Shown here: one piece after another, positions 1-64,000 of the stretch | Layout of the letters: the number at the start of each line of letters is the position of its first letter | How positions within the stretch are numbered: the stretch's first letter is position 1 | NCBI GenBank assembly: GCA_002104985.1 | Contig: MCGO01000115.1 | Coordinates: forward strand, 62,001-126,000 | DNA: 64,000 nt | Direction of reading: 5' to 3' | From: Rhizoclosmatium globosum | Lineage: Eukaryota; Chytridiomycota; Chytridiomycetes; Chytridiales; Chytriomycetaceae | Notes under the pieces: model-generated | The model's database searches: none | Told to the model about the DNA's origin: nothing | What the model saw: the letters and a program-made list of their open reading frames with translations, nothing else | Translations under genes and position numbers: made by a program

Positions 1-39
1 TGAGGCACTATATACTTATCACTCACACTTACTTGACAG

Positions 40-204
40 GTCTCTGGCCTCTTTTCGGAAGTAAGCAAATCTCGTGAACTGCTTGTTACGCAGTCAGAGG
101 CGCATGCGGAAGACTTGAAGCGGTTGAATGAAATTATTGCTCAACAAGCGGCCGAGTTGGGACAATTGCGAGAGAAACTGAAAGAGAAGGGACACGAAGA
201 GTGA
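40..204 (+). CDS. 3'-terminal exon of a coiled-coil protein (partial)
   Basis: The window opens in an intron that ends at a CAG acceptor (37-39). The exon is open from base 40 to TGA at 202-204 and encodes 54 residues ending EKGHEE. The composition is Glu/Lys/Leu/Gln-rich with heptad-like spacing (LKRLNEIIAQQ, LGQLREKLKE), typical of a C-terminal coiled coil. The rest of the gene lies upstream of the window, so family and function cannot be named. Confidence 0.7.
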   Translation, partial: VSGLFSEVSKSRELLVTQSEAHAEDLKRLNEIIAQQAAELGQLREKLKEKGHEE

Positions 205-581
205 ATCTGATTAATTGGGAGTACTAAAGAAGAACAGTGGAAAATTGTCGTTGGTTGGGTGCATTTTGCATGTGGTGTTTGTCTGTGGTCTGAGTAATGA
301 GGATGGAGCTTTATTTTTCAAGTTATATTTCTTGCTATTTGACTGTTTGTTGTTACATTATCGAAGTTAGTAAAGTGCGCTGGATGCAGATCGAATTGTC
401 CACGGTGACTGCGTCGCCAAACATTCTCATTCACAAAGTGGTGGGATACCAAGCAGTATCCCAGCGTATCCCAGCAAAGCACTCTATCGTTCAATCATGG
501 TTTGACTCATGGTTTGACTCATCTGTTGCTCCCATAAAACTTTGTCCGAAAAGTTGACCCCAAACCAATAACGCAAAAACG
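205..581. other. intergenic, nothing recognised
   Basis: About 380 bases without a supported gene. They hold the 3' flank of the coiled-coil gene and the 5' flank of the small gene that follows. One local oddity is a direct repeat of 'tttgactcat' near 499-520. Confidence 0.5.
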
Positions 582-824
582 ATGCCAACCGACAACCGCG
601 GAAACCAATACAACGTGACCTCGCACGGAAACAACAGCCAAGGCAACCACTACTGTTCTCGTGACTACGGCTCCTCTGCTTCGAACTCCAACTCGTATCA
701 CTACTCCAACTCAAACGGTAGCTACTACTATAGTAACTCAAATGGATCCACCTACTACAACAATGGCCAGGGCTCTGCTACTTACACTGCTCCATCTTCT
801 GGGGGCAGCGGCGGCAAGAAGTAA
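582..824 (+). CDS. small conserved fungal Ser/Asn/Gly/Tyr-rich protein (80 aa)
   Basis: An intronless 80-residue reading frame with an A at -3 of its ATG. The protein is made of short repeats around HYCSRDYGS, NSYHYSNSNGS, YYYSNSNGS and STYYNNGQGSATYTAP, with a Lys tail. I recognise this pattern as a small protein conserved across filamentous fungi, whose function is unknown to me. There is no signal peptide or membrane segment. AATAAA at 925-930 is a likely polyadenylation signal. Low-complexity composition could raise doubt, but the ordered motif and matching length make it a real gene. Confidence 0.8.
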   Translation: MPTDNRGNQYNVTSHGNNSQGNHYCSRDYGSSASNSNSYHYSNSNGSYYYSNSNGSTYYNNGQGSATYTAPSSGGSGGKK

Positions 825-1012
825 TTTGACCAGTTACGCTCCTTGCTCCCTTGCTCTCCTTCTGCTACGATAATCGTCCCCTTTCTTTCCAACTCATTCA
901 TATGCATCTGCTGAATTAGTTTGAAATAAACAAAGTGTATCACCATTGAATGATGTATTCAACTTCGTGAATCTTGATCAACCAACTCACACTGACACCA
1001 CATCAATTTCCA

Positions 1013-1564
1013 CTACTCCTCCTTATACCACGGACACCCATCCACTTTCACCAACGCGGCAGCCTGCCCAATCACACTCACACCATCCTCATCCATCACA
1101 TTCCACACAACCGCGTCAACAAGCCGAAACTCTTTCCCACCTTTCGCAACCCTGACACCCGTAACCCCAAGACTATACCCTCTCTCCGCGACATTCCGCA
1201 TCATAACTTCACGCACGTCGCGGTCGGTTCCCGCGCTCGCGCTGAGACGGGACGGAAGCCCGATGAACTCTTCCAGCGGGTATTGGAACAGAGACAGAGC
1301 GCGTGCGTTTGCGTATGTGAATGTTGGGTCGTTTGTTGAGGTTGGGGTTCCTGTGTGTGAGCTTTTTGTTTTGTAGGCAAGATAAGAAAAAACTTGTGGC
1401 TGAGATTGTTTGTGAAGGATACTTTACAGGACGGGGAAAGGGGCGGTTGCGAGGATTGTTGCGGCGTCTGATATGGTCTCGGCGGAGAGGACTTGGGATT
1501 CCTTGGGGATGAGGGAGAGGTGGCTTCGGAGGATGAGGGCTGGGGTTATCAATTTTGAAGTCAT
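1013..1564 (-). CDS. MEKHLA domain protein (161 aa, two exons)
   Basis: Exon 1 is 1564-1428 and exon 2 is 1361-1013; the 66-nt intron has a GTAAAG donor and a purine-rich AAG acceptor. The spliced product carries the hallmarks of the MEKHLA domain, a PAS-like fold: LSHTGTPTSTNDPTFTYAN, then ALSLFQYPLEEFIGLPSRLSA, then a middle motif GVTGVRVAKGGKEFRLVDA and VWNVMDEDGVSVIGQAA. The domain fills the whole protein with no partner domain. MEKHLA is best known at the C-terminus of plant HD-ZIP III factors and as free-standing bacterial proteins, probably sensing a small ligand or redox state. A free-standing fungal copy points to a bacterial-type form. It is divergent from STE24 with 245 bp between starts, so the promoter may be shared. 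Confidence 0.85.
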
Positions 1565-1809
1565 TTTTCTTGAACATTTGTGTGGATTAAAACACGACTT
1601 TAGTCCTTTACAATAGCAATAATGTTAAAATACAACTACGTTTGACTTTGAAGACGTCTGTTGCTTTTTGGAGCTGGAGTACAGAATGAAATTGAAAGAC
1701 GATACCATCCTATTATTCATACACGGACTTATTAACATTATGAAGCAATTTGACATATTATTGACACGTTGTTCTGAATGTGCCCCCGATTTTTGTGTCC
1801 CCAAACCAA

Positions 1810-3340
1810 ATGCTTCACGAACACATCCATCACATTGGAGGCTACAAGGGCGCTGGTAAGTTCCCTTCTCTGCCAGTGATTTCTGCCCGAAAGAGGACCT
1901 CAGACGTACCTCAGTCATCTACCTTATCCCTTCCTTCGCTCCACACACTCCAAATCAATTAAAAATTAACTCTCTTTCCAACCAGTCCTCGGCATCTCCT
2001 GGGCCATTTACGGTATCAAGACCTACGTCGACCTCCGCCAGTTGCGCCGTCTTCAGGACCCTAAGGTCACTCTCCCAGTTTCCATCAAGGGACACATCTC
2101 GGATGACGAGTACACCAAGTACCAGGCTTACGGAAAGGACAGATCTAGATTCGGATTGGTTAAGGGTAAGCTTTTTGGGTTAGGCGACTGGTTGAAGTGG
2201 GGGTCTGATATTTACATGTGGTTATAGGTCTGTTTGATCAAATCGTTTCTACTATCACCATTGTGTACGATGTTCTCCCTAAGTTGTGGGCTTACTCTGG
2301 ACATGTTTTGGCTGTTGCTGGATTGGCCAGTGCTGGCGAGGTAATGGCGTGATTGGTGTTCAGCGGAAAACTAACTTTGAATGTAACAGTTGGCCCAGTC
2401 TGTTACTTTCACATCTATCGCTTTGACTAGTTCTACCATTCTTGGCCTCGGATTCGCTTACTACTCCACCTTTGTCATTGAAGAGAAGCACGGTTTCAAC
2501 AAGCAAACCAAGGCTCTCTTTGCTCTTGACACTATCAAGTCCATGGTTCTCACTGTTGTTTTGTCTTCTCCTGTTATTGCTGCTGGTATCCGTGTTATTG
2601 AATGGGGAGGAAAGAACTTTGTCCTTTACGCTGGAGCCTTCGTTTTGGCCACTCAAGTCACGTTTGTGATTCTCTACCCAACCGTTCTTTCTCCAATCTT
2701 CAACAAGTTTACTCCAATCGAGGAAGGTGATCTCAAGACTAAGATTGAGACTCTTGCCAAGAGAGTTGATTTCCCTGTCCAGTCTATTTACGTTGTTGAT
2801 GGCTCCAAGAGATCTTCTCACTCGAACGCTTATGTCACTGGCCTTTTGGGTGTTAACCGTATCGTAATTTACGACACTCTCATTGAGCAAATGAACCACC
2901 AAGAAATCCTTGCTGTCGTGGCCCACGAATTGGGACACTGGAAGAACAACCACATTTTCAGATCACTTTTGGTGTCCCAGGCTCAGATCTTGATTTCTTT
3001 CTGGTCTTTCTCGCACTTCCTCCACTTCCAGCCTCTTTACTCTGCCTTCGGTTTCTACACTCAACCAACTGTTATTGGATTCATGCTCTTCTCATACCTT
3101 TACGAGCCAATTGATTTCTTGAGTACCCTTGCCATTTACCGTGTTGGTCGTTACCACGAATTTGACGCTGACCAGTTTGCCAAGAAGTTGGGCTATGGTG
3201 AGCCATTGAAGAGTGGTTTGATCAAGCTTGGAAAGAAGAACTTGAAGAACTTGAACCCAGACCCTGTATACTCTGCTTTCAACATTGTTCACCCTCCTCT
3301 TGCTGAGCGTTTGGCTGCGATTGGAAAGTCCAACATTTAA
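1810..3340 (+). CDS. STE24: CAAX prenyl protease Ste24 (M48 metallopeptidase)
   Basis: Four exons: 1810-1855, 1986-2165, 2228-2340 and 2390-3340, giving 429 aa (yeast Ste24 has 453). The enzyme removes the -AAX tripeptide from farnesylated proteins and makes the second a-factor precursor cut in the ER and inner nuclear membrane. Visible features are the N-terminal membrane segment and cytosolic ISDDEYTKYQAYGKDRSRF, the family motif EKHGFNKQT, KFTPIEEGDLK, the conserved DGSKRSSHSNAY, the zinc site VAHELGHWKNNH (HExxH), and the third zinc ligand in EFDADQFAKKLGY. Several hydrophobic spans form the membrane barrel. The frame is intact through all introns, and AATAAA at 3359-3364 follows the stop. 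The start was chosen because MLHEHIHHIGGYKGA is the first ATG joining in phase. Confidence 0.95.
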
Positions 3341-3413
3341 AATTGAGTTGGATTATGAAATAAACTGAGTTCTTTCATTTTCTGCTGATTAATATATCCA
3401 ATTATTTATTGGC

Positions 3414-4005
3414 TTATTTCCGCTTCCGTATACCAAAACCACCGTTATCTATTAGACTAGATGCTGCTCTGGGCGAATCACGAGTTGTACCGCTAGAACG
3501 TTCCTCCAAATGCGAGAAGGAGTCCAACTCCTCCACCTGCAACGGCAACCCATTGGCAGCCGAAGTTGCCTCCGTCACAGTTTCTGACGTCGATCCAGGT
3601 TTGTAAAACACCGATAACATCGCCGATAACCAGCCAAACGATTCCGCTGTAATAGTGTATTAGTGTTCTCCCATTAGTCAAAATGCGGTGAGGGGGGGAA
3701 AGGTTGTATGGGGGCTCACTTGTTTCACTGGTTTCAACTGCAGTACTTGACATACAAAGCTCCATCAATTGCCGCTGCGTCTCAAGCAGATTTTGGTAAT
3801 CATTCTGATATTGCTGGATTTCAAAGAGATCGGCTTCGTCTCTTTGGCTCGCTGGCTTTCTCAGCAACTCCAAGTGCCTTTCTTTTCTAGCATATAATTC
3901 TTGCCGTAGTTCAGCAAGTTGTTCATCTAGCGTACTTAAAGGCGGAACAGAACCAATGTGGGAGTACGCAAAAGTTGTTGAGAGGAGGGCTGGGTTTTGC
4001 GACAT
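3414..4005 (-). CDS. hypothetical coiled-coil protein, two exons
   Basis: Exon 1 is 4005-3720. A GTGAGC donor and a TTACAG acceptor define a 73-nt intron (3719-3647), and exon 2 is 3646-3414. Residues about 25-90 (STLDEQLAELRQELYARK, LETQRQLMELC) look like a short coiled coil. The spliced C-terminal half is polar and Ser/Thr-rich and ends in GIRKRK. AATAAA directly follows the TAA, which supports this 3' end. Reading through the intron instead gives a different tail with two hydrophobic stretches ending at 3493. No family recognised. Convergent with STE24, with about 75 bp between stop codons. Confidence 0.55.
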
Positions 4006-4486
4006 TTTTTTTGAAAGGAGGTAATGGAATATGGAACATGGAAATATGAAAAATGGAAAATAGATGTAGTGATCATCAGAATATAATGCTTTATTGCGAA
4101 GATGAAGCCTTAAAATTGGACCACAAACTGTTCACAAACACTTCAAAAGAACGAAAAGAAAAGAGAATGTACACGCACGCTCAAGTGATAGCCACATTGG
4201 GTTTCATATTTTGCTAATGAGTTCGAGGCTGATAGGGCTCGGTAGAGAGAAAAGCTTTTGACGAAGGTCAAACAAACAAAAAAGAGAAAACAAGTTCGTC
4301 TTTCTTATTCTATTTATTGAGAGAAAAGCTTTATGAGGCATTAAAAACTCTCGAGGGTCGGGGAGCTCAAAAACGTCTTATCAATCGTGGGAATCACTGA
4401 GACAGGCAACGTAGACCCATTCTACCCTAAAACTTCCGGAAGACCAAAAAATTTTATCCAGGGGTGCTCACTATTATTAGGGGGGA

Positions 4487-4507
4487 GGGGGGGGACGAGC
4501 CCCCCCC
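4487..4507. repeat. G8/C8 homopolymer hairpin
   Basis: Eight G (4487-4494), a five-base spacer and eight C (4500-4507) form a perfect self-complementary stem. Further C runs follow up to about 4555. Such tracts are prone to length errors in sequencing and to slippage in vivo. Confidence 0.7.
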
Positions 4508-5480
4508 TTCCTTCCCCCTAAAAACCCCCCTCGAACCCCCCCCTTTTGGACAATGGTTGTGATGTTGGCCTTATTATTATGTGTACTCTAAATGCATTAT
4601 TGGGATGTCGGAATTGCTATGCTGTCAACCAGTTCCGTAGCTCCTCCAGCAGAGAGTGGACCCAAGGATCTCAAGTGTACCGGTTCGAGTCACAGTGAGG
4701 TCATCAAGAAGTTTTAATCAAGTCATGTGAGGAAGGAGATGGAAGAAGAAAGGTGGAGATGGAAGAAGTTCCGGAAGATTCGGAGGGGGAAGACCTCATT
4801 CGTCCCACCGAGTTAAACTCGGCCCACGACCGTACCATGTAGACCTCGCTCGATCGCTCAGCGCACTATGCATACTCGCTCCATCGCTCGACTTTGCTGT
4901 TGACTGGGGGGAAAGGGGAAGAGAGGGGCAGGTTTGAATGTTTGGTGGAGAGATTTTTGGCTTGATTTTTGTGTGGGGACGTGTTTCTTTTATATCCATT
5001 TTCTTGCACATGGGTCTTTTCTCCCAGTGCACGCCGGTGTCGGAATGGAAATCTGTGTCATAACAAACAGATAAACAAAGGGTTCTGACAGGTTTGGGTC
5101 AAAAAGTGAGTCATGATAAAAATTCTGACAATTCGCCTCATTTTCATGGGGCAAACGACCTTCCCTCCTCTGTTTTTTGGAAAAAGTCCTGTCAATCTCT
5201 TGTTTGGACATGGGGTATAAATTCCGTTCGTTTTTCCACCATGGTACATACCAAAAATCATCCAACAAAACCCTTGGCTCAACATCACGGCCCATCCAAC
5301 CAGTTCAAGCACTCCTTTACTAAATGGACTGGATCAACACATCTTATGGTTATGGTACTACTCGAGTCCCAACACCGTCTGGTCACCAACCCCTTCCAAT
5401 GGGGTGTTCAAGGCAACTCTCTGGATGGTTCCGAAAGCTACACAAGTTCTCAAGTGTACAAGTCTACTGATGTTTCATGC

Positions 5481-5638
5481 TGGTGAGGTAACCACAAGGC
5501 CAGGCGTTGACTTACGCGCTGGCGCCGAAACCCACTCCAGCCGCTGCTCTAATAGGTTGGCTCCCGTCACAGGTGGTCCTTCGCACGATGCGAAGGAAGC
5601 TATGTGCCCCAACACGCGGTGGAGTAAACGCATGAAAT
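5481..5638 (+). ncRNA. structured RNA-like repeat, copy 1
   Basis: First unit of a tandem pair (period 178 bp). It can fold with nested stems: an outer stem pairing ACTCCA-g-CCGC with GCGGTGGAGT (one bulged G); GTTGG with CCAAC; CACA with TGTG; and an apical hairpin TCCTTCGCA/TGCGAAGGA with a CGA loop. An upstream hairpin pairs GGC-CAG-GCG with CGC-CTG-GCC in bulged form. The strand is a guess, since the stems would form on either strand. No known RNA family recognised. No protein frame is conserved between the copies. Confidence 0.55.
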
Positions 5639-5658
5639 CAAGTTCTCAAGTATCTGTG

Positions 5659-5817
5659 TGGTGAGGTAACCATAAGGCCAGGCGTTGATTTACGTGCTGG
5701 CGCCGAAACCCACTCCAGCCGCTGCTCTAATAGGTTGGCTCCCGTCACAGGTGGCCCTTTGCACGATTGCAAAGGGAGCTATGTGCCCCAACACGCGGTG
5801 GAGTAAAAACACAGATC
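5659..5817 (+). ncRNA. structured RNA-like repeat, copy 2
   Basis: Second unit, about 94% identical to copy 1. The apical hairpin here reads CCCTTTGCA/TGCAAAGGG with a CGAT loop. Relative to copy 1, a T-A pair became C-G and a C-G pair became T-A, each changed on both sides. The upstream hairpin keeps pairing through G-U. The outer stem and the 5-bp and 4-bp inner stems are unchanged. Both units are preceded by 'caagttctcaagt' (5443 and 5639). Confidence 0.55.
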
Positions 5818-6452
5818 GAGAATCAATCAGTAGACTTTATACTTTGTTTCCTTGAATATGACCTTCGTGAATAAAAAACCGATTGAGTTCTTATATCGTT
5901 TACTTGTACTCTCCTCGTTCGAAAAAAAAGACTTGCCAGTAACCAACGCGATTTGAACCGACCTGTGTACTGGCACAACTGGTTCAGATTAACAAACCTG
6001 ACTATTGATCGCGTTTTCTCTCATGCAGACAAACACAGCTTCACGACAACAATTCTCAATTTCCGCTCCAGTTAATTCAGTGGATCTACGCCCCAACTTT
6101 TGATATTAGTCATACGGCAGGTTATTGGGCATCTCATTCAAAATACTACGAAAGATCTCTGTGCATTTGCATATTTAATTAAATTAAATAATCATGGTTG
6201 TTTTTCATACAGGAATGTACAAAACCTCGTTGACGCGTTCAGGCCTTAGAATCGCAGGAATAATCGATTCTTTACGATTCGTCACATCGATGATGATGAG
6301 ATGGGAAGCAGCCTGTGTTGGTTCAAAAATTAGAGTGAAGTTAACATTATTTATGATCCAACAGTAGACCCACCTTTCAGAAATGAGGTTTCAAAACGAT
6401 TGAACGAATTCTCCGATGTGTATTCAAGTTTCAGCAAGTTTCGCTGATTGAC

Positions 6453-9400
6453 ATGTCAACGTGGTTGGTGTCATATTTCAAAAGATTTCCACAACCAATG
6501 CAGGCACTGAAGGAGAACCTCCGGGCCAATGGGGAGGAGGAGAAAGTCGAAGTGAACCAGCGTCACTTGATTGACAAGATTCTTGCACGGGTTAGTTTTG
6601 CAGTAGCAGTTACTGTGGAAGTTGAGGAGGCTGACTTGGATACATTGAATAGTACTCGGCCGAGAACACAATCTTCCGCGAACTTCTTCAGAACTCAAAT
6701 GATGCACAAGCAACTGCGGCTGAGATCCACTTTAAGGTACCTTTGGCAGGAGACAAAGCTCGTTGGCTAATATGACCGCAGACATCCCCACCTCCCGTTG
6801 ATGAGGCTCCTCCAACACCACCGCCAAAGCCGCCTGCGTCTTCGTCTTTCTTTGGAGCTCTTGTTTCATCTTTTGTGGTCTCTGCAGCTTCTACTATTAA
6901 CCAGGCAGTTGGTATCAAGAAACCAGCCCTCCCAACTGTCACACAGGCAAATAACCCTTAAGATGTTATTCACAACACCCACTAATTTTTATAATTTAGG
7001 TTATATATAAAAATAACGGTCGTCCCTTTGCTGGAGAGGATTGGGGTCGCTTACGAAAGATTGCAGAGGGAAATCCGGATGAAACCAAGATTGGATTCTT
7101 TGGTGTTGGATTCTATTCGCTGTTTTCAATTTGTGAGGAGCCGTTCGTGACGTCTGGGAATGAATGCATGGCGTTCTTTTGGAAAGGGGATCAACTGTTT
7201 ACGAAGAAGGGACCTGTGAAGGATGAAGACGCTTCCCCACTCACTTCGTTCTTTTTAGGTGCGTACCAATTCTTTTTTGTAGGGTTTGGTGTTAATGAGT
7301 TATTTTCAGACCTTCGAGAGCCTATTGATGTTCCTAACGTTGGTGATTTTGGGCGTTTCCTCGCTAACTCTCTCGCATTTACAAAGAACTTGAAGAAAGT
7401 CGAAGTATGCAATCTAGTATCTTTTTGGAATTTTCGATTGACAGTTTTGTGTGCAGGTGTTTGTGGATGATGTACGAATCCTACTCTTTGACAAGAAGGC
7501 TGCCGAACCACGACCTATGACATTCCCAAGAGGAATTTATAATCTAACGTCTCCAAATAATATTTTTGAGCTCAAGACCATCAATGTCTCGAAAGTTCAA
7601 TTAGATCTGAAAGTGTTTTTGGACTTTGACCACGAAAGCAAAAAGTTGGGCGATGAATCAACTTTCACAATCTATATGCGTATTGCCACTGCTTCTGTTG
7701 GCGTTCGGCTATCTGCACAACTGTCGAAAGAAATGGAGCGTACGACGAAAAAAAGAGCACCAGCCATCACAGATTTTCACATTCAGTTTTCAAACTATGA
7801 TGAATATGATAGCTCCACAACCGCGCGAAGTGGAAGAGGCGGAATTTTCCATGATTTGATTCCTGGACCCAAAGATCAAGGAAAGGTGTTTATTGGGTTC
7901 CCAACTCACCAAACTACTGGATGCTCTATTCGCTTGGCTGCTCATCTCATTCCTACCGTTGAGAGAGAAAGTATTGACTTTGTGGACCGATCACTCAACA
8001 TTTGGAATCAGGACCTTTTGACTGTCAGTGGATTGCTCTCACGTATTATTTTCGAAGACGAAATGGGATCAATTGGAGAACTGTTCACTGGTGCATCTTT
8101 AGATGAGGCTACGCAGCAATGGCTTTTCAAACGTGCTTCTCACGCGTTATCTGCTTTCACATTCAGACAATCCACTCCATCAAACATTGTGGGTCGGTTG
8201 AATCAAATGTTTTTCATCAAAGGCAGCAACAAACCAATGAGTATGATATCGACTAAGGGTGTTTTGCCATTGCCATCTGTTCGGCTTCCAGATCCTGCAA
8301 TGAAGGGTTTCATCAAAGAGATTCCTACTGTCCCGAGTGAAACTTTGACAAATTGTGCTGACTTGATTCGCGAGCTTCAGTCCAACAACATGATTCAGAC
8401 ACTTGGATTGGCTGATGTTTTGCAGGAACTTGGAAAGCGAACTTTGTCAATTGAGGAAGTGATTGAATTGCTGAAGTGGTGGAGAGTATATAAGAGGACG
8501 AACGCAATTTCTCTGTCTGATGCTGCCCAAATGTTCCAGCTATTGGTGATTGTTGATCCCTCAACCCCAGAAAAAGCCCCTGTTCGTATGTTTGATTTGA
8601 AGCATCACGTCAACATCAAGACAATCCCGCCTGGACTACCTCTGCCAGACTCTGTTTTATCCATGGAAGTGTCTAAGCACTTTACAAAACCAGATTTGGA
8701 GGAAGCTGTGGGGTGAGGATGAGAATGCTTGAATAATCCAAATCTTACAATTCTTTTAGATTCATCACAGAGCTCTCTATTCCCCAGTGGCTTGCGTTTG
8801 TCATTACTCTTGCTGAATTCAAAGAGAATCCGTCCTTTGTCGAGAAAGTTATGCAAGTCGTGTCTCGTCAGTTTTCGAATTTGAACCGTGATTCTCAAAA
8901 TTACATCATCGAGGTTCTTTCCGCAAGAAACTGTATCGTCACAAAGCATGGACTCAAATTACCCGGCGAGAGTTACTTCAAAAGCGTAACCCTTTTTGAT
9001 GATTTGCCTGTAGTGATGTTTGAGTCAGGAAAAACGATTTCCGATGCGTTTTTGAAGTCTTTAGGAGTCCGAGAGCATGTCGACTTGGCGATGGTGTTTG
9101 CTCGATTGCAAGATCTGAAGTGGGATTCCGATCACGTTCAACTTGTCCGTTATTTAACGTCGGTGCAAGACAAATTGACTGCGGCTGAAATCGCGCGTTT
9201 GAAAGCGACTTCTGTGTTTACCAAAGAAGATGTTGTGTCAAATACCGAACGTTTGCAAGATGCTGGTGTTGAAGCTGTCGTAGTTGTAAAGAAGGAAAGA
9301 TTCAAGGCATCGGATTTGTATGCGCCAACAGATTCGATTCGTGCTTTGGGGTTACCTTTGCTGGACTGGCCCGGGAAAGTTAAATGGCGATCCACATCCG

Positions 9401-12304
9401 ATGAAGGTGAGTACACAGCATAAATAAATCTATCACAAACTAATTATTTTTTCGATTATTCGTAGCCAAATTCATGTTCCGCCTTGGGCTTAAGCAAACC
9501 ATTCCTTGGGAAGAACTTGTCGAGCGTGCTGCGAAAAGCGAAACCCCTGCTTTACGTTTCCAATTCATTGACTATTTCTTGGAAAATTGGAAAACAACCT
9601 TCGTGTCATCGTTTGACCCAATGAGTGTCCGATTTGCTTTCTTGCCAGCAGAAGGCTCAGAAAAGTTGTATAGACCACGTGAGCTTTATGGTAACCCTGG
9701 TGTTGCTGTGTTAGGCTTCCCATTCCTTCACGCATCTCTTCAGCAGCATGCAGACAAGTTTGGCGTCCGGGAGCACCCTAACGGCATGACGCTGATCAAC
9801 GTTCTCAAAACGAACCCCCCAACTCAAGAAACTGCCGTCAAAGTATTCACCTACTTCTCTGGACGGCAATCCGAGTTCAGCTCTTCTGAATGGAATGTGA
9901 TTCGGTCGTTAAAGTTTATCCCAGTTACTACTCCAAAGGATAGCCCACTGAATCCTGGCTCGGCGACATGGATTGAGCCAACTAAAGTATATTTTGGATC
10001 CAAAAATTCTTCAGCGTACCAAGACTTGTTCACCCACATTGATTTCGGCGAGACTAGCAATGCATTCTTGCGAGCGTGTGGAGTAAAAGATGAGCCTACC
10101 CCACAAGAGCTGGCGGAACAACTTGTGCGAAACCCACAAGCTTTCATGAATCAGCTTGGGTTTGCAAAATATCTGCAAGTGTTGCGTACTATTGCAGCAA
10201 ACTACTACCAGCTGAGACATAACCGCAACTTGGTATCTGAAATGCGAAACAGCGCATTTTTGGTTGGAGTCAAAGCTGAGACGAGCGAGGACGAAAATGG
10301 AGCCAGTCAAGAAGACGAGAAGCTTCATTATCAATTAGCGTCCGCGAAAGAAATCTACATTATGGATGATACCGTGTTGGGTCAGATTTTCACGCCTTTG
10401 GGTTGCCCAATCGAAACTCTTCTTGAAGATATGTATTCTGATCTGGGATCTCAGTGGCTTACAACACAGGTGACTGAAGTGACGACACCTCGAGGAAATA
10501 CAAGTTCCAGCGAAAGAACCCAAAAGTTGCAAGCTCTTATCAATGAACGTGCTCTACTATTGTTGTACGATGGTCAGCAAGTTCGCCCAAGTAAAGATAT
10601 TGTACCTGGCTCGGAAGAAACACTCAAGAATCTTGAAGTCATGGAAGTCCCTGAAATCATTATTGAGCGTACCTTCCGAGGGTTGGTGCGAACCCAAAAG
10701 ACAACATGTTGTTTGATGATGGATAAGCGGACGAGAAAGTACTACTTGTTGATAACTCGTAACGAGAGTGAAGTTGATTACTTTGATGTTGCACAGTAAG
10801 TTTCTGAATTGGGCTACATTTGGGTACTTATTTTGTGTTGTCGTAGGGCTCTTGGTAAAGTTATTTTCAGAAAGTGTCGTCTGAATGATGCTCTTTTGCT
10901 TTCATCGTTGTTGTCAACTTCCCTCATCAATCTCAAGCGAAAAGGTGAGAGAAATTGCAAATTATACAAGCCTGAACTCTTCTTTTAGGATTCCCTGTGG
11001 ATAGAATCTTGAATTTGCAGGAAGGAAAGCTCAAGGCTGCGATTGCGAAAAAGCAAGAAGAAGCTGCGAAAGCTCAGGAACTCCAAAAACAACAGCAACA
11101 ACAGCGCGAAGCAGAGCGCCAAGCAGCAGAAGCACGCTACACCGAATCTCAATCGAAGCAGACTTCTCTGGACAAGAAACCAATGTCGAACTTGACTCCA
11201 GATCCGAAACAAGTGGCTGTGACATCCACGCTTCTCACCATGTTCCCCGACATTGACAGAGACTATTTGCGCTCCCTTGTTGAATCTGAAAAATCAAATC
11301 CCAAAGCGATTGAAGCTATTTCAAACAAACTATTGGATTCTGATTACCCAAAATCCCAGAACCTTCCCACTCCACCGGCTACTGCTTCTGCACAAACTGA
11401 GAGACCTCCGTCATCATCTTCGTCATCATCATCGCAGAATGATTTCAAGAGTCCTCTGGGAAGCAAAGACGATTTACTCAAGTCCGTCAAGGACACAGTC
11501 AAGTCTGGATTCCTTGGTAATCTATGGGATAAAGCGACAGGTTCTTCGTCATCGATCAACTCTACAAAGTCAGAACAGCAGAAATTGATGCAGAACAGTG
11601 GCCAAACCCCAGCTGCAGGTGGAAATGGAGGAGGAGTTCCAACTCCTGGAGGAATGAAGCCCATGACCGAAGAAATCACACCTCAGTACACGCAGAACTT
11701 GAAGCAACAACTCACATCCTCCATCAACACCGTTAAACCTGCATACGATCAATCCTTCCGCGCCACAATTCCCAACGAACCCGAGCCAACCGCAAACGTT
11801 CCAACCCGGCACGCAAACCAAGTTTGCACACCCCTTTCCGATTCGGATCTCGTATTACATGAGAAACTCGTCAACGAAATTCCGTTCTATATTGATAAGA
11901 ACGCTTTGCACGAAGCCAAAGCTGTTGCCAATGTCTCGCGGGTTGCGTTAATGCGGTTTGTGGATATTTTGAGATTGTTGGCGGCGGTGTTCGGACTAGA
12001 GGCTCGGACGCTTAACATTTATTGGGATGCGACTGGAGCTACCGTTGCGTTTAATCGGGGACGTACATTGTTTTTCAACTTCCGATTTTATTTGGGTTTG
12101 CATTATAAGGAAGGGATGAAGGCTGGTATTGCGGGTGAAGATGTTGAGACCGTGTATTACTGGTTTATGGTTGCATGCCACGAGTTGGCGCATAACTTTG
12201 TGTCTCAGCATGATGCCAATCATGAGTTTTACTTTAGTAGTTATGCTGAGAACTACTTGGCCAAGTTGAATAGGACTTTGAAACTTGCCGGTCTTGAACC
12301 ATAA
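6453..12304 (+). CDS. DUF3684 protein: sacsin/Hsp90-like ATPase with C-terminal HExxH domain
   Basis: Ten exons: 6453-6590, 6653-6736, 6782-6946, 7000-7258, 7310-7404, 7457-8712, 8760-9406, 9466-10795, 10847-10944, 10989-12304; 1795 aa with an unbroken frame. The N-terminus is a GHKL ATP-binding fold: RHLIDKILARYSAEN, N-box FRELLQNSNDA, glycine motif YKNNGRPFAGEDWGRL, and IGFFGVGFYSLFSI. A Pro/Ala-rich loop (PPPVDEAPPTPPPKPP) interrupts it. The long middle matches the fungal family known as DUF3684 (function unknown; a sacsin-like chaperone role is inferred). Residues about 1375-1420 are Gln/Glu/Ala coiled coil, followed by a disordered Ser-rich linker. The last 180 residues contain YWFMVACHELAHNFVSQHD, a zinc metallopeptidase-like HExxH. 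Intron 3 has a GC donor (CAG/GCAAAT). The start is the first in-frame ATG before the conserved VNQRHLIDK. Confidence 0.9.
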
Positions 12305-12334
12305 AAATAAAGGTGTGGTAATCGTAATTTATTT

Positions 12335-15300
12335 TCAGCATTTGTGAATCATTTGATCAGGTGCAATCATCGTATTGTAAAATAAGTACTGGCACTTGTG
12401 ACAAGGAACCTCAACCTCTTGCAAACTCGTCAAGTGAATGTCAGCAAACTCCGATTCACCACCACCACCTGGATACGGCCAAAACAAATTCGTCTTTGGA
12501 TCCAACTTATCAAAGATATTTGAGTTGAAAATTAACATATTGTAATCAAAAGGATACTTTCGTTCAGCCCAACCGGCATGCATCACAACTTTCCCGTTTT
12601 CAATAGCGGCATATTCCATGCCTTCCGGCCCAAGTCCAGTGTTGGGCAACAACCCCCACTTCTTGATTCCATAACTCAACTCAAATCCTTCTGCAAGTGC
12701 GTATCCGTCATCATCCAGAGGATGTATATTCCCATGGAAATTGAAAGAACGCGTCATTTCAACGACAAACTGCAGCAAAGCGTTCTTTTGCGCGTTTCCA
12801 TACAAATGCGTGGGTCCATACGAAAAATACACGAACGGAATCTGGGAGCACTTCAGGAGTCTTGTTACGACAGGATCAATCACGTTTGAGTCTTCCGCGA
12901 TAATCCAGAGCATTTGTCGACACTTTTTTCTGTACGCGCATTGGATCTCGTTCTCTTTCTCTTGTCTTTTGATTTGTGCAATATGACGGCCAATGAAAGC
13001 CGCACGATCGGCACGCCAATCGTTGCCGCCACGTTTCACTGTTCCTGTGATAAGAAAGAGAGTTTCGTTTCTTGTATTGAATCCGTTTGGGAATCCATAA
13101 GAAATGGTGTTGGATTCGGAATCAGTTAGAATTGTGGTGGATTTGGATTCTTCAAGGAGTTCGTGGATTGATAAGATCTTCTTGATAGCTCCACGGGACC
13201 AGGATTTCAAAGCTGGTTCTGATAAATAGCCTTTTTGAGGTTTTATGTTGCGTAAGTTGGATAATGCTGGGTTAGAAGAACACTTGATGGGATTGAGTTG
13301 TCCTTTGATCCAAATTTTCGGCACTATTTGCTGAATATCGCAGACATCAAGGTACGTAGGGCACTGTGTCAAATACATCGCATCAATGTGAATTTTGGGG
13401 TCAACTTCCATTGAATTCGAGGGGTCCAAACACACTGTGGAATATAAACTTCCAGCTTCACAAGCTTCCGCATGGATAACACATGCAGTTGGGTGATGAA
13501 ACTTCATTAAACGCGCTTGTGAGTTCTCATCAACCATTTCTTTGCAAGAACCATCGAGTGTGCAATCTGTTACGAATGCAAATTCGGTGCCGTTTCAAGA
13601 AGAGAATCGATGAGTCGAATAGTTCTTGTATTGGAAGCCAGGAAGTAGTTGCTGTCAGAACCCTAAATAGGAACACTGCATAAGTTCAAATCGTTCCAAA
13701 TATGAGAGAACCAGATTACCAGAGAGTCGCTCATTATAACGTCCATGCCATGGAATTTTTCGTAGGAAACTTGTATTTCGGGAACATATGAAGCCGTAAT
13801 AGATCCTACGTGGACGTCGATTCCTTTCGTGAGAATTACTTTTGCAGCTTGTAGCCGGCTCAGTCCGTTCTCGCACTCAAAATCAGAAACAACTAATTGA
13901 ACGTTCCAGCAAGGTAAATTTAAATTTAAACACTCCTGGTGTGTTGCATTCGTTGTTCCAACAACGTAGTATCGAGATTTTCCAATAGCAACGAGCGAGT
14001 AAATATGATTCAGGAACAGTGTTCTACAAAAGAGTTGAGTTAGCGGTGGGACGCGGAGGAAAAAGAAACATACTTTTGTTTAATATCAGTGATGTTTGGT
14101 AGAAACACCAAACTGATAAATGGATTAGATGGTGCCGCTCCAAAGACAGATTCTAGTAGTATTTGAATATTCGCGTCCTTTCCAAACCATGGAACTGCTT
14201 TTGACCTGGATAAGAGCGCATTAAGATGCTATCACCAACCATCAAACGATCTATACCGTGCAGGCAATAACCAAGGAACCGCAACAATAACATCCTTGTC
14301 CACCCACGTCTGAGCAAAAACCGATCCACCCATCGTCTCTTTCGCAACCCGAGACATCTCCACCACAAAATCCTTCTTTGGCTGAAACCCCAACACATTC
14401 TTCATTTTACATGTATCAGCCAACGTAGCATTCAAGTCATTCTTCCTCTCTGACACGTGTACTTGGTTCTTGGAAACCAAATCCGCGACTTGTTGCACGG
14501 AATACCCGACGCCTGTACCTAAATTTATAACTTGCCCAGAGAGAGATGACTGTTGCGCGATTATAAGACCTTCAGCTATATCATCGACATGTATGAAGTC
14601 GCGTGAATGGTTCCCCGTTCCCTCGATTGTGAGGGGTTCCCCAAGACCAGCTTGTTTTGCAAACACGCCGGTTACGATTGCGTATGCACCAGTGCTTGGT
14701 TGACGTGGTCCGTAGACCATGAAGAAGCGGAGCGATATGGTGGGAAGGTTGAAGAGGTTGTTGAATGTTTGCATTTGGAGTTCGCCTTCGTATTTTGAGG
14801 CGGCGTAAGGGGTTAAGAAGTCGGGCTTTGTGTTAAAAAAACAAGGGTAAGATGTTTTGTTAAAGGGAGATAAATGTTGGGGTGTACATACTGCATCGGT
14901 CTCTGTGTTTGGAAGTGGATTCCCACCGTAAAAGGTTGATGATGCTGCGTAGATTACTTTCTTAACTTTTCGAAGTCTTGCTGATTCGAGAACATCTGAG
15001 ATATGATGATTGTGCCGATTAATTCGACAAACAGATGGAACGGTAAATTACTTACTCCAAGTTCCCAATGCATTGACCTCTGTACAAAATTTAGCCATGG
15101 CTGGACTCTTGAGACTTGGTACAACTTTGCTCATTGCTGCTAAATGAAATACATAATCAATACCGTCCATTGCGTTGTACACATCCTTCTGATTCATTAT
15201 GTCTCCCAACACAAATTCTAGATGGTCGTTTCCTAAAGGCACATTGCGCAAAGAGCCTGTAGCAAGGTTATCAAAGATGCGAACTTTGTAGCCAAGTTTT

Positions 15301-15763
15301 AGTAAGCGATCTGTGAGCTGGGCGATTTTTAGTGTTATTAGTGTAAAGGAAATTGGGCAAGAGGTTGGTAAAGAAATCAACACACCGTCGAACCAATAAA
15401 TCCAGCTCCTCCTGTCACAAGAACATGAGTGCCATTCACGGGTGCTCCGATTTTGCTCTCAATCACTTGGTTGGCACAAGGATCTATAGTTACAGCTTGT
15501 GCACTTGCGAGGCTGTTGATAGTCGTTGTAGACGGTTGGACAAAATGCTTGGATGTTGTAGCAATATCAGGTTGGAGTGCTACGAATGGCTTCGGTGGTG
15601 ACGTCCATTCACGATTCAATGCTGTGAAGTCATATGTCAACAATCCCAAGCTGATTACAATCGCCAGTGTTACAAGCTTCGAATAAACAAGCGACTATCG
15701 GTATTACCGAGTCGAATAATTCTCACCTTGTTTTGATGGGTGCGTGCTCAGGCGCGTGTTCAT
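12335..15763 (-). CDS. NAD-epimerase / GT77-like / GT43-like fusion protein, frameshifted
   Basis: Predicted exons: 15763-15727 (5' end unresolved), 15676-15386, 15317-15056, 14995-14892, 14825-14257, 14205-14074, 14023-13720, 13662-12335; about 885 aa. After an apparent signal anchor (LVTLAIVISLGLL) comes a short-chain dehydrogenase/epimerase: VLVTGGAGFIGS, DYVFHLAA, catalytic YAASK, VYGPRQPSTGAY. The middle resembles nucleotide-diphospho-sugar transferases (GT77: YYVVGTTNATHQEC). The C-terminus matches GT43 glucuronosyl/xylosyltransferases: LWIIAEDSNVIDPVVTRLL, HPLDDDGYA, GLGPEGMEY, HAGWAERKYPFDY. Near 13585-13597 one base is missing relative to the expected frame (LIDSLLET shifts to GTEFAFVTDC). 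Exon 1 also joins out of phase by one. Probably a type II Golgi membrane enzyme that makes and transfers sugars; this is inferred. Confidence 0.7.
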
Positions 15764-15880
15764 CTAATTTGGACCGTACGTAAGGGATAATGGGGAATTG
15801 TCGGGATTTTCTTCTTTGTTGTTTTTCCCGTTTTCCCCTTTCTTTTTTTTCTTTCTTCGAAGTTATTGCAGTTTCTTATC

Positions 15881-16375
15881 TGTTGATGTTCGAGGGCTGG
15901 ATTCACATCCAGTTGGATTCATTATCCCTCTGCTCCGTCAACAGAGATTATCACAATATAAACTCTTTATATTTATCTTTATTTAATTGTAAATAAAACA
16001 CATCTTCTCGACTTATACTTCTTGCTTCGAAGGACACAACACTTAACATCTTCCTAGGAGATATAGTGAAAGGGACGCCTTGACCATCCGTGGGTTGTGC
16101 TTTTGGATCTAGCAGTATGGGTTTTCAAGCTGCTCAGAGAGATTGAGAAGATTTAATGGTTTTCAACCAATCAGAACGCTTCATCACAGTGTTGACAAAT
16201 GGGTCCCATTGACCCATTGGCCCTTATACAACAAGGACCATTTACCCATTCAGTGATTGGTAAACACCAAAGTGGCAGTAAAAACACCTATAAGAAGGGT
16301 GGAGTCTGCAGCAAGAAAGACTCAGTTCTCTCTTGACACACAAAACCCAACAGCTCTCAAGCTCACTGTTCAACA
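15881..16375 (+). repeat. 5' LTR of copia element
   Basis: 495 bp, TG...CA ends, nearly identical to 18598-19092. It contains an A/T-rich stretch with ATAAAA-like sequence (about 15958-16005) that could serve promoter or polyadenylation roles. I did not find a convincing tRNA primer-binding site immediately downstream; the gag ATG lies only 15 bp after the LTR. Confidence 0.92.
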
Positions 16376-16390
16376 CAAAAGCAATCCAAT

Positions 16391-16882
16391 ATGGTCCACA
16401 CTACCGATATTCTCAAGTCCGGTCTCCGCCCCAAGCGCTTTACCGGATCCACTCACTTGGACCTTGTCCAGTATGTCCGTGACAAGATCATGCCATACGC
16501 TCGCTCCCATGGCCTTGCCAGTGTTTTAGCCGCTGGTTATGACGTTGGTCCAGCTCCCCAGATTCCAGTGGTCCTTGCTGCCATCGCCAATCCAGGCCCA
16601 CTCCCAGTGGGTGCCAATGCTGGTGCACGTGCACAATGGGACTCGGCTTGGAAAACTTACCAAGACCAACAGTCCACCAATCATGACGCTCAGAAGTTGT
16701 ACTTCGATGAACGCAAGCGTCATGAGGATCGGTTTGAGAAGAATGACAAAGCCAACGCCATTCTTCACGAATGTTTCTCCACATACGACATGTCTCGTGT
16801 CGCTATGCATGACAATGCTTCCCAGAAGCTTGTGACTTTGCTCTCCCTCTACAATGCTGGAGGGCTTACCGGTTCCGACTGA
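16391..16882 (+). CDS. copia gag-like protein (163 aa)
   Basis: It begins 15 bp after the 5' LTR (MVHTTDILKSGLRPKRFTG). The protein is helix-rich and charged, as expected for a capsid N-terminal half, and has no CCHC zinc knuckle. The frame stops just as the pol remnant begins in another frame, so it is a truncated gag created by the internal deletion. Confidence 0.6.
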   Translation: MVHTTDILKSGLRPKRFTGSTHLDLVQYVRDKIMPYARSHGLASVLAAGYDVGPAPQIPVVLAAIANPGPLPVGANAGARAQWDSAWKTYQDQQSTNHDAQKLYFDERKRHEDRFEKNDKANAILHECFSTYDMSRVAMHDNASQKLVTLLSLYNAGGLTGSD

Positions 16883-18584
16883 AACTTTGAAAAAGGGGAA
16901 CTTGCCTCCTGCTCCAAAGGATATCGAAGAGGCCATGGCAGACCCAGTCTTTGCTGCCTACTGGTTAGCTGCCATGATAAGGGAAATAAATGACCTCGTT
17001 AAAAACGAGACTTGGCAAGAAACTGTTCTGCCAAAAGGTGCGCGTCTCATGACTGGTAAATGGGTTTTTGACTACAAAATCTCAAAGAACGATGTTGTAC
17101 TTCGTTTTAAAGCGAGATGGGTAGCCCGTGGCTTCTCTCAAGTGAAGAACATTGACTATTTTCACACCTACTCTCCAGTAGCCCGAGCTGAGACTATCAG
17201 ATTCCTGATTGCTTTCGCTGCTCTTGTTGGAAAGTTTGTTATGGTGGTAGATGTTCCCAACGCGTTTGTTCACGGTGATACCGATACAGAACTGTATTTG
17301 GAGATGCCTCACGGTTTCAAGAAAGTAAACCTTCATGGACAACAGATTGTCTGTAGGCTCTTGAAAAGCTTGTATGGAATACATCAAGCCAGTCGTATCT
17401 GGTTTGAAACACTTGTTGCTTTTCATAAATCTCTTGGGTTTGAAACTAATCAGGCTGACACTTGTCACATGATTAAGGATATTCCCTCTACAACCAATTC
17501 TGAACCTGTCAACACTTTACAGATGGCATGTCATGTTGACGATCTCTTGTACCTAACTGAGGACAGAGTTGCCGCTGAGAATCAGCTCCTCAAACTTAAT
17601 GCTAAGTTTGGTAGAGGGACCCAAGGTCCTGCTGAATGGTTTCTCAAAACTGAAATTGTGCAGTTTGAAAACTGTACTTGGGTTGGTCAACCAACCTATG
17701 TTCGACAGATTCTGCAATTTGTAGGAATGCAGGACTCAAATGCGTCTGCAAAAACACCCATGTCCCCAAAATGGAAACATGACACCACACTTGTCTACTT
17801 AGATGTTGTTGAGTCTGCGGCATATAGATCTGTGATCATGTGTTTAGCGTATTTGGCGGGGAAGACGCGACCAGATCTTTCATGTAGTGTTGGAATTCTT
17901 GCGCAATTCCAAGTTCAACCTACAAATGGTGATATGTTAGCACTGAAGCGCATCCTCACTTATCTCTGTGGGAAGCGCGATCTCGGACTTTGTTACAATT
18001 AAACAAACCAAACTATTCAACGTGTTGACGGGGGAAATTATTTCCTCAATGATCCAATTCAACGACCTATTTGCTATGCTGATGCATCATATGCAGAAGA
18101 GGTAAACAGGGCATCACGCTCTGGTATTGTGATTTTATTCGCTGGATCTGCCATCATGTGGCAATCCAAGAAACAGTCAGTGATTGCTCAGTCATCAACT
18201 GAGGCTGAAATCATTGCTCTTTCTGAAGCAATTCGCGAATGCTTATGGCTTCTTCAAGTTATGAAAGCTTCAAAAATCACTGGTCAGGATCATCTTGTTA
18301 TCAAACAAGATAACACATCTGCTGTCTTGATCACTGAAAATCAAGGCCAACACGCTCCACGTGTCAAACACATGGATGTAAAGGATAGATTCATTGGCCA
18401 CCACATTACCAATGGTAATATTGTTTTAGAAAGATGCCCAACTGAAAAGATGTGGGCTAATTTTCTGACAAAGCCTGTTGGGCCATCTGAACATGATGCC
18501 GCCACAAATAATCTTGGCATGAGGAGTTTGGCTATGTTGCAAGACGTCAATACTCTCATCACACCCCGAGACGCAGCAAAGTAA
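16854..18584 (+). pseudogene. copia pol remnant: reverse transcriptase and RNase H with a stop
   Basis: One frame covers the region except for a TAA at 18000-18002. The RT part shows the copia pattern (GKWVFDYKISKN, KARWVARGFSQ, YSPVARAETIRFL), and the RNase H part shows CYADASYAEE, SSTEAEIIALSEA and LTKPVG. The usual YVDD catalytic box reads CHVDD, and the usual SLYGLKQAP box reads SLYGIHQAS, so activity is doubtful. The 5' part of pol (protease and integrase) is deleted. Confidence 0.85.
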
Positions 18585-18597
18585 TAATGCGGGGGAA

Positions 18598-19092
18598 TGT
18601 TGATGTTCGAGGGCTGGATTCACATCCAGTTGGATTCATTATCCCTCTGCTCCGTCAACAGAGATTATCACAATATAAACTCTTTATATTTATCTTTATT
18701 TAATTGTAAATAAAACACATCTTCTCGACTCATACTTCTTGCTTCGAAGGACACAACACTTAACATCTTCCTAGGAGATATAGTGAAAGGGACGCCTTGA
18801 CCATCCGTGGGTTGTGCTTTTGGATCTAGCAGTATGGGTTTTCAAGCTGCTCAGAGAGATTGAGAAGATTTAATGGTTTTCAACCAATCAGAACGCTTCA
18901 TCACAGTGTTGACAAATGGGTCCCATTGACCCATTGGCCCTTATACAACAAGGACCATTTACCCATTCAGTGATTGGTAAACACCAAAGTGGCAGTAAAA
19001 ACACCTATAAGAAGGGTGGAGTCTGCAGCAAGAAAGACTCAGTTCTCTCTTGACACACAAAACCCAACAGCTCTCAAGCTCACTGTTCAACA
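18598..19092 (+). repeat. 3' LTR of copia element
   Basis: 495 bp, matching 15881-16375 except for one visible C/T difference (around 18731). It is followed by the target-site copy TTATC. Confidence 0.92.
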
Positions 19093-19097
19093 TTATC

Positions 19098-19630
19098 TTA
19101 AGCGTTGCGCTGCTCTTAATTAGGTGGAGTGTTGTTCATTGGGTTCTTGTTTCCTTATCGGCGTTTTTCTTATTCGTTGCGATCCTCAGGTTTCTCCCTC
19201 TCATTCAATACACCACTGCTCCGAGTTTAAGTTCGCTGACTCGACTAAAAGGTGTGATTTTGAGGGTTCATTATGAAACTGATGGACTGGGAACGTTAGG
19301 TGTTTATTGATTTGAGTTGCCGTTGGAAACATATTGGACTGAACGCGTTATACCTTATTAAGGTGGAGTTTTGGCGGTCTTATACTCTTATCAGTTTCTT
19401 ATCTTTCTTTATACCTTTGGTTTTCCAGGTTCTACACTCTCTCCCATTTACTGCTCCCCTTTACACGTTGTTAACGTCAAACTTCGTGCACAAAAGGTAT
19501 GAGACAGTGAGAGTGTTGAACATCTCTGATTGGTGGAGCGTCACTAGGTTAGAAGCTTCGGCTTGTTATATTATTGCTCCCCTCTCAACTTACACAAACA
19601 CAATCAAACCAAAAGGTATTTTCTTTTAAT
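19098..19630 (+). other. parental array of alternating GT...AG modules (E and D)
   Basis: Ten consecutive segments, each starting GT and ending AG. E1 is split by the retrotransposon (15862-15880 plus 19098-19123); then D1 19124-19189, E2 19190-19251, D2 19252-19299, E3 19300-19362, D3 19363-19428, E4 19429-19496, D4 19497-19547, E5 19548-19615, then unrepeated sequence with AATAAA at 19628-19633. E modules are 45-68 bp and most share a TGCTC(C) core and an AAAAG end. D segments are 66, 48, 66 and 51 bp, all multiples of three, and one frame stays open through D1-D3. Either E are exons and D introns, or the reverse; only E modules recur in the array at 19641-20200. No known gene recognised. 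Confidence 0.6.
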
Positions 19631-19640
19631 AAATTAGGAA

Positions 19641-20200
19641 GTTATTGCAGTTTCTTATCTTAAGCGTTGCGCTGCTCTTAATTAGGTTTCTCCCTCTCAT
19701 TCAATACACCACTGCTCCGAGTTTAAGTTCGCTGACTCGACTAAAAGGTGTTTATTGATTTGAGTTGCCGTTGGAAACATATTGGACTGAACGCGTTATA
19801 CCTTATTAAGGTTCTACACTCTCTCCCATTTACTGCTCCCCTTTACACGTTGTTAACGTCAAACTTCGTGCACAAAAGGTTAGAAGCTTCGGCTTGTTAT
19901 ATTATTGCTCCCCTCTCAACTTACACAAACACAATCAAACCAAAAGGTTTCTCCCTCTCATTCAATACACCACTGCTCCGAGTTTAAGTTCGCTGACTCG
20001 ACTAAAAGGTTCTACACTCTCTCCCATTTACTGCTCCCCTTTACACGTTGTTAACGTCAAACTTCGTGCACAAAAGGTTTCTCCCTCTCATTCAATACAC
20101 CACTGCTCCGAGTTTAAGTTCGCTGACTTGACTAAAAGGTTTCTCCCTCTCATTCAATACACCACTGCTCCGAGTTTAAGTTCGCTGACTCGACTAAAAG
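19641..20200 (+). mobile_element. 560-bp insert made of nine joined E modules
   Basis: Exact concatenation without D segments: E1 19641-19685, E2 19686-19747, E3 19748-19810, E4 19811-19878, E5 19879-19946, E2 19947-20008, E4 20009-20076, E2 20077-20138 (one base change), E2 20139-20200. The insert starts GT, ends AG and is flanked by a 9-bp direct repeat AATTAGGAA (19632-19640 and 20201-20209), as expected for insertion with target duplication. Its E1 lacks the retrotransposon, so it was copied before that insertion. The first five modules keep parental order; the last four are reordered. Confidence 0.75.
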
Positions 20201-20334
20201 AATTAGGAACGCCAACACATCATTGCCCATCTTAACCCATTGCTAGTCGTCATACTACCATTGGGAACAATAGAAATCAAATCTATTTTTATTACATACA
20301 AGCATCAACGGCTACAGTTGACAAGTTAAATTTA

Positions 20335-21054
20335 TTATTTACATCTATCTATTCGTACTCGTTGGTTGCTTGTTACACCAGTGACGAAATAAGTAGCCGA
20401 AATGGAAACGCCTGCAAGCGCATAGTAAGCAAACGAATTAGGGCGAGACTTAATGGCTGGGTCACCATGTGCAGTTTTGGATGGCTGAAAAGTTGGATGG
20501 AGGGAGAGAAAACTAATTTCCACTTTTATGATATATCTCCAAATGAAAGATTATTGATTCAAGACACCGACACCATTGATAGCGGAACCATGAGTATGAA
20601 CATGAAATTAATTACTGATCCAAGACACTGCCTGTCCTACAAGCTTGTTATTTTCTTGGCTCATCACATTCCAAATCAAAGCTTCGTGAACCATTGCTTC
20701 ACCATTGAATCGAGCTTGAGTGACGCAATATCCGTCCTTAGACGCTGCTTCCATGGCTGTACTCCATTCATTAGGATTACTTTTCAGCAGACGTAGAAGA
20801 TTCGTATTCCGCAGTCCTGAATTTGAGGCAAGGTTGAGTTGTTTCAGTGCTTGAGTGTTTGCATACTCCAGTTTAATATCGGCATAGTTTTGTAGAAACT
20901 GATATGCACTTGTCGGAGAAGGTAACAGGGTGTCAAATGATGGATGAACAGCCGGCAAGTCCTCACATGATTGGACGGCGAAAGTCCTTGAGGATGGGAG
21001 CGGCACTTTCGGGGATGCATTGACTGCGCATGATACGAAGCTGTTTCGGGACAT
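20335..21054 (-). CDS. hypothetical protein, two exons (187 aa)
   Basis: Exon 1 is 21054-20641 and exon 2 is 20484-20335, joined in phase by a GTAGGA donor and a CTTTTCAG acceptor (156-nt intron). Exon 1 encodes a mostly helical, Asn/Ser-rich region with no recognised domain. Exon 2 ends in a single hydrophobic segment (SFAYYALAGVSISATYFVTG), loosely like the membrane anchor of the Rieske iron-sulfur protein, but no Rieske domain follows. AATAAA overlaps the stop region. The donor choice is uncertain; GTAATT, 19 bases further on, is an alternative. Divergent from the coiled-coil gene, with 85 bp between starts. Confidence 0.5.
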
Positions 21055-21139
21055 ATCGAATGTGCGAAGACAGGATCGAAGACGGAGTTATCATATTTTA
21101 ATCAATTTAAATACCTAGTTGAGTAAAGAAGAAAGAAGA

Positions 21140-23952
21140 ATGAAAGCAGCATCCACCACCCCGACAACGACCAAGCCCCGGTCTACAACGACAACCACTT
21201 CTGCGTCGTCTTCGTCTGTTTCAGCAACGCCACGTGTTTCATCGAGGCCGAGTGCGACTGCGACTGCTTCATCAACTACAACTGCTTCAACTGCTTCAAC
21301 AACTGCTTCAAAGCGCACCTCTTCTGCCCCTGTCTCTAAACCAGCAACCAAGGCAGCATCGAGTACCACCACGCCGTCTAGTTCTAGTTCTACTTCTAGT
21401 CCTAGTTCTACTTCATCGGGAGCAACGCCAGTGCGGCCTTCCCTGACCCGCAAACCAACAGTTCCCTCGACTCTCGCACCGTCTCGCACATTGTCCACGC
21501 CCGTTTCTTCTTCTTCTTCTTCTGCAACAGCGTCGAAAACAACAACTCTGCGCAAACCACCGTCACCGGCCCCTTCTTCTTCCTCGTCCCGCAACTCTCC
21601 CCTTCCTCCAAACCCAATCCCACAACAACAACAACAACAACAAACTCAGAGACCCTCGACCACCGATGCTGAAACAAACACAGATCCAATTCAGCCAACA
21701 GAATCACAAGTTCCTTCGTTCGAACAAAAGGACTCTTCAGACGCTGCCGACCTCAAAGCCCAACTCACTGTCCTCGAAGCTGCCCTCGATGCACGAGACA
21801 TTGAAGTACTCACTCTTCAAAATGAACTCGATCACTTTCGTGCTGAAGCCTCGCAGAAACAGAATTCGTTTGCTTCAGAGCTCAATACGGAATCTGTCTT
21901 TGATAAGCTAGAGAATGAGAATCAGGCTCTGCAGCGACAGCTTGCTGTTTTGAGGAAAGAGAAGGAGGAGTCTGTTGAAGCGATGCGTGAAGAGATGGAA
22001 CTCATGGTTTGTACTCTACGCCTCCCTTATGTCAATTCCTTATATTATCTGACATTCCATCCACCTCATCGAATCAGGCAAAACGTATTCGCTCAGAATC
22101 CTCAGAATCTACCTCCAATCACGAATCTGAAGTTGCTGTCCTGAACCAAACCATTGCTGCTCAAACAAAGCAACTCCAAGCAGTACTTCAGGAAATCACT
22201 CAACTCAAAGAAAGCAACCATGCAAAAGACATTGAAATTGCTCGCAGTACCCGTGAATACATGGCTCTTCAGAATGGTATCTCGAAAGCTGCTATGCTTG
22301 AAAGCGCGAAAGGCGACGAACTTCAATTTGCAAGAGAAAGTATTGAAGCAGGCAGAGTACGTATTCACGAACTGGAAACAAAAGTAGCCGAGTTGGAAAG
22401 CATGGTTGCAGCTGCAAGTCGCGAGTTTGTTGAATACGGTGAGGAACGAGCCGCTCTTCTTGCTGAGATTGAAATCGGACAAGATGCGATTGAAAAAGTA
22501 GGTGTCTTGAATGCGTCCCTCGAATCTGCCAAGCAAGCGTTTGAAGCGGAAAAGGCGGCGGCGGTTCGGATGGCGACTGTTATTCTTGAAAATGAAAAGG
22601 CTGAAATCAAAAAGGAACTCGATCAATTGCGTGTGGCTCATGAACAGGAGTTGCAGTTTTCTGAGTTGTTGAAGCAAGCTGGAGCGTCGGACTCTTCTCA
22701 AGATTTCGCATCTGCGGAGGCACTGGCGGCTGTTGCTGCTGCTTCAACTGAAATTGAAGACTTGAAGGCACAAATCAAGGAGATGCATGAAGTGTTGCTC
22801 AAAGCACAAGAAGAGCACAAGTCGCAAATCACGGTCTTCACTCAAGAAAAGTGTTCCCTCTTGAATCAAATCGAGGAAGGCAAGCAAGCAATCCAGCAAG
22901 TCAAAGATTTGACCGCGAACCTCGAATCCCTGCAACAATCTCTCGACATTGTCCAATCCACTTCCGCTGAAAAAGCAATGAACCTCGAAACCGAGAAATC
23001 GGCTCTTCTCATTCAACTCAGCCAACTCCGTACCGATTACGAGGAAACCTCCCAATCCCTCACCCTCCTACAACAACAACTCACCGAAACTGCTTCAAAA
23101 AGTTCATCTACCACTCCACAAACAATATCCCCAGAAACAACCTCCACAATCCACCTCCTCGAAAAAGAACTCTCCGATACGAAAACCCACCTCCAAACCC
23201 TCCAAGACCGCCTCACATACACTCTCACCACCCTCTCCGACCGCGACACCCAGTACGCCGCCATGGAAGCCCAATACACCGCCAGCGTCTCAATCTCATA
23301 CACCTACATGAACACAATCCAACAACTCAACACCAAAATCCAAGCCCTCGAGCACGACCTCCAAGAACAAAAAGAACGCGCCGGAGAACTCAACCTCGCC
23401 TTTGTCCAAATGATGGAATCCCGATCCGTCGCCGTCAACGACGAAGTCGCCGCCAATTCCTTCGCGCGGGAGCAACAAGCCGCAGCACAACAGGAGCTCG
23501 CCGTCATGCGGAGGGAGGTTGTACGGCTTGAAGGCGAGGTGGACCGGTTGAGTCGGGAGCTTGACGGCGCGTACAGGCACGTTGAGGTTCTTGAGCAGAA
23601 TGTGAGTGGGAGTGGGTTGTTGTTGCAGGAGGAGGAAGGGAGGGTTTTGAAGATGAAGGCGCAGGTTGGGGCGCTTGTGTCGCTTTTGATGAGGAAGAGG
23701 GAGGCGGCGGCGGCGGGGGTTAGTGTGGAAAGTGCGTATGAGAAGGCGGCGTTTGAGAAGTTGGTTGCGGATCCAGAGATTCAGAAGCTTGCGGTGGATT
23801 ATCATGCGCAGAGTAAAGTTGCGGCTCAGCAACTTGCTTCAGAGTATCAGTCGAAAGCGGCTGCGGCTGCTGCGAGTGCGTCAAAGGCTATTGCTACGTC
23901 GCCGTTGTTTGGGGTCAGTCAGTTACGGATTGTGAATGACGACGAGTTGTAA
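21140..23952 (+). CDS. coiled-coil protein with disordered Ser/Thr-rich head (913 aa)
   Basis: Exon 1 is 21140-22006 and exon 2 is 22078-23952; the 71-nt intron has a CTGAC branch site and an ATCAG acceptor. Residues 1-190 are Ser/Thr/Pro/Ala-rich with a poly-Gln run. From about residue 205 to the end there are long heptad repeats (LEAALDARDIEVLTLQNEL, LEKELSDTKTHLQTLQDRL). The last 60 residues are Ala/Gln-rich and end in RIVNDDEL. The overall plan fits a cytoskeletal, spindle or vesicle tether, but no family-specific motif is visible, so no function is assigned. Convergent with the RFC gene, with 76 bp between stops. Confidence 0.8.
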
Positions 23953-24028
23953 AAGTAGTCTTAAAAGGGATAGATATAAGTATATCAAAGTATAATATTT
24001 TCAATAAATCACAAAAACTATGTTTGAA

Positions 24029-25571
24029 TCACTGCATCAGCTCAAACAAGAATCGTTTGTAGAGAGCCATAAACTTTGCAACAAACGCCTCCAAGTGGAA
24101 GATTGGTTTTGATCCGAGACGCATACTTTGCTCCTGTATCACATATTAGAATAACGAATAGCCAGTTGTCAACACGTACATAATCAGCAGCCATTTTGAC
24201 AATTTCAGGAACAATGCCCACATCCACAAGCTTGATAGTGTCAAACATTAAGGTCTGAAATATTTGAGTGAAAAACCGTATCAAAACATCTTTAAAGTAA
24301 GAACGTACCTTCAAAATAACTTCTGGAGCAATACAGTGACACAAGAGTTCATACAACCTCCCTCGAATATCTTGAAGCCTTTTTGGAGTCTGTTCAGCAA
24401 CAATCAGTTTCGCCGTCTCCTTGATATAGTTTTCCCAATCTGTCAGTGGAATCGGATGATCATTTGAGAATGGATAGCTTTTGGGGGGTAAACGACCGTT
24501 AGTCTCTTGGTTTCAAGAAATCAAACGCATTACTGTTTGACTTTAGCAGTCTCAAGCATCAACAAAGCCTTCCTCAAGTTCCCGCCGGACATTTCAGCAA
24601 TTTTAGTTCCAAACGCATCAGGAATGTGGATTCCTTCCTTGATTGCAACCTTTGTCATGACTTGCAGAATCTATAACTGCTTGTTAGCCACTACACCCAT
24701 GACATTCTGTGCAGCGAAAGTAGTCAACCTCGTCAGTAGAAGGAGCAGCAACGCGAACCAACAAGCAACGACTGCGAATCGGCCCAATGATTCGAGATGT
24801 TGAATTCGTACACAGAATCACACGCAAATTGGTCATGTACTTTTCCATTGTTCGTCTGAGAGCATGTTGAGCATCTTTCGAGAGAGTGTCTGCTTCATTG
24901 AGGATGACGACTTGCGGTTTTTCATGACAGTTAGAATTGTTGTGTGTTTTTTGGGGGGGGGGGGGGGGGATGGGTACCTTTGAAAGATCGCTTGGCGGAT
25001 GAATCCACCTGTTGCGTTTGAGCGACTTCTTTAATCAGTTCTTGGATGACGAGTCTGTCATTTGAGCCCACGTCACTGTTTTTTGTTTTAGTTTAAGAAA
25101 TAGAGAGAGAGAGAGACAGAGGGGGAGAAACAAACCTTGGGGTGATCTCCATGTGGTAGTTTGAGGAGACAATGTTTATTTCAATCTTTTTGTTTGAAGG
25201 GGTCAGGAAGGTGCGTTGGTCGATTTTGAGCTGGGTTTGGGTGGTGTTGTTGAGTAAGGTTGGGAGGGAGTTGAGGCGAGGGACACTGCCGACCGAACCT
25301 TCTCGACTGTTTGTCCGTATATTTCCTTGAGCACGGCCATGATGCGCGTCTTCTTTCCGGCGCCGGACGGGCCGTAGACGAGAAGGTGCGGGAAGTCGGG
25401 CGATGCGGCCTTGGTTTTAGGATAGTTTTTAGTTGGTTGCTTTTAAAAGAAGAGACTAGAGAAGGAAAGGAAGGAGGTGCGAACCATCTTGCGCAGCTGG
25501 TCAGTCAGGCTGGCGTGGTAGTCGAGCTTGTCCAGGCTCGAAGGTCGGTGCTTGTCCACGTACAAGGCCAT
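24029..25571 (-). CDS. RFC5: replication factor C small subunit (human RFC3 / yeast Rfc5)
   Basis: Nine exons: 25571-25485, 25409-25299, 25230-25136, 25075-24978, 24910-24729, 24670-24534, 24477-24309, 24254-24180, 24133-24029; 352 aa, matching the family length (human RFC3 is 356). It is part of the heteropentamer that loads PCNA at primer ends. Features in order: [15 protein letters not shown], Walker [32 protein letters not shown] (subunit-specific), [20 protein letters not shown], sensor-1 [17 protein letters not shown], sensor-2-like [13 protein letters not shown], and C-terminal collar [18 protein letters not shown]. As in its orthologues, Walker B ends in EADTL rather than DEAD. A run of 17 G lies in intron 4. 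The gene symbol follows yeast. Confidence 0.95.
24953..24969. repeat. 17-base G homopolymer inside an RFC intron
   Basis: An uninterrupted run of 17 G on the + strand (C in the transcript), just downstream of the GTACCC donor of intron 4. Its true length is likely uncertain. Confidence 0.85.
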
Positions 25572-25955
25572 TTTTGTGTGTTGAGTTTTCGGACGAGGCT
25601 CTTTTTCCCTCAATTCGTAAGGATTTATTTATCACAATTGAATAACAAATGATCCTCAACGTGCACAGATTTTGTACATTATATATATCTCGCTCTTCTG
25701 GATTGGGACTTTATCTTTCTTTTACATTAGCTCTTGAACAAACAAAGGTTTGAGTCAATATTTGAAGATTCATGTGTTGTGCCTTTTAGGAAACGAAAAG
25801 GAGGAGAAAGGGCTCGTTTCGTTCCTTTTGTAATGTAACACTGGATGAGAAAATATAGAAATTAACGAGAAAAGACAGTTTATTCAACAACTTTTATCTC
25901 GTCTACAATCTAAGAAACTCAAAACATAGAATCATGTACAAATTCATCATTTCCT
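25572..25955. other. intergenic, promoter of RFC gene and 3' flank of transporter
   Basis: A/T-rich, about 380 bp, no gene seen. It contains the 5' flank of the RFC gene and the polyadenylation region of the transporter. Confidence 0.5.
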
Positions 25956-27655
25956 TCAAGCGACAGCCTTGCGTCCGAGCTGCTGCTCCTCGTACTCGGC
26001 TTCAGCTTGCTCGTACACCAAAACGTCGGCACGTCCCTTGACAGGATCGGTTCTCTGAATGATAATGAATCCAATGAGAGCCATAACAGTACACGGGATG
26101 AAACCAATGTAGTCAGCATCTTGCGAAGGGGCAAGAGTCGCGATGATGAAGTTAACGAGTGGTCCCATGAAGGCAGAACACTTGTTCATAATACCGAAAA
26201 GACCGAAGAACAAGTAAGCCTTCTTTCCTGGAATAAGCTCAGAGAGGTAAGTGTTCTGGAGAGCCCAGAATGGAGCGGACCACAAACCAACGGCAATGTT
26301 GTAGAACCAGAATTCTCCAAGAGATCTGTATCCCATAGTCTTGGAAAACAAACCAACAATACCCCAGGCGAACAACAACAGGGTCAACAAGTTGGAAGTT
26401 TGCAACATGGTCTTGGTCTCAAGCTTGAACCAGAGCTGGATTTTCCAGAAAATAATACATCCGGCCATAGAAGCAACGGCTTGAGCCAAACTGAACAAAT
26501 TGTTTTGCAAAATGTTGTAACTAACGTATTGTGGCTGGAGGTAGTTTCCAAGAATCAAGTTGGAAGAGTTGGTACCATCACAGAACAAGAAGAAACCGAC
26601 AATGTACCACCATGCGTTTGGAAGTTTCTTGGCAAGCTTGAGCGCTTCGCGGGCTTGAACAAGACCTTCGGTGTACACGTTCACTCCCGCTGGAATTTCT
26701 GGACCAGGACGCTTCTTGTCGAGAATAAAGTATGGAATAGCAAAGACGAGCCAGTAAATACCAAACAACAGCGCATTGGCGTTGAAAGTGAAGTCAACTT
26801 GAGAAACATCTGGGTTTGGGTTCAAGGCATAGATGACACCAACGTTCAACAAGAGTGGCACAGCCCATCCAATGTTAGACCAGTAAGTAGAAATCATGGA
26901 GATGCGTCCACGCTGGATGGCGATTTCCTCGTCAACCTCTCGGACAGTGCAACCAGCGTCAATCTTCTCGTACACAGTTGGCATGTGAGCAGCAAGACGG
27001 GGGAAAGCGGCAAAGAAGAAAGAAAGGGACATTTGGTATGAAATGTTACAGATCATGAGCAACACAGTTGCCAAGATCCATTGTCCGGAGTGCACGTTGA
27101 TTCCAACAAATACAAAGTGGAGTGCGATGGACACCAACGAGGACCAGAACAAAAAGGTACGACCGTAAGTCTTGTAGTCTCCGAGACCACCCAAAGTAAT
27201 AAGAATGACGGCAACACAGAACTGACTAACAGCAGACTGCAAAAGAGACAAAGCAATTTGTGGAATCTTGTTGTTTCCGTAACCAATCATGCAAGCTGGG
27301 TTTCCGTTACCACATGTAGAGCCAGCTGGGTAAGCATCCTCAGGTTTGAGAGTGGCGTTGTAGGCGACCCAGTTGTCGTTCGCATTTATGTTCTGCATGT
27401 TTCCAACGAGACCGGCGAATCCTCCGTTTGGACCACCTCCGTTGTCTCCGTTGTAGAACAAGTAGTAAGACCTAATCGTGGAGATGGATGTTTGAGACAC
27501 AAGGCGGAGGTACTGAAAGTGTCTGTTGAGACTCACCACAACTCGTAGATCGAGACGACAGCTACTGAACGCATGTACTTTTCTGGGCTGGCAATGGCAT
27601 CTGGGTTGTACTCCTCCTCAACAGTGGATCGATCGACCTTCTTTTCGTCAGACAT
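25956..27655 (-). CDS. Atg22-like major facilitator transporter (544 aa)
   Basis: Exon 1 is 27655-27537 and exon 2 is 27471-25956, joined in phase across a 65-nt intron (GTGAGT donor, GATTAG acceptor). About 11-12 hydrophobic segments. The N-terminal RSVAVVSIYELWSYYLFYNGDNGGGPNG, read across the junction, and the C-terminal APFWALQNTYLSELIPGKKAYLFFGLFGIMNK resemble the fungal Atg22 branch of the MFS superfamily, which exports amino acids from the vacuole after autophagy. UNC93-type carriers are a less likely alternative. The cytosolic tail ends EQQLGRKAVA. Confidence 0.75.
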
Positions 27656-28574
27656 GGTTTTTCGGATGATTTTACTTCACTGAAACGGCGGTGCTGTTTT
27701 TCAATGGATGAGGAATGAGATGGACAAGCCTTGGCCAATGAAATTCATTCGTGCCACCTCGCTTTGCTGCCACCCTGTTCATCTGGAAATTGAATTGAAG
27801 TACCCCCACCCCATTGTCCGCTAGACTACACCACGTAGCAGTAATGTATGGCAGATAGATATCTTAAGAACCAAAGATCACAAATGGGTGGCAGAAGGGC
27901 GAAGGAAATAGGGAGGCACCCGCCATTGCTTGCCACTATCGCTTTCAGATTTGATTAAATTGGAAAAAATTTCGATTTGAGAGATAGTCCCCATAATGGG
28001 TGCCAAAATGGGTTTGTTCTTGGCAGATAGTGGATGTGTCACCAATGACTGCAAAGAACGTGTTGAAATGAGCTGTTTGTTGTTCAACAGTAAACTGTCA
28101 TTCTCCAGAAACACAGTTTTCAAAATTTTGTGACCACGAGACATGCAGTGATAGTCGGATATTCCGACCGGGTTCCGATGATTCCGATCCAACTCCCAAG
28201 TTTCTGGCATGCTCAACCATTCAAAACAATTAACTATTCTTAGATCAAACGAGGACGATTACTTTTAATTTTTTCCTTACCTCCTCCCACAACCATAAAC
28301 CATCTCACAGTATTTCCTTCTTTCTTTTGATGGGAAGAAAAGGATCGATCGATTTGTTTTGGGGATGCGGGAGAATGCGTCTGCCTTAATTTGAGCAAAG
28401 CAAGAAAAGCAGGTCAAGCGATAATCAATATTTCATGTTCATTACATCCACCACCGTAACACATCAATCCAACATCTTCCCCTCCTCTCCTCAACATTAA
28501 ATAGTACAGAAATTTGAAAAAAAGCAAAAATAGTACTCTGGACTTCAAGTCACCCTCAAACCAACCTCGTTTTT
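27656..28574. other. 0.9-kb intergenic, nothing recognised
   Basis: Holds the transporter promoter and the 3' flank of the sirtuin gene. A 112-codon frame on the minus strand (27878-28216) has no domain or splice context and is probably chance. Confidence 0.5.
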
Positions 28575-30539
28575 TCACACCAACACATCCAACAACACCT
28601 CCTCCCCACCTTTCCCCTTCACTTTCTTGGTTGGCGAGCCTTCGTTATCTTTCCGAACAGCAGAACTGGTTCGCACAAGGTCCACGGACGCATCTAGGAG
28701 TACTTCAGAATCGGCGGATGAATCCGCACGGAGTGAGAGTCCTTCCAAGTACTTGGACGGCGTGTCTACAGCCGCCATGAGAGTCTTTCCGGAGGTTGTT
28801 GGGGTTTTTGCTTCGACAATTGTACAGGCAAAGTCACTGCGGGATGCCTTCTTTTGTGGCGTGGATGGCTTTGAGTTTGTTGGAGGTGCAGAGGAGCGGG
28901 TGGCGATGGAGAGGGAGCTTGGGATGGTGTTTGCGAGGGTTTTCGGCTTGATGGTGGTTGTAGACGACTGGGTTGTTGGTTTGAGAGGCTTTTTGATGGC
29001 GGATTTGATTGCGATTGGTTTCTTTGGGGTTGTGGCGCTTGGAGCTGGAGCGGCTGCGGTTCTTCCGATTCTTGTGGATGTGCGTGGTTTTGGTTCGTCA
29101 TTTTCTGGTGAGAAGGGTTAGAGGAGGGTATGATTAATGTGGAATACAAACCCTGGTCATCTCCCAATGGCTCTCCCTTTCCACTCGTTACTTCCTTTTG
29201 TATGCCGAGAGAGGAAGAAGACGATGAGGAAGAAGAGGAAGGAACTGGAGGGTCAACAGATTTGATTGGAGCCGCAACGACTACATCTGATTTCACAGCC
29301 TTCATCATTGAGGTCAATTTGGTTTGAACAAGGCCACCTGAGCTGGTAGGGCTGGCAGTTCCAACTCTTCTCTTGGAAGAAGCTACAGCCATACTCTCCA
29401 TCTCGTTCTCTAACAATTCTACACAGTCATCCACATCACCAAGAAGCTGGTAATCAAACACAGCATCCCACTCTTTTCCCAAACGCGTCCGATTCAACAA
29501 GACAACAATTCCACCACTATTTGCAGAACTTCCGGCAGCTCCCTCATGAACAGCTTTTGCCAAATTCTTTACAAGACTCTTGACCCCATCCACCTTTAAA
29601 CTGGTACCCATAACCAACAAGACATCGGGCCTTCGGCGTATATCGACACCGACAGTCTTACTGATGTCTGCACCAGAAGCGTGGTGCTCTCCATACAAAA
29701 CAATATTTGGTCTGAGGACACCACAAGCAATAGCGCGTTTTCCGAGTGCACTACGGACAGCAGAGTTTGTAGTGCATGAAATACATGCAGGAGCAGTACC
29801 AGTTTGACAGGTTTGGAGGAGTGGTTCAGAGAACGGAACAGTTTGTTTACAGAGAGTACAAATGAGCGTGTCTAAGGCGCCGTGCAAGTGTACAAGGGTT
29901 GGAAGTGGTTTTGGAGGTGCGCGTTTGACAGGAGTGGATGGGGTTGAGGAAGAGGAGAGTGTTGAAGTGGCTCTTGGAGAGAGGTCCAGGCGGGATTCGA
30001 GGCAGTCAATGTTCTAAGAGAGTCCAGTTAGAGAGAGAAAGAAAGACAGAAAGAAAGAGAGAAAGAAAGAGTACCTGAGTGTAACAGCGCAGCAACTGAC
30101 CCCTGTCATTGAGGGTCTTTAGGAAGTAGTGTGTTTTAGTGAGACTTGCAGCATCCGAGAGCACCTTCAACTCGGCAATAAACGAGTAGAAGATCTGAGT
30201 TGAAGTTGGATCGCGGAAGAGAGAGGCATCGAACATGTCCTTTCCTTTGACGACGGACTGTGGGTACTTGTTCTTTACGAGATTGTAGAGACCGTCGGCC
30301 GACCGGAAGTCCTGATTGATGTAGTCGATTGAATCGATTGATGAGTAGTTGTAAGTTTAACCGAATACTCGCACCGGAATCCCCGCGGAAACTGAGATGC
30401 CCGCACCCGCAACGGCGACCACCTTCTTGGCCCGTCGAAGGGCACCCGCAATCAGAGTAAAGTGGCGCCGCTCTTCGTTCGTGGCGGAAGTGTCGGTGCC
30501 GGTGCCGAGGAGGTCCGCCGTGGCGAGGACGTGCACCAT
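28575..30539 (-). CDS. Sir2-family NAD-dependent deacetylase, Hst3/Hst4 type (597 aa)
   Basis: Four exons: 30539-30375, 30311-30075, 30013-29152, 29104-28575, all in phase. Removes acetyl groups from lysine using NAD; Hst3/Hst4 act on histone H3 K56 after replication. Motifs: VVAVAGAGISVSAG then IPDFRSADGLYNL across the first intron, CYTQNIDCLE across the second, catalytic H in LVHLHGAL, zinc cysteines CTLCKQ and CISC, GVLRPNIVLYGEHH, and MGTSLKVDGVKSLVKNL. The acetyl-lysine site and GE-H segment match the Hst3/4 branch. The last 240 residues are disordered, Ser/Pro/Lys-rich and probably regulatory. Intron donors include GTGCGA and GTTTGT. Confidence 0.92.
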
Positions 30540-31332
30540 TCAATTCAGTGGTGTTTTGTTCACTTTGTGTGAGACAAGACAAAGAATTCGGACGTCCTTC
30601 TTCGCCTCTGTTCAATAAACGATAAATTAAATAGAGAGAAATATAGTCACAGTGATAGAAAGAAATTAGTTATGCGAGGGGTACTTTTTACAACCAATAC
30701 TAAAAAAATTACAACCTTTTTACAGCCTTAAACAAATGCTTCCTCGATGATTGCCATAAATTGTAAAGTTGATCATCAGAAGAAGCTTTATCAGTTATAT
30801 AGTCAGTCCACACCAAGTCAGGGTATGACTCACCTTTAAGTATGGTTGAACGTTTAGAGATACATTAAAAACGTAGAATGGAAAAAATTAATAAAGGCAT
30901 TGAAGTATGCAAGTAATTATTTCTTTTTTCTATGAGCTTTATTGATTTTAGGGGCGATTGTTTAATAGGTCTGGCCGCAGACTACCCGATTAATATTTCA
31001 TGCTTCAGGGACCGTCATTTTATTTGATATAGAAAATTGCCGCTGGGATGGTATTATAGTTAACTGGGAGCAAAAAATACACACTAAACTGGTGGTCAAC
31101 GTGTTTACAAATATTACTTGGTGATTCAACAGTCTCGTCCGTCATCATTTGTCATCCATAATTAAAAAGCGTGATGATCATTTCAAACTTCGGCAGCCGT
31201 TCAATGAAACTTGGCTGTGGCTGGTAATTAATTTGAACATTATGATTGGAATCTCCAAACAAAGGAAAACATCAAACCTGTCTCGTAAAACTGGCTTGCA
31301 AAATAGAAAAGAAACTACACACGGAATAATCA
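30540..31332. other. 0.8-kb intergenic, nothing recognised
   Basis: A/T-rich, between divergent genes (sirtuin to the left, secreted protein to the right). No RNA gene or repeat seen. An unrecognised 5' exon of the next gene, with a signal peptide, could lie here. Confidence 0.45.
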
Positions 31333-32338
31333 ATGACAGACCTCGGCTCCATACTCTTTTCTGTCCAACTCAGCATTCAGGGAAATCAGTTTACCAATCT
31401 GACCTCCACAATCACAGTCCCCCCAGTCCCTCCAACCCCAACCGAAGACCACGCAACCTACTTTCTATGGCCTGGAATCCAACCTGGTTCAAACGGAAAC
31501 AACTTCCTTCCCATCGATAACGGTAAACCCCTACCTACACCCCACCTTCAATCACCACACCCTTCCATCACAACTAACCATCACACACCAAATCGAAAAC
31601 AAAACAAAAAAAAAAACAGGCGTCCTCCAACCAGTCCTCACGTTCGGCCCAACATGCGCCCCAAACCAAACCCCTCAAATGCAGAAATCAAATTACGCAG
31701 GATGGGCCGTCTCCGCGCAATACGTGAACACCTACGGGAAATACCCGGGATACATGGATTGTCTCGGCGGTCCGTTCATGGACGTCCAACCCGGGGACAA
31801 CCTCGTCATGGAAATCTCGTTGATCCCCGGTACGACCCGTTGGTACCAAAAAGTGACTGTTGCGGGAACAAAGAAATCCGTGGATTATACGATTGATATG
31901 TTGGGGCAGGGGCAGGGTGTCGCCGAATGGATTATGGAGTTGTATGGACTTGCGGTTCCGTTTGATTATACTGTGAGGGATATTTATTTGGAGGTGGAGA
32001 AGAGTGGGGATGAGGCGTTTTGTAAGGAGCCGTTTAATAGTGATTTTCGGAATGTTACCTGTGCGACGCCGGTTTTGTCGAAGGATGGGAAGAAGTGTTT
32101 GGTTAGTTCTTGTACTTATAAGGCTCCGTCAAGTGGGAAGCTAGTCTCTGTGTCGTCAGTGGTGAATCCAATAACTACTTCCAAGACTACTACCGCTGCA
32201 GCAAAACCTGCGGTAACTACAGCAGCTAGTGCTCCAACTAGCACTGCAAAGTCAAGCAGTAGTTCAAGATTATCTCCAATGTCGTCATACGCTGTTTTGA
32301 TTCCTCTTTTGATTATGGCTATGACTCTCTTCCAATAA
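31333..32338 (+). CDS. probable GPI-anchored surface protein with beta-sandwich domain (302 aa)
   Basis: Exon 1 is 31333-31522 and exon 2 is 31620-32338; the 97-nt intron has a GTAAAC donor and an A-rich tract before CAG. The core (ITVPPVPPTPT, YFLWPGIQPG, GVLQPVLTFGPTCAP, GWAVSAQYVNTYG, VQPGDNLVMEI, VAEWIMELYG) resembles a fungal secreted family with a concanavalin-like or eqolisin-like fold; I cannot assign an enzyme activity. The C-terminus is Ser/Thr/Ala-rich, followed by a hydrophobic end (SYAVLIPLLIMAMTLFQ), the layout of a GPI-anchor signal. No clear N-terminal signal peptide is seen, so the true start may be in an upstream exon. Confidence 0.65.
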
Positions 32339-32470
32339 ACTCAAAACCTCTTACATCTGTTCCCCCACGTTGCATCAATCTACTTGAAAAACGAAATGTA
32401 TTCAGCAGAATCTTCCCCAAAACTACACAAACCATAGACTCCAAAACCCACCTCTCCCGCACTCCCCCAA

Positions 32471-35005
32471 TCACCTCCAAAACCTCCCCTCCAAATACCC
32501 ATCCAACCCCTCAAAAAGCGTCTTCAAAGCCTTCACATCCTCTTCCCTCAAAGCCTCCTTCCCATCCAAACTCAACCCCGTCTTTCCCTCTCTCACCATC
32601 TCCATATACTCCATAATCCCCCACCACCGGTCCGGAAGCTTCAACAGCTTCTTCGGCCTCGTCACAGCAACATACCATAAATTCAAGTCATCCCCCACGC
32701 CTTCAACCCCCACTCCATGACTTTCTCCTTCGGCTCGTTTGTGGAGGGAACCTGTGTCCCGCGTCTGAACCCCGCCGTGGAAGAGTCGTCTCGCTTCTTT
32801 TCTTTGGGTTCGAGGTCGATGAAGTCGTCGGAGACTTCGACGTGGTCGTATTCGAGGCCTTTGGATTGGTGTGCGGTGCTGAGGATTATGTCGGCGGTGT
32901 GGAGGGTGTGGTTTGGGGTTAGGATGGAGGTTTCGAAGGATAAGATTGTGGAGGGGGTTTCGTCTTGGTAGGTTTCGACGAGGGTGATGAGGAGGACGTA
33001 TTCGCCGAGTTCGCGGTCTTGGACGTCTTTTTCCTTGGTGGTGGAGGAGGGGAGGGTGTGGGTTAGTTTTGGATTAGGATGAGGGGGGTTAATGAAGGTG
33101 ACTTACAAACTCTTCAAATGTTTCCCATTCGTGAAATTTGGGGTTGATGGGTTTTTGTTTCTTCCATAACCTGTACACGTCGAGAGCATCTTTCATTTTC
33201 CCGTGGTATTCTTTTGCGTTTCCGTTGATTGCAATGCGTAGAGGTGGCGTCGACGGGTCTGGGAAACGTTGTTTATGTTTCGCCAAGGCTTCTAAGCCTT
33301 TCATGATCAATTTCAAACCGGACCGAGCAATAATTGTATATGGATATGGAAGCTCTTCTGAAGCGGATAGCAAAGTTCCTGGGGTTGAAGAGCCACCAAC
33401 AAGGCAGTACGGGTTGAAGTCTTTTGCTTGCGGAGAATTTGATTTCATCCAGAGGAGTGTATTCGCAACACGAGCGACTGTTTCGCCGAAGCGAAATGAG
33501 CGGGTGAGGGAAAAGTCAGTGAAGGAGGTGAAACCAGATTGGTTTGAAGCCTCAAAGTGGTTTTGGATTTGAGCGAGTTCTTTTGGGCGGGCGCCACGGA
33601 AGTAGTAAATGGATTGAGCAGCGTCACCGACTATGAAAATGTTTCGAGTGCGGGGGTGGGTGTTGAAGGGGTTTTTGGCGAGTTGGACGACAAAAAGGTC
33701 GAGTTGACAGGCACTACTGTCTTGAGATTCGTCCATGAGGATAGTGGTGATGTAGGGTGGAAGGACAAAGTTGCCGAGTTGGGCGTACTTGAGGTATGCA
33801 TCGTGTGTGATTGGAAATTGGCCTGTCCACATTTTGTCCCAGATTGCAGCGGCAGCGTCCACGTAGAAACGACCTTCGGGAAATTTCCAATCGCTTTGGT
33901 GTTTTAATTTTGCAGGGTAATATGTCAGCCAAGTATCACTTAGTTTTTGGCGAGGATGCGAGGATCGGTAAAATGTTTCCAGAGTTTTGAAGATCTGTGT
34001 TGATTGATCAAAGTTAGATTCTTGATGGACACAATTTTCGGACAAATATCAATTTCCGATGTCTCATAAATTTGGGCGCGTGTGATAAAGGAAACTTACA
34101 TAGAAACAACAAAGCTGAATTCTCTTTTGCATAGCTTTCGCCGACTCTGCCGCATTCGCAGAAGTAACAGGTGAACCTTTAAAGTTGTGTTGCATCCAAA
34201 GTCTGACAGTATTAGAATAATCGCGTTCAATCTTTTTGATGAGTTCATGGTCATCGACGGGAACGAATTCGAAAGAGGGCGAAGGTTTAGTCATGTACTG
34301 CATAGCAGCGCCGTGCATGGTTCTGCATTGGACCATTGGGCCCAGGTGTTTGAAGCGTTCCTCGGCGTCAGTTTGGGCAGCCTTGTTGTAGACGATGTAG
34401 AGGATTCTGTGTCTGTTTTTTGTGAGGGTTTCTGCGAGCAGTTGGAGGGTTGTTGTCTTTCCCGTTCCAGCACCGGCGACAATTCGGACAACGACGCCGC
34501 CTGAGTTGTGGTTGAGGGTGGCTCCAAAGTCGATGATGCGCTGTTGTTCTGGCGTTGGATTGCGCTTTGTTTGTGGTTGTTGTTGTGGTGGTAGTTGTAG
34601 TTGATGTTGTTGTTGGTGTTGATGTTGTTGAAAAGGAGGTGGATGCGGAGGAGGGTCCGAGTCGTCGTTGACCAGATCGATTACGCAAGTTGAAGTCGTT
34701 GGACCAGTTGAACCAGTTGAACCAGTTGAAGAAGTAGAGTTCGCAGGCGTCAAGTTTGCTCTGGTTGTGCGTGTGCGTGTGCCCTGAGTCGATCGAGTTG
34801 TCTGAGCAGTCGACCGCTTCACAGATTGAACAACAACAACTGATTGAAAGTCGGAATCGGAGTCGGAATCGATCGTCACAACTGGTACTGGTACTGGTAC
34901 TGGAACCTGCTTTCTCGCACGTGTTTGTCTTGTTGAAGTTGTTGAAGTTGTTGAAGTTGAAGTAGTTGATGGTGGTTGAACAGCTTTCCTCTTTCGTGGC
35001 GGCAT
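32471..35005 (-). CDS. UvrD-like superfamily 1 helicase, FBH1-like, with a frameshift
   Basis: Exons 35005-34100, 33994-33107 and 33033-32471. A disordered Ser/Thr-rich head with poly-Gln is followed by helicase motifs: Q-like TPEQQRIIDF, Walker A IVAGAGTGKTTTLQ, ILYIVYNKAAQTDAEERF, CRTMHGAA, DExx-type MDESQDSSACQLD, FIVGDAAQSIYYFRGA, RSFRFG, STAHQSKGLEYDHVEVSDDF, and motif VI WYVAVTRPKK. The order and wording match F-box DNA helicase 1, a 3'-5' helicase that limits homologous recombination, but no F-box was found. Between motifs V and VI the frame breaks by one base in a C5/G5 run (32692-32696). One extra G would restore it. That run length suggests an assembly error or a recent mutation. 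Divergent from the first TLC gene, 80 bp between starts. Confidence 0.8.
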
Positions 35006-35085
35006 CCTTCTATTTAAATATTAGATTTGTGTTTGTTTTTCTTGTTCAAAAACCCAACTTGACAGCAACGAAGAAAGAAAGAAAG

Positions 35086-36514
35086 ATGGGATTCATTCTT
35101 CCGCCCTACGTCGACCTTCCCAACGACTACTTTATTGTTCTTGCCTGGACAGCCGCCTGGGCAAGCGCACATGCTCTGCTTTACCACACTGTTATTACTC
35201 CACTCGCGAATGCCTACTTTGTCCTGCCTTCTTCCACTGCATCACCTGTCAAACAACAACAACAACAACAACAGCAGCAACACGCATCAACAGACTCATC
35301 CCTCAAACAACGAAAAGGGAAGAAAGCAGATGCAAAGGAAGAACCAGTCAAACAGCAAGTCGACGAAACAAAGGCAATCTTGGGTCTTCGCAAAAAGTAC
35401 TCGAATGCTTTCTGGAAATGCTTTGTCTACTCCGTATCAACCCTCGTCGGAGTCATTGTCTTTGCTGAAGACTCGTGGTGGCTGCACCCTGCTGAATGGA
35501 TGCTTGACTACCCTGACCCTACAACGTAAGGTTCATTTCTTTTAAACACGCCCCTGGAATTGCCCATCTCCTGCAAGCATATTGTATGGCGTAAAAGTGT
35601 TCATTGCTTTATTTGACGTGGAGCCGTTGCCGTTGATCATGCATGTAGTGATTTGTGATGTATACACGTTCAGCCTCTTCTTCACTCAACGCAGCGACCT
35701 TATGTGCGAGTGTGAAGCGAACCTATCTCTTCGAACCACTCTGTATAGCGATAGCGATCCAAAGTCAGCAGCAGAGCTCCTCACATACCAGTTGGCGAAC
35801 TGATGTCAAACAATCTCCATCGCGCCACTCCCTCCATTATTAATCCATACCCCCCAAAAATTGTGTTCACCAGATGGCTCATGAAAACATACTACTATGT
35901 CGGTTTCGGGAGCTACCTGTACCAAACCCTTACTCTCATGTCCCACCCAAAGCAATCTGACTTCTGGGCTGTCGTCGTGCACCACATTAGTACTGTTTCC
36001 GTTATGGCTGCCAGTTACGCTTTCGGGTTCACACGTATCGGTGTCATTATTTTGTTGTTGCATGATTGCAGTGACCCAATCATGGAGTTTGCAAAGTGTA
36101 GTTTGTACCTCAAGAAGCAGAAGGTATGTTTGTATTTTTTGAATCTGTATGATTGCTTATGGATTCAATCTACAGACGGCAGACAACTTTTTCACGCTCT
36201 TTGCAATCGTCTTCCTCCTCACAAGAAACGTCTTGTTTCCATACGTGATTTATTGTGCTCATGAACACTCCATCTTGGAGGATGGTACTCGAATGCCGAG
36301 AGGATTCTCATTCTGGGGTGACTTTTGTTTGGGTTGTTTGTGGGTTTTGGCTGTCTTAAACCTGTACTGGGGTTACTTGGTGAGTTACCTTGCGAATGTG
36401 GTTTCAATCTCTATGAGATGACTAACTTAATAACTAATGCAGATTGTCAAAATTGCGGTCAAGACAATTGTGACGGGAGAGGTGGAGGGTGATATCCGCG
36501 AGGAAGATGATTAG
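35086..36514 (+). CDS. TLC-domain protein, ceramide synthase (Lag1/Lac1) type, copy A (321 aa)
   Basis: Exons 35086-35525, 35874-36123, 36176-36379, 36443-36514. Ceramide synthases acylate sphinganine in the ER. The TLC signature is clear: FGSYLYQTLTLM, VVVHHISTVSVMAASY (His-His), TRIGVIILLLHDCSDPIMEFAK (acidic pair), FAIVFLLTRNVLFPY. The N-terminal third has one membrane segment and a Gln-rich cytosolic insert, and FWKCFVYSVSTLVGVIVFAEDSWW is the next span. The tail KTIVTGEVEGDIREEDD is acidic. Intron 1 is long (348 nt) for this genome, so a small extra exon cannot be excluded. A tandem paralogue lies 376 bp downstream. Confidence 0.88.
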
Positions 36515-36890
36515 AAAATAGGCCATTGCATCCTACGATTAGGATATATAACGTATGTTTTATTTGAGCTGTAATTCGTACCTACGAGTTTATATATGGT
36601 GTTTGTTTTTTGGAAACCTGAATAGTTTTTATTATTACTTTGTTGCACGATATATTATTACTCTACTTGATTCGATATATTTGTCCCTCGTGCTCACTTA
36701 CGTACGAGTACCCCCTTGTCTGGGTTGGTATATTTGTCCATGTGCCCGCCTCATTGGGTAATCGCCGCAAGCAAATGAACAGAACCTCGGAAAAAGGGTA
36801 CAAATACCGCCCTTGTCAGTTTTTTGCTGGTGATTGTGTGGTTCTCAAACCTTCCAACCAAAAATCAAAGAAAAACGAGGAGATCCGATA
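36515..36890. other. intergenic between the TLC pair
   Basis: 376 bp, A/T-rich 3' flank of copy A and promoter of copy B. The stretch 'ttgtccctcg...gtacgagtaccccc' partly recurs as 'ttgtccatg', without clear repeat structure. Confidence 0.45.
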
Positions 36891-38124
36891 ATGAAGCTCC
36901 CTCCATACGTCGACTACCCCGGAGACGTATACGCAGTCATCTTCTGGACAACCGCATGGGCCGTTTCCCACTATCTCATTCACCGAGGAATCATTACACC
37001 CCTTGCAAACGCTTGGTTCCCTTCTCCCTCCACACAACCCACCGTAATTGAACCCTCCGAAACCTCCTCCACCATCTCAATCGACTCCCCAACGAAATCC
37101 CACCCCTCCACCACCTCTCTAACCCACCGCCGCAAACCCTCCGAATCAAGCAGCAACTCCTCCTCAGACTCCGAGTCCGCTCCACTCCTCACCAAACCAG
37201 CCTCCACCCCAATTCCCAACCCGAAAAAGTCGTCGTCCTCAACACAGGGAATTAAATCCCGGTTCTCGAATTCAGTCTGGAAATGCATTGTCTACGGCGT
37301 GTCAACCGTCATTGGCGTGTGTGTCCTGGCGCAGAGTGGTTGGTGGTGTCAGCCTCCAAGTTGGATGCAAAACGAGCCTGATGAAACAACGTAATGGATC
37401 GTTTTTGAGTCACATCCTCCATCCTCCCCCCTTAACCCGACCACCACCACCACCAACCTTGTCCAGTATCTAATGCTGTTGTAGGTCGCTTATGAAACTG
37501 TATTACCATATTGGATTCGGGAGTTACCTATACCAAACTCTGACGGTAGCGTCGCACCCGAAGCAGTCTGACTTCTGGGCTGTGGTTGTACACCACATCA
37601 GTACAGTATCCGTTATGGCAGCGAGCTATCTCCTCGGGTTCACGAGAATTGGAATTGTGATTCTGTTGTTGCATGATTGTAGTGATCCTGTTATGGAGAT
37701 TGCCAAGTGCTTTTTGTATCTTGGGTGGGAGAAGGTATGTTGCTTGTTTTTATTTGTAGGGGTGTGGTTTAATGTTGGGTGTGTTAGGTTGCTGATGTGA
37801 TGTTTACGTTGTTTGCGGTTGTGTTTTTGGTAACGAGGAATGTCTTGTTTCCGTATGTGATTTATACTGCGCATGAAAACTCGATTTTAGAGGATGGGGA
37901 GCGGATGCCGAGAGGGTATGGACATTGGGTTTTGTTTTGTTTGGGATGTTTGTGGATTCTTGCGGCGTTGAATATGTTCTGGGGTTACTTGGTGAGTTAC
38001 AATCCTTAATTTTAGAAAGAAATGTTTGAATTAATTTGCGTTCTAGATTATCAAGATTGCTGCTATGAAGTTGATCACAAACGATGTTGTTGGAGATATC
38101 CGGGAAGAAGATTCGGAGGAGTAA
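36891..38124 (+). CDS. TLC-domain protein, ceramide synthase type, copy B (343 aa)
   Basis: Exons 36891-37390, 37485-37734, 37788-37991, 38047-38124. All three intron positions and phases equal those of copy A, and exons 2 and 3 have identical lengths (250 and 204 nt), so the pair arose by tandem duplication. Conserved: PPYVDYPGDVYAV, VVVHHISTVSVMAASY, TRIGIVILLLHDCSDPVMEIAK, VFLVTRNVLFPYVIYTAHENS. The N-terminal cytosolic insert has diverged fully (Ser/Thr-rich here, Gln-rich in A). Different acyl-chain preference between the copies is plausible but not shown. Confidence 0.88.
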
Positions 38125-38587
38125 TGTTTGGTTCTTTGTCTTTGAGTTGAGTTTGCATTTGTGTATCTAAATAAATTAAGTTTGTTGTCTCTAATCATTT
38201 GAAGCCTATTGGAAGTGGTGCCCTGGGCGTGCACTGGAGACGGGAGTCGGAGGCACGGGAGGGGCACAGAATGAGAATATTGGAAAGAAGTTATTAAATT
38301 TATTCGTGTATGTTAACTCATCATTATTTTGTACACTTGAGAGCTCACTGTCACCCAGTATCTCGGTTGCCCGGGAACTGGCTTCCAATAAAGCCTTCGC
38401 TGTGGCAAATCCCTCATTACAGCAAATATGCGTATCCGCCACCGTTTAGAAATACAGTGTCTCTTATCACTGCAAACGACCCAATTTGGGAGCGTGCCCT
38501 GTCTTTCCAATCACCACTTTCGGAAACTTCCAAGAAAAAGAAAAAGAAGGTTTCCAAGAAAAAGCCCCCAACCACCAAAAAACAGTG
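38125..38587. other. intergenic, nothing recognised
   Basis: 463 bp. A short stretch of 'aagaaaaagaaaaagaagg' type purine repeat lies at about 38532-38555, just ahead of the next gene. No gene supported. Confidence 0.45.
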
Positions 38588-40883
38588 ATGGATTCCAACT
38601 CATCGACATCCGGCTTCCTCCTCGCCGGAGACAGAGCCGAAAGCACGGCCCTGGATGTCAAGTCATCGCCTGAATTGATGGCTTCAGACGACATGTGAGT
38701 GTTCTTCCATCGAACCAGCCTGACAAACCCTTCAAATGCCCCTCGAACCAACCAAACTAAATCAAAACCAAAGCGACATTCTCAAACACTCAACCGTCTT
38801 TGGCGCCAGCATCAACGTCAGCCCAAACACGGGCTCCCCCTCAAAGAAAACAGCCGCGACACTCCCTCAAACAACCTGTCCCATCTGCGACCAACTACTT
38901 CCACAACCTGTCGATTCCCTCACTGTCGAAATCGGGACCCTAAAGCCTCGATTCCTCCGCGAGCTCAAGAAGATGCACCCCTTGAAGCAGCTCCCACCAT
39001 CTCACAGGGTATGCACAAAGGATCTCGCAATCCTCATGCAGAACCGCATCGAAACTCTCTTGGAGCAGGACCAGAAGGAGTTGTCCCGCCTGCAAAACGA
39101 CGCCATGAAGAATCTTGGGGAATACGAGCAACAGGAACAGCATTGGCAGAAACAGTTTGAACAGGGATGGACGTTTGGTGAAAAATGCGCAGATAACGTG
39201 GCGAGGTTTGGTGGGTCTTGGAAGTTTATTGGTGTTCTTGTTGCGTTCTTGTGTTTCTGGGCTTTTACGAATGTGTGAGTGTGGTTGATATTTCACATGC
39301 CGTTGCTGAAGTGACATATTTTTGGGTCTTTATTCAGGCTTTTGGGGCAACCTTGGTCTACCGCAACACCATGGGACCCGTACCCATTCATCTTGCTCAA
39401 CTTGTTCCTGTCCATGATTGCCGCACTCCAAGCGCCTGTCATTATGATGTCTCAAAATCGTCAATCGCAGATTGATCGTATCCAAGGAGACTTTGTGTCA
39501 ACTATCATCTTGCGATCAGAGCACCAAGTCCGTCACGTCAATGCCAAATTGGACCATTTGTTATCTGAGCAATGGAGGCGCTTACTAGAAATCCAGCAAA
39601 CTCAAACAGATTTGTTGCAGATGCTTCAGTATCGTCACTCGACTCACATTCATCATGAGGATGCAGCCAAAGTGATGAGTAATACTGGATTCCAAGCTAC
39701 TAGTCAAACTGACATTGATGCGTCCTTGTTTACTGACCCAAGAAGCACTCCTGGTAATCCTTTCGGTGTTATTCGTGGGGAAAGCTTCTCTTCCATTCCG
39801 GGAGCTATGTCTTTACTTCCTGGATCAGCCATGTCTCGTCCAGCAGAGACACACTGGTCCGTGGAAACACACCCAGATGATCACGTTCGGATGTTGCTTG
39901 CTGTATACTTTGGTTTGGATCATAGCCATTCACCTTCATTGGAAGACTTGTTGTTTGCTCACTGGCACACTGACGGAGACAACTTCTTGGGGATTGTGAA
40001 TGGCGTGAAAGTTGAAGTTAGACAAGCTTCATCAGTTGTTCGCCGTGTCGTGTATGATCTTACTTTCAACGATCCCTCTGCTTCTTTGGATGACGTTTTG
40101 GCCGGTGAAGGCACTGTGGAGTTGAGAAATGACATGGACGTTAAGTGTATGGAGCAAGTTGGTAAGTTTGTGAGGCATATAATTTGAGAACAAGGAATTG
40201 AATATTGTGTTACTTTAGGTCGATACCTTCGAATCGAAATCCACCACAAAGGTCAAGCCCCAACCGTCTACGGAAACGGAGACTTACCTCCTCGTTACAA
40301 ATCCACCTTTGTCAACAAGCGTGAAGACAAAATCACCGATTTTTGGAAAGCAAGACTCACCAAAATCAACTTCACCTACTCACCACCACACCAAGTCGCC
40401 GTCCTCACGCTCGCCGAGGGCCAATTCTGCGAACGTATGCGTGTCGACTTTTTCCCTGAAAATAATGTCAATCATGCGAAAGTGTACATGCGCCGATTTG
40501 AACCCTCTACGTTGAAAAATTTGGAAGGGTCTGGGCAGGGCGTTGACGAAAGTGTATCGTATTTGAAAGAAGTTGTAGGCCCGCGTCCACTAAGCAGTAA
40601 ATGGCTTCCTGTCGCTCATGCGTTGTGGCCTGAGAACGCGGTTCCTGGGTCGAACTTGGTTCCTGACGCGCATGGACCTGCATCTGGGGGTGGTGCGGTT
40701 GCTGGAACGGGAGGGTATGGAAGTGGAGATGATGTGATTGTTTCTGGAGGTGGTGAGGGAGGGGAGATGTTGATGGAGTCTGGACTTGTGACTGTTGAGT
40801 TTAAGGAGAAGTTGGTTGGGCCTGGGGTTTATGTTTTCTTGTGTGATGAGACGCGAGTTGCGTTCAGAGGTGTGATTGTTTGA
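38588..40883 (+). CDS. DUF1003 membrane protein with fungal C-terminal extension (698 aa)
   Basis: Exons 38588-38694, 38774-39274, 39338-40161, 40219-40883. The middle matches DUF1003, a bacterial two-helix membrane domain: FGGSWKFIGVLVAFLCFWAF, then TATPWDPYPFILLNLFLSM and AALQAPVIMMSQNRQSQID. Upstream is a CPICDQLL motif and KPRFLRELKKMHP. After the membrane pair comes a helical linker (HQVRHVNAKLDHLLSEQ), then about 400 residues without a recognised domain (GRYLRIEIHHKG, VAVLTLAEGQFCERMRVDFF), possibly beta-rich. The family function is unknown. In bacteria the domain is usually about 150-200 aa, so this is a much enlarged version. The ATG precedes DSNSSTSGFLLAGD in good context. Confidence 0.85.
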
Positions 40884-41236
40884 TTTTGTTTGCTCGTTAC
40901 TTGCAGTAATTATTGGGGCTGAAGTTTCTTTCATAAAAACGTATAATTATTTGGAAGGTTTGATGGAAACTTTGAGTCTTTTATCAAGACATTGTCAAAT
41001 GAAGTTTGGGTAGCTGCTTGGTTTTTGTACATTCACCAGATATAATGCCGCCCTCTTTTCGTAGTTATCTCTCTATCTTAGTGGCCATCAAGTTGGTGGT
41101 GGCAAGTCTTATCCTCAAGACACCTCGATGTATGTCACACAAATTTGTGAGCAAGAAAAAATTATTAGCACGCGCCGATTTAAATGAGTGCAGACTTCAT
41201 CATCTCTGCCAGTGAAAAAAGTAGCATACAGTCAAC
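40884..41236. other. intergenic, nothing recognised
   Basis: 353 bp of 3' flank and promoter, without a supported gene or RNA. Confidence 0.45.
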
Positions 41237-42118
41237 ATGAAGTTCATTTACGTCGTCGCTCTTGCCACCGCTGCCTCAGCTCAGTACGCTCCATACGCAC
41301 CGGCTGCTCCATCTGTTGCTCCAGTGAAGCCAGTTACCACTGCTGCTTATGTTCCACCAGTTATTGTTGCTCCAGCTGGAAACACTCCATCTAACTCTGG
41401 TTCAACTGGTTCTTCTGGATCTGCTTCTGGATCCAACTCTGGTTCTTCTACTGGATCCAACGGCTCTGGATCCTCCTCTGGTTCTTCTTCCTCTTCCTCT
41501 TCCTCTGGATCATCATCAGGAAGCACTTCTGGTTCTTCTGCCTCAGGATCTAACTCTGGTTCTTCGTCTTCCTCTGGCTCTTCCTCTGGTTCGTCATCTT
41601 CTGGCTCGTCTTCTGGATCTGGCTCCTCTTCATCCTCTGCCTCATCCTCTGGTTCTTCTTCCGGTTCCAACAGTGATTTCAACACTGGCTCTGGTGCTGC
41701 TGGAACCAACTCTAACTCTGGAACTGCCCCTGTTGCTTCCCAGGCCGGTCAGGTAAATATATTCTCTTGAAATTTGCAGCGCGTGCTTCTTGGAATTGAA
41801 CATTTAGACTAATTTCCAACCTTTCACTTGTAATAGTCAATTGCCGCCGCCGTCACCACCGCCGCTGCTGTTGCTACCTCGGCCGCTTCTGCTGCTGCTT
41901 CTGTCAAGGCCACCACCGCTGCCAGCACCACCGTTGCTGCCGCCGCTTCCACCGTCAGCTCTGCTGCTGAAACTGGAGGAAACATTGCATTGGGTATCTT
42001 CTGTTTCCTTTCTGCTGTTCTTTTCATCACAGTTCTTGTCGCTGCCGGTGCCATCGGAAAGAAGAAGGACGCTGAAGCCCCAGCTGCCGAGCCAGCTGCT
42101 GGCGCGACCTACGTCTAA
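41237..42118 (+). CDS. Ser/Gly-rich single-pass surface protein, copy A (265 aa)
   Basis: Exons 41237-41752 and 41837-42118. Signal peptide MKFIYVVALATAASAQ, a short Pro/Ala/Tyr-rich segment, about 110 residues of Ser/Gly repeats (SGSSSGS type, likely O-glycosylated stalk), then PVASQAGQ at the splice junction, an Ala/Ser/Thr stretch, one membrane span (NIALGIFCFLSAVLFITVLV) and a short cytosolic GKKKDAEAPA tail. A type I wall or plasma-membrane protein, sensor- or adhesin-like in layout. The intron splits at the same codon as in copy B at 44537. Confidence 0.85.
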
Positions 42119-42292
42119 ACAATTTATAGATTATTTTAGAATGATTCTCGTGTAAGGATCACTGTTTTCATATAGTATCATATAGTTTCTCGGAAATGAA
42201 TATAGAATCGTTTCCTCTCCTTCTTTTGTTTTCGCTTTAAACAATTTGTCAGATGATTCCCATAGTTATTTAACAAACTTCAATCATTTAGC

Positions 42293-43092
42293 ATGAATGA
42301 TGAAGCCATTGAACACTTACCAGGCTCGTTCAATGTTGTTCCTGATGAGGTTGTCATGGGTGTGTTGAGTTGGTTACACCCAAGATCCGTCTTTCAATAC
42401 CGCCGTCTCACCGCCTATTCATCTTCTTCTCACGAAACACTTTGCAGTAGTTTTCTTATCTGGCCTGGATCCTTCTGTTCCGAATTTGGATATTGGAACA
42501 ACTCAACTGGAGCCTGAAGCCTTGTTCTTTCTCGCCCCTCCTTCTTTCCAGTCGGTATTCGCAGCCATTTATCTGCGCCATTCCCGCGAATCGATTGAAT
42601 GGTATGTGCAGCTACGCATTCCGGAGCACGTCAAGACACCTAATTTGATTAAGAAGTGTATACCTCCCGTCATTGGCGAACTACTGCATCGAAGAGAATT
42701 AAAGCTTCAAAATGTAAAAGGGCCTATACCGAAAGAGATTGGAGGCCTTATGAACGTGAAATCGTTTCCACTTGAGCATTGTCTGATCAATGGTCCACTA
42801 CCAGAACAGCAGCTCACTCTAATGGAACTGAAATATCTGAATTTACATAATTGTGGTCTCACTGGTACTTTGCCATGTGAGGTGTCAACCTTGCAAAAGC
42901 TTGAACACTTGTTTTTCGATATCAACGCATTGGAGGGTAATCTCCAGAACTTGGGAACCTTACGGAACTGAGGAAATACGTCTGTCTTATAACCATTTTA
43001 CGGGAGTGATTCCGTCGGAATTCGGAAACTTGAAGGCGCTAAGAAACTTGTCGGTGAATAGTACCTTTTTGGAAGTTTTTTTCCTGAATTGA
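42293..43092 (+). pseudogene. F-box/leucine-rich-repeat pseudogene
   Basis: An F-box-like start (VVPDEVVMGVLSWLHPRSV) shifts frame near 42400, then continues as HFAVVFLSGLDPS and a leucine-rich-repeat region (IPKEIGGLMNVKSFPLEHC, LKYLNLHNCGLTGTLPCEV). Near 42960 the frame breaks again and LRR text resumes (IRLSYNHFTGVIPSEFGNLK) before a premature end. At least two frameshifts and a missing C-terminus mark it as decayed, unless both shifts are assembly errors. Confidence 0.7.
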
Positions 43093-43329
43093 GTTGCTGT
43101 GATATAGGTCATAATCAAGACCTTCTCTGCTCTTTTGTATTTCCTCCTTTACTTTTTTTTTAAATATGAGCTCCATCTTTGCCTCAGAACACTTGTGTAC
43201 TGCACTTTCGATCTGTATGCTGATTTATTCAATAGGCAAATCAAGAATTTGCTTACTGACGTTGCATCGATAATTTGATGTGTCACTGAATCTGAAGCTG
43301 GGTAGTACTGTAAAACCCTCAAGAAAGAC

Positions 43330-44358
43330 ATGAACCGCCTTCCACTCGAGATCATTGAAGATATCCTCCTTCAATTGCCTATTGATGGTTACTTGCGGGA
43401 CATTGGATTTACGTCGAAGAAGTTGTTTGCAGGACACATCTTCCATGACATATCCTTCGCCTGTCGACACTACAGGCATCAAGCCACTGGAAAGAAAAGT
43501 CATTGTCAGTTCCTCGATATGAAACATGGAAACTTCAAAGCTGTTTTGCGCTTCCTCCCTGCGTCCTACCAGATTGGTTTGGCTGTAGAGGGTTTGTTCG
43601 CAGAAGAACACATCTACTGCTGGAGACCATGTTCCCTGAAGGATAAAGAACTTTCTGCTGCAAATACTCTTCTACTGGTTAGGTACCTTGCGATGCAAGG
43701 CATAGATCCATCGTTCCAAAATGACGCTGTATTTCGTTGGGCATCTACAGTTGGATCCCTTGAGGCTGTTGAATTATTACTCGAACATTCATCAGTAGAT
43801 CCAGCAGCCGGAGATAATGAAGCGATTGTTAATGCTGCAAGTGGCGGACACCTCAATATCGTCAAACGACTTCTTTCTCTCCCAAACGTGGATGCAAACG
43901 CAAAAGAAGACAGGTCACTATATTGCGCCGCGTTAAATGGTCACTCGGAAGTAGTCAAGATTTTGCTACCACTGCCACGAACTGACCCGAGAAAGGAACT
44001 CAGCGAAGCACTTTTCCGTGCAAGCCAAGCAGGCCATAAGGACACTACGAAGCTGCTGTTAGCAGTTGAATGCGTTGATCCTTCAAAGGCAATGTTTTAC
44101 ACTGCTCTGCGAAATGACTCTGACGGACTGGACATACTTTTGAAAGATGGCCGTGGACACCCAACTGGTCCAGACATCCATCAATTATTCAACAAACTTG
44201 TACGACGACAATACTTTCAAATAGTAGAAATGTTGTGGAATGATCCGAGAGTTGTTGTTCGCGAACAAGATTACCGCCGGTTTCTCTCAATCACAAAGAA
44301 ATATCACTTATTCAGAATGAGGCGTTTGTTGGAAGAGCTTTGGGAGCAGTCCTCATGA
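43330..44358 (+). CDS. F-box-like/ankyrin-repeat protein, copy A (342 aa)
   Basis: Intronless. It starts with an F-box-like motif (LPLEIIEDILLQLPIDGYLRD), followed by a linker and ankyrin repeats from about residue 135 (SLEAVELLLEHSSVDPAAG, EAIVNAASGGHLNIVKRLL, LYCAALNGHSEVVKILLPL, ALFRASQAGHKDTTKLLLA). The C-terminal YHLFRMRRLLEELWEQS is shared with the paralogue at 60750-61799. Likely a substrate receptor for SCF ubiquitin ligases, inferred from the domain order. This family is expanded in the window. Confidence 0.85.
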   Translation: MNRLPLEIIEDILLQLPIDGYLRDIGFTSKKLFAGHIFHDISFACRHYRHQATGKKSHCQFLDMKHGNFKAVLRFLPASYQIGLAVEGLFAEEHIYCWRPCSLKDKELSAANTLLLVRYLAMQGIDPSFQNDAVFRWASTVGSLEAVELLLEHSSVDPAAGDNEAIVNAASGGHLNIVKRLLSLPNVDANAKEDRSLYCAALNGHSEVVKILLPLPRTDPRKELSEALFRASQAGHKDTTKLLLAVECVDPSKAMFYTALRNDSDGLDILLKDGRGHPTGPDIHQLFNKLVRRQYFQIVEMLWNDPRVVVREQDYRRFLSITKKYHLFRMRRLLEELWEQSS

Positions 44359-44536
44359 ATTGTTTGATGTGTGATTACTAAAGAATATGGATTTATTACT
44401 CTTTCTTCAGCCTAAATCCAAGAAATGGATAGATGTGTCTTACTTCCAAATTAGGGCACGCGGCTGCCATATCTCCTTCATAGAAAACACGAAATCAGCA
44501 CGTCCCCCCCAACAAAATCTCCATCACAACAACAAG

Positions 44537-45354
44537 ATGAAGTTCATTCACATTATCGCTCTTGCTGCTTTGGCCTCTGCTCAATACGGTGTATATGCTC
44601 CAGGCTCTGACGTTGCTCCAGCTAATCCAGTGACCACTGCTGCTGGACAGGTTGTCATCCCACCAGCTGCAAACAATCCATCTGATGCTGGAGCTTCTGG
44701 ATCTACCTCTGGATCTGCTTCTGGATCATCTTCCTCTTCTGGATCCAGCGGTTCATCTAACGGTTCATCCTCCGGTTCCTCCTCCTCTGATTCCTCCTCC
44801 TCTGGATCTTCCTCTGGAAACACTTCTGGATCCTCCTCCTCTGGTTCATCTGGAAACTCTTCCTCTGGTTCCTCCTCCTCTGGCTCTGGTTCTGGCTCTT
44901 CTTCTGGATCTGCTTCCGGCTCCAACACCGACTCCACCTCTGGATCTTCCTCTGGATCCAACAGCAACTCTGGCTCCGCTGGAACTGCTCCTGTTGCTTC
45001 CCAGGCCGGTCAGGTAAATGTCCATGTTTTATTGGCTCAGAAATGGGTCTGGCGCGTGCCAATTTTCTAAATCGAATTTGCTACCACTCAATATCACAGT
45101 CTATTGCCGCCGCTGTGACCACCGTCGCCGCAACTGTTTCTGCAACTGTTTCTTCTTCTGCTGTTTCATCCGCTAAGGCGTCCAGCTCTGCTGCGGCTGC
45201 TGCTGTCACTTACTCGTCAAACAGTGACACTGCTGGAAACATTGCGTTGGGTGTTTTGTGTGCTATTGCTGCTCTTTTGTTCCTCACCGTGCTTGCTATC
45301 TCTGGTGCTTTCAAGAAGAAGAAGCCAGCCCCAACTGCTAACACTTACGTCTAA
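44537..45354 (+). CDS. Ser/Gly-rich single-pass surface protein, copy B (243 aa)
   Basis: Exons 44537-45013 and 45100-45354. Paralogue of the gene at 41237: signal peptide MKFIHIIALAALASAQ, Ser/Gly stalk, identical PVASQAGQ at the exon end, Ala/Ser/Val/Thr stretch, one membrane span (NIALGVLCAIAALLFLTVLA), tail FKKKKPAPTANTYV. Same intron position and phase. The stalk is built from GGATCT/TCCTCT-like codon repeats and differs in length between copies, consistent with slippage. Confidence 0.85.
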
Positions 45355-45671
45355 AGACAACACAAACTCAATGGTTTTTTTGATTTAATTAGAGTATTAG
45401 TACTTTTGGAATAGATGAGATGTCTTCTGACTGACAATTTAATGGCAAATTATTATTAAGAGGATGTTTACTTTTTTTGATACAATCATCACAAAAGGAT
45501 TATCATTGTCCAAGTGTAACGACGACGACAGTCAAATCCAGTAAGTAAACCCACTTTATTCCTTTTCCAGATATACAAAAAAACAAAACAAGAAAATAAA
45601 GCATAGCGAAATAACACCTTAAATCTAACCGTGTAAAGAAACCATATCAAACAATAACACCTCTACGGTAA
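45355..45671. other. intergenic between convergent genes
   Basis: 317 bp, A/T-rich with several AATAAA-like signals for both flanking genes (for example around 45595-45605). No gene. Confidence 0.45.
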
Positions 45672-47578
45672 CTACTTGGTGTTAGCAGGTACAGGCTGCC
45701 TATACACAAACGTCTCTTGAATCAAAAAGAGACAGTTGTATGGCACAATACCCCTCTGTCCACCCGTCGCAGCATCGCCCAAAAGTTCTTCACTTCCATC
45801 ATCCTTCATTAAATTCCTCAACACCCTCGCACCCCAGGAGACCTGCGAAACAGGCGGAGCAATCTTTGGGACAGGTGCAGTTGCATTCCCAACAGCAGAC
45901 GACGCCGCCGCACCCGCATTCCCACTCGTCAATCCATTCGCAAGACTACTCGCCAACCCACCACCCCCAGCCTTCACCACATTCTTCCCCTTATTCGCAG
46001 CTTCCGGCTTCACCCGCGCGTCCTCGACTTTATACACGACGCACCAGCCGTCTTCAAACACGGCCTCGACGATAACGTGTTCGCCACGGACGAGGGAGAG
46101 TTCGTCGTGGTCGGCGGCGGTGTATCCTGTGAGGACGCGGTGTTTTTGGTGGAGGATTGCGGTGGGTGGTTGCCATTTCGATGAGCCGCCAATGTTTCTG
46201 TCGGGAGGTCCGCGGGAGTCGAGGAAGACGTAGGTTTTTAGTTGGCCGGTGACGGGGTCGGCCATTGTGCGGACTGTGTTTCCAATGTCGGTTGGGAGGC
46301 CGGTGGGGTTGGTGCCGTCGACTTGGACTACGTTTGAGAATTTGGAGAAGAAGGAGGAGAAGGAGGTTGTTGTTGTTTTTTTGGTGACTGTCTTTGAGGC
46401 GGAGGAGGTAGTAGGAGGTCCTTTTGCTTTTGGTTTTGCGCTGGCAGATGTTGAGTCGGATGATTCGTCTTTGAGAGGGATAACGTAGCCTTCTTGCTGG
46501 GTTTGTTTCATTTCGATTTCTTCTTGTTCGGAGATGAAAGGGTTCTTTGTGGTTGTTGAGGGGGAGGCTGGATCGAGGCTTGATTCATCGGCAGCTTCAT
46601 CGAGGGAGGAATCGTCAGACTCTTCTTCTTCGTTATTGTCTGATTTCTTTGCAGGCTTCTTCTTCTTTTTAGGACGCAAGCGAGTGAGGATTCTGTCAAA
46701 GAGACTTGGTTTTTGGAGGTGCTTGCTTCGGGGACCGTCCATCCAGAACTTGCCCTTGTCTTCGAGGCGTGCAAGTTTCTTTGAGCGAATAACAGTGACA
46801 ACTGTGAAGAGGGCAAGCAGAAACGCAGTTGTGCCACCCAAGCCTGCCGCAAGAGGAACATTGATTGGCATTTGAACCGGCATTTGTCTGTCGCACTGCA
46901 TTCCCTGGGCGAGGATAACGACATCGGTTGTGTTCTTGGGGAAGTCGATGTATGTGCCAGACTTGGAATCCAGGAAGTTTCCTTGCAGCGAATACGTGTC
47001 ATTGGTCCAGACTGGGTCGGCAGGGACTAGGAACGAGAATGTATTTGATGAGGGAGAAGACAAGGGAAAGTCCTTTGCAATGTCAAAAAGGTGTGGTGGA
47101 TTCGTGATTGAAGAAGCGTTCTGGGTCTATTTTGGGAGAGAGGAAGAGATGGTTAGAGGGAGATTGTTTAATTGAGGTAGGTGGATGCTATGCTATGCTA
47201 TGCCATGCTATGCTATGCTATGTCAGAAAAAGACGGCCAAACACGCACCGACAGAAACAAGTTAATCCTAGTTGGGACATAGGACTGGTACACCGCATTC
47301 GACCAGGTCACAGTCACCGTCGCTCCTTCGTACAGCGACAGTTGACCCCGGAAGCCCTGACACGCAACGCCGTCTTTGTCGCCAACAATCGTAAAGAAGA
47401 AGTACGAGGCACTGGCCTTCTCGGAGTCGCCCAGCGTGTCGGCGGGAAGCGCTACGAACCCTGGAACGGGAATTGCTTCGATGCCTAGCCCTCGCATCAT
47501 CATCACTACTAGGAGTACTAGGAGCGTCCGCTGTATCCCTAGGCCTGGCGTGTCATACTCATAGGAGGCGGATACCAT
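45672..47578 (-). CDS. single-pass membrane protein with cytosolic SH3 domain (594 aa)
   Basis: Exon 1 is 47578-47249 and exon 2 is 47126-45672; the 122-nt intron contains an ATGCT microsatellite. N-terminal signal (TLLVLLVVMMMRGLG), an extracellular part of about 180 residues, a membrane span (PLAAGLGGTTAFLLALFTVVTVI), then a basic (RLRPKKKKKPAKK) and acidic disordered region. The SH3 domain lies at about residues 445-570: RVLTGYTAADHDELSLVRGE, VFEDGWCVVY, GIVPYNCL, with a long insert before the last strand. The layout resembles fungal polarity or fusion sensors such as Fus1, but no orthologue is claimed. Confidence 0.85.
47185..47222. repeat. (ATGCT)n microsatellite in an intron
   Basis: Seven to eight ATGCT units with one substitution, inside intron 1 of the SH3 gene. 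Confidence 0.85.
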
Positions 47579-47764
47579 TGGTTGTTGGTCGCCTTTCTTT
47601 CCTCTGAATTGCTAAAATTGGTAAGCACGGCCGCCACCACCCATCCCATTCTCTCTTTCTTTCTTGTTTACTCGTCTTCTTTCTTCTTGGATAAATAAAT
47701 GCATGCATTAAAAATAACGAGATGCAATCACAGATCCTGGGTATCAGGTAATCCAGCTCCCTTT

Positions 47765-48889
47765 TCAAACACGAACATGAGTGTAATGGTCTCTAGAATC
47801 ATCGACATGATCCCGTCGCTTTTCTGCATACAACTCCTTTCTATACATCCACACAGCAAGCAATATCGCCAAGAACAATACAACAAACATAACGATCAGT
47901 CCAATCGAAAGGCCGCTCAATCCTCCGCTTCCACTGTCATTCTCGCTACTCGTACTGTTGCCGCTAAACTTCCATCCAGGCGTTCCTTGACCCACATTCG
48001 TGCACTTTTCTCCAATTGCATTCAGGTAAGCGACTGTTTGTTGCTGGTCGGTGGAAGATGTGCATGGATTCAAGGCGCACTTGTATGCATTTGTTGCAAC
48101 TGAGGTTTCGTTTGCACAGAATGTTTTGAGTATTTGTGGGAGAGTGGCGTCAAATAGTGTGGCTGTTGTAAAACAGCCTGTTGCGCAGGATGGGAGGAGG
48201 GGGAGTCCGTTTGTGTCCAATTTTATTGTTGTTGTGGTTGCTGTTGTGGTTGCTGAGACCATTAATGTTGTAGTTTGAGTCGTTGGGAGTAAAATAGATT
48301 GTGTTGCTTGTACAGATGTCTGGATTGGAATAATAGAGGTTGTAGTTGAATTTGGGATGGTGATTTCAGGACTTGTGTCTGACCCAGTAACAGCAACAAC
48401 CTTCTCCGTTGTCGTTGTAGGAACGACTGGCACAGCTTGAGTTGTCAAAACACCCGCATTCGCATTCGCGACTGCAGTAGTGGTAGTAAGCCCTCTACCA
48501 TCTATTCCTGCACCAGTAGTAACGGCAGGCATAATCTGTCCAACACTACTACAATCCCCCGCATTCAAATCCGCAAAACACTTCTCCCCATTAGAACACT
48601 GTCCATCCATATCCCAACAAAATCCTCCACACCGACTATTCGCCTGCTCCCACGAAACCCCACACCGCCTTGTCGGATCCGTGAAAGTAGATACAGGTTG
48701 AGCCGCAGGTCCACTGGTGCATGCGGACGTATCGAGACTCGCGAAACAGTGTTGTCCGAGGGGACATGCGTCGTCGGAGTAGATGCATGGCTGTCCGCAT
48801 GTTGTTTGTGCGGATTGCCATGTTACGCCGCATCGTGTGCTTTGTGGTAATGCGAGGGTTGCAGAGAGGATGAATGTGAGGAGAGACAT
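47765..48889 (-). CDS. Cys-rich surface protein with two chitinase-type Cys repeats, copy A (374 aa)
   Basis: Intronless. Signal peptide (MSLLTFILSATLALPQS), two repeats of the pattern RCGVTWQSAQTTCGQPC...CPLGQHCFASL and RCGVSWEQANSRCGGFC...CSNGEKCFADL (a putative carbohydrate- or chitin-binding module known from fungal and oomycete wall proteins), a Thr-rich stalk, a second Cys module (PSCATGCFTTA, YKCALNPC), one membrane span (GLIVMFVVLFLAILLAVWMY) and a short charged tail. The second module is only loosely CFEM-like. A near-identical copy lies at 49451-50623. Confidence 0.85.
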   Translation of the reverse strand: MSLLTFILSATLALPQSTRCGVTWQSAQTTCGQPCIYSDDACPLGQHCFASLDTSACTSGPAAQPVSTFTDPTRRCGVSWEQANSRCGGFCWDMDGQCSNGEKCFADLNAGDCSSVGQIMPAVTTGAGIDGRGLTTTTAVANANAGVLTTQAVPVVPTTTTEKVVAVTGSDTSPEITIPNSTTTSIIPIQTSVQATQSILLPTTQTTTLMVSATTTATTTTIKLDTNGLPLLPSCATGCFTTATLFDATLPQILKTFCANETSVATNAYKCALNPCTSSTDQQQTVAYLNAIGEKCTNVGQGTPGWKFSGNSTSSENDSGSGGLSGLSIGLIVMFVVLFLAILLAVWMYRKELYAEKRRDHVDDSRDHYTHVRV

Positions 48890-49029
48890 CTCCTCGGTTT
48901 GCGTGCAACTATCAAGAAGCTTTGTTTCTGGGAAATGAAACTCAAGGAGGTGTTTCTGAATGTTTCAAGTCGCGTTGAAGGGGGGGGGAAAAAAAGTTTT
49001 CCGTCACACAATCCTGACAATCTCCCTCA

Positions 49030-49272
49030 TTAGTGTGAATATTCGCTGACAGAGAGAACTGTCCTACCCGCTCCATTCCTAATACCATTAGTACGATTAA
49101 GAAGAACTACCGACAACACGATGCACTGGCATTGTGTGCGTCTGTCGGAAGTGCTACGAACTGGCACCAGAACGGCCTCGGCTCCACGGCCGAGCATTCT
49201 CACTGTTAGGGAGGTGCCTAGGAGGGCCTGAAGTATCGCTAAGGCGTATGTGTCAAAGGAGGCGTATACCAT
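49030..49272 (-). pseudogene. truncated copy of SH3-gene exon 1
   Basis: The frame starts MVYASFDTYALAILQALLGT and aligns with the SH3 protein start (MVSASYEYDTPGLGIQRTLL), including RGLG/RGAEAV and PVPG/PVPV-like steps. The DNA upstream ('ataccattggtt...gaattgctaaaattggtaa') is nearly the same at 47572-47620 and 49267-49315. No SH3, membrane or splice continuation follows. It is the broken partner in a tandem duplication of [SH3-gene 5' end + Cys-rich gene]. Confidence 0.7.
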
Positions 49273-49450
49273 TGGTTATCAGCCGCCTTTCTTTCCTTTG
49301 AATTGCTAAAATTGGTAACGTCAATTGACTCTTTCATTCTTGTTTACTATTTCTTTCGTCTTGGATAAATAAATGCATGTAAAATGCTGCAATAAAAAAA
49401 CAATGCAGTGCAATCACAGATCTGGCCATCAGGTCAATCCAGCTCCCATT

Positions 49451-50623
49451 TTAAACACGAACATGTGTATAATGATCTCTAGAATCATCAACATGAACAT
49501 GGTTATAGTGATCCCGCCGCTCTTCCGCATACAGCTCCTTTCTATGCACCTTTCTACGTCGACAACAGCAACAACACATCCACACCACCGCAATCAATAT
49601 CGCCAAAAACAAAGCAACAAACAAGACAATCAGTCCAATCCAGAGGCCGCTCAATCCTCCGCTTCCACTGTCATTCTCGCTAGTAGTACTGTTGGCACTA
49701 AACTTCCATCCAGGCGTTCCTTGACCCGCATTCGTGCACTTTTCACCAATTGCATTCAAGTAAGCTACCGTTTGTTGCTGATCGGTGGAAGATGTGCATG
49801 GATTCAAGGCACACTTGTATGCATTTGTTGCAACTGTTGTTTCGTTTGCACAGAATGTTTTGAGTATTTGTGGGAGAGTGGCGTCAAACAGTGTGGCTGT
49901 TGTAAAACAGCCTGTTGCGCAGGATGGGAGGAGGGGGAGTCCGTTTGTGTCCAATTTTATTGTTGTTGTGGTTGCTGTCGTGGTTGCTGAGACCATTAAT
50001 GTTGTAGTTTGAGTCGTTGGGAGCAAAATAGATTGTGTTGCTTGTACAGATGTCTGGATTGGAATAATAGAGGTTGTAGTTGAATTTGGGATGGTGATTT
50101 CAGGACTTGTGTCTGGCCCAGTAACAGCAACAACCTTCTCCGTTGTCGTTGTAGGAACGACTGGCACAGCTTGAGTTGTCAAAAGACCCGCATTCACATT
50201 CGCGTTTGCAGTAGTGGTAGTAAGCCCTCCACCATCTATTCCTACACCAGTAGTAACGGCAGGCATACCTTGTCCAACACCATTACAAGCCCCCGCATTC
50301 AAATCCGCAAAACACTTCTCCCCATTAGAACACTGTCCGTCCATATCCCAACAAAACCCTCCACACCGACTATTCGCCTGCTCCCACGAAACCCCACACC
50401 GCCTTGTCGGATCCGTGAACGACGATACAGGTTGAGTGGCAGGTCCACTGGTACATGCGGAGGTATCGAGACTCGCGAAACAGTGTTGTCCGAGGGGACA
50501 TGCGTCGTCGGAGTAGATGCATGGTTGACCGCATGTCGTTTGTGCGGATTGCCATGTTACGCCGCATCGTGTGCTTTGTGATAAAGCGAGGGTTGCAGAG
50601 AGGAGGAATGTGAGGAGAGACAT
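49451..50623 (-). CDS. Cys-rich surface protein, copy B (390 aa)
   Basis: More than 90% identical to the gene at 47765-48889 through the signal peptide, both Cys repeats, the Thr-rich stalk, the second Cys module and the membrane span. It differs by a 16-residue longer tail: a cluster of five or six Cys (likely palmitoylation) plus basic residues, and a duplicated DHYNHVHV/DHYTHVRV ending. The high identity indicates a recent duplication or gene conversion. Confidence 0.85.
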   Translation of the reverse strand: MSLLTFLLSATLALSQSTRCGVTWQSAQTTCGQPCIYSDDACPLGQHCFASLDTSACTSGPATQPVSSFTDPTRRCGVSWEQANSRCGGFCWDMDGQCSNGEKCFADLNAGACNGVGQGMPAVTTGVGIDGGGLTTTTANANVNAGLLTTQAVPVVPTTTTEKVVAVTGPDTSPEITIPNSTTTSIIPIQTSVQATQSILLPTTQTTTLMVSATTTATTTTIKLDTNGLPLLPSCATGCFTTATLFDATLPQILKTFCANETTVATNAYKCALNPCTSSTDQQQTVAYLNAIGEKCTNAGQGTPGWKFSANSTTSENDSGSGGLSGLWIGLIVLFVALFLAILIAVVWMCCCCCRRRKVHRKELYAEERRDHYNHVHVDDSRDHYTHVRV

Positions 50624-50869
50624 TGCCTCGGTTATGAATGTGTCGGAGAATGAAGGAAGCTCTTTTTTCTTCTTCTGGAAATGAAACTCAAGGAGGGTTT
50701 CATCTTTTTCATTTCAATGTTTCAAGACGCGTTGAAAAAATTTTACGTCACCATCTCCTCACCATTAGTGCAACTATTCGCCGCATGAAATCTTTGAGAT
50801 ATTCCTGTAGATGAACTTGATGGTAGAGAGGGTAAATCCATGAAAATCACTCTGTTAATCTCTCCCAAA

Positions 50870-53293
50870 ATGTCTCAGCCTCGACATTCACAGACAGAGA
50901 GAACTGTCCTACCCCCCATTCGTAATTCAATTAGTGTGTCCAATAGATCCTCGCGAAGAGCCAGCAAGGCGGATGACGTCAAACTACCGCCGATTACAGA
51001 CGAATCACCAAGAGCTTCTCAAACACTTGTCCGTAAATCTCCAAGGGAATCTATCTCCGCGCGTTTGAGTGTGTCTAGTGAAGCTGAAGACCGCGATATC
51101 TCTGGGAAGAAGCGTGTGTCGCTGTGGCAACCTCGCGATAGTACCGTGAAAAGACATCTGACTGAAAAGAGTTGAGTTTGCGAAAACAGTAAAGACGGAA
51201 GGACTGGTTTTACTAAGTCTGTAATAGAAAACGAGATTAAAAAGGGCGAACTTGCTTCGCTGTTATCGCGTGGATCCAATGTGAATCAAGTCTTGAAGCT
51301 TTTGGCAAAGTACGACAAGATCCACGCTGAACAGCGTAAACGTAAACTCCATGCCAAGAAAAAGGAGCATCATACAACTATAAACACTTTATACATTGAA
51401 GCCGCGAAAGCAATAGAAGACGAGTCAGACCAGCAGCAGCCTCGATATTCCATCCAAGCGCTCTCCCGAAAAGCAAATATGGAGACGGAATCTTTTGAAG
51501 ACTACGTTAAACGGAAGGCTGCAGAGGCGAAATTAGGTTCAGCCTCGGGGTTCAAAACCAAAGACAGTTTTGTTCGACAACGTGCAAGTACAACGACTCC
51601 CGCTGCTACGATTCCGGAAAAAAATAGTGGTGGTGCTGATGAGGGTGAAGCAATTGATTCAAAGGAGTCAACGGCTCGGTCTTCAATGTTGAAGCGGGCT
51701 AGTACTGCGATTCTGTTTGCTCAGTTGGGAGCTGCTAATACGGGTCGAAGAAGGAGCAGCTTGATACATGCTATTGCGTCTTCGAAACGTGGGTCTCTGG
51801 TGACTTGTAGACGTGTAAGTGAAGGTGAAGTTATTCCTTTGGATATGATTTCAAAGGCAAGGGCTCATGCACGATGGTAAGTAATCTAGCTTTATGTCTT
51901 ATACTCAAATGGTGTCAACCCTTATTGTAGGCATTGGAGTGTACAAAGAATCACTGCAATGCTCAAAGCGACAAAAGTGTTCCGTATGCAAAACGATATC
52001 GTCGAGCGAACCCATTCAGTGATTGACGAGTTCACTTCAGCTGAACATCCTGGAATCACAGCATCTGCTATCGGATTCAATATGGCGAAATTCAAAGTCA
52101 CTGATAAACAGTCCGTCCTGGTACTAACGCGAGAAATCATTCACACCCTCTCAAAAGAGACATACAACAGATCCAAAGCCGACTTGAACGGCTTGGAGAA
52201 GCTTGTCAACGGGCTGCCCGTGTTTTCAAAATACGATCCAGGGGTTCGGAAGGCGTTGAGTCGAGTGATTCAGTTCAGCCATTACGGTCCCGGAAGGTTT
52301 ATCTTGAAGCAGGGGCATCCCGGACAATCGTTTTATATCATTGCGAGTGGGGTTGTTGAAATACGGCAGTTGACACAAAACAACGAAACAAGTGTTATGG
52401 CGCATCTTCACCCTGGTGATTCGTTTGGAGAGGTTGCGCTGTTGAATGATATCAAGAGGAATGCGAGTGTTGTTACGAAAACGGATGTGGATCTTCTTTG
52501 GATTAATCGGGAAGATTTTATGGCGGTGTTGAAGGAGGAGGCTATACGTGATATTGAAGAGAAGGAAACGTTTATTGCGTCGATTCCGTATTTTGGACAG
52601 TTGGATCGGGCGTCTATTAATCAGCTTGCGGCGACTGCAAAGTTTAGGGAGGTTCCGCCAAATACGCAAATTTTTTGCGAAGGGGATAAGCCGTCGAATC
52701 TGTTTATTATATGGTGAGTGTGTTGGCTTACGTGACTTTGCTGACAGGGCTGATGAAGCGAGGGGACATGTCGATTACTGAAATGTGTCGAGTTTGCTGA
52801 AATCAAGGCGTATTCTCATGGAGACAAACATTCCTTGGCTCCGTACCCGCTTCCTCCAGGAACAAGTGCTCAATATGGTTTCAAAGTGACCCGCCGATTG
52901 CTAAAAATCGGGTCTGCAAGTCGAGGCGACTTTTTCGGCGAAGAAGCTGCAATTGCGAACGTTGGAACGGCACACCAGCTAGTTCATCTAGGAAACTATT
53001 GCGATTCGGAACGGTTTTCAAAATTTCAGTTTTCACTTGTTTCAAATACGAAAGTACGATATGTGCTGCTTAACCGGCATACGTTCACGAGAGAGATAAT
53101 ATCGCAGCAGCATTTATTGAGTCAAGCTGGATTACGGGCGAAATCTATGGAGCAGAGTCTCGTGAATATCCCATTGATTCAGGAAATGTATCTGAATCAA
53201 ATCAAGTGGACCAAGTATAAGAAGGATGTTGTGACTGAAGTTAAAGAAGGGCATGAGAATTCACGTATTCCCACTCTTCCTCGTATTGTTTGA
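50870..53293 (+). CDS. two-domain cyclic-nucleotide-binding protein with an internal stop
   Basis: Exons 50870-51876, 51931-52713, 52759-53293; the frame is consistent for about 774 codons except for one TGA at 51172-51174. The N-terminal 200 residues are disordered and Ser/Arg-rich, followed by a helical region. Domain 1 (about 430-560): FSHYGPGRFILKQGHPGQSF, FGEVALLNDIKRNASV, which keeps the phosphate-binding E and R. Domain 2 starts IPYFGQLDRASINQL and reads across intron 2 as LFIICEGTCRLLK, then GDFFGEEAAI. cAMP or cGMP binding is likely; no kinase or channel domain is present. The stop could be a mutation, an error, or lie in an unrecognised intron (a weak GTGTCG donor near 51111). Confidence 0.75.
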
Positions 53294-53347
53294 CTTTGTT
53301 TTTAATATTGTGTGTCCCCTTTTTTGAGTTGATGTCAAAACAAAAAC

Positions 53348-54357
53348 ATGGCACTTTCTAACCCCTTCTCTACTTGCATGAAAGCTATGCAATCTATGAA
53401 AGCTGTAACCCTTAGAAGATACTCTTCTCTAGAAGCGAGACACTTGACAGCCATCGCCGCACAGTAAGACCAGTTTTTCGGACACGCAACAACGCAGTTA
53501 ACCAAACAACCAACCAACCCACTCATCCAACGCAACAAAACCAGCTACAAATCCAAGCCCGTCAAAACTCTCCAAGAAACAATGCGTCTCTGCGGAATCG
53601 CGTCACTCGGCGCAACAAAGAAAGACGACTTGGCTTCAACCATCGCGCGCCACCTTTTCAACGCCGCAAATTCAAAGCACCCGTCGCACGTCCTCGCAAT
53701 CGACATCGGTTTCGTCAATCTGGGCCACGCGCGGATTTCGAGAACAAACTTGGCAAAAGGAAAAGGAAAAGGATCCGCGCTTTGTCTTGATTCGTGGGCC
53801 GTTTCACAGGTCGATTCGTTGGACGTGCCGTATTGGCCGCCGCGATTGGCTGCGAATTTGGATGCCTTTTTGGGTGGGGTGGTTGGTGTGGCTGGTGAAC
53901 GAGGGCTTTTGATGAAGGAGACTGCGTGTGTTATTGAGCGCCAGCATTGGAAACCGACTACGTGTACTTCTCAATCGGTTGTTCGATGTGCGGGACTTGA
54001 AGCCATGTTGTTTGGAATCATGTCGAGTCGGAGTATGAATGTTTGCTCGGTTGCTGCGGCAAAGGTTGCGGAATGGCATTCGTTGGAATCGGGAAAGAAG
54101 AAGAAACGATCTGCTGTGGATCGCGTACATGAAATTATTGGGAAGGGAACTGTGATTGAAGTGCCGAAACATTTGGCGGATAAGTTCAAGTCAGAGAAAA
54201 AGAAGGACGATATGGCAGACGCGCTTTTAATTGGCCTTACTTATTGCGAGGTGACTTAAATTGATATACTTTGTCATTCTAATTGATTTGTTTTCAGTGG
54301 CTAGAAAACACGAACGCAGAATTACAGAAGCACAGTGACACCCTCAAACTCAAATAG
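53348..54357 (+). CDS. mitochondrial Holliday junction resolvase, Ydc2/Cce1 family (293 aa)
   Basis: Exons 53348-53463, 53545-54250, 54298-54357. Arg/Ser-rich presequence with no acids (MKAVTLRRYSS) fits mitochondrial import. A SAP-like helix pair (LCGIASLGATKKDDLASTI) precedes the RNase H-fold nuclease: VLAIDIGFVNLGHARI (first Asp), CVIERQHWKPT (Glu), and KKKDDMADALLIG (last acidic pair). The order and spacing match S. pombe Ydc2 and yeast Cce1, which resolve four-way junctions during mtDNA segregation. The start is only 54 bp after the previous stop. It ends tail-to-tail with the FKBP gene (25 bp). Confidence 0.93.
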
Positions 54358-54382
54358 ATGCTATGTCAATTTATTGCTACTT

Positions 54383-55308
54383 TCACTTGAACATACGCGC
54401 ATACACAGCCTTCTCCTTGTCTTTCAAGTCCTTTGCCTTCACAGACAAACTTGCAAGTTCTTGCAAAACGGCGGCGTCCTTGGGAGCCACTTCCAACGCC
54501 TGTTTCAAGACTTCTTCTGCTTTATCAAACATTGCCAATCCGGAATACGCCTGCCCCATTCGATACAGGACTTTGACGTTCTTCACATCCACTTCCAAAG
54601 CCTTGTCGCACGCCTCAACAGCCTCTTTGAGGTCTTTGGTTTTCAAGAGACATGCAGCGAGATTTGAGTTGAGGTTGAGTTTGAGTTGGTTGATTTCTGG
54701 GATCTCTGCAGGTGTTGCGCTCCAAGTCACTTCCAGTCTGGAAATACCGAAGCGGTAAGCTTTCGCAGCCTCGGCATACTTTCCAGCAGTAAAGTAAGCG
54801 TTTCCACTAGTCTTGCTGGCAGCCGCGTCCGCAATCTTTTTGGAAACAGGATCTTCAAGCTGTTTTTTTTCGAGGACTTCAGTTATCGCCAAATACATCG
54901 GGGAACAAAGAGACTCACCGGCTTACTTGAGATAACCTCAACCTCAAAAAGAAGCGTCGAGTTTGGAGGGATAGTTGGAGGATTACCCTCCACGCCGTAC
55001 CCATACTCCGGATCAATCAGCAACTCAGCCTTCTCCCCCACCCGCATTGTCACGAGGCCTTCGTCCCAGCCTTTGATGACCCGGCCCTCGGACACTTTGA
55101 ATTCGAGTGGTTTGTTTCGGTCTAAGCTCGAGTCGAATTTAGTTCCTGATGGATGCAGGCGGCCGGTGTAGTGCACGGAGACATCTGAGTATCGCGAGAT
55201 CAGGTCGCCGGTTCCTTCTTGGATGATTCGTTTGCGCAATTTGCCGTTTCCCTCAGGTGTAATGTCCACGAACTCGGCCTCGTGTGTCGCTGCGATCTCT
55301 TCGGTCAT
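54383..55308 (-). CDS. FKBP-type peptidyl-prolyl isomerase with TPR repeats (291 aa)
   Basis: Exon 1 is 55308-54927 and exon 2 is 54876-54383 (51-nt intron, GTAAGC donor chosen because it keeps phase). FKBP domain at residues 10-125: DVSVHYTGRL, FDSSLDRNKPLEF, VIKGWDEGLVTMRVGEKAEL, YGYGVEGNPPTIPPNSTLLFEVE, with the key Tyr, Phe-Asp, Trp and Tyr present. TPR repeats follow (GNAYFTAGKYAEAAKAYRF, LNSNLAACLLKTKDLKEAVE, VLYRMGQAYSGLAMFDKAEE). This FKBP-TPR layout is that of Hsp90 co-chaperones. The start at MTEE is preferred over an in-frame ATG 63 bases upstream on context. Confidence 0.9.
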
Positions 55309-55485
55309 TTGGTTTTTGTTGGTATTTTTTTTTCGATATTCTTCTTTCAGGTTCTTCCTTTTATATGTCATTTGTAAATCTTTCTATAATTTGTAATAAC
55401 GAATCCTGGAGTTCTCGCTTCATCGCATTGGTAGTTTGTCTTTGTCAACACAAACTGTTCTTTCTTGTTCACGCAATCTCCAACG

Positions 55486-56166
55486 CTATTCAAGTTTCGG
55501 AAAGAATGCCGGCCCGTGTCCTGGTACAATAACATCAGGTCTTTTGGCCAATACATAATCGCGACTCTGTTGTTGCAACTCAGGCATTTCCGATAGATAT
55601 GGCCAGGCAGTATCCTCTTCGTTCTCCCACAGGTCTCCAACCAAAGCAAACTGTCTTATACTAGTTTCCATCCCTTCGTTTGAAACAAACAGCATTCGCG
55701 TATCCACATCTGTATCTGGAATGGAACCCATCAGTGACACGCAATGACCCGTATGCCCCGGCGTCGTGATCAAATTCAAGGTTACGTGAGGCAGATGCAG
55801 ATCCCACACACTGCCGCCAATCGTCCTGTCACTCGGCGCGATCCTCTGGTTCCGATACACCGCCTTCGAATTCACGTCCCGTCCAACAACCTGAACGGCA
55901 TTCGGGAACATTGAAAGGCAACCAACGTGGTCTGAGTGGCCGTGTGAACAGAGAACATGTGTGATTGCCGATGGTTCGAGTGCGTGTTTGCGGAGGGATG
56001 CAGCCAGTTCCTCGGATGCCCATGCACCGCCAGTCTCAAATAGGATGTTGGTGTTGTTGGTGTCGGGAATGCTGATCAGTGTCACGGAACAGTCAACGTC
56101 CCAATCAGAAGAGGGAAGCTCGTGCGCTCGCCCGACTCGAAGTTGAATAACCCTTGTTTCTGGCAT
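55486..56166 (-). CDS. metallo-beta-lactamase-fold hydrolase, MBLAC1-like (226 aa)
   Basis: Intronless; starts at MPETRVIQLRVGRAHE. Zinc motifs are complete: CSHGHSDHVGCL (HxHxDH), TTPGHTGHCVSL (third His), FALVGDL (bridging Asp) and IVPGHGPAF (last His). Size and surroundings match MBLAC1-type proteins (a nuclease on histone pre-mRNA in animals) rather than glyoxalase II. The fungal substrate is unknown. Confidence 0.85.
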   Translation of the reverse strand: MPETRVIQLRVGRAHELPSSDWDVDCSVTLISIPDTNNTNILFETGGAWASEELAASLRKHALEPSAITHVLCSHGHSDHVGCLSMFPNAVQVVGRDVNSKAVYRNQRIAPSDRTIGGSVWDLHLPHVTLNLITTPGHTGHCVSLMGSIPDTDVDTRMLFVSNEGMETSIRQFALVGDLWENEEDTAWPYLSEMPELQQQSRDYVLAKRPDVIVPGHGPAFFPKLE

Positions 56167-56207
56167 ATATCCAAACAATTCAACACATGCTTTTTAATTC
56201 TTGAACT

Positions 56208-57928
56208 TTACTGCGAAATACTCGGCAACGCCGTAAACCTCCAACTCCGATCCCCATGCGTACTCAAATACAACCTCCCATGATGATGATGACTCTTCTC
56301 CGCGCCACCTACATCCGCAGGACTTGTTCGCACTGTCTTTCTGCTGTGTGGTATTCCTGGAAGCTTCCCACTACGACTGCTGCTAGTGCTACCGTGTTCC
56401 GTGCGCGTGAACTCTTCGATCAAGGCTTTCACTTTCTCGGACGGAGGGCCAGCGCCGCCGCCTAGTGCTTCACACGCGCTTTGCATCTTTCGGCGTTCGA
56501 ACTCTGCGTCGAGGATTGCGCGGTTTGGGGAGGATTGGCGGCGGATTGTGTGTTTGAGTGGTGTGGATACGGTGTCGAGGGAGGATGTGTCGTAGGTTGT
56601 TGGTGGTTTTGGGTATCGTGTTTGGGCGAGGGCTGTGTGGTAGTCTGTGATGGCCTGGACTAAGGTTGCGTCTAGTTCGGGACGGGTGGGTTGTGTTGCT
56701 GTTGGGGGTGGGACTGTTGGGGGTGGTGGGGAGTGCGTGCGTGCGAGGTTGTGGATGTGTGGGAATATGTTGTTTTCATCAGTGGTGGTGGTGGTGTTGG
56801 TGGAGACTGCGGGGACATGGATTTCAACAAATTGGAGGGGTGCTGTCATACTCATTCGAGAAGTGGGAAGTGATGCCCATCCTTTTTCATAGTCACTGTC
56901 GAACCGTGCGTTGATTCCGCCAGTAAGGCGGCTTGCAGCAGTAACCAAGTTTCGTGAAGTTTTCGCGTTTAAAGCCATTGCAGTAGTTCGACCAATAATA
57001 TTCTCGCGTTTGAGGTTAAACATATCGTATGGACTAATATGTTGGGATTGAGGCCTCTTTGGAAGCGGCATTTTGTTGGATGGGATTCCGTTCATGCCAG
57101 CGAGCTTGAGGCTCGAGTAATCGTTATCGAATTCAAATTTGGCGGAGGGGAGAGAACGGGGACCTGCGACTTGAGGGGAGAAAGTGACAGACGGTCTTGA
57201 TTTTGGCTGAGAATCGGATGATAAAGGCTGGCCTTTTCGTAGTGGTATCGATTTGAGAACTGGTGGTGGTTTTCTTTTTGATTCGGGTTGTTCTGTTGTA
57301 GGTGGTGCCAGCAGAACGACGGAAGCGCGCCGTTTTTCAGATGTAGTAGCTTCTGTTGTAGGAGAATCTGTGATGGCGTCTTTTAGAGGAACCTTCGTCA
57401 ACGATTTTCTTTCTGGTAATATAGAATCGCTCTTTGGAGTGGATTTAGAGGTACTTGGTTGTTCAGAAATCAAAGAAGCCGTGACCACGGCAACGGACTC
57501 ATCCATTGTCGGTTCTGGATTGGGCGACACGCTCTGTTGAAATTGCTCGCGAGTTAGATACATTATTGTCTGATCTAGGACTAGAATCGATTGGTCTGGA
57601 GACTGGGAAAAGAGTTCGGACGTTGAAGGAACTTTTAACTGTTCCAAAACCTGCTTGTACTTTAATGTTGAGTCGTCACTATCAAGAATCAGATTAACTG
57701 TACAGAAGGAGAAGTGAAGTCGAAGGATTACTCTTGTGATGTGGGTTCAACACTTGATTCCTTCACTCTAATTACGTCCAACACTTGTTCCTTTGCCTCT
57801 TTTGCCCCGATTAAAATGGTTTCTGCTTCGTTTCTATCAACCGCTTGCTTCAAGAAAGGCTCCAATAGCGTTGGATCCAAGGAGCGTGTCTCTTGCTGCA
57901 TACCGCCGTTTAAGTGAAAATCTCCCAT
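56208..57928 (-). CDS. disordered Ser/Thr/Pro-rich protein (554 aa), unknown
   Basis: Exon 1 is 57928-57754 and exon 2 is 57697-56208; a GTGTTG donor and a TACAG acceptor remove 56 nt and keep phase (VIRVKES to INLILDSDD). The first 90 residues look folded and helical (LLEPFLKQAVDRNEAETILI, YLTREQFQ). The remainder is low-complexity with basic patches (KLAGMNGIPSNKMPLPKRP, RRQSSPNRAILDAEFERRKM). No known domain; a scaffold or cytoskeletal regulator is possible but not supported. Confidence 0.65.
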
Positions 57929-58084
57929 GATTTGTGAAAATCACGGTGCAACAATGAACACTCACATTGGAGGACTAATTTCCTTCTTTGAGTAGCATAC
58001 CAAACGATAAAAGGACTAGCAAGTTTATGTAAACACTTTACAAAAAAAGATAATAAAAAATGGGAAACAGGGAAAGGTCTACTT

Positions 58085-59482
58085 TTAGTTTCCGTAGACG
58101 GACTTCTTGCGGGTCATAGCAAGTTCGTTGTAGTCTTTCAATCCCGGAACAGCTACGAAAATGGGGGGCTCAATCAAAGATGGGGCTCCGTACCCAGCTG
58201 CTCGATTTGGTGGGCCAGTTGGAACTGGGTCTCCTTGGCTAGTTTGGTTTGATTGACCGCATTAAATATGAGAGGATGGAAAGGAAAAAGTATCATACCA
58301 TTGCACAGAAATGTACTGCACGGTTGAGTTGAAACCAACTGCCGCATTGTTTCCCCATGGAGTGTAACCACCAGCCCAGTTACGGGAACCTGGAGCACCA
58401 GCTCCGGCATCCCACAAGGCAAATTGAATTCTGGAAGGAGTGCTTGGGTATTTGCAGTTTTGACCATTGGAATCGCAAGTATCCGCCTAAAAAAATTATC
58501 TTGTTGTCAGGGAAAGTCGAACTCTTCTATCGACTGTGATTTTTCGTACCTTGTAATAAGTCTTGACAGCGTTTCCGTTAATGTACCAAGTGATAGCATC
58601 TGGAGTCCAATCGACCTTGAAAGTGACAAATTGGTTTGTAGCATCGTATCCGATATTCTCCATGAGACCAGTCAAAGGCCAGTTCTGTGCAACGAAATTG
58701 CCGCGGTAAAAGAAGTTTGGTTGACCAATTGTGTTGTCCTTCGTCACTTCCCAATCGATTTCGTCACGCTCTTCCGAGAATGAAATGAAAGCGGTAACGA
58801 GACCGGGGGATGGAAGAACAGTGAATCGGGATTCCCAGGTACCGTACAGAACCCATGCAGTTGAAGATACTCTGACACCGAGGCCTTGAGGGAATGAGTT
58901 TGGGTCTGAGGGGTCAGTTGGAGCCCATCCAGTCGGGGTCTTTGTAATTGAAGCGAGAAAACCACCATTTGCGCCGAATCGAAGGTTTCCGTTGTCGAGG
59001 CCGAGAGGATCAACGGTCCAATCGGCGGTGTTGATGTCGCCGTTGAAGGCATCTGAGTTGATAACCCACGTGGACGCATCTGATTGGGTGGATTCGATTG
59101 TGTAGTATTTGGTGGTGTTTGATAGTGATTGTGTAATTGGATGGATGTGTTGAAAGGCGATGAAGGAGGTGGAGGCGTTAATTGGTTACCAACAAACCAC
59201 CTATGGAAAAGAAGAGTACCCACCAAAGTTGTACCGTCCCGACACGCACTTCTTCCCGAATCGCTGGCCATAGCACGGACTCGTTCCAGCTGAAGAGTTC
59301 GCTGAGAAGGCAGACTGGCAGAACGATCCGCAGTGAAGGGGTGACCATCCACACGTTCCGTACTCTGAACAACACGGAATGTTCGATGGACAACTGCTGC
59401 CCTTGTTCTGCCACCCACACGACTGCGATGATGCCCCGCCGATGAGCACTGTCGCTGCTGCTAACACACTGATGAGTTTCAT
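58085..59482 (-). CDS. GH16 transglycosylase with CBM18 (Crh-like) (376 aa)
   Basis: Exons 59482-59224, 59079-58550, 58486-58299, 58238-58085. Signal peptide MKLISVLAAATVLIGGASSQ, then a CBM18 chitin-binding module (CGWQNKGSSC, CCSEYGTCG, HCGSFC), then the GH16 fold: WESRFTVLPSPGLVTAF, catalytic ERDEIDWEVT (two Glu around Asp), VTFKVDWTPDAITWYING, and GGYTPWGNNAAVGFNSTVQYI. Crh enzymes link chitin to beta-glucan in the wall. No GPI signal is seen: the tail ends MTRKKSVYGN and looks secreted. TATA-like sequence (tattaatatatatga, about 59540-59554) lies upstream. Divergent from the next gene, 78 bp apart. Confidence 0.9.
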
Positions 59483-59560
59483 TGATGGAAAAATTCTGGA
59501 AGGTGTCTGCCGCTGTTCGTTTGATTGCCATTCAGACGGTATTAATATATATGAAATAGC

Positions 59561-60712
59561 ATGAATATCACATTGAACGAAACAGCTGGGCACAAGACTT
59601 GTCAGGGGAAAATGACCTCGAAAATCCATCCATCTGATATCCTCTTCTCAGCCTCAGTCACGCGCATCCTGAATACTCCCGTTGATAAATCCAATAATAC
59701 TCAGGAATCTACTGCTGTAGGCGCTGGTCAAGTTGCTACATCAGATTGGTTGGGAAGTTTTTGGAACACAATCGTCCAACCAACCTCGTCAACCACTGCT
59801 ACTCCGATCCAGACTCAAAAGAAGCAAGTAAAACTAGAGATTACGAATAGGTATACTGGAAGTTTTATGTATCCGTATGTTATTCAAATGAATATTGTAC
59901 AGTCAGATATTCGAACGTGAACAGAATCGAACGGATGGAGGCTCCTCTGTGACTGTTTTCGATCCCGTATTGACAGATATTGAAATGGAGCTGCAGGGCG
60001 ATGGTCCGTTTCGGTTTAGTCTAACTGGGCGGAATGTTGCTGGCGTGAGCAAGCAAGTTCGAGTTTATGAAGGTATTCATATTGATCCTATTCAATTTGA
60101 TTTATCAGAACTCTAGTTGCGACTCAAAAAGAGGCACAGTTGTGGCGCGAAAAGATTGGGGATTTGAAGGAACGGTTTACCGTTGAAGGAGCTTCCACTC
60201 CAACTCAAAACAAAAAAGATCTTAGCATTGAAGATTTGAGTGTTTCAGAATTAGAACGGGAGGTTGAAGTTGCTGGCGAGTCGGTTGTCGAGGATGTTGA
60301 GGAATCTGAGTCTTTCCCGGTTTTTATGAGTAAACAGGAAGATTACAATATGGATGGCGTCAGCGGAGATGTAGTGGAGGCTTTGTTTCATCCAATGGAA
60401 GAGGTTCTTCAAGAGAGCAAAGTGCGGGAATCACAACCTGCTGAAAAAGAAGCTCTGCTTCAAGAAAACCTGCAACGGGAATGGGATGACATACCCATTT
60501 TGATACGGGGAGCGGAGACGAAAGTGGCGACACTTAAGAAACGGATTCAGGATAACATCAAGTATTCTCAAGAAAGGGTCGAGGCGATGGATAAAATCAA
60601 GGATAGACTGGAAGCGTTGCGGAATAACATCAAGGAGGTTTTGTCTGCGGATTCCGAGGTTGCCATGGAGTTGGCTGAAACGAGTGAGGGTTTTCTTGTT
60701 CAAAGCGAATAG
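59561..60712 (+). CDS. hypothetical protein, three exons (351 aa)
   Basis: Exons 59561-59850, 59903-60072, 60117-60712, all in phase. Two ATGs are possible: 59561, or 59612 (MTSKIHPSD), the latter with better context. The first 160 residues look beta-rich (QKKQVKLEITN, GPFRFSLTGRNV), and the last 190 are acidic and helical (LSVSELEREVEV, MDKIKDRLEALRNNIKEVL). There is no signal peptide, membrane segment or recognised domain. In-phase splice sites and the long final exon support a real gene. Confidence 0.7.
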
Positions 60713-60749
60713 AAAGTCAAATTTAAGATGATCCATAAAGTTTTCTGGT

Positions 60750-61799
60750 TTATTCAACTGTTTCTTGAGATTCATCCCAAAGCTCTTCCAACAAACGCCT
60801 CATTCTGAATAAGTGATATTTCTTTGTGATTGCAAGGAACCGGTGGTAGTCCTGTTCGCGAACAACAACTCTCGGATCATTCCAAAGCAATTCTACTGTT
60901 TGAAAGTGTTCACATCGCACAATCCAACGAAAAATTTGATGGATATCGGGACCAGTTGGATGTCCACGGCCGTCTTTCAGCATAATATCCAGAATTTCAG
61001 GTTGATTACGGAGCGCAGTGTGATACATTGCTTTAGACGGGTCCACGAATTCATCTGTCAGTAACAATTTCATGGTATCTTTATGGCGTCCATGGCTCGC
61101 ACCGTAAAGAGCTTCGCTGTGTGCCTTTTTGGGATCTGTTCGGGGCAGCTTCAACATAAAATTAACCACGTCAGAATGGCCATGACACGCAGCAAAATAT
61201 AGGGGCATGTCTTCGTTTGCATTTGGGTCTACGTTGGGGAGGGGAAGAAGTCGTTTGACGATATTGAGGTGTCCGCCACTTGCAGCATTAACAATCGCTT
61301 CATTCTCTCTGTCTGCTGGATCTACTGATGAATGTTCGAGTAATAATTCAACAGCCTTCATAGGTCCAACAGCGCAGGCCCAACAGAAGACTACATTGTT
61401 TTGGATTGATGGATCCATATTGTGGGATAGAAGGTACTGAATCAGGAGGAGGGTCTTAGCAGACGTAAGGTTCTTTCCCTTGAATGGACACAGATTCCAC
61501 TCAAAGCATTTGCATTCTTCTTCGAGCAAACCTTCCACAGCCAAACCAATCTGATACGAAGCAGGCAGGCTGTGGTAGACGGCTTTCGACATTCCACTTC
61601 GTATAGCAAAGAACTGACAATGAGTCTTCTTTCCGGTGACTTTACATTGATGTCTATAGTGGCGGCGGGCGAAGGATATGTTGTGAAAGACGAGTCCTGC
61701 AAACAACTCCTTCGAGGCAAATCCTATGTCGCGCAAGCTACCATCAATAGGCAATCGGAGGAGGATATTTTCAATGATCTCGAGTGGAAGGAGGTTCAT
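60750..61799 (-). CDS. F-box-like/ankyrin-repeat protein, copy B (349 aa)
   Basis: Intronless paralogue of the gene at 43330 (roughly 70% identity by eye): LPLEIIENILLRLPIDGSLRD, SYQIGLAVEGL, MKAVELLLEHSSVDPADRE, AIVNAASGGHLNIVKRLLPL, YHLFRMRRLLEELWDES. A true ATG (MNLLPLEII) sets the start. Repeat number and C-terminus match copy A, so both are probably functional receptors with different targets. Confidence 0.85.
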   Translation of the reverse strand: MNLLPLEIIENILLRLPIDGSLRDIGFASKELFAGLVFHNISFARRHYRHQCKVTGKKTHCQFFAIRSGMSKAVYHSLPASYQIGLAVEGLLEEECKCFEWNLCPFKGKNLTSAKTLLLIQYLLSHNMDPSIQNNVVFCWACAVGPMKAVELLLEHSSVDPADRENEAIVNAASGGHLNIVKRLLPLPNVDPNANEDMPLYFAACHGHSDVVNFMLKLPRTDPKKAHSEALYGASHGRHKDTMKLLLTDEFVDPSKAMYHTALRNQPEILDIMLKDGRGHPTGPDIHQIFRWIVRCEHFQTVELLWNDPRVVVREQDYHRFLAITKKYHLFRMRRLLEELWDESQETVE

Positions 61800-61926
61800 C
61801 TTGGTTGATTGCGGACTGCTTTTCACAACAGATATTGCTTGTTAATGAATTTATTGTGGGTTATTCAGTTATTATGTATACAACTCAAAAGAAAGCGTTC
61901 AGCTTACAAGAGGGGGCCTTTAGACT

Positions 61927-64000
61927 TTATCTACTTAACGCCTCTTCCAACGCCTTGGAACTCATTTCACAACTCTCACCTCCAGCGACAGCAATATCCA
62001 GCGCAGTCTGTCCATTCTTGTTGACAGCCGTTACATCAGCACCCAACTCAATAAGCATCTCGACAATATGAACTGGTAAAGGCGGCTTCCTATTTCCAGT
62101 CGGACAAAGTATTCCCACCATCTGCGGATGGAGTATCTTTACAAAGTTGTCAGTTTTCAGGTCCCACCACTCATGTCCAGAGGGATTAGTAAAGAGAACG
62201 CTAAAGTCTGAGGGTCCAGCGCATCCTTCCTTCAAGATGAATTGCGTGTCAATTTTACCATCTGCCCATTCATAACCGCCATCCTGTAAAAGGTTGACAA
62301 GGAACTCGTTTACCATGCTTTTTGGGACAATTCTTTCAGTTTTCATTATACTGGCAAGGTAGGGGCTGAGAATGCATAAATCGTAGTCAACACCAGGATA
62401 TTCATATCCGTCTCGATCAATGTCCGATTTGTCAGGAAGAATACTGGCTGCCAAATGAAGAGCTGTATTGCCTTGTGAATCAGGTACGTTTACTGGCATT
62501 CCCTGCTCCTTCACAAGGAAATAGAGAGCCAATAGATTCTTTTGAATCACCGCAAGATGTAGAAGATTTGATCCTTTGCTAGCAGTGCCTTGTCTTGCAG
62601 GCCAAGACGGACGTTCAGCTCCTTCCGGCCAAATATCATTGATGCTGGCTCCATATGAAATCAAAGCTTTTGTCATTTTGATGTTTGAACTGAAAATGAG
62701 AGCTTCGTAGAGAATTGAATCCATGGTTTTTGCATTTCTGATCAGTTTTTGCGCCTGATTTACAGAGTAAATGTACTATATCGTATGCTTTCTTACTGAC
62801 TACAGCTCCCAGCAATGTCATATTTCCATCATCACAAGGTTCATCAATCCAGTGCGAGAATCTTGTCAGGAACGGAATCATGCATGGAAATTTGTTGCTG
62901 AGACATACACGGCCCATTGCTTGCAGAATTATTCTTTTGAGGTCTGGACTTATTTCATCTGGTAGCTTTTTCAACATTTCTTCCAAAAGGTCAGAGTCAA
63001 AGATGGCTGGACCGCTTAAAGCCAGTGAGATGTCAATGGATGCTGCTGATTCAAGTTCCCAAATCTTGCGAGCAAATTCTGGTTTGGATAATTTCATAGC
63101 TTCACCCAAATTCCCTTGGTGTGAGAACTCCTTCAAATAGAACTTGAGCATACTATATGACCCAATTGTCGCAGCTAAATTGTACAATGATTCAGGAGTA
63201 AATTCAGCAAGGGCTTCCAGATGGTTCTTGGCAAGTCGTTTGAATCGCTCCTTCATTCGCCCTTCAGTAATCTGCTTCAAATAGCTGGCCAAGAGTTCTT
63301 TTCGCTTTGTTTCATTCTCGATTGCTATTATTTCAGAGACGTAGGCGTCAACGAGGATTTCGTCGTCGTGATGACATGCGTCATTGAGGAGTTCCAACAG
63401 GACTTTATATGGGTTTTGTCCAAATTGGTATCCATCGCTATCCAAAGATGGATCCTCTTCTCCATCTAATTTCTGTGAATCATGGTTCTCAATCTTATCA
63501 TCACTGCTCGCTTCTTCATTATCAAAGCCCTTGCGTAGCCGAAAACGTTTCCGAAAACTGTTTGATTAATGTATCCGCTATCCCCATAATTCTCTTCAAA
63601 TTCATCACGTTCTCGCTCTCAGCAGCGTCCAAGTAGAATTGTCGCCAATCGCATGATAGTGGAAGCTCTGGTGTATGCAGAGAACGTACCCACGCCGTCC
63701 GGGTATTTCGAAACTAATTCTTCGGTTAGGCAGAAGCGACGCCAGATTGAAGAGCCCAGAGGTCCTCGGAGCAAATTTGCGAATTGAGGGTGCGTTTGTT
63801 CAATGTGGGATATGGATGTTGGATCCAAGTATATGAATATGATGATGAGAATATCGTCGGGGATTTTTGAGAAGGGTGTGTTAACGATGGTGTTGCATTT
63901 GAAATAGTGGGGTTGGTTTAGAGGTGATGATGATATTGCTTGAAGGCTATTTGATGAGGTTACGACGCCTGTTCGTAAATAGAAGCCTTGACAGTGGAGG
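61927..64000 (-). CDS. F-box/ankyrin-type protein, frameshifted and cut by window end
   Basis: Runs off the right edge. F-box-like start IPDDILIIIFIYLDPTS (about 63890-63810) and FANLLRGPLGSSIWRRFCL, then a frame break near 63680, CDWRQFYLDAAES and MNLKRIMGIADTLIKQ, a probable intron, and a helical segment beginning YQFGQNPYKVLLELLND. A further one-base shift falls in a T5/A5 run (62746-62750), between DIVHLLCKSGAK and MDSILYEALIFSS. The C-terminal part has ankyrin repeats (GSNLLHLAVIQKNLLALYFL, GNTALHLAA, GADVTAVNKNGQTALDIAV). It could be a decaying gene or an intact gene with uncorrected indels. Confidence 0.65.

Follow-up and report, generated by a model that had tools for sequence, protein, structure and literature searches.

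A Ty3/gypsy-type LTR of Rhizoclosmatium globosum that reads best as carrying its own leader twice, unspliced and spliced

In the 64,000 nucleotides of Rhizoclosmatium globosum DNA analysed here (the window), nine modules of five kinds are joined head to tail in the order E1-E2-E3-E4-E5-E2-E4-E2-E2, next to a parental locus where the five kinds occur once each, separated by the segments D1 to D4. An earlier note had placed this array at 19641-20200 and given the D segments lengths of 66, 48, 66 and 51 bp. The order is as described, and the lengths are correct with each D segment beginning with GT and ending with AG, while the repeat of parental E1 begins three bases earlier than was claimed, at 19638 (GAAGTTATTG). 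Which of the two classes, E or D, is removed from RNA, and by what route did the joined modules come to stand beside the separated ones?

The repeat and its retrotransposon

The parental modules and the array belong to one repeat unit which, according to the alignment of the fetched loci (L numbers, on contigs with C numbers), corresponds to window positions 15668-20377 minus an inserted copia element, and is 1493 nt long. Its outer features are as follows.

15668..20377, + strand: solo LTR, 1493 nt without the copia element, with the ends TGTTACAAGC...GCTTGTTACA (TG...CA)
15664..15667, no strand: left TSD of the solo LTR, CCAG, from flank comparison
20378..20381, no strand: right TSD of the solo LTR, CCAG, from flank comparison
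15668..15858, + strand: predicted U3, whose CT-rich 3' end precedes the predicted RNA start
15881..19092, + strand: copia element of 3.2 kb with an ORF containing RVT_2, inserted later than its host LTR
15876-15880 and 19093-19097: copia TSD, TTATC
15881-16375 and 18598-19092: copia LTRs of 495 nt each, with 1 mismatch between them

The copia copy is young. The modules lie where the earlier note had placed them, but the parental locus is a solo LTR interrupted by copia rather than a free-standing gene.

On three contigs (C347, C146 and C411) copies of the unit occur in pairs, 7-9 kb apart, with the same internal DNA between them; this DNA is about 6.3 kb long in C347 and carries an insertion in C146. 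Target-site duplications flank the repeat at four of the five array loci: CCAG in the window and CTTG in C15, both of which are solo LTRs, CATG in C347 and GAGC in C146. The outer 4-bp flanks of C411 gave no TSD match, and since its left flank is also 97% identical to that of C347, the C411 element may be a recombinant. No TSD is visible at the older copy L017. Two nucleotides past the left LTR starts a 14-nt primer-binding site, TGGCGAGCGTACCA, complementary to the 3' end of tRNA-Arg(ACG) plus CCA. The corresponding 20-nt tRNA 3' motif, TTCGACCCCTGGTACGCTCG, accounts for 26 of 82 pattern hits, and both examples that were fetched are tRNA-Arg(ACG) according to ARAGORN.

The internal ORFs have endonuclease/exonuclease/phosphatase, RT, RNase H, integrase zinc finger and integrase core domains, where RNase H and the integrase zinc finger score above their cut-offs and RT and the integrase core below theirs. 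In the C146 ORF the order is RVT_1, RNase H, H2C2 zinc finger and rve, with RVT_1 at 17.3 bits (cut-off 29.6) and rve at 21.2 bits (cut-off 32.6); RVT_1 exceeds its cut-off in the ORFs of the related elements on C412 and C301. The combination of paired TG...CA LTRs, TSD, tRNA primer site and RT-RNase H-integrase is that of a Ty3/gypsy-type LTR element. Paired copies, TSDs, primer-binding site and pol domains together identify the repeat as an LTR, and the window copy as a solo one, from a Ty3/gypsy-type retrotransposon of low copy number. In a genome search, a 945-nt piece of the internal DNA matched at least 3 places. A MITE or other TIR transposon, which the ends TGTTACAAGC...GCTTGTTACA had called to mind, was dropped, as paired copies bracket common internal DNA.

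The two LTRs of the C146 element differ by 1 substitution over 1491 positions, with 3 gap runs, and those of C347 by 1 over 1463, with 20 gap runs. With one substitution per pair, both elements are by this measure recent insertions. For C411 the numbers are 5 substitutions over 1038 positions and 8 gap runs.

Two further observations concern the elements themselves. An Exo_endo_phos domain (PF03372), typical of non-LTR elements, precedes the RT both here and in two related elements of the same genome; with a cut-off of 24.5 bits, it scores 61.5 in L009:5255-6721, 48.3 in L013:5423-9499 and 44.2 in L024:6-4586, and the match in L027:4724-9901 (22.2) falls below. The start of the small contig C347 is the DNA that directly follows C347-end DNA in C411 (the left flank of L009 and the right flank of L010 match the left flank of L015), as would be seen if C347 were circular or belonged to a tandem repeat.

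Exons, introns and a leader free of ATG

Inside the LTR, the region between U3 and the right end divides as listed here.

15859..19637, + strand: first R copy, unspliced, E1 D1 E2 D2 E3 D3 E4 D4 E5 plus 22 nt, with copia inside
15859-15880 plus 19098..19123, + strand: predicted exon E1, split by copia
19124..19189, + strand: predicted intron D1, 66 nt
19190..19251, + strand: predicted exon E2
19252..19299, + strand: predicted intron D2, 48 nt, with 2 ATG inside
19300..19362, + strand: predicted exon E3
19363..19428, + strand: predicted intron D3, 66 nt
19429..19496, + strand: predicted exon E4
19497..19547, + strand: predicted intron D4, 51 nt, with 1 ATG inside
19548..19615, + strand: predicted exon E5
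19616..19685, + strand: candidate composite intron of D5 and array E1, 70 nt, GT...AG, which would make the E5-E2 joint
19628..19633, + strand: AATAAA, possible poly(A) signal near the predicted R end
19632..19640, + strand: AATTAGGAA at the R-R junction, its GAA common with the start of E1
19638..20200, + strand: second R copy, apparently spliced, nine modules: E1 19638-19685, E2 to 19747, E3 to 19810, E4 to 19878, E5 to 19946, E2 to 20008, E4 to 20076, E2 to 20138, E2 to 20200
20201..20377, + strand: native continuation AATTAGGAACGCC..., R end and U5, without ATG

When the parental modules E1 to E5 are joined, the product is identical to window positions 19638-19946 at 309 of 309 positions, which means that D1 to D4 have been removed exactly. 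Seven of the eight E2-E5 modules of the array are identical to their parental counterparts, and the E2 at 20077-20138 has one substitution. There are thus two tandem units of GAAGTTATTGC...AATTAG, the first containing D1-D4 and the second lacking them, followed by GAACGCC; the two units join end to end with an overlap of 3 nt, GAA. The array is neither a chance likeness nor an assembly artefact of one place: a search of the organism's own genome (56.9 Mb in 420 contigs, where 14 candidates were scored) finds it in 8 LTR copies on 5 contigs, with all nine modules in order in 6 of the 8. Shortened arrays occur in L014, where E3 leads straight into E4-E5-E2-E4-E2-E2, and in L015, which is missing part of the array, and L009 has many 1-nt indels. 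In L015 (C411), array E4 is followed without a break by about 45 nt of dissimilar sequence with AAAAG at its end, which looks like a new exon end or local scrambling. An ordinary tandem satellite was ruled out, since the five modules are unlike and their order is non-periodic. The parental R was also considered as a product of three older R units, for which the unit-to-unit similarity, measured against simple base shuffles, is weak (z 3.2 to 4.4, with 1.2 for E1/E3, 1.1 for E2/E5 and 0.7 for D1/D4), a suggestion at most.

The E modules are best read as leader exons within an LTR, the D modules as introns of 48-66 nt, and the array as a copy of spliced R, so that the LTR would have the structure U3 - R(unspliced) - R(spliced) - U5. 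The host genes for Atg22 and a DUF3684 protein are 94% and 96% identical to those of Rhizoclosmatium sp. JEL0117, and spliced alignment to JEL0117 proteins, with a script that permits only GT...AG introns of 35-400 nt, gives ten introns of 44-65 nt in two neighbouring genes, every one of them ending with TAG or CAG. D1 to D4 end with TAG or CAG as well, whereas E2 to E5 end with AAG; in length, D1 and D3 exceed the longest of the ten introns by 1 nt. Donor and acceptor scores, from a matrix built on only these 10 introns of two genes, a small training set, sum to 5.7, 10.7, 6.9 and 9.3 bits for D1 to D4, and to 5.1, 6.1, -2.7 and 6.0 bits if E2 to E5 were the introns. The acceptors of E2 (1.5 bits), E4 (-3.3) and E5 (0.0) are poor, that of E3 (3.3) equals those of D2 and D4, and the donors of D1 (-0.2) and D3 (1.7) are weak. 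Since the sums for E2, E3 and E5 come near those for D1 and D3, the scores favour the D modules as introns but overlap, and alone they are indecisive. Deletions with GT-AG ends arise by chance in 0.8% of random draws, and in 167 of 1078 draws at equal microhomology. Taken with their host-like length and their removal in register from a cDNA-like copy, the GT...AG ends make D1 to D4 putative spliceosomal introns, of an RNA whose start and poly(A) site are likewise predictions.

More telling than the splice scores is the leader that the E modules would form. From the predicted RNA start to the ATG of gag, which lies 35 nt past the LTR (these 35 nt were taken from L015), the spliced leader of 775 nt contains no ATG, with 6.6 expected, and none of 500 dinucleotide shuffles is as low. 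Counting each exon once and adding U5 and the pre-gag sequence gives 521 nt, again without an ATG, where 5.7 are expected and 0 of 500 shuffles are as low. For the parts, E1-E5 alone are matched in ATG poverty by 17 of 500 shuffles, and U5 alone by 21 of 500. The D introns contain 3 ATG with 3.6 expected, and so show no enrichment; U3 has 2 (1.9 expected), and the antisense strand of exons and U5 has 12 (9.8 expected). Across the copies, the second R and U5 lack ATG in 6 of the 8 with an array. The 10 ATG of L012 all lie beyond the point where its LTR stops matching L013, inside a U5 insertion of its own, and L014, with a single E1, has 2, both in D2. In unspliced R-U5, each of the older LTRs L017, L018, L019 and L021 has a single ATG, which lies at the mutated D1 acceptor in L017 and L018 and at the end of an E4-like exon in L019 and L021. 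Taken together, the pattern is what a 5' leader composed of E exons would show.

Two variants may be added. The U5 insertion of L012, the 5' LTR of C146, is about 426 nt long and brings that LTR to 1919 nt as compared with 1493 nt. In L017 and L018, which have the right flank in common, the D1 acceptor has changed from CAG to CAT, by which the splice site was lost and the ATG created.

One observation counts against a spliced leader: introns spliced from the RNA should be shed at each reverse transcription, and yet, spliced copies aside, no copy long enough to include D1 lacks it (12 copies have D1). Consider now the reverse direction, in which an exon array came first and the D segments were gained later as introners, or in which the E modules are themselves introns. 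Every module does run from GT to AG, and the intron scores of E2, E3 and E5 are about those of D1. Yet D1 is present in the oldest copies, L019 and L021 (60 of 66 positions with that of L021, z 13.8), and also in L016-L018, and neither an ATG-free leader composed of E modules nor the AAG ends of E2 to E5, against TAG or CAG in ten of ten mapped introns, accords with such a history, which we find scarcely credible.

The same holds for the suggestion in the earlier note that the E modules are introns or introner-like elements, which would be looked for in genes throughout the genome. In four whole-genome searches with pieces of the LTR, whose counts are lower bounds, the E modules that can be placed were traced to copies of this LTR and to a single decayed fragment (C73, consisting of U3-like DNA, E2 and D2), not to genes at large, and an introner-like spread of E or D modules in unrelated genes was not found. 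C34 and C394 match U3 alone, without E2-D2, and the match in C402 is to the first 30 bases of a query, 27 of which lie upstream of the LTR. The other proposal of that note fares better: exons E, introns D and an array derived from reverse-transcribed spliced RNA agree with the 309 identical positions and the ATG-free leader, but the carrier is the leader of a retrotransposon LTR instead of a non-coding gene.

Origin of the joined copy

The array was also said to be bracketed by a 9-bp target-site duplication. AATTAGGAA does occur on both sides, at 19632-19640 and at 20201-20209, as the last six bases of each R unit followed by GAA. However, in the array-less L017 and L018, which consist of E1-D1-E2-U5 after U3, and in an inverted piece in L016, E2 continues directly into AATTAGGAAC, so the right copy of AATTAGGAA is native and not an insertion footprint; in L019 and L021, the exon before this native R-end junction is a relative of E4 (z 9.9). 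These results bear on the idea that RNA which had been spliced and back-spliced (circular), or trans-spliced, was retrocopied and went in as one piece with a 9-bp TSD. That E5-E2, E4-E2 and E2-E2 are out of genomic order, and that both flanks carry AATTAGGAA, is what such an event would leave, but the right flank is the normal continuation of E2, the left end lies at the same predicted RNA start as the copy in L016, and the E5-E2 joint can be had from a linear intron of 70 nt, D5 plus E1. A circular or trans-spliced source is for these reasons very improbable.

The copies without a known array are L016-L021 (on C364, C380, C46, C205, C374 and C146) and a few weak matches. L016 consists of E1-D1-E2-D2-E3 and part of D3, together with an inverted E1-E2-U5 that lacks D1. 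In a tree of U3-E1-D1, L016 falls outside the array copies, L020 and L017/L018 with a support of 77; a grouping of the array copies to the exclusion of L020, a truncated copy that may or may not have had an array, has a support of 43, and the other branch support is modest at 75-77. The inverted piece starts at the same place as E1 of the array (TCAAAG as compared with GAAG), and has a one-base deletion in common with the E2 of L016 itself. Since this piece is separate from the array and outside the array group, D1 was lost in register at least twice. The starts of the two cDNA-like copies lie no more than about 3 nt apart, which points to an RNA start at (C)GAAG, near 15859; this common 5' end also sets the right boundary of U3, and fungal start sites often follow a CT-rich stretch. 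The inverted spliced E1-E2-U5, at L016:4826-4980, is joined to D3 of the truncated LTR, and may be a hairpin-type product of reverse transcription.

Reverse transcription of an LTR element normally begins with strong-stop DNA, copied from R-U5 at the 5' end of the RNA, which then pairs with R at the 3' end. Suppose now that the RNA starts at (C)GAAG and that D1 to D4 are spliced from its 5' leader. Minus-strand strong-stop DNA made on the spliced leader would end at the 5' end of the RNA. If this DNA, instead of pairing with the start of R, were extended at the 3' end of an unspliced R, close to AATAAATTAGGAA, with GAA as the microhomology at the transfer, then U3 - R(unspliced) - R(spliced) - U5 would arise in a single step, by one first strand transfer to the wrong place. 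AATAAA, which ends 4-7 nt before the end of the first R, closer than usual, and is absent from the second R, could mark the poly(A) site of the first.

The array contains more than one set of exons, and can be written as [E1-E2-E3-E4-E5][E2-E4][E2][E2-U5], where the extra modules would be residues of earlier rounds. In a transcript with two R copies, splicing could connect the donor of E5 with the second copy at its E1|E2 boundary, by which E1 would be dropped and the series restarted at E2. The 70-nt D5+E1 segment that this would remove has a donor of 3.7 and an acceptor of 6.1 bits, and as it runs from GT to AG and gives the E5-E2 joint, back-splicing is unnecessary. The joints E2-E2, E4-E2 and E2-E4 would require exon skipping. 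All four joints (E5-E2, E2-E4, E4-E2 and E2-E2) use the acceptors of E2 and E4 only, which lie behind the pyrimidine-rich D1 and D3. No R-R intermediates with E2-E2 or E4-E2 were present among the LTR copies found.

The first and second R copies seem also to exchange sequence, judging from two positions. At position 33 of E3 the two window copies have T, and all six of the other LTRs with two copies (L009-L013 and L015) have A in each; the single E3 of L014 has A, and L016 has T. Position 26 of E2 is G in all five E2 modules of L012 and L013, G in three of five in L011, and A in the E2 modules of the other LTRs.

Two other routes lead to the same array with linear RNA. In the first, splicing of a longer ancestral leader, E1 D1 E2 D2 E3 D3 E4 D4 E5 D E2 D E4 D E2 D E2 U5, gave the array directly, and the cDNA recombined with an LTR, with neither repeated growth nor misplaced transfer. 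Ordinary cis-splicing then covers every joint, and recombination of module copies does seem to occur, as in L014 and L015. But no copy with an intron at E5-E2, E4-E2 or E2-E2 came out of the searches, which give lower bounds, and the position of the R-R junction at the predicted RNA start would still have to be explained; we regard this longer leader as unlikely, with perhaps one chance in a few. In the second route, transcripts read through several LTRs, of tandem elements or one-LTR circles, are spliced from LTR to LTR and reverse transcribed. All three restarts at E2, the first exon with an acceptor, would follow naturally. This demands, however, tandem LTRs or splicing over more than 6 kb, when the mapped introns are 44-65 nt long and directly adjacent LTRs were not seen in the fetched loci, and it seems distinctly improbable.

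On balance, the locus is probably explained by a solo LTR with introns in R, by misplaced transfer of a spliced strong-stop copy, and by extra modules left from earlier rounds. More tentatively, and with rather less than even chances, the process could act as a ratchet. An LTR with introns in R would grow each time a spliced strong-stop copy joins unspliced R end to end, and each joint would make a new composite intron, from the last donor of the older copy to the E1|E2 boundary, that allows more exons in the next round. The LTR would then be an ordered record of leader splicing, in which the unspliced copy re-supplies the introns. The ratchet is offered as a proposal that fits the origin of the extra exons E2-E4-E2-E2.

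Relation to known systems and meaning

With the Ty3/gypsy LTR retrotransposons (Metaviridae) the element has in common TG...CA LTRs, a tRNA primer site, RT-RNase H-integrase and a 4-bp TSD; it differs from them by a multi-intron leader inside R, by two R copies of which one is apparently spliced, and by an endonuclease/exonuclease/phosphatase domain before the RT. Its LTR of 1.49 kb is to be compared with 221-390 bp in five of seven related elements fetched from the same genome (C412, C301, C383, C203 and C397); the match on C368 was cut by the edge of the stretch, and C387 gave none. No array was seen by eye in those LTRs of related elements that were displayed. The C203 element contains a perfect tandem duplication of 136 bp (L031:1104-1239 and 1240-1375), covering R-U5 and the primer-site region in the 5' leader, and its 3' LTR seems single-copy for this unit, another end-to-start joint in leader DNA.

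HTLV-1 and foamy viruses have a splice donor in R; the intron that begins there extends out of the LTR, and U5 and the primer site are lost with it. Splicing signals lie in R in both cases, but here whole introns would be contained within the LTR. In circRNA-derived pseudogenes, DNA copies have exons in non-genomic order; the exon order is alike, but here linear splicing can make the joints and the flanks are not insertion footprints. Spliced HIV-1 RNAs are reverse transcribed, and strong-stop and first-transfer products were measured for a junction in the genome body, SD4/SA7 (PMC1868081); in the present case splicing would occur in the leader that templates strong-stop DNA, so that the product comes to lie in the LTR. 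The phrase 'intron in the LTR1.20 leader' in PMC5542766 is a vector's name and no precedent. Among titles and abstract openings of the open-access literature no account was found of an LTR that has introns within it and a spliced copy of R, which is not proof of absence. Rfam and tRNA scans of the window gave nothing, and a 25-base piece of E2 had 0 exact matches in viral contigs.

If the proposed explanation is true, the locus preserves in DNA a step that cannot normally be seen, the reverse transcription of a spliced leader followed by a misplaced first strand transfer. It would also show a route by which an LTR can grow several-fold, how introns can live in an LTR in spite of its passage through RNA in each cycle, and in what way a long leader can be kept without upstream ATGs.
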